This document shows, piece after piece, positions 1-48,413 of a DNA stretch of 48,413 nucleotides. Under the pieces are notes generated by a model. The model did not search any database and was not told the origin of the DNA. It was given only the letters and a program-made list of their open reading frames with translations. Origin of the DNA: Uliginosibacterium gangwonense (GTDB lineage Bacteria; Pseudomonadota; Gammaproteobacteria; Burkholderiales; Rhodocyclaceae); the NCBI GenBank assembly GCA_020723855.1, contig DYIB01000012.1, positions 1 to 48,413 on the forward strand, in the 5' to 3' direction. The translations under genes were made by a program, and so were the position numbers. The first letter of the stretch is position 1; each line of letters starts with the position of its first letter.

Positions 1-2
1 TG

Positions 3-2221
<2,219 letters not shown>

Positions 2222-2225
<4 letters not shown>

Positions 2226-2698
2226 ACAAGACTCCCCTGACCAAGGCCGGGGCGGAAATGCTGCGGGCCGAGCTGCATCGGCTGAAGACCGTGGACCGCC
2301 CCCGGGTGATCGACGCCATCGCCGAGGCGCGCTCCCACGGCGACCTCTCGGAGAACGCCGAGTACGATGCCGCCAAGGAGCGCCAGGGCTTCATCGAAGG
2401 GCGCATCAAGGAAATCGAGGGCAAACTGGCCAGCGCCCAGATCATCGATCCCAAACTGCTGGACGCCGACGGCCGCTGCGTGTTCGGCGCCACGGTGGAT
2501 CTGGAGGATCTGGAAAGCGGCGAGACCGTCACTTACCAGATCGTCGGCGAGGACGAGGCCGATCTCAAGGCCGGCAAGATTTCCGTTTCCTCGCCCATCG
2601 CCCGCGCTCTGATCGGCAAGTACGCCGGCGATGTCGCCGAGGTGCAGGCGCCCGGCGGCGCGCGCGAGTACGAGATTCTCGACGTCCGCTACGTCTGA
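2222..2698 (+). CDS. greA: Transcription elongation factor GreA
   Basis: [22 protein letters not shown]...[25 protein letters not shown] is the GreA coiled-coil signature; ATGA overlap with carB. Confidence 0.97.
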
Positions 2699-2708
2699 GC
2701 GTCACGCC

Positions 2709-3170
2709 ATGGCGAAACTGGCCGACAGCCTCTACCTGGTGGCCGTCACGCTCTGGGTGGGCGGTCTGTGGGCCATCGGCTACGGCGCGGCGCCCACCCT
2801 GTTCGCCACCCTGAGCGACCGCACCCTGGCCGGCGAGCTGGCCGGGCGCCTGTTCGCCGTCATGGCCTGGATCGGCATCGGCTGCGCGGCCTACCTGCTG
2901 CTGTTCCTGCTGTTGCGACGCGGCTGGGGCGTCCTGAAGTCGGGCGTGTTCTGGCTGGTGCTGGCGATGCTCGCTCTCACCCTGGCGGGACACTTCGGCA
3001 TCCAGCCCATCCTGGCCCAGTTGAAAGCGGAGGCCTTCCCGCGCAATGTGATGGAGAGCGTGGTGAGGAACCGCTTCGCCGTCTGGCACGGCGTATCCAG
3101 CGGGCTGTACCTGATCCAGAGCCTGCTGGGGCTGGCGCTGGTGCTGCTGCAGGGCCGCGAGGTACGCTAG
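2709..3170 (+). CDS. DUF4149-like small membrane protein
   Basis: MAKLADSLYLVAVTLWVGGLWAIGYGAAPTLFATL..., about four TM helices, downstream of greA; start placed at internal ATG. Confidence 0.8.
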   Translation: MAKLADSLYLVAVTLWVGGLWAIGYGAAPTLFATLSDRTLAGELAGRLFAVMAWIGIGCAAYLLLFLLLRRGWGVLKSGVFWLVLAMLALTLAGHFGIQPILAQLKAEAFPRNVMESVVRNRFAVWHGVSSGLYLIQSLLGLALVLLQGREVR

Positions 3171-3496
3171 CGCCGGCGGGGTGACGGCGTGGCTTGGGCC
3201 TGGGGCTGAGAGGGGTTTCCGGCCTCGGGATTCTCGCGGTACACAACCACTATATTGCCGATGTGCTGGACAGGGATGGCGCCCAGCCGCTCGCAGATCT
3301 CGCTCAGCAATTCCTCCCTGCGCCCGCGTTCCTCGCCATATACCCGCACTTTGATGAGCTCGTGGGCCTTGAGGGAGCGGTCGATTTCGTTCAGGACGGC
3401 TTCCGATAACCCGTTCACGCTGACGCCGACGACCGGATCGAGGGAATGGGCGCGGGCGCGCAGGGCGCGGCGCAAGGCAGAACTGAGAGGTTCCAT
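3167..3496 (-). CDS. yhbY: YhbY-family (CRM domain) RNA-binding protein
   Basis: [46 protein letters not shown]...[12 protein letters not shown]; divergent from rlmE as in many proteobacteria. Confidence 0.88.
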
Positions 3497-3532
3497 GGCA
3501 AATCGTGGCTTGAAGAGGCGGATTGTACAGCG

Positions 3533-4153
3533 ATGAAGAAGAATAAGACCAGCAAGGCCTGGATGCACGAGCACGTCACCGACCATTGGGTGCAGCGGGC
3601 CAAGGCCGAGGGCTACCGCTCGCGGGCCGCCTTCAAACTCAAGGAGATGGATGCCAAAGACCATCTTCTTAAGGCGGGTATGGTGGTGGTCGATCTGGGC
3701 GCGGCGCCGGGCGGCTGGTCGCAGGTCGCGGCCCAGCGCGTGGGGCGGGCCGGCCGCGTGATCGCCCTGGATCTGCTGGAGATGGCACCGATTCCCGGCG
3801 TCGAATTTATGCGGGGGGATTTCCGTGAGGACGAGGTGCTGCGCGCCCTGGAGCAGCGCCTGGGCGGCACGCCCGTGGATCTTGTAATTTCGGACATGGC
3901 GCCCAATATGTCGGGTGTGCCGACCATCGATCAGGCCCGTTCCTCCCTCCTGTACGAGCTTGCCCTGGAATTTGCCCGCTGGCATTTGCGGCCGGGGGGC
4001 GATTTCCTGGTCAAGGCCTTTCACGGGGCCGGCTTCGAGGAGCTGCGCGCGGCGATGCGGGCGGTGTTTGCCCAGGTACAGGTGCGCAAGCCGAAAGCCT
4101 CGCGCGACCGCAGCAGCGAGGTCTATCTGCTGGGGCGCGGCAAGAAGGGCTGA
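3533..4153 (+). CDS. rlmE: 23S rRNA 2'-O-ribose U2552 methyltransferase
   Basis: [43 protein letters not shown] and [11 protein letters not shown]; upstream of ftsH. Confidence 0.96.
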
Positions 4154-4242
4154 AGGGCCGGCGCCTCGTTTGCTTCAAGGAACGATCGGACTTAGAATGG
4201 GTCTGTGATATTGGCCCCTGTCGGGCGGTAGAGGAAGTAACT

Positions 4243-6123
4243 TTGAACAATCTTTTCAAGAATCTTGCGATCTGGCTCGTGATCGGTGTGGTGCTGATGA
4301 CGGTGTTCAATCAGTTCAATTCGCGCCAGGTCGCCCAGAACTCGATGGAATATTCCCAATTCCTCGAGGAAGTGAAGCAGGGCCGCATCGCCAAGGTGGT
4401 GATCCAGGGCCGCACCCTGGAGGCGACCACCAACGAGGGCAAGAAGATCGTCTCCTACGCGCCGCCGGACTTGTGGATGGTGAGCGACCTGCTCAAGAAC
4501 AACGTCAAGGTGGTGGCCAAGCCCGAGGAAGAGCAGTCCTTCCTCATGAGCATTTTCGTCTCCTGGTTTCCGATGCTGCTGCTGATCGGCGTATGGATTT
4601 TCTTCATGCGCCAGATGCAGGGCGGCGGCCGCGGCGGCGCCTTCTCCTTCGGCAAGTCGCGCGCGCGCATGCTGGATGAATCGGCCAACACCGTCACCTT
4701 CGCCGACGTCGCCGGCTGCGACGAGGCCAAGGAGGAAGTGGGCGAGCTGGTGGACTTCCTGCGCGATCCGTCCAAGTTCCAGAAGCTGGGCGGCCGCATC
4801 CCGAAGGGCGTGCTGATGGTCGGCTCCCCCGGCACCGGCAAGACCCTGCTCGCCAAGGCCATCGCCGGCGAGGCCAAGGTGCCCTTCTTTTCCATCTCCG
4901 GCTCCGACTTCGTCGAGATGTTCGTGGGTGTGGGCGCGGCGCGCGTGCGCGACATGTTCGAGCAGGCGAAGAAGCACGCGCCCTGCATCATCTTCATCGA
5001 CGAGATCGATGCCGTCGGCCGCCAGCGCGGCGCCGGCCTGGGCGGCGGCAACGACGAGCGCGAGCAGACCCTGAACCAGCTCCTGGTGGAGATGGACGGC
5101 TTCGAGGGCACGGCCGGCGTCATCGTCATCGCCGCCACCAACCGGCCCGACGTGCTCGACCCGGCCCTGCTGCGGCCCGGCCGCTTCGACCGCCAGGTGG
5201 TGGTGCCCCTGCCGGACATCCGCGGCCGCGAGGACATCCTCAAGGTGCACATGCGCAAGGTGCCGATCGCACCCGACGTCAAGCCGGACATCATCGCGCG
5301 GGGTACGCCGGGCTTTGCCGGCGCCGATCTCGCCAACCTGGTGAACGAGGCCGCCCTGTTCGCCGCGCGCGCCAACAAGCGGCTGGTAGACATGGAGGAT
5401 TTCGAGCAAGCCAAGGACAAGATCATCATGGGGGCGGCGCGCCGCTCCGTGGTCATGCCGGAAGAGGAACGCCGCAACACCGCCTACCACGAGTCGGGTC
5501 ATGCGGTGGTGGCCAAGCTCCTGCCCAAGACCGATCCGGTGCACAAGGTGACCATCATCCCGCGCGGCCGCGCCCTGGGCGTGACCATGCAACTGCCGGA
5601 AACGGACCGCTACAGCATGGACAATGAGCGGCTGCTCGAGAATATTGCGGTGCTGTTCGGCGGGCGTATCGCCGAAGAGATCTTCATGCACCAGATGACC
5701 ACCGGCGCCTCCAACGACTTCGAGCGCGCCACCGACATCGCCCGGCGTATGGTGACCCAGTGGGGCATGTCGGACAAACTCGGTCCCATGGTCTATGGCG
5801 AGAACGAAGGGGAGGTGTTCCTCGGTCGCTCCATTACCACCCACAAGAACGTGTCGGAGGCGACGATGCAGCAGGTCGATGCCGAGATCCGCCGCATCAT
5901 CGACCAGCAATACAACCTGGCCCGGCGCCTGATCGAGGAGAACCGCGACAAGGTGGAGGCCATGGCCAAGGCCTTGCTGGAGTGGGAGACCCTGGACGCC
6001 GACCAGATCAACGACATCATGGCCGGCCGGCCGCCGCGCGAGCCCAAGCGTTCGGCGCCTCCCGCCAGCACACCCCTGGACAATTCCCCGGGCGCCGCTC
6101 CCAACGCCGCGGCTCCCGCGTAG
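4243..6123 (+). CDS. ftsH: ATP-dependent zinc metalloprotease FtsH (TTG start)
   Basis: [41 protein letters not shown] and HESGHAVVA zinc motif. Confidence 0.98.
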
Positions 6124-6139
6124 GCTTTCCTGCCCGTCA

Positions 6140-6167
6140 AAGGCCGGACCTCAAAAGGTCCAGCCTT
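6140..6167 (+). terminator. Hairpin downstream of ftsH, possible weak terminator
   Basis: aaggc-c-ggacct-caaa-aggtcc-a-gcctt with one mismatch; only a poor T tract. Confidence 0.45.
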
Positions 6168-6185
6168 GCTTTCTCCCATACGACC

Positions 6186-7028
6186 ATGGTGTCCGTTCTT
6201 CACTGCGGCAGGTTCCGATTGCCTCTCGATCGTCCGCTGATCATGGGCATCGTCAATGTGACCCCTGATTCCTTTTCGGACGGCGGGTGCTTTGACGACC
6301 CCGGCCGGGCGATCGCCCACGCCCGCCGCCTGATCGACGAGGGCGCCGACATCCTGGATGTCGGCGGCGAATCGTCGCGCCCCGGTGCAGATCCGGTTGC
6401 CGCGGAGGAAGAACTGCGCCGGGTGCTGCCGGTCATCGAGGGACTGGCCGACTGCGGCGTGCCCCTGTCCGTCGATACCGTCAAGCCTGCCGTCATGGGT
6501 CGCGCCATTGCGGCGGGGGCGGCGATGATCAACGACATCGCCGCCCTGCAGGCGCCCGGCGCCCTGGAGGCGGTAGCGGCGAGCGATGCCGCCGTCGTAC
6601 TGATGCACATGCAGGGCGAGCCCCGCACCATGCAGGCGGCGCCCACCTATGGGGACGTGGTTGCCGACGTGAAGGAGTTCCTGGCGCAGCGGGTGGCGAC
6701 GGCGCAGACTGCCGGGATAGCACGGGAGCGCATCGTGGTGGACCCGGGCTTCGGCTTCGGCAAGCGGGTGGAGCACAACCTGTCGCTGCTGCGCCATCTG
6801 GACCGGCTGGCCGAGCTGGGGCTGCCGCTGCTGGTGGGCCTGTCGCGCAAGTCCACCCTGGGGGCGCTGACCGGCCGGCCGGTGGACCAGCGCATGCCGG
6901 CGAGCGTGGCGGCGGCGCTTATCGCCGCCGCGAAGGGCGCTAAAATCCTGCGTGTTCACGACGTCGCCGCCACGCGCGATGCGCTGGCCGTGTGGACGGC
7001 CGTCCGGGGGGCGGGGCACGCATCCTGA
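6186..7028 (+). CDS. folP: Dihydropteroate synthase
   Basis: MGIVNVTPDSFSDGG, DVGGESSRPGAD, DPGFGFGK motifs; ftsH-folP-glmM synteny. Confidence 0.97.
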   Translation: MVSVLHCGRFRLPLDRPLIMGIVNVTPDSFSDGGCFDDPGRAIAHARRLIDEGADILDVGGESSRPGADPVAAEEELRRVLPVIEGLADCGVPLSVDTVKPAVMGRAIAAGAAMINDIAALQAPGALEAVAASDAAVVLMHMQGEPRTMQAAPTYGDVVADVKEFLAQRVATAQTAGIARERIVVDPGFGFGKRVEHNLSLLRHLDRLAELGLPLLVGLSRKSTLGALTGRPVDQRMPASVAAALIAAAKGAKILRVHDVAATRDALAVWTAVRGAGHAS

Positions 7029-7082
7029 TATTCCGGCGAGGGGCGGGGCACCCTTCGCGCCTCGTTTTCTTCGAGGGATACA

Positions 7083-8435
7083 ATGGGACGAAAGTACTTC
7101 GGAACGGACGGTGTGCGCGGGGAAGTCGGCAGCGCGCCGATCACCCCGGACTTCGTCATGCGGCTCGGCTATGCCGCCGGGATGGTGCTGGTGGAGCGCG
7201 GGCATCTGCCGGCGGGAGAGCACCCGGCCGTGCTCATCGGCAAGGACACGCGCATCTCCGGCTACATGCTGGAGGCGGCGCTGGAGGCGGGTTTCGCCGC
7301 CGCCGGCGTGGATGTCCTGCTCGCCGGCCCGATGCCGACGCCAGCGGTCGCCTATCTCACCCGCGCCCTGCGCCTGCAGGCTGGCATCGTCATCTCCGCC
7401 TCCCACAATCCTTATCCCGACAACGGCATCAAGTTCTTCTCGGCGAGCGGCAGCAAGCTGCCCGATGCCGTCGAAGAGGCCATCGAAGCGCGTGTGGATG
7501 ATCCCATCCGCTGCGTGGCGCCCGCCAGGCTGGGCAAGGCGCGACGCATCGGCGACGCGCCCGGGCGCTACATCGAGTTCTGCAAGAGCACCTTCCCGAC
7601 CGAGCTGGACCTGCGCGGGCTCAAGATCGTGGTGGACTGCGCGCACGGCGCGGCCTATCACATCGCCCCCAAGGTGTACCACGAGCTGGGCGCGGATGTG
7701 GTCGCCATCGGCGCCGACCCCAACGGCCTGAACATCAACGACAAGGTGGGGGCCACCTCGACCCAGGCGCTGCACGATGCCGTGCTGGCCCATGGCGCCG
7801 ACATCGGCGTGGCGCTCGACGGCGACGGTGACCGCGTAATAATGGCCGACAAGGCCGGCAAGCTCTACGACGGCGACCAGTTGCTCTACGTGATCGCCAA
7901 GCACCATCTGGCCCACGGCAGACTGAGAGGCGTCGTCGGCACCCTAATGAGCAACCTCGGCCTGGAGCATGCGCTGACCAGGCTGGACATTCCCTTCGCC
8001 CGCGCCAAGGTGGGCGACCGCTACGTGCTGGAAATGATGTGCGAGCGGGGCTGGCAACTGGGCGGCGAGAATTCCGGCCATATCATCTGTCTCGACCGCC
8101 ATACCACCGGCGACGGCATCGTTTCCTCCCTGCAGGTGCTCGCGGCGCTGCAGCGGGCGGGCAACACCCTGGCCGAGGCCTGCCGTGAATTGACCCTCTA
8201 CCCCCAGACCCTGGTCAACGTCCGTCTGCCCCAGGGCTTCGACTGGCGCAATCAGCCGTCCATCGACGCCGCACGGGCGGCCGCCGAGCGGGAACTGGGC
8301 GATACCGGCCGGGTGCTGCTGCGCCCTTCCGGCACGGAACCGCTGCTGCGCGTCATGGTCGAGGGCAGGGAGGAAGACAAGGTGCGCGCCCTGGCGAAGA
8401 GCATCGCCGAAGCGGTGCAGCGTGCCGCCGCCTGA
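7083..8435 (+). CDS. glmM: Phosphoglucosamine mutase
   Basis: [16 protein letters not shown]; active site [26 protein letters not shown]. Confidence 0.98.
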
Positions 8436-8447
8436 ATGCGACGGTTT

Positions 8448-8474
8448 TGTTACGGATTTAACGAACCTGTAACA
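8448..8474. promoter_or_regulatory. Dyad TGTTAC-N15-GTAACA upstream of pstS; possible PhoB/promoter-region site
   Basis: tgttacggatttaacgaacctgtaaca between glmM stop and pstS; resembles TGTAAC/CTGTCA half-sites but no full Pho-box consensus. Confidence 0.3.
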
Positions 8475-8529
8475 ATCGGTCCCTAGACTCCCCGCAGTTC
8501 GCGAAGCGCGTGTCCCACAGGAGAGACGG

Positions 8530-9522
8530 ATGAAACTGCTCAAACTTGCTGCTGCCGTCCTGGCAGTCGGCGCCGCCGCCGGGGTGGCGCATGCGAATGC
8601 CCTGATCAAGCTCGACGGCTCCAGTACGGTCTACCCCGTGTCCGAGGCGGTGGCGGAGGAATTCCAGAAAGCCAAGCGCGGCGCGGTACGCGTCACGGTC
8701 GGCATCTCGGGCAGCGGCGGCGGCTTCAAAAAATTCTGCCGCGGCGAGACCGACATCTCCAATGCCTCCCGGCCGATCCTCGAGAAGGAAATGGAGGAGT
8801 GCGCCAAGGCCGGCATCAAGTACATCGAGCTGCCGGTGGCCTACGATGCCTTGACCATCGTGGTCAATCCCAAGAACGACTGGATCAAGAGCATCACCGT
8901 GGCCGAGCTCAGGAAGATCTGGGAGCCGGCCGCCCAGGGCAAGATCACGCGCTGGAACCAGGTCAACCCCGCCTGGCCCGACGTGCCCCTGAAACTCTAC
9001 GGCCCCGGCGCCGATTCGGGCACCTTCGACTACTTCACCGAAGCCGTCATGGGCAAATCCAAGGCCAGCCGCGGCGATTTCACCGCCTCGGAAGACGACA
9101 ACGTGCTGGTGCAGGGCGTGTCGCGGGACCGGGGCGCTTTGGGGTATTTCGGTTTCTCGTACTATCTGGAGAACCGGCACAAGCTGAAGGCTGTTCCCGT
9201 CGTGGCGCAGGAGGGCAAGCCGGCGGTCGCGCCTTCCTACAAGACCGTCGAGAACGGCAGCTACGTGCCGTTTTCCCGCCCGATCTTCATCTACGTAAGC
9301 GTCAAGGCGGCGGAACGGCCCGAGGTCAGGGAGTTCGTGGAATTCTATCTGAAGAACGCCCCCGGCCTGGTCAAGGAAGTGCAGTACGTTCCCTTGCCGG
9401 CCAAGGCCTACGAGCTGGCCACGGCCCATTTCAGGAACAAGAAGATCGGTACCGTGTTCGGCGGCGAGCCGGACGTGGGGCTGTCGATCGACGAACTGCT
9501 CAAGCGCGAGGCGAAGCAGTAA
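8530..9522 (+). CDS. pstS: Phosphate ABC transporter substrate-binding protein PstS
   Basis: Signal peptide, then [23 protein letters not shown]...[26 protein letters not shown]. Confidence 0.96.
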
Positions 9523-9537
9523 AGGATTCCGCGAGGA

Positions 9538-9570
9538 CCGGAGGGAGCTGATCCCCCCTCCGGCTTTTCT
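9538..9570 (+). terminator. Rho-independent terminator/attenuator between pstS and pstC
   Basis: ccggaggg-N10-ccctccgg followed by cttttct. Confidence 0.7.
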
Positions 9571-9617
9571 GTCCGCGGTTGGCCGCTTTTTTGAGATAAT
9601 TCGCCTTTACCGTCCCC

Positions 9618-10571
9618 ATGTCCTCCCTGGCCCAAGCCCAGAGTCCGCCGCTCATGACCGACGCGACCACCAGCGCGCGACTGAAAAAGCGCCGCACGCG
9701 CCACCTCAAGGAGCGCGCGATCGAGTCCGTGCTGTTCCTGGCGGCGTCCCTGTCGGTGTTCACGACCGTCGCCATCGTGTATATCCTGGTCAAGGAGTCG
9801 GTACTGTTCTTTCGGCACGTACCGATCGTCGATTTCCTCACGGACACCCAGTGGACCCCGCTGTTCGACGATGCCCATTTCGGCATCACGGTGCTGCTCT
9901 CTGGCACCCTGGTCAGCTCGCTGGTGGCCCTGGCGGTGGCCATTCCCCTGGGGACCGTCATCGCCATCTATCTGTCGGAGTTCGCCTCGTTCAAGGTGCG
10001 GGAAGTGGCCAAGCCCTTCCTCGAGCTGCTCGGCGGCGTGCCCACCATCATCTACGGCTATTTCGCGCTGGTCTTCGTGACGCCGTTGCTCCAGTCCATC
10101 TACCCGGACCTGCCCGGCTTCAACCTGCTGTCGGCGGGGCTGGTGATGGGCATCATGATCATCCCCTACGTCAGCTCCCTGTCGGAAGACGCCATGCGCG
10201 CCGTGCCCATGAGCCTGCGCGAAGGGTCCTACGCCATGGGCGCGACGCGGCTGCAGACCGCCTTGAAGGTCGTCATGCCCGCCGCCACCTCCGGCATCGC
10301 CTCGGCCTACATCCTGGGCATCTCGCGCGCCGTGGGCGAGACCATGATCGTCGCCGTGGCCGCGGGCATGCAGCCCAACCTGACCTGGAACCCGGCTGAG
10401 CCGGCGGCGACCATCACCGCCTATATCGTGCAGGTGGCCCTGGGCGACCTGCCCCACGGCTCCATCGGCTACCAGACCATTTTCGCCGCCGGCCTGACCC
10501 TCATGCTCATGACCCTGACCCTCAACATCGTCGGCCATGTCATGCGCAAGAAATTCCGCGAGGCCTACTGA
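9618..10571 (+). CDS. pstC: Phosphate ABC transporter permease PstC
   Basis: [13 protein letters not shown]..., [44 protein letters not shown] permease signature. Confidence 0.96.
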
Positions 10572-11494
10572 TGGATACCCGGGACCGGCAACTGCTGCGC
10601 GCCATCATCACCCGCCACAAGCGCTGGGACGTGATATTCGCGCTACTGGGCCTGCTGGCCCTGATGATCGGCGTGCTGACCTTCGTGGCGCTGTTCGTGG
10701 ACATGACCATCCAGGGCGTGCCGCGCCTGAACTGGGAGTTCTTCACCAGCTTTCCGTCGCGCCGTGCCTCCCAGGCCGGAATCCTGTCGGCATGGGTGGG
10801 CACCTCCCTGGTGATGCTGGTGACCGCCGTTGCCGCCGTTCCCCTGGGCGTGGCAGCGGGCGTCTATCTGGAAGAATATGCCCCCAAGAACTGGGTGACG
10901 GACATCATCGAGATCAACGTGACCAATCTCGCCGGCGTCCCGTCCATCGTCTACGGCCTGCTGGCGCTGGGCCTGTTCGTCTACCAGTTCAACTTCGGCC
11001 AGAGCATCCTGTCCGCCGGGCTCACCCTGGCGCTGCTGATCCTGCCCATCGTGATCGTGGCGACACGCGAGTCGATCCGCGCCATTCCCCAGATGATCCG
11101 CGAAGGGTCCTATGCCCTGGGCGCCAGCAACTGGCAGACGGTGCGCGACCACATCCTGCCCTACTCGAGCGCGGGCATCCTCACCGGCGTGATCATCGGC
11201 ATGGCCCGGGCCATCGGCGAAACGGCACCCATCATCACCATCGGCGCGCTCACCTTCATCGCTTTTCTGCCGCCGTCGCCGCTGCAGGAGAGCTTCCCTT
11301 TCATCAACTTCGACTGGCTGTGGGCGCCCTTTACCGTCATGCCCATCCAGATGTTCAACTGGACCTCCCGCCCGGAGGCGGCGTTCCAGGCCAATGCGGC
11401 CGCCGCCGGCTTCGTGCTGGTGCTGATGACGCTGGGGATGAACGGCCTGGCCATCTATCTGCGCTATCGTCTGCGCCGCAACATCAAGTGGTAA
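10571..11494 (+). CDS. pstA: Phosphate ABC transporter permease PstA
   Basis: [63 protein letters not shown]. Confidence 0.96.
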
Positions 11495-11514
11495 GCCGGC
11501 GCAACTGGAAAACC

Positions 11515-12303
11515 ATGGACATGACCCTGACAACGGAAAAGCTGGTGCCCAAGGCCGAAGTGCATGGCCTGGACTTCTACTACGGCAGCTTCCATGCCCT
11601 CAAGAACATCAGCATGACGGTGCATGAGAAGAAGGTGACGGCGCTGATCGGCCCCTCGGGCTGCGGCAAATCCACTTTCCTGCGCTGCTTCAACCGCATG
11701 CACGATCTCTATGCGGGCAACCGCTACGAAGGGGGCATCCGCCTGCATCCGGACAACACCGATCTGCTGGCGGCCGATGTGGACCCCATGGAAGTGCGCA
11801 TGCGCATCGGCATGGTGTTCCAGAAGCCCAATCCCTTCCCGAAAACCATCTACGAGAACGTGGCCTACGGCTTGCGCGTGCGCGGCATCAAGAAGCGCGT
11901 GATCCTGGACGAGAAGGTGGAGCAGGCCCTGCGCGGCGCCGCCTTGTGGGACGAGGTGAAGGACCGCCTGGACGATCTCGCCTTCAACCTGTCCGGCGGC
12001 CAGCAGCAGCGCCTGTGCATCGCGCGCGCGCTGGCCACCGAGCCGGAGATGATCCTGTTCGACGAGCCCACCTCGGCCCTTGATCCCATTGCCACTGCCA
12101 ACATCGAGGAACTGATCACCGAGCTGAAGCAGAAGGTGACCATCCTCATCGTCACCCACAACATGCAGCAGGCGGCGCGCGTGTCCGACTTCACCGCCTA
12201 CATGTACCTGGGCGAGCTGATCGAGTTCGGCGTCACCGACCAGATCTTCATCAAGCCCAAGAAAAAGCAGACCGAGGACTACATCACGGGGCGGTTCGGC
12301 TGA
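11515..12303 (+). CDS. pstB: Phosphate ABC transporter ATP-binding protein PstB
   Basis: Walker [26 protein letters not shown], Walker [13 protein letters not shown]. Confidence 0.98.
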
Positions 12304-12320
12304 ACCGCCCCGTGATGTAG
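12279..12320. terminator. Perfect 19-bp inverted repeat with 4-nt loop spanning the pstB stop codon
   Basis: ctacatcacggggcggttc-ggct-gaaccgccccgtgatgtag; no T tract follows. Confidence 0.75.
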
Positions 12321-12330
12321 CGGCGGAGGC

Positions 12331-12367
12331 TAACGCGGGCGCAGCCCGCGTTAAGGCGCGCAGCGCC
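12331..12367. repeat. Two adjacent GC-rich palindromes, both with GCA loops (REP/BIME-like)
   Basis: taacgcgggc-gca-gcccgcgtta (12331-12353) and ggcgc-gca-gcgcc (12355-12367). Confidence 0.6.
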
Positions 12368-12388
12368 GGCCGCAGCCACTACCTCACC

Positions 12389-12557
12389 GTTGAACCTGAA
12401 AACCGCACTTAACGCAAAGGCCGCGAAGCAACGCCAAGGACGCAAAGGAAAATCCTGAAGGATGGCCGACACCAAAAAGGTGAGGCTGCGGATCGTTCTT
12501 TGCGGCCTTTGCGTCTTTGCGTCGAAGGCGGTTCCAACTGCGGTTTCAAGGTTGAAC
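12389..12557. repeat. ~170-bp imperfect palindromic intergenic element containing cgcaaag heptads
   Basis: Outer arms gttgaacctgaaaaccgca / tgcggtttcaaggttgaac; inner arms acgcaaaggccgcgaag (12412-12428) vs ctttgcggcctttgcgt (12498-12514), 16/17 complementary. Confidence 0.6.
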
Positions 12558-12677
12558 CTACCACCCGTGACGGAAACCTTTCGCCGCGTCCCCCCAGGAG
12601 TCGCCGGAGGCCCTGTTTCATTGACCCGCGCTCGCGATACACGGTAGAATCGACGGGTTTTATCGGTACGAGATCCC

Positions 12678-13424
12678 ATGCGTCGCAAACTGGTCGCAGG
12701 CAACTGGAAAATGCACGGCAGCCTGGCCGCAAATCAGGCCTTGCTGCGCGAGGTGATTCCTGCCGTGGCTGCACTGGACTGCGAGGTGGCCGTATGCGTG
12801 CCCTTCCCCTATCTGGCCCAGGCGCGCGCGATGCTGGAGGCCACGCCGATCGCCTGGGGTGCGCAGACCGTCAGCGAACACGGGCAGGGGGCCTACACGG
12901 GCGAAGTCAGTGCCGCCATGCTGCTCGACTTCGCCTGCCGCTACGTGATCGTGGGGCATTCCGAGCGGCGCAGCCTGTACGGCGAGAGCGACGCAGTGGT
13001 CGCGGCCAAGTTCGTGGCGGCGGTCAAGGCCGGCCTGACGCCGATTCTGTGCGTCGGCGAGACACTGGCCGAGCGCGAAGCGGGTGTGACGGAAGCCGTC
13101 GTCGCGCGCCAGTTGCAGGCGGTGATCGGCGCGGCGGGAGCGGCGGCCCTGGGGCGGGCGGTGGTGGCCTACGAGCCGGTGTGGGCCATAGGCACCGGGC
13201 GCACCGCAACCCCGCAGCAGGCGCAGGAGGTGCATGCCTTCATCCGCAGCCTGGTCGCCGGGCATGACACGGCCGTGGCCCGGAGCCTGCGCATTCTCTA
13301 CGGCGGCAGCGTGAAGCCGCAGAACGCGGCGGAGTTGTTCGCCATGGCGGACATAGACGGCGGCCTGATCGGCGGCGCTTCCCTGGTGGCGGCCGATTTC
13401 GCGGCGATTTGCGGGGCGGCTTGA
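12678..13424 (+). CDS. tpiA: Triose-phosphate isomerase
   Basis: [44 protein letters not shown]. Confidence 0.98.
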
Positions 13425-13455
13425 GGGCGCCGGCAAAAATTACGGATCGAGATAA

Positions 13456-13836
13456 ATGGAATTCCTGTTTCCCCTGGTGCTGACGCTGCATATCCTGGTC
13501 GGAGTCGCGCTGATCGGCCTCGTGCTGCTGCAGCACGGCAAGGGCGCCGACATGGGCGCCGCCTTCGGCAGCGGTGCCTCCGGCAGCCTGTTCGGCGCGT
13601 CCGGTTCGGCCAACTTCCTGAGCCGCACCACCGCCATCCTCGCCACCGTGTTCTTCATCACCAGTCTCGGCCTGAGCTATCTCGCCTCGAACCGTCCGGC
13701 GGCGCCGGGCAGCGTAATGGATACCGTGAAAACCCAACCGGCGGCGCCTTCTGTGCCCGCTAAAGAGCAGACCGATGCGGCGCCGGCGCCGGCAGCCGCA
13801 GGAACAGATTCCAAGGCGAAAGAAATTCCAAAGTAA
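13456..13836 (+). CDS. secG: Preprotein translocase subunit SecG
   Basis: [51 protein letters not shown]. Confidence 0.95.
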
Positions 13837-13935
13837 CGGTATTTGTGCAGCGCGAAAAGGTATAATACCGCCCGCGCTGCCAGGGGCTGACGCGGTTCAG
13901 TGCAGGTGGTACTGGGCTGGTCCGCTGGTACCCGC

Positions 13936-14020
13936 GCCGACGTGGTGAAATTGGTAGACACGCCGTCTTGAGGGGGCGGTGGCGAAAGCCGTGTGAGTTC
14001 GAGTCTCACCGTCGGCACCA
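13936..14020 (+). tRNA. tRNA-Leu (anticodon GAG), CCA encoded
   Basis: gccgacgtggtgaaattggtagacacgccgtcTTGAGGGggcgg...gttcgagtctcaccgtcggcacca; acceptor and anticodon stems pair, long variable arm. Confidence 0.95.
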
Positions 14021-14106
14021 AAACATGAATCGGTTTCCGCAGGCTTCGGAAACATGTGCCGCGGCAACGGCCGCGGCGGGCATAACGGCGAAGGCAGCGA
14101 TAGATT

Positions 14107-14481
14107 ATGTTGGAAAACTATTTCCCGGTCCTCCTCTTCGTGCTCGTTGGCCTCGCCTTCGGGTGCGTGCCAATCCTCCTCGGCTGGGTGCTGGGTCCCC
14201 GGCGTCCCGACAGCGAAAAGCTTTCCCCTTACGAATGCGGCTTCGAGGCGTTTGAAGATGCGCGCATGAAGTTCGATGTGCGCTACTACCTGCTCGCCAT
14301 CATCTTCATCCTGTTCGATCTCGAGATCGCTTTCCTCTTCCCCTGGGCGACCGTCATCAAGGAATTCCTGGGTATCGAAACTCTGCGCTGGTTTGGTTTT
14401 ATCGAGATGTTCGTTTTCGTCGGCATCCTCGTGGTCGGCTACATCTACGCGTGGGCCAAGGGCGCGCTTGATTGGGAGTAA
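14107..14481 (+). CDS. nuoA: NADH-quinone oxidoreductase subunit A
   Basis: [44 protein letters not shown]. Confidence 0.97.
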
Positions 14482-14484
14482 ACG

Positions 14485-14961
14485 GTGAGTATTGAGGGCG
14501 TACTGCAGGAGGGTTTCGTCACCACCTCCCTGGACAAACTGATCAACTGGACGCGCACGGGCTCCATGTGGCCGATGACCTTCGGCCTCGCCTGCTGTGC
14601 CGTGGAAATGATCCACGCCGGCTGTTCCCGTTACGACCTGGACCGCTTCGGCATCTTTTTCCGCCCCAGCCCGCGCCAGTCGGACGTGATGATCGTCGCC
14701 GGCACCTTGTGCAACAAGATGGCGCCGGCGCTGCGCAAGGTGTACGACCAGATGTCCGAGCCGCGCTGGGTAATCTCCATGGGTTCCTGCGCCAACGGCG
14801 GCGGCTACTATCACTACTCCTACTCGGTGGTGCGCGGCTGCGACCGCATCGTGCCGGTGGACATCTACGTGCCCGGCTGCCCGCCGACGGCCGAGGCGCT
14901 GATCTACGGCATCATCCAGTTGCAGAACAAGATCAAGCGCACCAACACCATCGCCCGCTGA
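14485..14961 (+). CDS. nuoB: NADH-quinone oxidoreductase subunit B
   Basis: [55 protein letters not shown]. Confidence 0.98.
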
Positions 14962-14978
14962 CGGGATCGGATACAGAC

Positions 14979-15584
14979 ATGAGCGCCAAGGTGGATACGC
15001 TTTGCCAAAATTTGCAAAACGCTCTGGGTGAACGCATCAAGAGCCTCAAGACCGCGCTGGGCGAGGTCACCATCGAGGTGGATGCCGCCGACTATCTCGC
15101 CGTCGCCACCACCCTGCGCGATGATCCGGAGTTGCGTTTCGAGGAATTGATCGACCTGTGTGGCGTGGATTACTCCACCTACGGTGACGGCACTTGGGAG
15201 GGCAAGCGCTTCGCGGTGGTCAGCCATCTGCTGTCGGTCTCCAGGAACTGGCGGCTGCGCCTGCGCGTGTTCGCGCCGGACGACGAGTTCCCGGTGCTGG
15301 ATTCCGTGATCGGCGTATGGCCCTCGGCGAACTGGTACGAACGCGAGGCCTTCGACCTCTTCGGCATCATGTTCTCCGGCCATAACGACCTGCGCCGCAT
15401 CCTCACCGACTACGGTTTCGTCGGCCATCCGTTCCGCAAGGATTTCCCGATTTCCGGCTACGTGGAGATGCGCTACGACCCGGATCAGGGCCGCGTCGTC
15501 TACCAGCCGGTGACCATCGAGCCGCGCGAGATCACGCCGCGCATCGTCCGCGAAGAGCATTACGGAGACGTCGGCCATGGCTGA
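14979..15584 (+). CDS. nuoC: NADH-quinone oxidoreductase subunit C
   Basis: [40 protein letters not shown]. Confidence 0.96.
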
Positions 15585-15654
15585 GATCAAGAACGACACC
15601 CTCGATTTTGGCTTCGGCCGCGCTGCGCTCACCGAGCTCGAAGAGGTCCGCTAG
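15577..15654 (+). CDS. 25-aa micro-ORF resembling the NuoD N-terminus
   Basis: [25 protein letters not shown]; first 12 aa match Nuo[13 protein letters not shown] at 9/12 positions; ATGGCTGA overlap with nuoC stop. Confidence 0.5.
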
Positions 15655-15657
15655 ATC

Positions 15658-16911
15658 ATGGCCGAGATTCGCAACTACACGCTCAATTTTGGACCGCAGC
15701 ATCCCGCTGCCCACGGCGTTCTGCGCCTGGTGCTGGAGCTGGACGGCGAAGTGATCCAGCGCGCCGATCCGCACATCGGCCTGCTGCATCGCGCCACGGA
15801 GAAGCTGGCGGAGCAGAAGACCTGGATCCAGTCGGTGCCCTACATGGACCGCCTGGACTACGTCTCGATGATGTGCAACGAGCACGCCTACGTCATGGCC
15901 ATCGAGAAGCTGCTGGGAGTCGAGGTACCCCTGCGCGCCCAGTACATCCGCGTGATGTTCGACGAGATCACGCGTATCCTGAACCACCTGCTGAACATCG
16001 GCACCCATGCCCTGGACATCGGCGCCATGGCGATGGTGCTCTACACCTTCCGCGAGCGCGAAGACCTCATGGACGTATACGAGGCGGTGTCCGGCGCGCG
16101 CATGCACGCGGCCTACTACCGGCCGGGCGGCGTGTACCGCGACCTGCCGGACCGCATGCCCCGGTACGAGGTGTCGCTCTACAAGAACGCCGAGACGGTG
16201 CGCCTGCTCAACGAGGCGCGTCAGGGCTCCGTGCTGGATTTCATCGAGGACTTCACCAACCGCTTCCCGCGCTATGTGGACGAGTACGAGACGCTGCTCA
16301 CCGACAACCGCATCTGGAAGCAGCGCACCGTGGGCGTCGGCGTGGTGTCGCCCGAGCGCGCCCTGGCGCTGGGCTTCACCGGCCCCATGCTGCGCGGCTC
16401 TGGGATAGAGTGGGACCTGCGCAAGAAGCAGCCTTATGAAGTCTACGACCGGGTGGAATTCGACATCCCCGTCGGCGTGAACGGCGACTGCTACGACCGC
16501 TACCTGGTGCGCATCGAGGAGATGCGCCAGTCCAACCGCATCATCAAGCAGTGCGTGGACTGGCTGCGCAAGAATCCGGGGCCGGTGATCACCGACAACT
16601 ACAAGGTGGCGCCGCCGCCGCGGGAGCGCATGAAGGCCAATATGGAAGAGCTGATCCACCATTTCAAGCTCTTCACCGAAGGCATCCATGTGCCCGAGGG
16701 CGAAGCCTATGCCGCCGTCGAGCATCCCAAGGGCGAGTTCGGCGTCTACCTGATTTCCGACGGTGCCAACAAGCCCTACCGCATGAAGCTCCGCGCCCCG
16801 GGTTTCGCCCATCTCGCCGCCATGGACGAAATGTCGAAGGGGCACATGATTGCCGATGCCGTGGCCATCATCGGCACCATGGACATCGTGTTCGGCGAAA
16901 TTGACCGATAG
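15658..16911 (+). CDS. nuoD: NADH-quinone oxidoreductase subunit D
   Basis: [45 protein letters not shown]. Confidence 0.98.
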
Positions 16912-16921
16912 TGAGCTCGAA

Positions 16922-17395
16922 ATGCTGAGCGAAAACGCACTGAAGAGAATCGACCGGGAGATCGCCAAGTATCCGCCCGACCAGAAGCAGTCGGCGGTGA
17001 TGGCGGCGCTCGCCATCGCCCAGATGGAAAAAGGCTGGCTGTCCACCAAGACCATGGAGTTCGTCGCCGACTACCTGGGTATGCCGGCCATCGCGGTCTA
17101 CGAGGTCGCCACCTTCTACAACATGTACGACCTGGCCCCCGTGGGCAAGTACAAGATCACGGTGTGCACCAACCTGCCCTGTGCCCTGTCGGGCGGCGTG
17201 CATGCGGCCGAATATCTCAAGGAGAAGCTGGGCATCGGCTTCAACGAGACCACGACGGACGGTAAGTTCACCCTGAAGGAGGGCGAGTGCATGGGCGCCT
17301 GCGGCGACGCCCCGGTGCTGCTGGTGAACAACGTGCGCATGTGCAGCTTCATGCAGCCGGAGAAAATCGACCAGTTGCTGGCGGAGTGCAAGTGA
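16922..17395 (+). CDS. nuoE: NADH-quinone oxidoreductase subunit E
   Basis: [14 protein letters not shown]...[16 protein letters not shown] 2Fe-2S motif. Start could alternatively be TTG at 16901. Confidence 0.95.
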
Positions 17396-18714
17396 TGAGC
17401 GTGCAAGTCGTGATGGGCGGCACCACCGGCGAGAGCGGCTGGCGGCTGGACGAGTACCTCAAGCGCGGCGGCTACGAGGCGCTGAAGAAGATCCTCAGCG
17501 AGAAGATTCCGCCCGAGAACGTGGTGAACGAGGTCAAGAAGTCGGGCCTGCGCGGCCGCGGCGGTGCCGGCTTCCCCACCGGCCTCAAGTGGAGCTTCAT
17601 GCCGCGCCAGTTCCCCGGCGAGAAGTACGTCGTGTGCAATTCCGACGAGGGCGAGCCGGGCACCTTCAAGGACCGGGACATCCTGCGCTGGAATCCCCAC
17701 AGCGTGATCGAAGGCATGATCATCGCCGGTTATGCCATGGGCTGCCAGCGCGGCTACAACTACATCCACGGCGAGATCTGGGAAATCTACGAGCGCTTCG
17801 AGGAGGCGCTGGACGAGGCACGCCAGGCGGGCTTCCTGGGCAAGAACATCCTGGGCTCGGGCTTCGACTTCGAGTTGTTCGCTCACCATGGCTACGGCGC
17901 CTACATTTGCGGCGAAGAGACCGCCCTGCTGGAGTCCATCGAGGGCAAGAAGGGCCAGCCGCGCTTCAAGCCGCCGTTCCCGGCGAGCTACGGCCTCTAC
18001 GGCAAGCCCACCACCATCAACAACACGGAAACCTTCGCCTCGGTGCCCTACATCATCCGCGAGGGCGGCGAGAAGTTCCTGGAGCTGGGCAAGCCCAACA
18101 ACGGCGGCACCAAGATCTTCTCGGTGTCGGGACACGTGAACAGGCCCGGCAATTACGAGATTCCGTTGGGAACGCCGTTCCACGAGCTGCTGGAAATGGC
18201 GGGCGGCATGCGCGGCGGGCGCAAGCTGAAGGCGGTGATCCCCGGCGGCTCGTCGGCGCCGGTGCTGCCGGCCGACGTGATGATGGCCTGCACCATGGAC
18301 TATGACGCCATCGCCAAGGCGGGATCGATGCTGGGCTCCGGCGCGGTCATCGTCATGGACGAGACCACCTGCATGGTGAAGGCCCTGGAGCGGCTGTCCT
18401 ACTTCTACTTCGAAGAGTCCTGTGGCCAGTGCACGCCCTGCCGCGAAGGCACCGGCTGGCTGTACCGGGTGGTGCATCGTATCGAGAACGGGCAGGGGCG
18501 CAAGGAGGACCTCGATCTGCTGAACAGCGTCACCGACAACATCATGGGCCGCACCATCTGCGCCCTGGGCGACGCTGCCTCGCTGCCGGTGAGGAGCTTC
18601 ATCAAGCATTTCGCAGCCGAGTTCGAATATCACATTGAGCACAGGAAGTGCCTGGTCCCGGTGGACGTGCAGCGCGCGGGCAGCGGGTTCTTCGTAGCGG
18701 AAACCACATGCTAG
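17395..18714 (+). CDS. nuoF: NADH-quinone oxidoreductase subunit F
   Basis: [51 protein letters not shown]. Confidence 0.97.
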
Positions 18715-21050
18715 AAATCGAAATCGACGGCCAGCAGATCCAGGTGCCCGACGGCAGCACCATCATGGATGCCGCCAACAAGATCGGCGCCTTCATTCCC
18801 CATTTCTGCTATCACAAGAAGCTGTCCATCGCCGCCAACTGCCGCATGTGCCTGGTGCAGGTGGAGAAGGCGCCCAAGCCGCTGCCCGCCTGTGCCACGC
18901 CGGTGACCAACGGCATGAAGGTGTGGACCCACTCGGAAGCCGCGGTGAAGGCCCAGAAGGGGGTGATGGAGTTCCTGCTGATCAACCATCCCCTGGACTG
19001 CCCCATCTGCGACCAGGGCGGCGAATGCCAGTTGCAGGACCTGTCGGTGGGCTACGGCGCGCCGGCCTCGCGCTACCAGGAAGAAAAGCGCGTGGTGACC
19101 AACAAGGACATGGGGCCGCTCATCGCCACCGACATGACGCGCTGCATCCACTGCACGCGCTGCGTGCGCTTCACCCAGGAGATCGCCGGCCACATGGAAA
19201 TCGGCCAGGCCTTCCGCGGCGAGCATGCGGAAATCATGCCCTTCATCGAGAAGACGGTGAATTCGGAGCTGTCGGGCAACGTCATCGACCTGTGCCCGGT
19301 GGGCGCGCTCACGTCCAAGCCGTTCCGCTTCTCCGCCCGCACCTGGGAGCTGGCACGCCGCCGCTCCGTGAGTCCCCATGACGGACTGGGCTCCAACCTG
19401 ACGGTGCAGGTGAAGCTCAACAAGGTCTATCGTGTCCTGCCCCTCGAGAACGAAGAGGTGAACGAGTGCTGGCTGTCGGACAAGGACCGTTTCTCCTATG
19501 AAGGGCTGAACTCCGAGGAGCGCCTCACCAAGCCGCTGCTCAAGCAGTGCGGCGAGTGGCGTGAAGTGGAATGGCAGACGGCGCTGGAATTCGTCGCCAC
19601 CGATCTCAAGCGGATCATGGCCGAGCACGGCGCCGCCGCGGTGGGGGCCCTGGCCTCGCCCCATGCCACCCTGGAAGAACTCTATCTGCTGCAGAAACTG
19701 ATGCGCGGCGTGGGCAGCGACAACGTGGATTTCCGCCTGCGCGCAGCCGACTTCGCCCTGGACGGCAAGCTTGCCGGCGCACCCTGGCTGGGCATGAAGA
19801 TCGCCGAAGTACCGCGCCTGGACCGGGTCCTGGTGGTGGGCAGCTTCCTGCGCAAGGACCATCCGCTGCTGGCCCTGCGCCTGCGCCAGGCGGCCAAGCG
19901 CTGCGCCCAGATCAGCGTCATCCATGCCACGGACGATGACCTGCTCATCAATCTGCATGCCAAGGCGATAGTCGCGCCGTCGCAGCTTCCCGCCGCGCTC
20001 GCCCAGGTGGTGAAAGCGGCCGCGGAGCTGAAGGGGAGCGCGCTCGACGCCGGCCTGGCCGGTCGGTTGGCCGCGGTGCAGGTGTCGGACGCGGCGCGCC
20101 GCATGGCCGAGAGCCTGGCCTCCGGCGAGGACGGCGCCGTGTTCCTGGGCAACCTGGCCCAGCAGCATCCGGCGGCGTCCACACTGCACGCCCTGGCCCA
20201 GGAACTGGCGCGTCTCACCGGCGCGCGTTTCGGCTATCTCGGAGAAGCGGCCAACAGCGTGGGCGGCTACATCGCCGGCGCGCTGCCCAAGGGCGGCCTC
20301 AACGCCCGCGCCATGCTGGAGCAGCCGCGCAAGGCCTATTTCGTGCTGAACGCCGAGCCCGAGCTCGACTGCCACAACCCGCAGCGGGCGCTGGCCGCCC
20401 TGAAGGCGGCCGACCTGGTGGTGGCGCTGTCGCCGTTCAAGTCGCGCGCCAGCGAATATGCCCACGTGATCCTGCCCATCGCACCCTTCACCGAGACCTC
20501 GGGCACCTTCATCAACACCGAGGGGCGGGTGCAGAGCTTCAACGCCGTGGTGAAGCCCCTGGGCGAGGCGCGGCCGGCCTGGAAGGTGCTGCGCGTGCTG
20601 GGCAACCTGCTGGACCTGCCCGGCTTCGAGCAGGACAGCTCGGAGCAGGTGCGGGCCGAGATCCTCGGCGGCGGCAGGCCGGCCTTCATCACGGAGCGCC
20701 TGTCCAACGCGGCCCCGGGCCTGTCCGTGAGCTTGGCTGCGGCCGGCAGGCTGGAGCGGGTCACCGAGGTGCCGATCTATTTCGCCGATGCGCTGGTGCG
20801 CCGCGCCTCGTCCCTGCAGCAGACCGCCGACGCGCAGCCGCCGCGGGCGCGCATGAGCGCCGCCACCCTGGCCCAGTGCGGCGTCGCCGCCGGTGACCGG
20901 GTGCGGGTGCGCCAGGGGGCGGGCGAGGCGCTGCTGGAAGCGGTTCTCGACAAGACGGTGCCCGACGGCTGCGTGCGTGTGGCCGCCGCCCATGCGCTGA
21001 CCGCGGCCCTGGGCGACATGGTGGGCGAACTGAGCCTGGAGCGTGCCTGA
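18708..21050 (+). CDS. nuoG: NADH-quinone oxidoreductase subunit G
   Basis: [73 protein letters not shown]. Confidence 0.97.
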
Positions 21051-22099
21051 TGGATGCCATCCTGCAACCCTTCGAGCAATTCTTCGGCCCGGCCTGGCCG
21101 GCAGTGTGGACCCTGGTCAAGATCGTCCTGATCCTGGCGCCGCTGATGCTGGCCGTGGCCTACCTGACCTACGCCGAGCGCAAGGTCATCGCCTACATGC
21201 ACGTGCGCCTGGGGCCGAACCGGGTCGGGCCGCTGGGGCTGCTGCAGCCCATCGCCGACGGCATCAAGCTGATGCTCAAGGAAGTCATCATTCCCAGCGG
21301 CGCCAACAAGGCCTTGTTCATCTTTGCGCCGATCCTGAGCATGGCGCCGGCCCTGGCGGTGTGGGCCGCCATCCCCTTCGCCGACGGCTGGGTGCTGGCG
21401 AACATCGACGCCGGCCTGCTGTACGTGCTGGCCATCGGCTCCATGGGCGTCTATGGCATCATCATTGCCGGTTGGGCGTCCAACTCCAAGTACGCCTTCC
21501 TGGGCAGCATGCGCTCGGCGGCGCAGATGGTGTCCTACGAGATCGCCATGGGCTTCGGCCTGCTGTCGGTGATCATGGTGTCCCAAAGCCTGAACCTGAG
21601 CGACATCGTGCGCCAGCAGGGCACCGGCTGGTTCGCCGACAAGGGCCTGGGCTTCCTGTCGTGGAACTGGCTGCCGCTGCTGCCGATGATGCTGGTGTAC
21701 TTCATCTCCGGCGTGGCGGAGACCCAGCGCGCGCCCTTCGACGTGGTGGAAGGCGAATCGGAAATCGTCGCCGGTCACATGATCGAATACTCGGGCATGA
21801 CCTTCGCGCTGTTCTTCCTGGCCGAATACGCCAACATGATCCTCATCTCGACCCTGGCGTCGATCATGTTCCTGGGCGGCTGGCTGTCGCCGGTGGGCTT
21901 CCTGCCCGACGGCTTCTTCTGGCTGGCGCTGAAGATCGCCTTCTTCCTGTTCGTGTACTTGTGGATTCGCGCCACCTTCCCGCGCTACCGCTACGACCAG
22001 ATCATGCGCTTGGGCTGGAAGGTGTTCGTGCCGCTGACCCTCGTCTGGGTGCTGGTGGTCGGCGTATGGATGATGTCGCCCTGGAACATCTGGAAATAG
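21050..22099 (+). CDS. nuoH: NADH-quinone oxidoreductase subunit H
   Basis: [38 protein letters not shown]. Confidence 0.98.
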
Positions 22100-22103
22100 G
22101 ATC

Positions 22104-22589
22104 ATGGGTGCAAGAGATTTCCTGAACAGCCTGTTCCTCAAGGAACTCCTCAAGGGCATGGCCCTGACGGGGCGCTATTTCTTCGCGCGCAAGATCACCA
22201 TCCAGTATCCCGAGGAAAAGACGCCCCAGAGCGGTCGCTTCCGCGGCCTGCACGCCCTGCGCCGCTATCCCAACGGCGAGGAGCGCTGCATCGCCTGCAA
22301 GCTGTGCGAGGCGGTGTGCCCGGCCCTGGCCATCACCATCGAGTCGGAGCAGCGCGAGGACGGCTCGCGCCGCACCACGCGCTACGACATCGATCTGACC
22401 AAGTGCATCTTCTGCGGCTTCTGCGAGGAAGCCTGTCCGGTGGATGCCATCGTCGAGACCCGCGTGCTGGAGTACCACGGCGAGAAGCGCGGCGATCTGT
22501 ACTACACCAAGCAGATGCTGCTGGCCAACGGCGACCGCTACGAAGAGCAGATCGCCCGGGACCGGGAAGCGGATGCCAAATATCGGTGA
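22104..22589 (+). CDS. nuoI: NADH-quinone oxidoreductase subunit I
   Basis: Two 4Fe-4S motifs [13 protein letters not shown] and [18 protein letters not shown]. Confidence 0.98.
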
Positions 22590-22594
22590 CGCGC

Positions 22595-23197
22595 ATGGAC
22601 TTCAAGACCTTCGTTTTCTACTTCCTGTCGGCGATCCTGCTGTTCGCCGCCGTGCGCGTGATCACCGCCCGCAACCCGGTGCATGCGGTCCTCTACCTGG
22701 TGCTGTCGTTCTTCACCGCCGGCGGCCTGTGGCTGCTGCTGCATGCCGAATTCCTCGCCATCATGCTGGTGCTGGTCTACATCGGCGCGGTGATGGTGCT
22801 GTTCCTGTTCGTGGTGATGATGCTGGACATCAACCTGGAGCGGCTGCGCCAGGGCTTCTGGAGCAACCTGTGGGTGGGGCTGCCGGTAGCGGTGCTCATG
22901 GTGGCGGAAATGGCCCTGGTGCTGACCGGGCGTTACTTCGGCGCCGAAGCCCTGCCCACGCCGCCGCCCCAGCCGGCCGACTACAGCAACACCAAGGAGC
23001 TGGGCCGCATCATCTACACGGATTACGTCTATCCCTTCGAGCTGGCCTCGGTGATCCTGCTGGTCGCCATCATCGCCGCCGTGGCGCTCACGCTGCGCCG
23101 GCGCAAGGACACCAAGTATACCGATCCGTCCAAGCAAATCGCGGTGAAGCGCAACGAGCGGGTGCGCATGGTGTCGATGCCCGCCGAGAAGGAATAA
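22595..23197 (+). CDS. nuoJ: NADH-quinone oxidoreductase subunit J
   Basis: [54 protein letters not shown]. Confidence 0.96.
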
Positions 23198-23222
23198 CGG
23201 ACCGGCTGCCAGGGAGGAAAAC

Positions 23223-23528
23223 ATGTTGTCCCTATCCCATTATCTCGTTCTCGGCGCGATCCTGTTTTCGATCGCCGTGATCGGGATTTTCCTCAACCGC
23301 AAGAACCTGATCGTCCTGCTCATGGCGATCGAGCTGATGCTTTTGTCGGTGAACATGAATTTCGTCGCCTTCTCCCACTACCTGGGGGATCTGGGCGGCC
23401 AGGTGTTCGTCTTTTTCATCCTGACCGTTGCCGCCGCCGAATCGGCGATCGGGCTGGCCATCCTGGTCGTGCTGTTCCGCAACCTGCGCACGATCCACGT
23501 GGACGACCTCGACAGCTTGCAGGGCTAA
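23223..23528 (+). CDS. nuoK: NADH-quinone oxidoreductase subunit K
   Basis: [24 protein letters not shown]...[23 protein letters not shown]. Confidence 0.97.
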
Positions 23529-23530
23529 CC

Positions 23531-25522
23531 ATGACCGAGATGCAGAAACTCTACCTGCTGGTTCCCCTTGCGCCCCTGGCCGGCGCCATCATCGCCGGCC
23601 TGTTCGGCAAAGCCATCGGCCGCGCCGGCGCCCACTGGGTGACGATCCTGGGTGTCGCGGTGTCCTTCGTCGCTTCCATCTTCGTGTACCAGGACGTGGC
23701 CGCCGGCAACGTCTTCAACGGCACCGTCTATACGTGGGCCACCAGCGGCGACCTGAAGTTCGAGGTCGGCTTCCTGATCGACAGCCTGACCACCACCATG
23801 ATGCTGGTGGTGACCTTCGTGTCGCTCATGGTGCACATCTACACCATCGGCTACATGCACGACGATCCCGGCTACCAGCGCTTCTTCAGCTACATCTCGC
23901 TGTTCACCTTCTCGATGCTGATGCTGGTGATGTCCAACAACTTCCTGCAGCTGTTCTTCGGCTGGGAGGCTGTGGGCCTGGTGTCCTACCTGCTGATCGG
24001 TTTCTGGTACACCCGTCCGAGCGCCATCTTCGCCAACCTCAAGGCCTTCCTGGTGAACCGGGTGGGCGACTTCGGCTTCCTGCTGGGCATCGGCCTGATC
24101 GCCGCCTACACCGGCAGCCTCAACTACGCCGATGTGTTCGCGCAAGGGCAGAAGCTGGCCTCGACCCATGTCGAGCTGTTCCAGGGCGAGCCCTGGACGC
24201 TGGTCACCGTGATCTGCATTTGCCTGTTCATCGGCGCCATGGGCAAGTCGGCCCAGGTGCCGCTGCACGTGTGGCTGCCCGACTCGATGGAAGGCCCGAC
24301 CCCGATCTCCGCCCTGATCCACGCCGCCACCATGGTGACCGCCGGCATCTTCATGGTATCGCGCATGTCGCCGCTGTTCGAGCTGTCCGACGTGGCCCTG
24401 TCCTTCGTCATGGTGATCGGCGCCATCACCGCGCTGTTCATGGGTTTCCTGGGCATCATCCAGAACGACATCAAGCGCGTGGTGGCCTACTCGACCCTGT
24501 CCCAGCTCGGCTACATGACCGTGGCCCTGGGCGCCTCGGCCTACTCGGTGGCGATCTTCCATCTGATGACCCATGCCTTCTTCAAGGCGCTGCTGTTCCT
24601 GGCGGCCGGCTCGGTGATCATCGGCATGCATCACGATCAGGACATCCGCAACATGGGCGGGCTGCGCAAGTACATGCCCATCACCTGGATCACCTCCCTG
24701 GTGGGGTCGCTGGCGCTGATCGGCACGCCGTTCCTGTCGGGCTTCTATTCCAAGGACAGCATCATCGAGGCGGTGGCCCTGTCCCATCTGCCCGGGGCCG
24801 GCTTCGCCCACTTCGCGGTGCTGGCCGGCGTGTTCGTTACCGCCTTCTACTCCTTCCGCATGTACTTCCTGGTGTTCCACGGCAAGGAGCGCTTCCATGT
24901 GCATGCCGGTCACGGCCACGATGCCCACGGCCACGGCCAGCATGGCACGCCCCATGAATCGCCCCGGGTGGTGACGGTGCCGCTGATCCTGCTGGCCATT
25001 CCCTCGGTGGTCATCGGCTATCTGACCGTCCAGCCCATGCTGTTCGGCGATTTCTTCGAGGGCGCCATCGTCGTCTCGGAGCAGCATCCGGTGATGGCCG
25101 AGCTGGCGCATCACTTCAAGGGCGCGCTTGCCATGGGTCTGCACGCCTTCGTCACGGCCCCCTTCTGGCTGGCCCTGGCGGGCGTGGCACTGGCGTGGTT
25201 CTTCTACCTGAAGCGTCCGGAACTGCCGCAGGCCATCCGCGCCAAGTTCGGACTGGTGTACGAGATCCTGGAGAACAAGTACTACTTCGACCGCATCAAC
25301 GAGGTGGTCTTCGCCGGCGGCGCGCGCCTGGTGGGCCGCGGCCTGTGGAAGGGCGGCGATCAGGGGCTGATCGACGGCATCGTGGTGAATGGCTCGGCCA
25401 AGGTGGTCTATTGGGTGGCGCAGATCACGCGCCTGTTCCAGTCGGGCTATATCTACCAGTACGCCTTCTCCATGATCATCGGCGTGTTCGTGCTGCTCAC
25501 CTTCTGGTTCAACCGGGGCTAG
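23531..25522 (+). CDS. nuoL: NADH-quinone oxidoreductase subunit L
   Basis: GWEAVGLVSYLLIGFWYTRPSA; GKSAQVPLHVWLPDSMEGPTPISALIHAATMVTAG. Confidence 0.98.
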   Translation: MTEMQKLYLLVPLAPLAGAIIAGLFGKAIGRAGAHWVTILGVAVSFVASIFVYQDVAAGNVFNGTVYTWATSGDLKFEVGFLIDSLTTTMMLVVTFVSLMVHIYTIGYMHDDPGYQRFFSYISLFTFSMLMLVMSNNFLQLFFGWEAVGLVSYLLIGFWYTRPSAIFANLKAFLVNRVGDFGFLLGIGLIAAYTGSLNYADVFAQGQKLASTHVELFQGEPWTLVTVICICLFIGAMGKSAQVPLHVWLPDSMEGPTPISALIHAATMVTAGIFMVSRMSPLFELSDVALSFVMVIGAITALFMGFLGIIQNDIKRVVAYSTLSQLGYMTVALGASAYSVAIFHLMTHAFFKALLFLAAGSVIIGMHHDQDIRNMGGLRKYMPITWITSLVGSLALIGTPFLSGFYSKDSIIEAVALSHLPGAGFAHFAVLAGVFVTAFYSFRMYFLVFHGKERFHVHAGHGHDAHGHGQHGTPHESPRVVTVPLILLAIPSVVIGYLTVQPMLFGDFFEGAIVVSEQHPVMAELAHHFKGALAMGLHAFVTAPFWLALAGVALAWFFYLKRPELPQAIRAKFGLVYEILENKYYFDRINEVVFAGGARLVGRGLWKGGDQGLIDGIVVNGSAKVVYWVAQITRLFQSGYIYQYAFSMIIGVFVLLTFWFNRG

Positions 25523-25584
25523 CGGTCCGCAGGTTTGGCGAGTTTAACGGCGCCCGCCGGGCGCACAAGAACGGATAAGTTGAC

Positions 25585-27069
25585 ATGACGGGTCTTCCTT
25601 TGCTCAGTCTGGCGATCTGGGTGCCGGTCTTCGGCGGTCTGGCGGTGCTCGCCACCGGATCGGACCGCAACGCATCCCTGGCGCGCGGCTTGGCCTTAAT
25701 TGCGGCCATCGCCGGTTTCCTGGTGACGATTCCGCTCTACACGGCTTTCGACGTGAAGAGCGCGGCCATGCAATTCACCGAAACCCTGCCCTGGATTCCC
25801 GGCTTCAACATCAAGTACCAGCTCGGCGTGGATGGCATCTCGGTGCTGTTCATCCTGCTCAACAGCTTCATCACCGTCCTGGTGGTGCTGGCCGGCTGGC
25901 GCGTGATCGAAGAGAAGGTGGCCCAGTACATGGCCGCCTTCCTCATCATGTCGGGTCTCATGAACGGCATCTTCTGCGCCCTGGACGCGGTGCTGTTCTA
26001 CGTGTTCTTCGAGGCCTCGCTGATCCCCATGTACATCATCATCGGCGTGTGGGGCGGCCCCAACCGGGTGTATGCGGCGTTCAAGTTCTTCCTCTACACA
26101 CTGCTCGGCTCGCTGCTGATGCTGGTCGCCCTGATCTACCTGTTCTTCGAGTCGGGCCTGTCCTTCAGCATCCTCGAGTGGCACCAGGTGAAGCTGCCCA
26201 TGAAGGCGCAGATACTGATCTTCCTCGCCTTCCTCCTCGCCTTCGCCGTGAAAGTGCCCATGTGGCCGGTACACACCTGGCTGCCGGACGCCCACGTGGA
26301 AGCACCCACCGGCGGCTCGGTGGTGCTGGCGGCCATCATGCTGAAGCTGGGCGCCTACGGCTTCCTGCGCTTTTCGCTGCCCATCGCGCCGGACGCCTCG
26401 CGCGAGCTGGCCTGGCTGATGATCGCCCTGTCGCTCATCGCCGTGGTGTACATCGGCTTCGTCGCCCTGGTGCAGGCGGACATGAAGAAGCTCATCGCCT
26501 ACTCGTCCATCTCCCACATGGGCTTCGTCACCCTGGGTTTCTTCATCTTCAACCAGCTCGGCGTGGAAGGCGCGCTGGTGCAGATGATCTCCCACGGCTT
26601 CGTGTCGGGCGCCCTGTTCCTGTGCGTGGGGGTGCTGTACGACCGCATGCACAGCCGCCAGATCGCCGACTACGGCGGGGTGGTGAACACCATGCCCAAG
26701 TTCGCGGCCCTGTTCATGCTGTTCGCCATGGCCAACTCGGGCCTGCCGGCGACCAGCGGCTTCGTCGGCGAATTCATGGTGGCCCTGGGCGCCATCAAGT
26801 ACAACTTCTGGGTGGGCTTCGCCGCCGCCACGACGCTGATCCTGGGCGCCGCCTATACCCTGTGGATGTACAAGCGCGTGGTGTTCGGCGCCGTGGCCAA
26901 CCACCATGTGGCCGAGCTCAAGGACATCGACGGCCGCGAGTTCCTCGTCCTCGGGCTGCTGGCGGCATGCGTGCTGGCGATGGGAATCTATCCCTTCCCC
27001 TTCGTCGAAGTGATGCATGCTTCGGTGGACAATCTGCTCAAGCATGTGGCGCTGAGCAAGGTGCTGTGA
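25585..27069 (+). CDS. nuoM: NADH-quinone oxidoreductase subunit M
   Basis: [42 protein letters not shown]. Confidence 0.98.
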
Positions 27070-27097
27070 CAACGCAGGCAACTGGACCGGTTCCAAA

Positions 27098-28567
27098 ATG
27101 AATTTCACGATACCCGATCTCTATCCCGCTTCGGCGGAGATCTTCGTCCTCATCATGGCCTGCGTGGTGCTGCTGGTGGATCTCGTCGCCGGCAAGTCCC
27201 GGCGCTGGATGGCCTACTTCCTGACCCAGTTGACGCTGATCGGCGCCTTCGCCATCACCCTGTTCACCATGGACGGCCGCACCGTCCTCACCTTCGCCAA
27301 CGGCTTCATCGACGACACCTTTTCTGACATCCTGAAGCTGGTGCTGTACTTCTCGGTGGCGGTGGTGCTGATCTACGGCCGCAGCTACATGGCCGAGCGC
27401 CGGCTGGAGAACGGCGAGTTCTACCTGCTGGTGCTGTTCGCCACCCTGGGCATGATGGTGCTCATCTCCGCCAGCCACTTCCTCACCCTGTACCTGGGGC
27501 TGGAGCTGATGTCCCTGTCCCTCTATGCCATGGTGGCCATAAACCGGGATTCGGCGGTGTGCACCGAAGCGGCCATGAAGTACTTCGTGCTGGGGGCGCT
27601 GGCCTCGGGCCTGCTGCTGTACGGCATATCCATGATCTACGGCGCCACCGGCACCCTGGAGCTGCCCGGCGTGCGCCAGGCGCTGTATTTCAATTCGGCC
27701 AACAGCAAGGTGCTGGTGTTCGGCCTGGTGTTCGTGGTGGCGGGGCTGGCGTTCAAGCTGGGCGTGGTGCCTTTCCACATGTGGATTCCCGATGTGTACC
27801 AGGGCGCGCCCACGGCGGTGACGCTGTTCATCGGCTCGGCACCCAAGCTGGCGGCCTTCGCCATGGCCATCCGCCTGCTGGTGATGGGCCTGTTCGAGCT
27901 GGCCGAGCAGTGGCAGACCATGCTCATGCTGCTGGCCGTGCTGTCCATCGCCCTGGGCAACCTGGCCGCCATCGCCCAGAGCAACCTCAAGCGCATGCTG
28001 GCCTATTCGGCCATTTCCCACATGGGCTTCATGCTGCTGGGCGTCCTGTCGGGCGTGGTGGCGGGCGACCCGCGCTACGCCGTGCCGGCCTACAGCTCGG
28101 CGATGTTCTATGCCGTGTCCTACGTGCTCATGAGTCTGGGCGCCTTCGGCATGATCCTGCTGCTGTCGCGCGCCGGCTTCGAGGCGGAGAACCTGGAGGA
28201 CTTCAAGGGCCTCAACAAGCGCAGCCCCTGGTTCGCCTTCGTCATGATGATCCTGATGTTCTCCATGGCGGGCATCCCTTTCTTCGTCGGTTTCTTCGCC
28301 AAGTTCGCGGTGCTCCAGGCGGTGGTGGCGGCGGGCCATATCTGGCTGGCGGTGTTCGCCGTGGTGTTGTCCCTGGTGGGCGCCTTCTACTACCTGCGGG
28401 TGGTGAAGCTGATGTACTTCGACCCGCCGGCCGACACCACGCCCATCCGCGCGCCCTTCGACATGCGCCTGCTGCTGTCCGCGAACGGCCTGGCGGTGGC
28501 GCTGCTGGGCGCCATGCCCCAGGCGATACTCGACTACTGCGCCTACGCCTTCATAGGCGGCCGCTGA
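27098..28567 (+). CDS. nuoN: NADH-quinone oxidoreductase subunit N
   Basis: [60 protein letters not shown]. Confidence 0.98.
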
Positions 28568-28620
28568 AAAGGCCGCCGGGCGCCGCGGGGCCGATGTCCC
28601 GTCCTTTCGCGAGGCCGTGA

Positions 28621-29190
28621 ATGACCGACCGGCATCTGAAAGAAACCAGGATCGACGGCTATACCGCTTTCTCGGGCAAGCTCCTGGAAGTGCGCGTGGA
28701 CCGGGTGGACCTGCCCGACGGCCAGGAGACCCGGCGCGAATACGTGGCCCATCCGGGCGCGGTGATGGTGATCGCCCAGATGGACAACGGCAAGCTCATT
28801 TTCGAGCGCCAGTTCCGCTATCCCCTCGATCGCGTGTTCCTGGAATTGCCGGCGGGCAAGATCGACCGCGGCGAAGACATTCTCGACTGCGCCCGGCGCG
28901 AGCTGCGGGAGGAGACCGGTTACCAGGCCCGGGTGTGGGCCTACGTCGGGGTGATCCATCCCTGCATCGGCTACTCCAACGAGCGCATCGAAATCTTTCT
29001 CGCCCGGGGGCTGGAGCATGTGGGCCATGCCCTGGACGACGGCGAATTCCTGGAGGTGGTGGAGTTGTCCCTCGACCAGGCCCTGGACGCGGTGCGGGCC
29101 GGAAGCATCACCGACGGCAAGACCCTAGCCGGCCTTCTATGGGCAGAAAAAATTTTTAGGGGCGGCTGGGTGCTCCCGGACATAAAATGA
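28621..29190 (+). CDS. NUDIX hydrolase, ADP-ribose pyrophosphatase-like
   Basis: NUDIX box GKIDRGEDILDCARRELREETGYQA. Confidence 0.9.
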   Translation: MTDRHLKETRIDGYTAFSGKLLEVRVDRVDLPDGQETRREYVAHPGAVMVIAQMDNGKLIFERQFRYPLDRVFLELPAGKIDRGEDILDCARRELREETGYQARVWAYVGVIHPCIGYSNERIEIFLARGLEHVGHALDDGEFLEVVELSLDQALDAVRAGSITDGKTLAGLLWAEKIFRGGWVLPDIK

Positions 29191-29272
29191 TTTTCACCCC
29201 CGACAGAGCTTGAAGCACCACACCAGGATTCCCACATAGAGCGGGAACACCCGCCCGGGCAGGAGACGATCC

Positions 29273-30496
29273 ATGAACACCATGGGGCCGGCGCCCGCTC
29301 CGGTCCGCAGCGAGGAGGGGGACGTGCAGGACGCCGAGGAGCAGGGCGGCTACAAGCTGCAGGCCCTGCGCATCCTGTCCGAGGTGTCCGCCAAGCTCGC
29401 CTGCGAGCACAACCTGGAAGCCCTGCTGGAGCGCTTCCTCGACACCCTCATGCGCCTGTCCGGCGCCGCCGCCGGCGCCGTGCGCGTGCTCACCACCGAT
29501 GGCCGCCGCCTGCGCCTGCTCGGCGCCCTCGGGCTGCCCGACGATGTGTTGCTGGCCGAGCAGGAAACCGATCTCGACTGCGGCATCTGCGGCGTGGCGC
29601 TGCGCGAGGACGACGTGCGGCGCGCCTTCGAGCTGAAGACCTGCGCCGAACGCACCGGCCTGCCTTTCTTCCATAACTGTTCCGGCATGGTGGTGGTGCC
29701 CCTCAAATACCGCGGCAAGGTGCTGGGTGTCTACAACCTGTTCCTGCGCGAGCGGAGCGAGGTGCCCGAGGACCTGGCGCTGCTGTTCACCTCCATCAGC
29801 GAGCACTTGGGCATGGCCCTGGAGAATGCGCGCCTGATGCGCGAGAACCTGCGCATGACGCTCATCGACGAGCGCCAGATGATCGCCAACGAGGTGCACG
29901 ATTCCCTCGCCCAGACCATGGCCTACATGAAGATGCGCCTGTCCGCCATGCAGGAGGCCCTGCAGCAGGATGACAAGGCGCGCGCCCTCGCTTACGTGGC
30001 GGACGCCCAGCAGGCCCTGGACACCGCCTACGGCGACCTGCGCGAGCTGCTCGGCCAGTTCCGCCACCGCATGGACCCGCTCGGCCTGTTCCACGCCATC
30101 GATGCCCTGGCGCTGCAGTTGCGCGAGCGCACCGGCATCGAGCTGGAGCGGCGCAACGACATCCACGAGCTGGGCCTGTCGGTGGACCAGGAGGTGCAGG
30201 TGTTCCACATCCTGCAGGAGGCCCTGGCCAACGTGGCACGCCACTCGGGCGCGACGCGCGCGCGCCTGACCATGGAGACGGGCGCCGACGGCCACCGTTT
30301 CACCGTCGAGGACGACGGCAAGGGCTTCGTGGCGGCGGGGCACGCCATGCCGCGCCACCACTTCGGCCTGAGCATCATGCGCGAGCGGGCCGAGCGCGTG
30401 GGCGGGTGCATCGAGCTGGCCCGCTCGCCCCTGGGCGGCGCCCTGGTGCGCCTGGTCGTCCCCGTCCCGCCGAAGCCTGCTGCGAGGCGGCCGTGA
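29273..30496 (+). CDS. Soluble GAF-domain sensor histidine kinase, NarX/NreB-type HisKA_3 core
   Basis: N-terminal GAF-like region with Cys cluster (DCGICG...KTCAE...HNCSG), phosphoacceptor region DERQMIANEVHDSLAQTMAYMKMRL, HATPase VEDDGKGF; no TM segment. Confidence 0.88.
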   Translation: MNTMGPAPAPVRSEEGDVQDAEEQGGYKLQALRILSEVSAKLACEHNLEALLERFLDTLMRLSGAAAGAVRVLTTDGRRLRLLGALGLPDDVLLAEQETDLDCGICGVALREDDVRRAFELKTCAERTGLPFFHNCSGMVVVPLKYRGKVLGVYNLFLRERSEVPEDLALLFTSISEHLGMALENARLMRENLRMTLIDERQMIANEVHDSLAQTMAYMKMRLSAMQEALQQDDKARALAYVADAQQALDTAYGDLRELLGQFRHRMDPLGLFHAIDALALQLRERTGIELERRNDIHELGLSVDQEVQVFHILQEALANVARHSGATRARLTMETGADGHRFTVEDDGKGFVAAGHAMPRHHFGLSIMRERAERVGGCIELARSPLGGALVRLVVPVPPKPAARRP

Positions 30497-31155
30497 ATCC
30501 ACCCATCCGCATACTTCTTGCCGACGACCACACCCTGTTCCGCAAGGGCCTGGCGGAGCTGCTGGAAGGCCGCGCCGGCATCCGGGTGGCGGCCATCGCC
30601 GGCAACGCCGACGAGACCTTGCGGCTGGCCCTGGAGCACAATCCCGATGTCGCGCTCATCGACCTCAACATGCCGCCCCAGGGCGGACTCGAAGCCCTGC
30701 GCAGGCTGCGCGCCGAAGGCTGGAACGGCGCCGCGCTGATCCTCACCGTCAGCGACAGCGAAGACGACCTCGCCGGGGCGTTACGCAGCGGCGCCCGCGG
30801 CTACCTGCTCAAGGACATGGAGCCCGACGAAGTGGCCGACGCCGTACACCGCGCCGTGCGCGGCGAAGTGGTGGTGGCGCCGGCCATGACGCTCAAGCTC
30901 ATGCACCTGCTCCAGCCCGGGCGCGGCGAAGGAGCCAAGGCGAGCCCCCTGGCGCAGCTCACGGCGCGCGAGCGGGAGATCCTCGGCCATCTGTCCCAGG
31001 GCCTGTCCAACAAGGCCATCGCGCGCCAGCTCAACATCAGCCACGACACGGTGAAGCTGCACGTGCGCCACATCCTATCCAAGCTGAACCTCACCTCGCG
31101 GGTGGAGGCGGCGGTGTTCGCCGTGGCCCACAAGGAGGAGGGGGGCGGCAAGTAG
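30493..31155 (+). CDS. NarL/FixJ-family response regulator (GTG start)
   Basis: IRILLADDHTLFRKGLAELLEG receiver; LTAREREILGHLSQGLSNKAIARQLNISHDTVKLHVRHILSKLNLTSRVEA LuxR HTH; overlaps kinase stop. Confidence 0.93.
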   Translation: MNPPIRILLADDHTLFRKGLAELLEGRAGIRVAAIAGNADETLRLALEHNPDVALIDLNMPPQGGLEALRRLRAEGWNGAALILTVSDSEDDLAGALRSGARGYLLKDMEPDEVADAVHRAVRGEVVVAPAMTLKLMHLLQPGRGEGAKASPLAQLTAREREILGHLSQGLSNKAIARQLNISHDTVKLHVRHILSKLNLTSRVEAAVFAVAHKEEGGGK

Positions 31156-31158
31156 CGG

Positions 31159-32007
31159 CTACAGCACCGCGCTTTCCAGCGGGGCCGCGGCCCCGTAAGG
31201 CGGCGCGAAGGCATCGCAGAAGCCCGCAAGCTTGCGCCGCAGGCGCACCACCTCCCCCACGATGATCAGTGTCGGCGGGGCCAGCCTGGCATCGGCCGCC
31301 CGCTGCGGCAGGGTTCCCAGGGTTGCCGTCACCACCCGTTGGCGCGGTGTCGTGCCCTGCTGCACGATGGCCGCCGGCGTGGCTTCCGGCAGGCCATGGG
31401 CGGCCAGTTGACGGCACAGCTCGGGCAGGTGGTGCAGGCCCATGTAGATGACGATGGTCTGACCCGGGCGGGCGAGCGCCGGCCAGTCGAGATCGGCACT
31501 GCCGTCCTTGTGGTGGCCGGTGACCAGCACGCAGCTGTGGGCCCAGTCCCGGTGGGTGAGGGGGATGCCGGTGTAGGCCGCCACGCCCGCGGCGGCGGTG
31601 ATGCCGGGCACCACGGCGAAGGGCACGCCGGCCGCTGCCAGAGCTTCCGCTTCCTCGCCGCCGCGGCCGAAGATGTAGGGATCGCCGCCCTTCAGCCGCA
31701 CCACCTGCGTCCCCTGGCGCCCCAGCCGCACCAGCAGCCGGTTGATTTCTTCCTGGCCCAGGGCGTGGTGGCCGCGGCGCTTGCCGGCATAGATGCGCTG
31801 GGCTTCGGGCGGGGCCAGGGCGACGATCTCCGGCGCCACCAGCTGGTCGTAGACCACCACGTGCGCCTGCTGCAGCAGGCGGGCGGCGCGCAGGGTGAGC
31901 AGTTCCGGGTCGCCGGGACCGGCGCCCACCAGGGCGACAAATCCCCCGGCGCCTGCGGCGCCACCCCCTTTTTCAAAGGGGGTAGGGGGGCGTGATTGCA
32001 GCTTCAT
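31159..32007 (-). CDS. cobA: Uroporphyrinogen-III C-methyltransferase (SUMT, siroheme pathway)
   Basis: [74 protein letters not shown]. Confidence 0.95.
31963..31983. repeat. Palindromic repeat copy inside the CobA N-terminal coding region
   Basis: acccccttt-ttc-aaagggggt; translated as ...[17 protein letters not shown]... Confidence 0.75.
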
Positions 32008-33398
32008 AGGGTAGCGGCCAGCGCGCGCCGGCGCTCGCGGGCGCACTGGCGCACGAAGGCGACGAAGCGGGCGGTCCAGTCGTGGCCCACGGTGGAGCGC
32101 AGGTGGGTGTAGGAGGCCAGCACGTTGTGGTGGATGAGGCCGTCATGGCGGCCGTCGATGCCGTGGCCGCGCAGTACCCGGTAGGCGAAGCGCGGTTGCC
32201 CGTCCAGGTTCTCCAGGCTCGAGTAGTGGAACTCGTGGGCACGCACTTCCGCCCGCGTGGCCCCGGGCCAGGGATGCTCCGCCGTCTCCTGCAGGCGCAC
32301 CAGGCCACGGCCCACGGGCTTGTCGTGCATCACCGCGTCGCCGGCGATGGCGCCCACCATGGGGCGTGTGCGCCCTTGCCAGGTGAGGGAGCGGGTGAGA
32401 TACATGAGGCCGCCGCATTCGGCATAGACGGGCAGGCCCGCCTCCACGGCGCGGCGGATGTCGGCGCGCAGGCCGCGGTTGGCCTCCAGCTCATCCATGA
32501 AGCACTCGGGGAAGCCGCCGCCGATGAACAGACCGTCGCATTCCGGCAGGCGCTGGCGCAGGCTGTCGAAGAAGCGCAGCTCGGCGCCGGCGGCAGAGAG
32601 GAGCTCCAGGTCGTCCGGGTAGTAGAAGCCAAAGGCGGCGTCGCGGGGAATGGCGATGCGCACGGGTTTGCCCCTCACCCCGGCCCTCTCCCCGGTCGGC
32701 GGGCAGAGGGGAAGCGGCGCGGCCGTCAACTCCAGCAGGCGCGCCAGGTCGATGCGCTGGGCGACGATGCCGGCGATGGCGGCGATGCGGTCCTCGGCCA
32801 GGCGCGTCTCGTTGGCGGGCATCAGGCCCAGGTGGCGCTCCGTGATGATCATGCGCGGTTCGTCGGGGAGCATGCCCAGCACCGGCACGTCGGTGTAGCG
32901 CTCGATCACGGCGCGCAGCTTGGCCTCGTGGCGCGCGCCGCCGGTCTTGTTGAGGATCACGCCGGCGATGCGCAGCCCGCGCTCGAAGGCCTGGTAGCCC
33001 AGGATCAGCGGCGCCACGCCCCGGGTCATGCCCCGGGCATCGAGCACCAGGACCACCGGCAGGCCCAGCAGCCTGGCCAGCGCCGCGTTGCTGTCGGCGC
33101 CGTCCAGGGCCATGCCGTCGTGCAGGCCCTTGTTGCCTTCCACCAGGCACACGTCGGCGGCTGCGCCGTGGCGCGCGAACTGGGCGCGCAGCTCGTCGCC
33201 CGAGGACAGGTTGAAGTCCAGGTTGCGGCAGGGCCGGGCGGCGGCAGCGGACAGCCACAGGGGATCGATGTAATCCGGGCCTTTCTTGAAGGGCTGCACC
33301 GCCAGGCCGCGGGCGCGCAGCGCCGCCGCCAGGCCGATGCTGACCGTGGTCTTGCCCGAGGACTTGTGGGCGGCGGCGACCAGGAAGCGCGACGTCAT
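32004..33398 (-). CDS. dsrN: DsrN: CbiA/CobB-like glutamine amidotransferase (siroheme amidase)
   Basis: [24 protein letters not shown]-loop, [15 protein letters not shown] and [14 protein letters not shown] GATase; directly downstream of dsrP. Confidence 0.9.
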
Positions 33399-34603
33399 TT
33401 GGCCTCCAGTGCATCGATGATTTTGTCATCGAGCCGCTCGGGCAGGATGCGCAGCACCCGCAGGCCTACCGCCACCAGCGCCAGGGCCAGCGCCGTGCCG
33501 CCCATTCCCAGCAGCACCTCCCAGGCGCTTGGGGCGTAGGGATGGATCTCGCCGTCGAAGAAACTGCTCGTCTCCTGCATGCCCGGAAACAGGGCCAGGG
33601 GATAGGCCTGGCCGCCGATGATGGTGACGTACATCTGGGCGAGTCCCCCGCCGACCACCAGCAGGCAGGCGGCCGCGATGGCGGCGCGCGAGCGCCCCAG
33701 GCGCGGATGGAACAGCAGGGCCAGGGGGATCAGCCCGCCGGCCGCCACCTGGCCGAGCCAGAACAGCGCGGTATACCGGCCGCCGTCCAGCAGGATGAAG
33801 CGCGTCACGCCGTCGTAGCGTGCCATGTAGAGCTTGGTGAGGTGGAACACGGCGACGAAGTACAGGGCGGCGGCGACGAAGATCGCCAGCAGGCGTGCCA
33901 GGCGCGCCAGCAGGGCGTCGCTCACGGGGCGCGCGTCCCAGCGGCTGGCGACTATCAGCACCAGCAGGAACAGGGCGGTGCCGTAGGCGAGCGACAGGAC
34001 GATGAACAGGGGCGCCAGCAGGGCCGAGTCGTAGGCCTCACGCGCCGCCAGGAAGCCGAAGATGGAGCCGGTACCGGTGGTCAGCAGCAGGCGCCAGACG
34101 AAGGCGGCCAGCCCCGCCGCCCTGGCGTGGCGCTGCAGGCGCCGCTCCAGCATGAGCCACAGGTAGGCGGCGACAATGGCGAAGAAGCCGGTGTAGAGGA
34201 AGACGTTGAGGGCGAAGATCGACTTGAAGTTGAAGTGGGTCATGGCCACCACCAGCCGGTCGGGGCGGCCCAGGTCCAGCATCAGCACCGCCAGGCCGCC
34301 CGCCAGCAGCGCCAGGGCGAGCAGGCCCGACAGGGGCGCCAGGGGCTTGTAGGCCGCCTTGCCGAACACCGAGGCGGTGGAGGCGACGTTGAGCGCCCCC
34401 GAGGCGGCGACGATCAGGAACACGGCGAACACGTGGGGCATGCCCCACACCACCTGGTTGTCCATGCCGGTGATGACATGGCCATGGTGCTCCATCTGCA
34501 GGAAGGCATAGGCGCCCAGGGCGATCAAGGCGCCCAGGGCGGCGAGCAGGCCGTAGTAGCGGCGGCTGGTGATGTTCCATTCGCGCAGGGTCACGGTGGC
34601 CAT
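33395..34603 (-). CDS. dsrP: DsrP, NrfD-family membrane subunit of DsrMKJOP
   Basis: 402 aa polytopic; EWNITSRRYYGLLAALGALIALGAYAFLQMEHHGHVITGMDNQVVWGMPHVFAVFLIVAASGAL. Confidence 0.95.
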   Translation of the reverse strand: MATVTLREWNITSRRYYGLLAALGALIALGAYAFLQMEHHGHVITGMDNQVVWGMPHVFAVFLIVAASGALNVASTASVFGKAAYKPLAPLSGLLALALLAGGLAVLMLDLGRPDRLVVAMTHFNFKSIFALNVFLYTGFFAIVAAYLWLMLERRLQRHARAAGLAAFVWRLLLTTGTGSIFGFLAAREAYDSALLAPLFIVLSLAYGTALFLLVLIVASRWDARPVSDALLARLARLLAIFVAAALYFVAVFHLTKLYMARYDGVTRFILLDGGRYTALFWLGQVAAGGLIPLALLFHPRLGRSRAAIAAACLLVVGGGLAQMYVTIIGGQAYPLALFPGMQETSSFFDGEIHPYAPSAWEVLLGMGGTALALALVAVGLRVLRILPERLDDKIIDALEAK

Positions 34604-34606
34604 GGC

Positions 34607-35332
34607 TCACAGTCCTTGATAGCGCACGCCCGGGTCCAGGCGCAGATCGGCGCGCACCTGGGCGGTCGCCACTTGGGCGATGCGCTGGGCGATCTCGGCT
34701 GCCGGGTCGTTCAGGTCGCCGAACAGCATGGCCTTGCGGCCGGTGGCGGCGCAGGCCTCGACGCAGGCGGGGAGTTCGTTCCGGTCGATGCGGTGCACGC
34801 ACAGGTGGCAGCCTTCCACGCAGCCCTGGCCGCGCGGCACCTCCGGGTTCTGGCCGGTGGTGGGCTCGTGCACGAAGGAGCGTGCCTTGTAGGGGCAGGC
34901 CATCATGCAGTAGCGGCAGCCGATGCAGATGTGGCGGTCCACCAGCACGATGCCGTCGGCGCGCTTGAAGGAGGCGCCGGTGGGGCATACGTCCACGCAG
35001 GGCGGTTTGGCGCAGTGCTGGCACATCATGGGCACCTGGCGCGCGCTGCCGCTGCGCATGTCCTTCACCGCCACTTTGCGGATCCACTGGGCATCGGTGC
35101 GGCGCAGCTCGCCCTGGGGCAGATGATTCTCTTTCCGGCAGGCGCTGAGGCAGGCATCGCAGTCGTCGCCGCAGCGGCTGGTGTCGATGAGCAGGCCCCA
35201 GCGCACCTTGCCCGAGGCGGGGGCATCAAGCGGCCGGGCGGCGGCCACCTGGATCAGGCGTATGCCCGGGGCAAGGGCGATGCCGGCCAGGGCCGCGGCG
35301 GAGAGTTCGAGGAAGCGGCGGCGGTCGGTCAT
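34607..35332 (-). CDS. dsrO: DsrO, Tat-exported ferredoxin-like subunit of DsrMKJOP
   Basis: Twin-arginine MTDRRRFLELSAAALAG; CQHCAKPPCVDVCPTGA, CIGCRYCMMACPYKAR. Confidence 0.95.
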   Translation of the reverse strand: MTDRRRFLELSAAALAGIALAPGIRLIQVAAARPLDAPASGKVRWGLLIDTSRCGDDCDACLSACRKENHLPQGELRRTDAQWIRKVAVKDMRSGSARQVPMMCQHCAKPPCVDVCPTGASFKRADGIVLVDRHICIGCRYCMMACPYKARSFVHEPTTGQNPEVPRGQGCVEGCHLCVHRIDRNELPACVEACAATGRKAMLFGDLNDPAAEIAQRIAQVATAQVRADLRLDPGVRYQGL

Positions 35333-35688
35333 GGCTTGGCCACCGGCTTGGGTTTGGCGGAATGGCATTCGAAGCAATCCAGCTCCACCGCCGCATAGCT
35401 GTGGCAGCTCTGGCAGAAGCCGTCCTGGCCCAGCACGCTGCCGCTCTTCTCTCCGGCGTGGCAGGCGACGCATTCGTTGAGGCTGTGCTCCCTGGTGCGG
35501 ATGCCCTGGCGCACGGTCTGGTCCCGCTGATGCTTGAGGAAGTCCATATGGCTGCGGCGCATGGTGTCCTTGTCGGCGACGCATTGGCCCGGCTTGGCGA
35601 TGACAATGCCGGGCCGCGGCACACCGGCCGCGGCGCCGGTCAACCAGGCCGCCATGAGCGCTGCAACGGCCAATGCCTTTGGTCTCAC
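35329..35688 (-). CDS. dsrJ: DsrJ, periplasmic triheme cytochrome c (GTG start)
   Basis: Three CXXCH: NECVACHAG, FCQSCHSY, LDCFECHSA; signal-like N-terminus; GTGA overlap with dsrL. Confidence 0.93.
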   Translation of the reverse strand: MRPKALAVAALMAAWLTGAAAGVPRPGIVIAKPGQCVADKDTMRRSHMDFLKHQRDQTVRQGIRTREHSLNECVACHAGEKSGSVLGQDGFCQSCHSYAAVELDCFECHSAKPKPVAKP

Positions 35689-37637
35689 TCGCCCAGCCCC
35701 ATCTGGATGTAGCCGGTCGGGCACACGTCGTGGCAGATGTGGCAGCCGATGCAGCGGTCGTAGTCGGTGTAGACGTAGCGGCCGGTGGTGGCGTCCTTCT
35801 TGGGCATGCGCTTGACCGCCTGCTGCGGGCAGTACACCACGCAGTTGTCGCACTCGAAGCACAGGCCGCAGCTCATGCAGCGCTTGGCCTCCGCCACCAC
35901 GTCCGCTTCGCTCAGGGGCGCCACGCGCTCCTGGAAGTTGCCCAGGGCCTGCTCGGCGGTCAGGGTGATCACCCGGCGCCGGTGGCGCGGCGTGTATTGG
36001 AAGTGGCCCAGGAACAGCTCCTTGTGGGTGATGACATAGCGGTCGGAGCGGTTCTCGAAGTTGTGGACCGCCACGTTGGCGTCGCAGGTGCCGCGGATGG
36101 GCTCGTGGATGGGCTGGGGCGGCGTGCCCTTCTCCACCAGCTTCCTCTGCATGTCCCAGTGGTGCACGTCGATCCTGGGACGCTTGTCCTGGCCCTCGCC
36201 GCGCAGGTAGCGGTCGATGCCCTCGGCGGCGATCCAGCCGTGGCCGATGGCGGTGGTGAGCAGATGCGGCCGCACCACGTCGCCGCCGACGAAGACGCCG
36301 GGCTGGCCCAGCACCTGGTAATTGCGATCGGCGACGATGCCGCCCTTGCCCGAGTCGAATTCCTCCAGCCCGGAAAAATCCACTGCCTGGCCGATGGCGG
36401 AGACGATCAGGTCCGCCTCGAGATCCTGCTCGGTGCCCGCGATGACCTTGATCTCCAGCTTCGGTCCCACGAACTTCGCCTCGCACTGAGCCACGCGCAG
36501 GGCCGTGGCGCGGCCGTCGGCGCCGCGCACCACCGCCACCGGCGCCAGGCCGCCGCGGATGACGATGCCCTCGGCCAGGGCCTGCTCGATCTCGTGCCGG
36601 TTGGCCTGCATCTTGTCCACCGGGAAGACCGAGGTGAGGGTGACTTCCGCGCCCTGGCGCGCGGAGATCTGGGCGACGTCGTGGGCGGCGCGGCCGCCGA
36701 TGACGTTCTCCGGGCGGTCCTGGTCGCGGGCGTGCTCGATGTGGCCCAGGCGCCGCGCCACGGTGGCGACGTCGATGGAGGTGTCGCCGCCGCCCACCAC
36801 CACCACGCGCTTGCCCACTTGCTGCAGCCGTCCGTCGTTGAAGGCGCGCAGGAAGGCGGTGGCGGTGACCACGTTGGGCGCGTCGTTGCCGGGGCAGGGT
36901 AGGGCCCGGCCCGACTGGGCACCCAGGCCCATGAACACCGCGTCGAAATCGCGGCGAATGTCGTCCATCGCCACGTCGCGCCCCACGCGGCAGTTGAGGC
37001 GCGTCTTCACGCCCAGGTCGAGGATGCGCTGGATCTCGGCGTCGAGCACCCCGCGCGGCGTGCGGAAGCCGGGGATGCCGTAGCGCATCATGCCGCCCAA
37101 CTGCTCGTGCTCGTCGAAGATGGTGACCTCATGCCCTTTCAGGGCGAGCTGGTAGGCGCAGGACAGCCCGGCCGGGCCGCCGCCGATGACGGCCACCTTC
37201 CTGCCCGTGGTCGCTTGTGGCTTCTTGAAGGCGAGGTTGTGGGCGATGGCATACTCCCCCAGGAAGTGCTCCACTGCATTGATGCCCACATGGTCTTCCA
37301 CCTCGTTGCGGTTGCAGCCCGCCTCGCACGGCGCCGGGCACACCCGGCCCATGACGGCAGGGAAGGGATTGGCCTCGGTCAGCCGCCGCCAGGCGTACTC
37401 CTGCCAGGTCATCCCCGTGGGCGGCTTCTCGATGCCGCGCGCGATCTGCAGATAGCCGCGGATGTCCTCGCCCGAAGGGCAACTGCCCTGACAGGGCGGC
37501 GTGGACTGCACGTAGGTCGGGCACTTGTGGGAATGGCCGGCCTTGAAGATCACCTTGTTCCAGGCGGGCGGCCGGTGGTCCCCGTCCTTGTAGCGGCGGA
37601 AGGTGAGCCGGGTGTCGGGCTGTTCCGTGGCGGACAT
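35685..37637 (-). CDS. dsrL: DsrL, NAD(P)H-binding iron-sulfur flavoprotein oxidoreductase
   Basis: GltD-like: CPAPCEAGCNRNEVEDHVGINAVEHFL, AVIGGGPAGLSCAYQLALKGHEVTIFDEHEQLGGMM; C-terminal ferredoxin CIGCHICHDVCPTGYIQMG. Confidence 0.94.
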   Translation of the reverse strand: MSATEQPDTRLTFRRYKDGDHRPPAWNKVIFKAGHSHKCPTYVQSTPPCQGSCPSGEDIRGYLQIARGIEKPPTGMTWQEYAWRRLTEANPFPAVMGRVCPAPCEAGCNRNEVEDHVGINAVEHFLGEYAIAHNLAFKKPQATTGRKVAVIGGGPAGLSCAYQLALKGHEVTIFDEHEQLGGMMRYGIPGFRTPRGVLDAEIQRILDLGVKTRLNCRVGRDVAMDDIRRDFDAVFMGLGAQSGRALPCPGNDAPNVVTATAFLRAFNDGRLQQVGKRVVVVGGGDTSIDVATVARRLGHIEHARDQDRPENVIGGRAAHDVAQISARQGAEVTLTSVFPVDKMQANRHEIEQALAEGIVIRGGLAPVAVVRGADGRATALRVAQCEAKFVGPKLEIKVIAGTEQDLEADLIVSAIGQAVDFSGLEEFDSGKGGIVADRNYQVLGQPGVFVGGDVVRPHLLTTAIGHGWIAAEGIDRYLRGEGQDKRPRIDVHHWDMQRKLVEKGTPPQPIHEPIRGTCDANVAVHNFENRSDRYVITHKELFLGHFQYTPRHRRRVITLTAEQALGNFQERVAPLSEADVVAEAKRCMSCGLCFECDNCVVYCPQQAVKRMPKKDATTGRYVYTDYDRCIGCHICHDVCPTGYIQMGLGE

Positions 37638-37647
37638 CGTGTCTCCT

Positions 37648-39174
37648 CTATGCGCCCAGCCGGATGGCGGTGCTGACCAGTTGGTGCACGCCGCCGATCA
37701 TGCTGCGGTCGAAGTGGTAATAGGGCAGGACCTTGGTGAACTGGGCCTTGCAGATGGCGCAGATGGTGGCCATGAAGTTCACGCCGTCCGAGTCCGCCAC
37801 CTGCTTCAGCGCCTCCATGCGCGGGCTGGCGCCCTTGACGCGCAGCTCCAGCAGCTCGTCGGTGAGCAGTCCCCCGCCGCCGCCGCAGCAGAAGGTCTGC
37901 TCGTGGGTGGTGCCCGGCGCCATCTCCACGTAATGGTTGGCCACGGCGCGGATGATGGCGCGCGGAATCTCGAACTGGCCGCCGGGCGCATCGCCCATGC
38001 GCGAGCCCCGCGCCACGTTGCAGGAATCGTGGAAGGTGACGATGCGGTGGTCGTTCGCCTCTTTGTCGAACTTGAGGGCGCCGCGCCGGATCAGGTCGTA
38101 GGTGACCTCGCAGATGTGGGACGGCTGCTTGTAGCGCTGATCGAGCTGCTTCTGCAGTTGCAGCGCGAAGGGATCGTTGCCGCCGGCGCCGATGCCCGTC
38201 AGCGTGTTCCAGAAGCTGTAGGCCACCCGCCAGGCATGGCCGCATTCGCCCACGACGATGCGCTTCACGCCCAGCTCCAGGGCCGCCTCGCGCACGCGCA
38301 GGGCGATTCTCCGCAACTGGTCGTAGCTGCCGATGAACATGCCGAAGTTGCCCGCCTCGGAGGCTTTGGAGGACAGCGTCCAGCGGATGCCAGCGGCATG
38401 GAATACCTTGGCGTAGCCCACCAGGCTGTCCACGTGGGGCTCGGCGAAGAAATCGGCAGAGGGGGTGATCAGCAGCACCTCGGCGCCGGCCTCGTCCAGG
38501 GGCAGGCGCACATCCACGCCGGTGTCGGCCTTGATGTCCTCTTCCAGGCCCTCCAGGGTGTCGGCCAGGGCCGCGGGCGGCAGGCCCAGGTTGTTGCCGA
38601 CGCGGTGCACCTTGCCGATGATCTCGTTGGTGTACTTCTGCCCGTAGCCGACGGCGTCGAGGATTTCCTTGGCCGCCATGGTGATCTCGGCGGTATCGAT
38701 GCCGTAGGGGCAGAACAGGGAGCAGCGGCGGCACTCGGAGCACTGGTTGTAGTACTTGTACCAGTCTTCGAGCATGTCGCGCGTCAGATCCTTGGCGCCC
38801 ACCAGCTTGGGGAACAGCTTGCCGGCGGGGGTGAAATGGCGGCGATAGACGCTGCGCAGCAGATCCTGGCGCGCCACCGGCATGTTCTTGGGGTCGCCGG
38901 TGCCGAGGAAATAATGGCATTTGTCGGTGCACGCGCCGCAGTGCACGCAGGCGTCCAGATACACCTTGAGGGAGCGGTACTTTTGCAACAGCTCGCCCAG
39001 CTTGGCGACGGCGCGCTCTTCCCAGTCCGCCACCAGCTCGCCGGGGAAGCCCAGGGCCTCGTTCATGGGTGCGCTGGCGACATAGGGCTTGGCTGCCGCC
39101 ATGGCGTCCGCCTTGAGGATGGGGATGACCGGGTATTCCTTCAGCTCGGGGACGGCGAATTCGGGTGCGGCCAT
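37648..39174 (-). CDS. dsrK: DsrK, HdrD-like iron-sulfur subunit of DsrMKJOP
   Basis: CVHCGACTDKCHYFLGTGDPKNMPVARQDLLRSVYRRHFTPAGK; CSECRRCSLFCPYGIDT; FCCGGGGGLLTDELLELR. Start set at MAAPEFAVPELKEYPV. Confidence 0.95.
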   Translation of the reverse strand: MAAPEFAVPELKEYPVIPILKADAMAAAKPYVASAPMNEALGFPGELVADWEERAVAKLGELLQKYRSLKVYLDACVHCGACTDKCHYFLGTGDPKNMPVARQDLLRSVYRRHFTPAGKLFPKLVGAKDLTRDMLEDWYKYYNQCSECRRCSLFCPYGIDTAEITMAAKEILDAVGYGQKYTNEIIGKVHRVGNNLGLPPAALADTLEGLEEDIKADTGVDVRLPLDEAGAEVLLITPSADFFAEPHVDSLVGYAKVFHAAGIRWTLSSKASEAGNFGMFIGSYDQLRRIALRVREAALELGVKRIVVGECGHAWRVAYSFWNTLTGIGAGGNDPFALQLQKQLDQRYKQPSHICEVTYDLIRRGALKFDKEANDHRIVTFHDSCNVARGSRMGDAPGGQFEIPRAIIRAVANHYVEMAPGTTHEQTFCCGGGGGLLTDELLELRVKGASPRMEALKQVADSDGVNFMATICAICKAQFTKVLPYYHFDRSMIGGVHQLVSTAIRLGA

Positions 39175-39178
39175 GGAA

Positions 39179-39904
39179 TCAACTCTCCAGTTTCGCCGCC
39201 CAGGGCGCCAAGTGGCGCTTCTCGCGCGGGTCATCCACCTGGTTGCGCGTCGGGCTGAAGAACACACCCGGGGCGTGCAGCAGCTTGCTGAAGGGGAAGA
39301 CCGCCATCAGCAGCGCCACCAGGATCAGATGCAGGTAGAGCCCCGGATGGGCCGGCAGCGGCTGGATGTCGAAGCGCAGCAGGCCGAGGAAATAGGCCTT
39401 CACCGCCACCACGTCGGTGTGCATGAAGAACTTCATGCCCAGTCCCGTGGCGCCGATGCCCAGGAGCAGGGCCAGCATCAGGTGGTCCGAGGGCGTCGAG
39501 ATGTAGCGGATACGCTCCACCAGGAAGCGCCGCGCCCACAGGGCTGCAAGCGCCACCGCCATCGCCAGTCCGGCGTAGATGCCGAAGGGCTGCAGCCAGA
39601 TGACCGGCGCCCACACCGGCTCGGTGAAGTAGCGCAGATGGCGCGCGAGCACCAGCAGCAGCGCGCCGTGGAACAGGATGCCGAACAGCCAAAGCCACAG
39701 GTTGGAGCGGAACAGGCTCTCGAACAGGGCCACTTCCCGCAGCAGACGCAGCGCCACCCCGCCTCTGGTGGTGGGCGCCGGCGTGGTGGGGATCTTGAGC
39801 GGCGCCGGGGTGCGGGCGAAGTCGTAGATCTTGTATGCCAGGCCGCCCACCAGCAGCGCGGCGGCGGCGTAGAACAGGGCGGCGAAGGCGTAAGCGGATG
39901 TCAT
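39179..39904 (-). CDS. dsrM: DsrM, NarI-like b-type cytochrome subunit
   Basis: MTSAYAFAALFYAAAALLVGGLAYKIYDFARTPAPLKIPTTPAP...LFGILFHGALLLVLARHLRYFTEP. Confidence 0.94.
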   Translation of the reverse strand: MTSAYAFAALFYAAAALLVGGLAYKIYDFARTPAPLKIPTTPAPTTRGGVALRLLREVALFESLFRSNLWLWLFGILFHGALLLVLARHLRYFTEPVWAPVIWLQPFGIYAGLAMAVALAALWARRFLVERIRYISTPSDHLMLALLLGIGATGLGMKFFMHTDVVAVKAYFLGLLRFDIQPLPAHPGLYLHLILVALLMAVFPFSKLLHAPGVFFSPTRNQVDDPREKRHLAPWAAKLES

Positions 39905-39929
39905 GCTTGCGTAACCGCGGGCAGAAGGT

Positions 39930-40010
39930 TCCCTCCTTTTTTAAAGGAGGGACAGGGAGGATTTTTCGGCGCGATGGAAATCCCCCTTGTTTCCCCTTTT
40001 TCAAAGGGGG
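39930..40010. repeat. Pair of palindromic repeats in the dsrC-dsrM gap
   Basis: tccctccttt-ttt-aaaggaggga (39930-39952) and cccctttttcaaaggggg (39993-40010), the latter an exact copy of 31965-31982. Confidence 0.75.
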
Positions 40011-40034
40011 AGACCTGCTGCAAGGGGCGGTGCC

Positions 40035-40367
40035 TCACACGCACCCCGTCGGCTTGGGCAGGCCGGCGATCTTGCACGCCTGCTTGGCCGGGCCGTAGGG
40101 GAACAGCTCGTACAGGTACTGACTGTTGCCCTTCTCCGGCCCCAGCTTCTTGCCGATGGCCTTGGTGAGCACGCGCACGGCCGGGGCGATCTGGAACTCG
40201 TTGTAGTAGTCGCGCAGGAAGTTCACCACCTCCCAGTGGTTGGGCGTCATCTCCACGTTTTCCTGCCTGGCGATGAAGTTCGCCACTTCCTCGCTCCAGT
40301 CGCCCAGATTGACCAGGTAGCCTTCCTCGTCGGTCTCGTAGGTCTTGCCGTTTACTTCTATTGCCAT
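40035..40367 (-). CDS. dsrC: DsrC, sulfur carrier/substrate protein (two C-terminal Cys)
   Basis: MAIEVNGKTYETDEEGYLVNLGDWSEEVANFIARQENVEMTPNHWEVVNFLRDYYNEF...ACKIAGLPKPTGCV; both conserved C-terminal cysteines present. Confidence 0.97.
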   Translation of the reverse strand: MAIEVNGKTYETDEEGYLVNLGDWSEEVANFIARQENVEMTPNHWEVVNFLRDYYNEFQIAPAVRVLTKAIGKKLGPEKGNSQYLYELFPYGPAKQACKIAGLPKPTGCV

Positions 40368-40386
40368 GGGATGCCTCCGGAAAAAA

Positions 40387-40686
40387 TCAAAGCCAGGACT
40401 GGCAGCCCTTGTGCTCGGCCACCAGGTCCACGAAACCCGCGTAGTCCACCAGGCGCACGCCGTCGATGACCGAGCCGGCGATGCCGCGGGCTTCCAGGTC
40501 CGGCGTCAGGACGTAGATCTTGAATTTTCCCAGCGCCTGCTCCAGCCGTGCTGCGGCGGCGCTGCCGCGGGTGGCGGCGTAGACCGCGTCCTCGATGAGC
40601 AGGATGCTGCCGTCCGGCCGGGCGGTGGCCAGGCAGGAGTCCAGCGTCGTGCTCTGGAAGGGCGATTTGTTGACGATGTGCAGCAT
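40387..40686 (-). CDS. dsrH: DsrH sulfur-transfer subunit
   Basis: MLHIVNKSPFQSTTLDSCLATARPDGSILLIEDAVYAAT; position in dsrEFH. Confidence 0.94.
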   Translation of the reverse strand: MLHIVNKSPFQSTTLDSCLATARPDGSILLIEDAVYAATRGSAAAARLEQALGKFKIYVLTPDLEARGIAGSVIDGVRLVDYAGFVDLVAEHKGCQSWL

Positions 40687-40696
40687 ATCCCGACCC

Positions 40697-41068
40697 CTAG
40701 AATGAGAACACCACGTCCTGCTGTTCCATGAGCCGGCCGATCTCGGCCCGCTCCAGCACTTCCACCGGCACGCACAGGTCGTCCGCCGTGAGGCCGCGCG
40801 CCTGCAGGGCCTCGCGCTCCACGTAGAGCCTGGTGATGTCGTAGTCCTCCAGCGCCCGGTAGGTGGGCTGGAAGTTCTTCACTTCTATGCCCTTGGTCTG
40901 GTGGCCCTTCCTGAGCTGGTATACGCCGTCGTCCATGAACACCAGGCTCACGTCCTGATCGAAGGCGGCGGCGATCAGCACCACCTCCAGGGATTCCAGC
41001 GCGTAGATGGTGCCGTAGGGCGCCTTGCGGTTGACGTACATGAACTTCTTGATGGTCCCTTCGCTCAT
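40697..41068 (-). CDS. dsrF: DsrF sulfur-transfer subunit
   Basis: KKFMYVNRKAPYGTIYALESLEVVLIAAAFDQDVSLVFMDDGVYQL. Confidence 0.95.
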   Translation of the reverse strand: MSEGTIKKFMYVNRKAPYGTIYALESLEVVLIAAAFDQDVSLVFMDDGVYQLRKGHQTKGIEVKNFQPTYRALEDYDITRLYVEREALQARGLTADDLCVPVEVLERAEIGRLMEQQDVVFSF

Positions 41069-41071
41069 GGC

Positions 41072-41431
41072 CTAGTCTCCGAACGTCACGGTGCGGTCCG
41101 CCTGGATGCCCGCCTCGATGAGCTGGCCCAGGCCCGAGATGCGGAAGCCGCTGGCCAGATTCTCCTCCCTGATGCCGCGGCGCAGCGCCGCGGCGACGCA
41201 CACCACCAGGTCCACGCCGTGCTCCTCGGCCAGCCTGGACCAGCGGTTCACGATGTGGCGGTCGTCCTGGGGCGGCTCGGTGAGGCGCGTGGCGTTGTTC
41301 ACGCCGTCGTGATAGAAGAACACGCGCACAATCTCGTGCCCCTTGGCCAGCGCCGCGCGGCAGAACAGATAGGCGCTGTCGGCGGCCTGGTGGGTGTAGG
41401 GGCCTTCGTTGACCAGAATGGCGAACTTCAT
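41072..41431 (-). CDS. dsrE: DsrE sulfur-transfer subunit with conserved Cys
   Basis: MKFAILVNEGPYTHQAADSAYLFCRAALAKGHEIVRVFFYHDGVNN; DLVVCVAAALRRGI. Confidence 0.96.
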   Translation of the reverse strand: MKFAILVNEGPYTHQAADSAYLFCRAALAKGHEIVRVFFYHDGVNNATRLTEPPQDDRHIVNRWSRLAEEHGVDLVVCVAAALRRGIREENLASGFRISGLGQLIEAGIQADRTVTFGD

Positions 41432-41440
41432 GGGGCGCCG

Positions 41441-42517
41441 TCAGAAGCGGATATGGACCGAGGCGTTGAGGTTGGCGCGACCGCCGCGCCAGTCGTCGAT
41501 CAGGTACTTGGTGAAGGTGAGCCCGGTCTTCTCGAAGAAGCGCGGCCAGCCGATGCGCTCGATCCAGTCGGCCATGCGCTCCCAGGGACGGGCGTCCTCC
41601 TTGTACACGTGCAGGATGCGCTTCACCACCCCGGCCACCTCGGGCCAGCGCGGCGGATTGTTGGGCAGCCCGGCGGCCACCATCTTCATGAACTGGGGCT
41701 TCAGGCGTGCGTTCGAATTCTTGCCGCCGACCCACACCGCCAGCTTGGAATGCTCGGGATCGTTGATCTGCATGGGCGGGCAGGGCGGGAAACAGGCGCC
41801 GCAGCACACGCACTTCTTCTCGTCCACTTCCAGCGAGGGCTTGCCGTTCACCAGGGCGGGGCGGATCGCCGCCACCGGGCAGCGCGCCACCACGGCGGGG
41901 CGCTCGCACACGTTGGCGACCAGGTCGTGGTTGATCTTGGGCGGCTTGGTGTGCTGGATGATCACGGCGATGTCCGCCTGGCCGCCGCAGTTGATCTCGC
42001 AGCAGGAGGTGGACAGGCGCACCCGGTTGGGCATCCGCTCGTGCTTGAACTCTTCGTAGAGCTCGTCCATCAGCGCCTTGACCACGCCCGAGGCGTCGGT
42101 GCCGGGAATGTCGCAGTGCAGCCAGCCCTGGGTGTGGGCGATCATGGACACGGAGTTGCCGGTGCCGCCCACGGGAAAGCCGTTCCTCTCCAGCTCGTCG
42201 ATCAGCGGCGCCACCTTCTTTTCATCCGCCACGATGAACTCGATGTTGGAGCGGATGGTGAAGCGCACATGGCCTTCCGCGAACCGGTCGGCGATGTCGC
42301 ACAGCTTGCGCACCGTGTGGATGTCCATCTGGCGCTGGGTGCCGGCGCGTACGGTCCACACCTCGTCGCCGCTGTGGGATACGTGGTGCAGGACGCCCGG
42401 GCGCGGGCGGTCGTGGTACTTCCAATTGCCATAGTTCCTGGCCAGCATCGGGTGCAGGTACTGCATGTGGTCCGGCACGCCGCATTCAATGGGTTTGCGC
42501 ATTTGCGGTTGCGACAT
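41441..42517 (-). CDS. dsrB: Dissimilatory sulfite reductase beta subunit
   Basis: VRLSTSCCEINCGGQADIAVI siroheme-FeS motif; ferredoxin CVCCGACFPPCPPMQI. Confidence 0.97.
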   Translation of the reverse strand: MSQPQMRKPIECGVPDHMQYLHPMLARNYGNWKYHDRPRPGVLHHVSHSGDEVWTVRAGTQRQMDIHTVRKLCDIADRFAEGHVRFTIRSNIEFIVADEKKVAPLIDELERNGFPVGGTGNSVSMIAHTQGWLHCDIPGTDASGVVKALMDELYEEFKHERMPNRVRLSTSCCEINCGGQADIAVIIQHTKPPKINHDLVANVCERPAVVARCPVAAIRPALVNGKPSLEVDEKKCVCCGACFPPCPPMQINDPEHSKLAVWVGGKNSNARLKPQFMKMVAAGLPNNPPRWPEVAGVVKRILHVYKEDARPWERMADWIERIGWPRFFEKTGLTFTKYLIDDWRGGRANLNASVHIRF

Positions 42518-42541
42518 GTTGGTCTCCGTGGTCGATTGGTA

Positions 42542-43834
42542 TCAGGCGGCGGACTTGGCCCTGATTCTCGCTACCTCCTCGTCCCAGCCGTCGGTGCGCA
42601 CATAGGGGTTGGTGCGCGGGGCGGAAACCATGTTCGGGTCTATTTCCAGTTCCACGCCTTCGAGGAAGTTCACCAGGCCGATGCGCTCGATCATCTCGCC
42701 GCAGCGCTCGTGCTCCAGGGCGTTCTCGGCGAAGAAATCCACGATGCGCTTGGCCAGATCCAGCAGCTTGTCGAAGTCCTCGTCGCTCTCCAGCTTCATG
42801 AAGGGCACCACCACCGTGCCCATGAGGTCGCCGATCTTCAGGGTGCGCTTGCCGCCCACCAGGATGGTGGCGCCGCGGTCCTTGCCCGGCGCCAGCGCCC
42901 CGGTCATGACGTTGATGCAGTGCATGCAGCGCACGCAGTCCTTGTTGTTGATCTCCAGGGCCTGGCTGTCATTGAGGGCCACGCTGCTCAGGTTCGGGCC
43001 GCTGCGTACATCCTTGATCTCCTTGAGCTGGATGGCCTTGGTGGGGCAGCGGTTCACCACGTCGTTCACCAGCTCGCTCAAGCCGTGCTTGGCGAACCAC
43101 TTCTTCGCCAGGGCCTCGTCCGTCTGCATGTTGTCGCGCCAAGTGCCGATGACGGCCATGTCGGAGCGCTGGATGGAGTTCATGCAGTCGTTGCCGCAGC
43201 CGGAGAACTTGAACTTGAACTTGTAGGGCAGGGCCGGGCGGTGGATGTCGTCCAGGAAGGCGTTGATGATCTTGCGATGGGCCTTGGCCTCGTCGTAACA
43301 GGACTGCTCGCAGCGGGCGTGGCCGACGCAGGACATGGAGGTGCGCACCGCCGGGCCGGCGCCGCCCAGGTCGAAGCCCAGGGCGTTGATCTCGTCGAAG
43401 GCCTTCTGCACGTTCTCCGTGGTGCAGCCCTGGAACATGATGTCGCCGCTCTGGCCGTGGAAGGCGATCAGCCCCGAGCCGTACTTCTCCCAGATGTCGC
43501 AGAACTTGCGCAGGATGTCGGTGGTGTAGTGCATGCCCGCGGGCGGCATGACGCGCAGGGTGTGGAACTCGGCGGCATCCTTGAACACTGGCTGGTCGTG
43601 CTCGTCCTTGATTTCCGTGAAGCGCGGGATGACGCCGCCGCCGTAGCCGAACACGCCCACGGTGCCGCCTTTCCAGTAGCCCTTGCGCGTCTGGTAGGAA
43701 TGCTCCAGGTGGCCCAGCAGATCCACCATGTAGTCCTTGTCCGCGGCGAGGCGCTTCAGGCCCGTGACGAAGCTGGGCCAGGGGCCGGCTTCCAACTGGT
43801 CGAGATTGGGCGTGTCGTGGGGCTTCTTGGCCAT
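42542..43834 (-). CDS. dsrA: Dissimilatory sulfite reductase alpha subunit
   Basis: KKPHDTPNLDQLEAGPWPSFVTGLKRLAADKDYMVDLLGHLEHSYQTRKGYWKGGTVGVFGYGGG; CVGHARCEQSC; FSGCGNDCMNSIQRSD. Confidence 0.98.
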   Translation of the reverse strand: MAKKPHDTPNLDQLEAGPWPSFVTGLKRLAADKDYMVDLLGHLEHSYQTRKGYWKGGTVGVFGYGGGVIPRFTEIKDEHDQPVFKDAAEFHTLRVMPPAGMHYTTDILRKFCDIWEKYGSGLIAFHGQSGDIMFQGCTTENVQKAFDEINALGFDLGGAGPAVRTSMSCVGHARCEQSCYDEAKAHRKIINAFLDDIHRPALPYKFKFKFSGCGNDCMNSIQRSDMAVIGTWRDNMQTDEALAKKWFAKHGLSELVNDVVNRCPTKAIQLKEIKDVRSGPNLSSVALNDSQALEINNKDCVRCMHCINVMTGALAPGKDRGATILVGGKRTLKIGDLMGTVVVPFMKLESDEDFDKLLDLAKRIVDFFAENALEHERCGEMIERIGLVNFLEGVELEIDPNMVSAPRTNPYVRTDGWDEEVARIRAKSAA

Positions 43835-44044
43835 GGGTGATGTCTCCGTGATTGGTCGGCCGCGTCCGGCGCGGGTCCGTTAGTTGCTGCTGATGCTACG
43901 CATGCTGCGCTGCGATCAGCCATCACCCGCGCAGGCTATCGCCGGCCCTCCGTGGGAGTAGGCGCCCCCTACCCGAAAGGGTTATGGGCTGCCACGCCAT
44001 GCCGGTGATAGGCGGAGCCGGTGGCGCCGTGCATATTGCCGCGC

Positions 44045-44293
44045 ATGAGCGTCGATCGCGACCCGGACGACAAGGAAGAGCTGGTCCGCCTGGACAAGTT
44101 CACGGCGCCCCTGTGGGGCCAGGACATCGAGCTGCTGCAGGTGGAGTACCGGTCGGGCGGCACGCCGCTGCTGCGCCTGCGCATCCGCGAGAAGAAGCGC
44201 TTCACCATCTTCGACATAGACGCCCAAACCGCCCGGCGCTGGGGCCAGGTCATGCTCGACTGGGCGCGGCGGCAGGAGAGCGGTGACGGGTGA
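44045..44293 (+). CDS. Small (82 aa) uncharacterised protein divergent from dsrA
   Basis: MSVDRDPDDKEELVRLDKFTAPLWGQDIELLQVEYRSGGTPLLRLRIREKKRFTIFDIDAQTARRWGQVMLDWARRQ; ATG chosen inside a longer ORF. Confidence 0.7.
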   Translation: MSVDRDPDDKEELVRLDKFTAPLWGQDIELLQVEYRSGGTPLLRLRIREKKRFTIFDIDAQTARRWGQVMLDWARRQESGDG

Positions 44294-44352
44294 CGAGTGA
44301 CGAGTGACGAGTGACAAAACCGAACCGCGCGAGCGCAAGCCGTCACCCGTCA
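44284..44352. repeat. Short gtgacga tandem repeats plus distal inverted copy
   Basis: tgacgggtgacgagtgacgagtgacgagtgac with 12-bp perfect inverse cgtcacccgtca at 44341-44352. Confidence 0.7.
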
Positions 44353-44376
44353 TCCGTCACGATTCAAGGAGAAAAC

Positions 44377-44859
44377 ATGGCTAGCGACAAACCGACCGTC
44401 ACCCTGGACATGAGCGGCCTGTCGTGCCCGGCGCCGCTCCTGGGCGCCAAGAAGATCGTGGACGACATGCAGCCGGGCCAGACCATGCTGCTCGTCTCCG
44501 ACTGCCCCGGCACGTCGGACGACTTGTTCGCCTGGTCGCGCCACACCGGTAACGAAGTGACGGAGGTGCGCAAGATCGAAGGCAACCGCGTCGCCTACAC
44601 CATCCGCAAGGGCGGCGAAGCAGTGCGCCGCTCGGCCCACGCGGTGCTGGACATGCGCGGCGTCACCTGCCCCGGCCCCATCCTCGAAGCGAAGAAGCTG
44701 CTGGACGGCATGGCTGCCGGCGAGGTGCTGCTGCTCATCAGCAACTGTCCGGGCACGGCGGCGGACGTGGACGCCTGGGTGCGCGCCACGGCGCTCGAAC
44801 TCCTGTCGCGCGTGGCCATCGGGCCGAACGCTTATGAGTTCTACCTGCGCAAGAAATAG
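44377..44859 (+). CDS. Tandem TusA-TusA sulfur-carrier fusion protein
   Basis: Two TusA/SirA-like halves: LDMSGLSCPAPLLGAKKIVDDMQPGQTMLLVSDCPGT and LDMRGVTCPGPILEAKKLLDGMAAGEVLLLISNCPGT; both have CPxP. Confidence 0.92.
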   Translation: MASDKPTVTLDMSGLSCPAPLLGAKKIVDDMQPGQTMLLVSDCPGTSDDLFAWSRHTGNEVTEVRKIEGNRVAYTIRKGGEAVRRSAHAVLDMRGVTCPGPILEAKKLLDGMAAGEVLLLISNCPGTAADVDAWVRATALELLSRVAIGPNAYEFYLRKK

Positions 44860-44873
44860 AGGGGGACGGAACG

Positions 44874-44900
44874 ATGGCACACGCCAAGGACGAGTACTGA
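44874..44900 (+). CDS. 8-aa mini-ORF (MAHAKDEY*) upstream of the DsrC-like gene
   Basis: gggggacggaacg-ATG...TGA with a purine-rich upstream sequence. Confidence 0.2.
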   Translation: MAHAKDEY

Positions 44901-44907
44901 GGCCGGT

Positions 44908-45273
44908 ATGGGTGACGCCTATCGCGATACCGCCGCTCGCGTGGTGATGGTGAACGGCCGTGCCGTGCCCACCGATGCGGAAGGCTATCTCATCCATCCG
45001 GAGGACTGGTCCGAGGACTTCGCCCGGGCGCTGGCGCGCGAGGAGGGGCTCACGCTCACGGACGAGCACTGGCAGGTGATCCGCTTCATCCGCGACTATT
45101 ACCACGAACACCGGGTGCAGCCCCAGGTGCGGGTGATGATCAAGCACTTCGCCGCCCTGTGGGGGCCGGAGCGGGGCAACAACCACTACCTGCACGAGAT
45201 CTTCCCCCGCGGCGGCCCCCAGAAGCAGGGCAACCGGCTGGCGGGGGTGCTGCGCACCAAAGGGGAGCACTAG
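44908..45273 (+). CDS. DsrC/TusE-family protein lacking both C-terminal cysteines (RspA-like)
   Basis: VNGRAVPTDAEGYLIHPEDWSEDFARALAREEGLTLTDEHWQVIRFIRDYYHEHRVQPQVRVMIKHFAALWGPERGNNHYLHEIFPRGGPQKQGNRLAGVLRTKGEH; no Cys in the protein. Confidence 0.9.
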   Translation: MGDAYRDTAARVVMVNGRAVPTDAEGYLIHPEDWSEDFARALAREEGLTLTDEHWQVIRFIRDYYHEHRVQPQVRVMIKHFAALWGPERGNNHYLHEIFPRGGPQKQGNRLAGVLRTKGEH

Positions 45274-45276
45274 CTA

Positions 45277-45843
45277 ATGGCCGTGCGCATCCGCAGCCGC
45301 TTCCATGCGGCGCAGCGCAGCCGCACCGCCGCGGAGCTCGCCAGCGTCGTCGCGCAGCTCGCCTGGAAGCTGGCCCGGGAGTCGATCCGGCGCATGCGCG
45401 AAGCGCAGTTCGACATCGATCCCGGGCCTGCCTATTTCGATTTCGTGTGCGAAGCCCTGGCCTTCCACGCCTTGGTCGCCGACCGCATCGCCTACCGGCA
45501 ACTGGCGCCGGCGCGGCGCGCGGAATTCACCCGCGCTCTTGCCCTGCGCCTGGCGGACCTGGTCGAGGACAACGCCGACATGCTTCTGGCCGAGCCGGCG
45601 CCGGGCACGTGCCGGCGCCGCTTCCTGGAGCTGTTCAACACTGCCGGGGAAGAGTACGGCGCCTACGGCTACGGCGCCGACGGGCCGGATTTCGGTTTCC
45701 GCCGCTGCTTCGCCGCGCGCCTGGGCCGGGTGCTGCCGGCCAAGGACCGGCCCTGGGTGCATGACCAGGCGATGGAGATCGAAGCGCCGACAGCGGTCGC
45801 GGCCATCGAGAAGACCCTGGCGGGGTTGTTGGCGCAACGCTAG
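45277..45843 (+). CDS. Uncharacterised 188-aa helical protein downstream of the DsrC-like gene
   Basis: MAVRIRSRFHAAQRSRTAAELASVVAQLAWKLARESIRRMREAQFDIDPGPAYFDFVCEALAFHALVADRIAYRQL...; starts 3 nt after the upstream stop. Confidence 0.75.
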   Translation: MAVRIRSRFHAAQRSRTAAELASVVAQLAWKLARESIRRMREAQFDIDPGPAYFDFVCEALAFHALVADRIAYRQLAPARRAEFTRALALRLADLVEDNADMLLAEPAPGTCRRRFLELFNTAGEEYGAYGYGADGPDFGFRRCFAARLGRVLPAKDRPWVHDQAMEIEAPTAVAAIEKTLAGLLAQR

Positions 45844-47000
45844 AAGTCGCAGGCGACGACGCGGTCGCGCCCGGCCTGCTTCGCGCGGTACATGCGCGCG
45901 TCGGCCAGATCCACCAGCGCCTTCCAGTTGGCCGCGCCGTCGGCGGTGCGCTCCGCCACGCCGATGCTGGCGGTCTGCCCGGTGCCGTCGGGCCGCGTCG
46001 CCAGCGGCTGCGCCCGCAGGCGCTCCAGCCCCACCAGCGCCTGGCGGCAATCGGTGTGGGGCATGACGAGCAGGAATTCCTCGCCGCCCCAGCGCGCCAG
46101 GATGTCGCCCGTGCGCAACTGGCTGGTGATGGTATTCACCGTATCGCGCAGCAGCGTGTCGCCGGTATCGTGGCCGTAGTCGTCATTGACTTGCTTGAAA
46201 TGGTCCAGGTCGATGAAGGCGACGGCCAGGGGCGCGCCGCTGCGGCTGGCGAGGGTGAACTGCAACTCGAGCAGCTCTTCGCCGCTGTACCGGGAAAAAC
46301 TGCCGGTGAGCGGATCCCGTATCGCCTGGCGCACCAGCACGATGACGAACGCCAACTGGCTCATGCTGGAGAACATCGCCACCGCCGTCACCAGCAGCAG
46401 CAGCCAGAAGGCGCCGGCCACCGCGGGCCAGTCGGGCGGCGGCCAGTGCAGCAGGCTGGCCCAGATCTTGGCCAGGAGAATCGGCGCCGCCAGCGCCAGC
46501 GCCTCGACGGCGGTCAGCGGGAAGATGCTCATCCCGGCAAGCAGCAGGAAGGGCAGAAAGGTGTGGGTCGCCGCCACGGCGCGTGCCAGGCCGCTGAGCA
46601 CGTGCTGTTCGAGCAGGATCGCCGAGTAGAGATAGAACACTGTGGGGATGGCGAACAGCAGCCCGATGGCCCACCGGGCGTCCTTCATGCGCGTGCGTCC
46701 GCGTAGGCCGAAGAACAGCCAGAGCAGGGCGGCCGTCGCCGTGAACCGCCCCAGCGCCAGCAATGCCCACAGGTCCAAGCGGAAGGCGACGTAGTCCACC
46801 AGGGTCCACAGGGGCGTCAGCACCGCGAACAGGGCGGCCACCAGCCGCACCCGGGACAGGATCATCTGCGCGCGCCGGTTGCCGAGCAGGGCCATATGGC
46901 CGCCCGGGGCCGTCAGCCAGAACAGCTCCTGGCGCGTCAGCCCGCCGAGGGAAAGTTCGGCGAATTGGTCGATATAACGCTTCTGTGGGGAGGCCAACAT
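45840..47000 (-). CDS. Membrane-anchored diguanylate cyclase (GGDEF)
   Basis: Several TM helices, then VAFIDLDHFKQVNDDYGHDTGDTLL...RWGGEEFLLVMPHTD; start at 47000 preceded by GGAG. Confidence 0.9.
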   Translation of the reverse strand: MLASPQKRYIDQFAELSLGGLTRQELFWLTAPGGHMALLGNRRAQMILSRVRLVAALFAVLTPLWTLVDYVAFRLDLWALLALGRFTATAALLWLFFGLRGRTRMKDARWAIGLLFAIPTVFYLYSAILLEQHVLSGLARAVAATHTFLPFLLLAGMSIFPLTAVEALALAAPILLAKIWASLLHWPPPDWPAVAGAFWLLLLVTAVAMFSSMSQLAFVIVLVRQAIRDPLTGSFSRYSGEELLELQFTLASRSGAPLAVAFIDLDHFKQVNDDYGHDTGDTLLRDTVNTITSQLRTGDILARWGGEEFLLVMPHTDCRQALVGLERLRAQPLATRPDGTGQTASIGVAERTADGAANWKALVDLADARMYRAKQAGRDRVVACDF

Positions 47001-47060
47001 GTCTCCGGGCTTCTTTATTAACGGCGCAGAAAGAGCCAAATGTAGGCTTGTTATCACTCT

Positions 47061-48328
47061 TGTCCAAAACAGCTTATGACGACGGGCCATCCGAAGGTGT
47101 AGGGTATGGGTGCATCGCCAAACGCACTTTTGCCCGACCGAAGGAGGCCCGTCGTGAGCGCATCATGCAGCATGTTTAGCCAGATACTCAAGTTGATTCC
47201 GCGCATCGAGTTTGAGCGCATGGTCAAGGAGACCGGTTCCGAATACGCCGCCAAGGGGCTGTCGAGCTGGAGCCAGTTCGTCGCCATGGTGTTCTGTCAG
47301 TTGGGCCGGGCTCATTCCTTGCGGGAGATCGAAGGGGGGCTGAAGAGCTGCGAAGGCAAGCTCACTCATCTGGGCATCGAGGCGCCGGCCCGGTCGAGTT
47401 TGTCCTACGCCAATGCACATCGACCGTGGCAATTGTTCGAGCAGGTGTTCTACCGGCTCTTCGAGCGGCTGTCGGGGAGCATGCGGCTGCCCAGGAAATT
47501 CCGCTTCAAGAACAGGCTGGTCAGCCTGGACTCGACGGTGATCGACTTGTGCCTGTCGGTCTTCGACTGGGCGAAGTTTCGCCGGACAAAGGGGGCGGTG
47601 AAGCTGCATCTGGTGCTCGATCACGATGGCTATCTGCCCTGTTACGGGGTGATTACCGACGGCAGCGTCCATGACGTCAAGCTCGCCTGGCGCATTCCCT
47701 TCCCGGCCGGCACGGTGGTGGTCGATGATCGGGGCTACAACGACTACCGGCTCTTCGCCTACTGGACGGAGTCCGAGGTGTTCTTCGTCACCCGCATGAA
47801 GGACAACGCCCTCTTCGAGGTGGTCGAGGAGCGGCCCGTGCCGCAGAACCGAAATATCCTCAAGGATCAGACCATCCGTCTGATCGGCGCGGGTGCCCAG
47901 GAGAAGTGCCCGCATCTTTTGCGCCGCATCGAGGCCATCCGGGAAGATACCGGCGAAACCTTGGTGTTCCTCACCAACCATCACAATCTGGGCGCTTCTA
48001 CCGTGGCCGCCATTTACAAGGATCGCTGGCAGGTGGAACTGTTCTTCAAGGCCCTCAAACAGAACCTGAGACTCAAGACCTTCGTCGGCACGTCTGCCAA
48101 CGCCGTGAAAATCCAAATATGGACGGCGCTGATCGCCATGCTGCTGCTGCGCTACCTGCAACTGATCTCCCGCTTCGGCTGGAGCCTGTCCAATCTGGCG
48201 GCGCTTCTGCGCATGAATCTCTTCACCCATCGCGATTCTCGCGCGCCTGGCTGAACGAACCCTTTGCCACCCCGCCCGATCCGCAGACGCACCCCCAGGC
48301 AACGCTGGCCTTCGCCTGATCCTGGACA
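47061..48328 (+). mobile_element. IS4-family insertion sequence (approximate ends)
   Basis: Transposase flanked by tgtcca (47061) and tggaca (48323-48328) as possible terminal inverted repeats; no target duplication recognised. Confidence 0.6.
47106..48254 (+). CDS. IS4-family (DUF4372-type N-terminus) DDE transposase
   Basis: SLDSTVIDLCLSVFDWAKFRRTKGAVKLHLVLDHDGYLPCYGVITDG; VVDDRGYNDYRLFAYW; YKDRWQVELFFKALKQNLRLKTFVGTSANAVKIQIW (YREK-like). Start may be further downstream (MFSQILKL). Confidence 0.92.
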   Translation: MGASPNALLPDRRRPVVSASCSMFSQILKLIPRIEFERMVKETGSEYAAKGLSSWSQFVAMVFCQLGRAHSLREIEGGLKSCEGKLTHLGIEAPARSSLSYANAHRPWQLFEQVFYRLFERLSGSMRLPRKFRFKNRLVSLDSTVIDLCLSVFDWAKFRRTKGAVKLHLVLDHDGYLPCYGVITDGSVHDVKLAWRIPFPAGTVVVDDRGYNDYRLFAYWTESEVFFVTRMKDNALFEVVEERPVPQNRNILKDQTIRLIGAGAQEKCPHLLRRIEAIREDTGETLVFLTNHHNLGASTVAAIYKDRWQVELFFKALKQNLRLKTFVGTSANAVKIQIWTALIAMLLLRYLQLISRFGWSLSNLAALLRMNLFTHRDSRAPG

Positions 48329-48413
48329 GCATAAGGAGGCTCGATCTTGAATTCCCGTCATACTAAAACATGCATAAACATAGCCTCATGCCGTATAATT
48401 CGAGGCATGAAAT

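Follow-up and report, generated by a model that had tools for sequence, protein, structure and literature searches.

The four plus-strand genes that stand head-to-head with the dsr operon of Uliginosibacterium gangwonense represent, in reduced form, a conserved module that serves the Dsr pathway specifically. They occupy positions 44045–45843 of the window, by which we mean the whole 48,413-nt stretch of DNA that was analyzed. The initial annotation had proposed an accessory module that could form a regulatory or buffering branch of the sulfur relay. Its accessory nature stands, given its co-occurrence with dsrA, and a regulatory role is compatible with our results; we put the probability that the module acts in regulation, and not as a second sulfur relay, at about one half. 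Judged by sequence, the parts of the module belong to known families, namely TusA, DsrC/RspA-type, DUF6967, Cas6, and TauD; the exception is the protein we call P188, which matches nothing in the libraries searched.

All four reading frames were found where they had first been described, with dsrA divergent. The first gene (44045..44293) encodes an 82-aa protein of the family DUF6967 (PF22295, E=1.7e-27). It is followed by TusA2, a tandem TusA of 160 aa (44377..44859; PF01206 in two stretches, E=4.4e-35), by a cysteine-free DsrC-family protein of 121 aa that we class as type B (44908..45273; PF04358 E=3.3e-36, TIGR03342 E=1.9e-32), and by P188, a predicted all-helical protein of 188 aa (45277..45843) for which Pfam returned nothing. 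The gaps between these genes are, in order, 83, 48, and 3 bp, and the dsrA start lies 210 bp upstream of the module on the minus strand. From there the operon runs dsrA-B-E-F-H-C-M-K-L-O-P-N, all on the minus strand. The gene dsrA (42542..43834) matches TIGR02064 (E=9e-160) as well as Pfam, dsrB matches its profile at E=7e-159, a DsrL-type FAD/Fe-S oxidoreductase is encoded at 35685–37637, and dsrE, F, H, M, and K were assigned from translations and gene order, with no profile run on dsrE, F, or H. The locus thus pairs dsrAB with dsrL and with dsrEFH, the latter recognized by position and sequence, as is typical of an oxidative dsr locus. A genuine DsrC with both functional cysteines is also present (40035..40367, minus strand; tail ...ACKIAGLPKPTGCV; TIGR03342 E=1.7e-51, and alignment). 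Strong stem-loops lie between dsrC and dsrM (39905–40034), as they do in most relatives, but their sequences are not conserved; they may affect mRNA stability or cause partial termination downstream of the abundant dsrC.

The module is genuine and specific to dsr. Co-occurrence with dsrAB, on which the initial annotation had staked its proposal, strongly survived the test. Whole-genome searches of 150 relatives found dsrA in 36 (three split genes counted), P188 in 36, and DUF6967 in 35, with all three present in 35 genomes. P188 occurred in 35 of 36 dsrA relatives versus 1 of 115 others (Fisher p=5e-32 on raw counts, kinship ignored). The one relative with P188 and no dsrA (G052) holds a weak fragment with stop codons, and one other (G075) has dsrA without the module. 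Across a class-level sample of 369 genomes, P188 was found in 108 of 119 dsrA genomes versus 8 of 251 (Fisher p about 1e-69, kinship ignored). Several of the genomes that depart from this pattern in the class are incomplete; the module of G275 (locus L114) reaches a contig end in the direction in which dsrA would be expected. P188 is therefore a near-obligate dsrAB companion in the Gammaproteobacteria as GTDB defines them. In a phylum-wide sample, it was found in 0 of 41 other dsrA genomes. Thus, the P188 family belongs to the class and not to dsr everywhere, and the Dsr pathway can run without it. One genome (G104) carries two dsrA copies, on contigs C13 and C59, each matched as two adjacent pieces; these copies may be frameshifted or split.

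Comparison of the neighborhoods in 35 relatives and 20 class-level genomes showed that the four genes first described are part of a larger set, because the module of relatives has three more: a Cas6-like gene, a TauD-like gene, and a second DsrC-like gene. In the order, dsrA (minus strand) is followed by DUF6967, the Cas6-like gene, TusA2 (optional), and a single DsrC-like gene or a pair of them; then come P188 and a TauD-like dioxygenase, preceded at some loci by a rhodanese. Gammaproteobacteria differ in that the TauD-like gene is usually the first of the set, the place of DUF6967 is commonly taken by a 64-aa gene, TusA2 is absent, and P188 lies a few kilobases further on, adjoining an Sfum_1244-family gene and often a member of the Alvin_2107 family too (NF049856, E=1.5e-34). 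Order and class-level loci alike keep the divergent synteny beside dsrA. At the gammaproteobacterial loci L105–L123, the flanks of P188 hold the Sfum_1244-family gene, a likely Fe/2OG oxygenase, and the Alvin_2107-family gene, which is of the "globule sulfur oxidation protein" kind; many of these loci have two or three dioxygenase-like genes.

The window locus has neither a Cas6-like nor a TauD-like gene, and of the two types of DsrC-like gene it lacks A and retains B. Where relatives have about 600 bp for the Cas6-like gene, the window has only 83 bp (44294..44376), with a GTGACG-type inverted repeat at the site (44283–44302 / 44341–44360); a genome search gave no match to the Cas6-like gene elsewhere in the organism, whose assembly is 84% complete. 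An eight-codon reading frame, MAHAKDEY (44874–44900), lies between tusA2 and the DsrC-like gene at the site of the relatives' type-A gene; no matching peptide was found, and we rejected it as a type-A remnant. At 45840–48254, a GGDEF gene and then an IS4-family transposase replace the TauD-like gene; in one relative (G022), too, this position is held by a GGDEF gene. Seen against the relatives, it is DUF6967 and P188 that are conserved, and the tandem TusA is optional. DUF6967 and P188 had been presented as "two orphan proteins," a label that does not fit the 82-aa protein, which belongs to a Pfam family.

The helical character first ascribed to P188 agrees with its predicted structure, a helix bundle modeled from a three-sequence alignment with pLDDT 85 and pTM 0.83. 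Searches returned no Pfam match above chance (35 members searched), no NCBIfam match, no PDB sequence match, and no PDB fold match, the best TM-score being about 0.4. Seven residues are invariant among 64 sequences (R4, E59, R70, R81, N121, W160, and P171); the cysteines vary among homologues, and none is invariant. The near-absolute dependence of P188 on dsrAB, its compact predicted shape, and the dioxygenase-like genes that recur nearby would suit a role in maturation, with P188 and its partners assembling, modifying, or protecting DsrAB or DsrMKJOP and the TauD-like enzyme acting as a hydroxylase. We consider such a role very unlikely, since P188 is unlike any solved chaperone fold and phylum-level dsrA genomes do without it. 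The other conserved protein, DUF6967, contains no cysteine in the window and is modeled as four strands and a helix (pLDDT 73). Pur-alpha repeats were its best match among PDB folds (probability 0.97 but E=0.23), and a PDB profile search gave a single, uninformative partial match; the predicted fold is weakly PUR-repeat-like.

The DsrC-family protein was described from the start as lacking cysteine, and this is borne out. It matches the whole-domain DsrC/TusE family profile and the A. vinosum-type DsrC structure 1yx3 (E=2e-25), but it has neither of the two cysteines, Cys100 and Cys111, that DsrC proper bears on its flexible C-terminal arm, and its tail reads ...GNRLAGVLRTKGEH. In the alignment, Cys111 is lost from every module DsrC-like protein read. 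Two types can be told apart. Type A has a tail fixed as (G/R)K(G/A)GY where DsrC has its Cys111-containing end (L035–L068, L105–L123), and type B, the rarer one, has close homologues in four relatives (G009, G016, G070, and G072). Because the type-A tail is invariant, it suggests that these proteins may have a specific binding role. A regulatory, RspA-type group of DsrC proteins was reportedly named by Venceslau and colleagues in 2014 for its absence of sulfur-carrying cysteines, and by this sequence criterion the window protein would belong with that group. Like RspA-type and other TusE-DsrC proteins (PF04358, TIGR03342), the module proteins are of the DsrC sequence family and lack sulfur-carrying cysteines; unlike them, they form two conserved subtypes within one dsrA-divergent module, type A with (G/R)K(G/A)GY and type B with RTKGEH. 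The idea that an inert DsrC mimic competes with DsrC for DsrEFH is disfavored. Binding to DsrEFH is much reduced for both DsrC-Ser111 and the Ser100/111 double mutant (PMC3397948), which makes competition at that partner unlikely. Competition with DsrC at DsrAB or on DNA is possible. Binding of DsrC to DNA ahead of the dsr cluster is stated in PMC5944118.

As initially read, both CPxP sites of TusA2 are intact (C17PAP and C98PGP), and each half carries an extra cysteine (C43 and C124); all four cysteines are kept in 29 of 29 homologues. Each half thus shares its active-site motif with E. coli TusA (3lvj/1dcj; PF01206), whereas the fusion of two domains and the extra invariant cysteine in each set TusA2 apart, E. 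coli TusA having Asp at the C43 position. The assumption that a TusA linked to dsr normally has one domain fails in this order: 27 of 36 dsrA genomes carry the tandem form, which was seen in none of the genomes lacking dsrA. At L071 (G018:C1:34000-39000) and at L055, TusA genes, tandem or single, lie close to apparent flavocytochrome c sulfide dehydrogenase genes, away from or beyond the dsr module. The strictly kept cysteines and the restriction to dsrA genomes of the order give weight to an auxiliary sulfur relay, in which TusA2, with up to four reactive cysteines, would be a high-capacity carrier or buffer feeding DsrEFH while the other proteins dock. Support for the two-site carrier loading DsrEFH that was envisaged at the outset is weak, however: TusA2 is in the module at 22 of 35 order loci, the window included, and is missing at the other 13 and at all 20 class-level loci read. 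In addition, the constant members have no conserved thiols, and DsrC without Cys111 is a poor DsrEFH ligand. We therefore regard a relay of this kind as unlikely.

The Cas6-like protein of relatives is, on sequence criteria, a true Cas6 homologue. It has a full-length Cas6/Cmx6 match (PF09559 E=6e-51, TIGR02807), its closest solved relative is the Cas6 chain 8fcj_B of a type I-B system (E=1.8e-32), and it keeps the Gly-rich loop. The position after the conserved Asp, candidate for a catalytic His, is occupied by either His or Tyr, and in occasional sequences by neither. The family was found in 34 genomes of the order sample, in every case inside the dsr module and never without dsrA. A scan of about 1 Mb of sequence around these loci detected no CRISPR array, so that the protein does not sit in a CRISPR/cas location there; it gave one repeat match, at L109, whose 81-nt period suggests repeats inside a coding gene. 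A CRISPR or defense remnant was rejected on the strength of these missing arrays and of the exclusive dsr link in the order. The protein thus resembles the Cas6/Cmx6 CRISPR endoribonucleases in its whole-length family match and Gly-rich loop, but it differs from them in having no array at the loci read, in occurring only beside dsrA in the order sample, and in being absent from the window genome. We found no description of a dsr-linked Cas6, or of the whole module, in the open literature searched.

Cas6 homology, its exclusive linkage to dsr in the order, and the weakly PUR-like predicted fold of DUF6967 would fit a module for RNA processing or modification. The Cas6-like protein would then bind or cut dsr mRNA or another structured RNA, with the DsrC-like proteins and TusA2 as Tus-type partners and the window copy as a relic. 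Stem-loops after dsrC in most genomes would offer a target, but in some genomes with the Cas6-like gene only 6–29 nt follow dsrC, too few for a strong hairpin. The inconstant catalytic His and the retention of the remaining genes in the window despite loss of the Cas6-like gene also count against this proposal, and we hold it to be unlikely. The idea that a conserved hairpin between dsrC and dsrM is the Cas6 target was not supported: no hairpin common to the genomes with the Cas6-like gene was found there, and neither sequence nor presence of the stem-loops tracks that gene.

The intergenic region between dsrA and the module contains a candidate shared operator at 43950..43986, of the form GTGGGaGTAG-n6-CCTACCCGAAAGGgTTATG with alternating GGGTA and TACCC blocks. 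The corresponding conserved element, GGGTA-n-CCTACCCGAAnGGaGTAT (GGGTA/CTACCC), was found within 5 mismatches at 23 of 35 loci versus 1.6% of dinucleotide shuffles, and at 16 of 28 once the 7 consensus-defining loci were left out. Tail-to-tail with the dsr operon, beyond its last gene, lie genes for a GAF histidine kinase and a LuxR-type response regulator (29273–31152, the regulator at 30406–31152). Of 20 relatives examined, 7 have a response-regulator homologue in this position, and one more has the kinase alone. This pair is a candidate regulator of the dsrA/module promoter; its binding to the element is offered only as a suggestion.

For the regulatory reading that we favor, the following scheme may be drawn. 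The module is transcribed away from dsrA, from the intergenic region common to both. The cysteine-free DsrC paralogue would engage a DsrC target, either DsrAB or dsr promoter DNA, while carrying no sulfur. The Cas6-like protein, where present, would act on RNA, P188 would serve as a protein adaptor, and TusA2 would tie the module to the thiol pool, so that dsr expression or Dsr activity could be matched to sulfur supply. Several observations make regulation a better fit than a second relay. First, the constant parts have no conserved thiols, and TusA2 is optional. Second, the DsrC paralogue retains the family sequence and not its chemistry, and DsrC itself reportedly contacts DNA upstream of the dsr cluster. 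Third, the full module includes a member of an RNA-binding protein family, although its absence from the window implies that action on RNA is not essential to this copy, if the copy functions at all. Finally, A. vinosum mutants in DsrR and DsrS reportedly show dsr expression altered post-transcription, which would fit regulation as well. Against a purely regulatory role, the active sites of TusA2 are kept, and such a role would not need them. A more specific version is a tentative possibility: a domesticated Cas6, encoded opposite dsrA alongside P188, a dioxygenase, and a sulfur-inert DsrC paralogue, might constitute dedicated RNA-level control of Dsr in gammaproteobacterial sulfur oxidizers, the window copy having lost the RNA-binding arm.

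The module joins DsrR, DsrS, DsrT, and Alvin_2107-type genes as little-understood helpers tied to the dsr pathway, but P188, DUF6967, and the Cas6-like protein show no match to these in the family profiles searched. In a recent survey, dsrR, dsrS, and dsrT appear only as additional genes (PMC11406059); DsrL, DsrR, and DsrS are called unresolved in the genome paper on A. vinosum (PMC3368242). How the Dsr pathway is regulated is poorly understood, and P188 and the Cas6 homologue give concrete genes to delete. Our results also suggest that, in these bacteria, many proteins annotated as CRISPR Cas6/Cmx6 are linked with sulfur metabolism. Overall, this work points to a dedicated, apparently undescribed control system for sulfur oxidation.

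Follow-up and report, generated by a model that had tools for sequence, protein, structure and literature searches.

A cysteine-less DsrC paralogue with an invariant C-terminal arm, encoded at dsr and nitrate-reduction loci, as a candidate accessory protein of sulfur oxidation

The window, by which we mean the whole stretch of 48,413 nucleotides of Uliginosibacterium gangwonense DNA analysed here, carries a dsrABEFHCMKLJOPN-type operon, in which the canonical dsrC sits and in which DsrJ and DsrL were assigned by reading the open reading frames. Divergent from dsrA lies a unit consisting of a DUF6967 gene, a tandem TusA gene, a Cys-less gene of the DsrC family, hereafter called type C, and the gene of a 188-residue protein, p188. 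The original prediction that a canonical DsrC with both redox cysteines and a Cys-less paralogue stand beside one dsr operon is thus borne out. The features are as follows.

31159-32046, reverse strand: uroporphyrinogen-III C-methyltransferase gene of siroheme synthesis (TIGR01469, E 1e-94)
32004-33398, reverse strand: dsrN, siroheme amidase family (CobB/CbiA-type domains)
40035-40367, reverse strand: canonical dsrC (PF04358, E 1.6e-48), tail CKIAGLPKPTGCV with both redox cysteines
42542-43834, reverse strand: dsrA, heading the divergent dsr operon (TIGR02064, E 9e-160)
44021-44293, forward strand: DUF6967 gene, heading the dsrA-divergent cluster (PF22295, E 2.3e-27), its position conserved in relatives
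44371-44859, forward strand: tandem TusA-TusA sulfurtransferase gene upstream of type C (PF01206 in two stretches, E 4.7e-35), the order shared with relatives
44908-45273, forward strand: type C gene, Cys-less DsrC family, 121 residues (PF04358, TIGR03342, AlphaFold model)
45208-45270, forward strand: C-terminal arm of type C, residues 101-121 (by arm conservation and gapless alignment to DsrC)
45232-45234, forward strand: codon of Asn109, the CysB site (by alignment to the DsrC tail)
45265-45267, forward strand: codon of Glu120, the CysA site (by the same alignment)
45277-45843, forward strand: p188, starting 3 bases past the type C stop, a conserved neighbour in dsr-linked clusters, with no Pfam or NCBIfam match

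No DsrC homologue beyond the canonical dsrC and type C was found in the window genome, which is 84% complete. The tandem TusA protein has both Cys motifs (SCPAP and TCPGP) and is conserved in Rhodocyclaceae, and DUF6967 and p188 are conserved partners of the dsr-divergent cluster. Close to the contig end, 47106-48254 holds a transposase-like open reading frame.

The translated type C product contains no cysteine among its 121 residues and ends in the tail GGPQKQGNRLAGVLRTKGEH. It exceeds the curated cut-offs of both Pfam DsrC PF04358 (124 bits, E 3.3e-36, cut-off 24.9) and NCBIfam TIGR03342 (112 bits, cut-off 53.5), and its AlphaFold model, with a pLDDT of 90 and disorder limited to the first and last few residues, has the DsrC fold, A. 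vinosum DsrC (1yx3) being the best PDB match (Foldseek E 4e-9); it is therefore a member of the DsrC/TusE superfamily. The tail aligns to that of DsrC without gaps, with Asn109 in place of CysB and Glu120 in place of CysA, so the loss of both catalytic cysteines from a retained DsrC fold, as originally claimed, holds. In fact type C shares with DsrC the fold, the arm length, the motifs EGY, W, HW, R, FP and GP.KQ....AG and, in the window, the gene neighbourhood; however it retains only 22 of the 57 positions constrained in DsrC, its arm ends in RTKGEH where that of DsrC ends in PKPTGCV, and it has one extra Gly before the arm. It is thus not a canonical DsrC, which has CysA and CysB in the arm. 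Nor is it TusE of the 2-thiouridine sulfur relay, with which it has superfamily and fold in common (TIGR03342): TusE retains the last, penultimate-position cysteine, where type C has Glu120, and lies in a separate clade.

The loss of the cysteines could be read as the decay of a dsrC copy or as a sequencing artefact, and both had been named beforehand as what would undo the prediction. A scan of species genomes gave 419 candidate relatives, of which the best 80 were retained; every one of these best 80 of 419 has the same tail, and so do all 102 distinct relatives (102 of 102), which come from many assemblies. Among these 102 sequences the commonest residue averages 95% over the last 20 columns against 72% in the core, Asn109 and Glu120 occur in 100% and His121 in 99%, and in 72 aligned sequences 12 arm residues are invariant and 5 nearly invariant, with Lys106, Arg110, Lys118 and the C-terminal His among the conserved ones. 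The basic C-terminal tail, the conservation of which was to be checked, is therefore conserved and partly basic. Moreover the dN/dS of the window gene against its relatives is about 0.17-0.27 (the L046 pair, misaligned in the table, was left out of this range) and not near 1, and purifying selection acts on the type C gene. No Cys-bearing tail was found in the other reading frames at the locus. With the shared tail in many assemblies this rules out a sequencing error or frameshift, and with the conservation in 102 distinct sequences the dN/dS well below 1 rules out a decaying copy; for all that both catalytic cysteines are gone, we regard decay and artefact together as having practically no chance of being right.

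A maximum-likelihood tree was built from 180 DsrC-family members over 111 columns, its deep branches being uncertain because the columns are few. All type C proteins (102 rows), which share the arm pattern GGPQKQGNR.AG....KGEH, form one clade in it with a support of 94/100, and a second Cys-less paralogue, type D, forms a separate clade with 100/100; DsrC and TusE each stand apart from both. Type D (tail GKGGY, for example L015 7600-7938) lacks CysA and mostly CysB like type C, and like type C it adjoins TusA2 and p188 beside dsr; however its arm is different and it is absent from the window. In many dsr clusters of Rhodocyclaceae it lies ahead of type C, while in the window and in L044 TusA2 stands directly before type C without type D. 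A phylogeny of the family had originally been suggested as a check; in it type C is a clade separate from DsrC and TusE, the Cys-less proteins are not one clade, and judged by this tree "Cys-less DsrC" comprises at least two clades and is not a single family.

Some other members deserve a mention here. Proteins of type D beside dsr with the tail GPAKQAVKIAGLPKPFGKGGY occur in L003-L015, L077, L111-L114, L121, L134 and other loci, and CysB is retained in some of them. A DsrC-like group at L129, L130, L133 and L135-L139, away from dsr, has kept CysB and lost CysA (tail QACKIAGM.RPRGWSTG). The type C of L019, from a metagenome-assembled genome named Rhodospirillales, is nested within the Rhodocyclaceae clade, and probably either the genome is misbinned or the gene was transferred.

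The type C gene is not specific to dsr loci. In the locus survey, which covered 81 loci, namely the window and the best 80 of the 419 relatives, type C adjoins dsrN at the end of the dsr operon in 48, lies in the dsrA-divergent cluster in 16, and is not near the dsr genes sought in the remaining 17. In Burkholderiales the dsrN orthologue adjoins the type C gene or is fused to it, and in many relatives a homologue of the uroporphyrinogen-III C-methyltransferase comes after dsrN and type C. Of these 17 loci, five show type C behind narGHJI or the small cytochrome that goes with it. In another five it belongs to a nitrate-assimilation or nirB cluster, where its neighbours are a nitrate transporter, a PP2C-kinase, a formate/nitrite-type transporter or molybdopterin reductases. 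The type C gene often closes a narGHJI or nitrate-assimilation cluster, and at one locus it lies upstream of ubiU-ubiV, which serve anaerobic ubiquinone synthesis. Between dsr and nitrate genes the placement has switched at least three times on the type C tree. Weak "DsrO" matches near some loci proved to be NarH or DmsB-like proteins.

In seven Rhodoferax-like loci the frame of dsrN continues without a stop into type C, giving an in-frame fusion protein of about 590 residues. The fusion loci are as follows.

L034, 6597-8342
L054, 6576-8333
L057, L059, L064, L075 and L079

The fusions form a single clade in the tree, which suggests one fusion event that has since been kept. The AlphaFold model of the L054 fusion has a pLDDT of 92 and a pTM of 0.84, but since four fifths of the chain are DsrN, this is no proof of an interface between DsrN and type C. 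Apparent 600-residue open reading frames in L017, L021, L033 and L047 were rejected as fusions, being GC-rich open frames out of frame with dsrN.

The adjacency to dsrN in 48 of the 81 loci (the window and the best 80 of 419) and the seven fusions raise the possibility that type C is a maturation factor or carrier of siroheme or siroheme-amide working with DsrN, whose basic arm ending in Glu-His would hold or deliver the tetrapyrrole, or would keep the siroheme channel of apo-DsrAB, perhaps also of NirB, open. A siroheme-synthesis methyltransferase is indeed next in many of the dsrN-adjacent loci, the nas-type clusters contain NirB, a siroheme enzyme, and the conserved Lys106, Arg110, Lys118 and C-terminal His of the arm would suit such a task. 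However, nar operons without a siroheme enzyme hold type C in 7 of the genomes surveyed below; most dsr genomes, which generally carry DsrN and DsrAB all the same, are without type C; and the fusions, as a single clade, may go back to one event, with a model that does not settle whether the domains interact. On balance we consider this role rather unlikely.

In the DsrC literature the name RspA, "regulatory sulfur-related protein", is used for Cys-less members of the family, and the original prediction placed the paralogue with this putatively regulatory group. The label is plausible for type C as far as the cysteines go, since they are missing from the window protein and from the tail of every type C sequence, and the membership of the DsrC superfamily is shared; this likeness is to the general description of RspA, and the regulatory role is a putative one. 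As at least two Cys-less clades occur at these loci, "RspA" would not be one family. A literature search for sulfur-metabolism texts pairing DsrC with RspA found none and returned one unrelated paper.

Taken literally, the RspA idea would make type C a transcriptional regulator that binds dsr or nar promoters through the helix-turn-helix of the DsrC fold, reporting the status of sulfur or of the electron acceptor. Type C sits in dsr, nar and nas operons that could be under its control, there is one copy per genome in differing places as would fit a trans-acting factor, LysR genes adjoin it in two loci, and LexA-DNA entries appear in the Foldseek list, though at an E of about 3, which is not significant and for which the likeness to LexA was rejected. 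But the presumed DNA-recognition helix is, at its exposed positions (76, 79, 82 and 83), among the most variable parts of the protein, while the arm is invariant; type C is usually last in its operon rather than a divergent regulator gene; and in seven loci it is fused in frame to an enzyme. The variable helix face, the invariant arm and the DsrN fusions weaken the regulatory reading, which we hold to be unlikely, on a level with the siroheme role and less likely than an accessory role in the Dsr machinery. In DsrC the same helix surface is invariant, and its loss in type C argues both against sequence-specific DNA recognition by that helix and against a simple decoy copying the docking mode of DsrC.

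At the genome level, 369 Gammaproteobacteria genomes (GTDB class, drawn evenly) were surveyed, type C being called at an E of at most 1e-39, with a gap to the other DsrC-like proteins at 1e-33 and weaker. Twenty of the 369 have type C, and a dsrA match is present in 18 of these 20 against 101 of the 349 others (Fisher p 5.6e-8, kinship ignored). In one of the two exceptions, G279, the contig ends within the dsrA of a dsr operon (L200); the other, G246, is an 81% complete genome. Counting G279, 19 of the 20 type C genomes carry dsr. Conversely type C is present in only 19 of 120 dsr genomes, and it is therefore not essential to the pathway. In a phylum sample of 299 genomes, 3 have type C, the window genome included, and all of them belong to the window's own order. 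A viral origin as an auxiliary gene was considered too, phage DsrC proteins without one or both Cys motifs having been reported (PMC8190135), and was rejected, as a scan of the viral contigs of IMG/VR with type C as query gave no relative.

The association with nitrate reduction within dsr genomes is modest: narG or napA is found in 16 of 19 with type C and in 52 of 101 without it (p 0.011, kinship ignored). Nine of the 20 type C genomes have narG, and in 7 of these 9 type C stands directly after narI. It might accordingly be asked whether type C is primarily an accessory of nitrate reductase, in maturation or as a partner of Nar or Nas, with its dsr placement secondary; in several lineages it comes straight after narI, it also occurs in nas/nirB clusters, and at one locus it precedes ubiU-ubiV, all of which would agree with this. 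Against it, among the narG genomes without a dsrA match type C occurs in only 1 of 34, which is G279 with its contig-cut dsr operon; the majority of type C loci are in dsr operons; and the window genome (84% complete) has napA and nirB but no narG match. We therefore place this reading below the regulator and the siroheme factor, as an improbable one.

The reading that we prefer, with a probability of roughly 0.45, is that type C is a non-redox accessory protein, be it a modulator, an adaptor or an assembly factor, of the Dsr sulfur-oxidation machinery. In this view a protein of the DsrC fold has abandoned sulfur chemistry, while its flexible C-terminal arm was retained and fixed anew; bearing Asn and Glu at the Cys sites, the protein could form no persulfide, trisulfide or disulfide. 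The invariant arm would be the working part, which probably binds a protein or a cofactor; DsrAB, or some other component that binds DsrC, may be the partner in which it docks. That type C is nearly exclusive to dsr genomes suggests the Dsr machinery as its target, and its placement in nitrate operons indicates when it would be needed. Produced with the dsr or with the nitrate-reduction genes, it could adjust sulfur oxidation to how much nitrate is available as an electron acceptor.

A more specific form of this accessory role would have type C serve the siroheme channel of DsrAB as a non-redox plug or adaptor in nitrate-using sulfur oxidisers; it would be made with nitrate reductase or with dsr, and would keep nitrite or NO off the siroheme or hold DsrAB assembled but throttled. 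It is a long shot in such detail; if true, a catalytically dead paralogue would link two respiratory pathways.

The function of Cys-less DsrC paralogues has been hard to assign so far, and type C stands out as a well-defined clade whose arm is invariant, which is restricted to dsr genomes, alternates between dsr and nitrate loci and includes a natural DsrN fusion; each of these features gives concrete partners. The link with dsr genomes, the movement between loci and the DsrN fusion go beyond the original prediction. In a literature search from which subscription literature was largely absent, no paper was found to describe type C as a clade, its placement at dsr and nitrate loci, or the DsrN fusion, and priority is uncertain. 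If the coupling is real, it would tie sulfur oxidation directly to denitrification in bacteria of sediment, wastewater and groundwater.

Two further observations concern the surroundings of type C. In L065, L081, L181, L182, L189, L197 and L199, nirB adjoins an unusual molybdopterin reductase to which an FeS/DmsC-like membrane subunit is fused, and type C comes next. In the window, the far end of the dsr operon holds a GAF histidine kinase (29273-30496) and a LuxR-type response regulator (30406-31155); homologues of this kinase sit near dsr in Burkholderiales.
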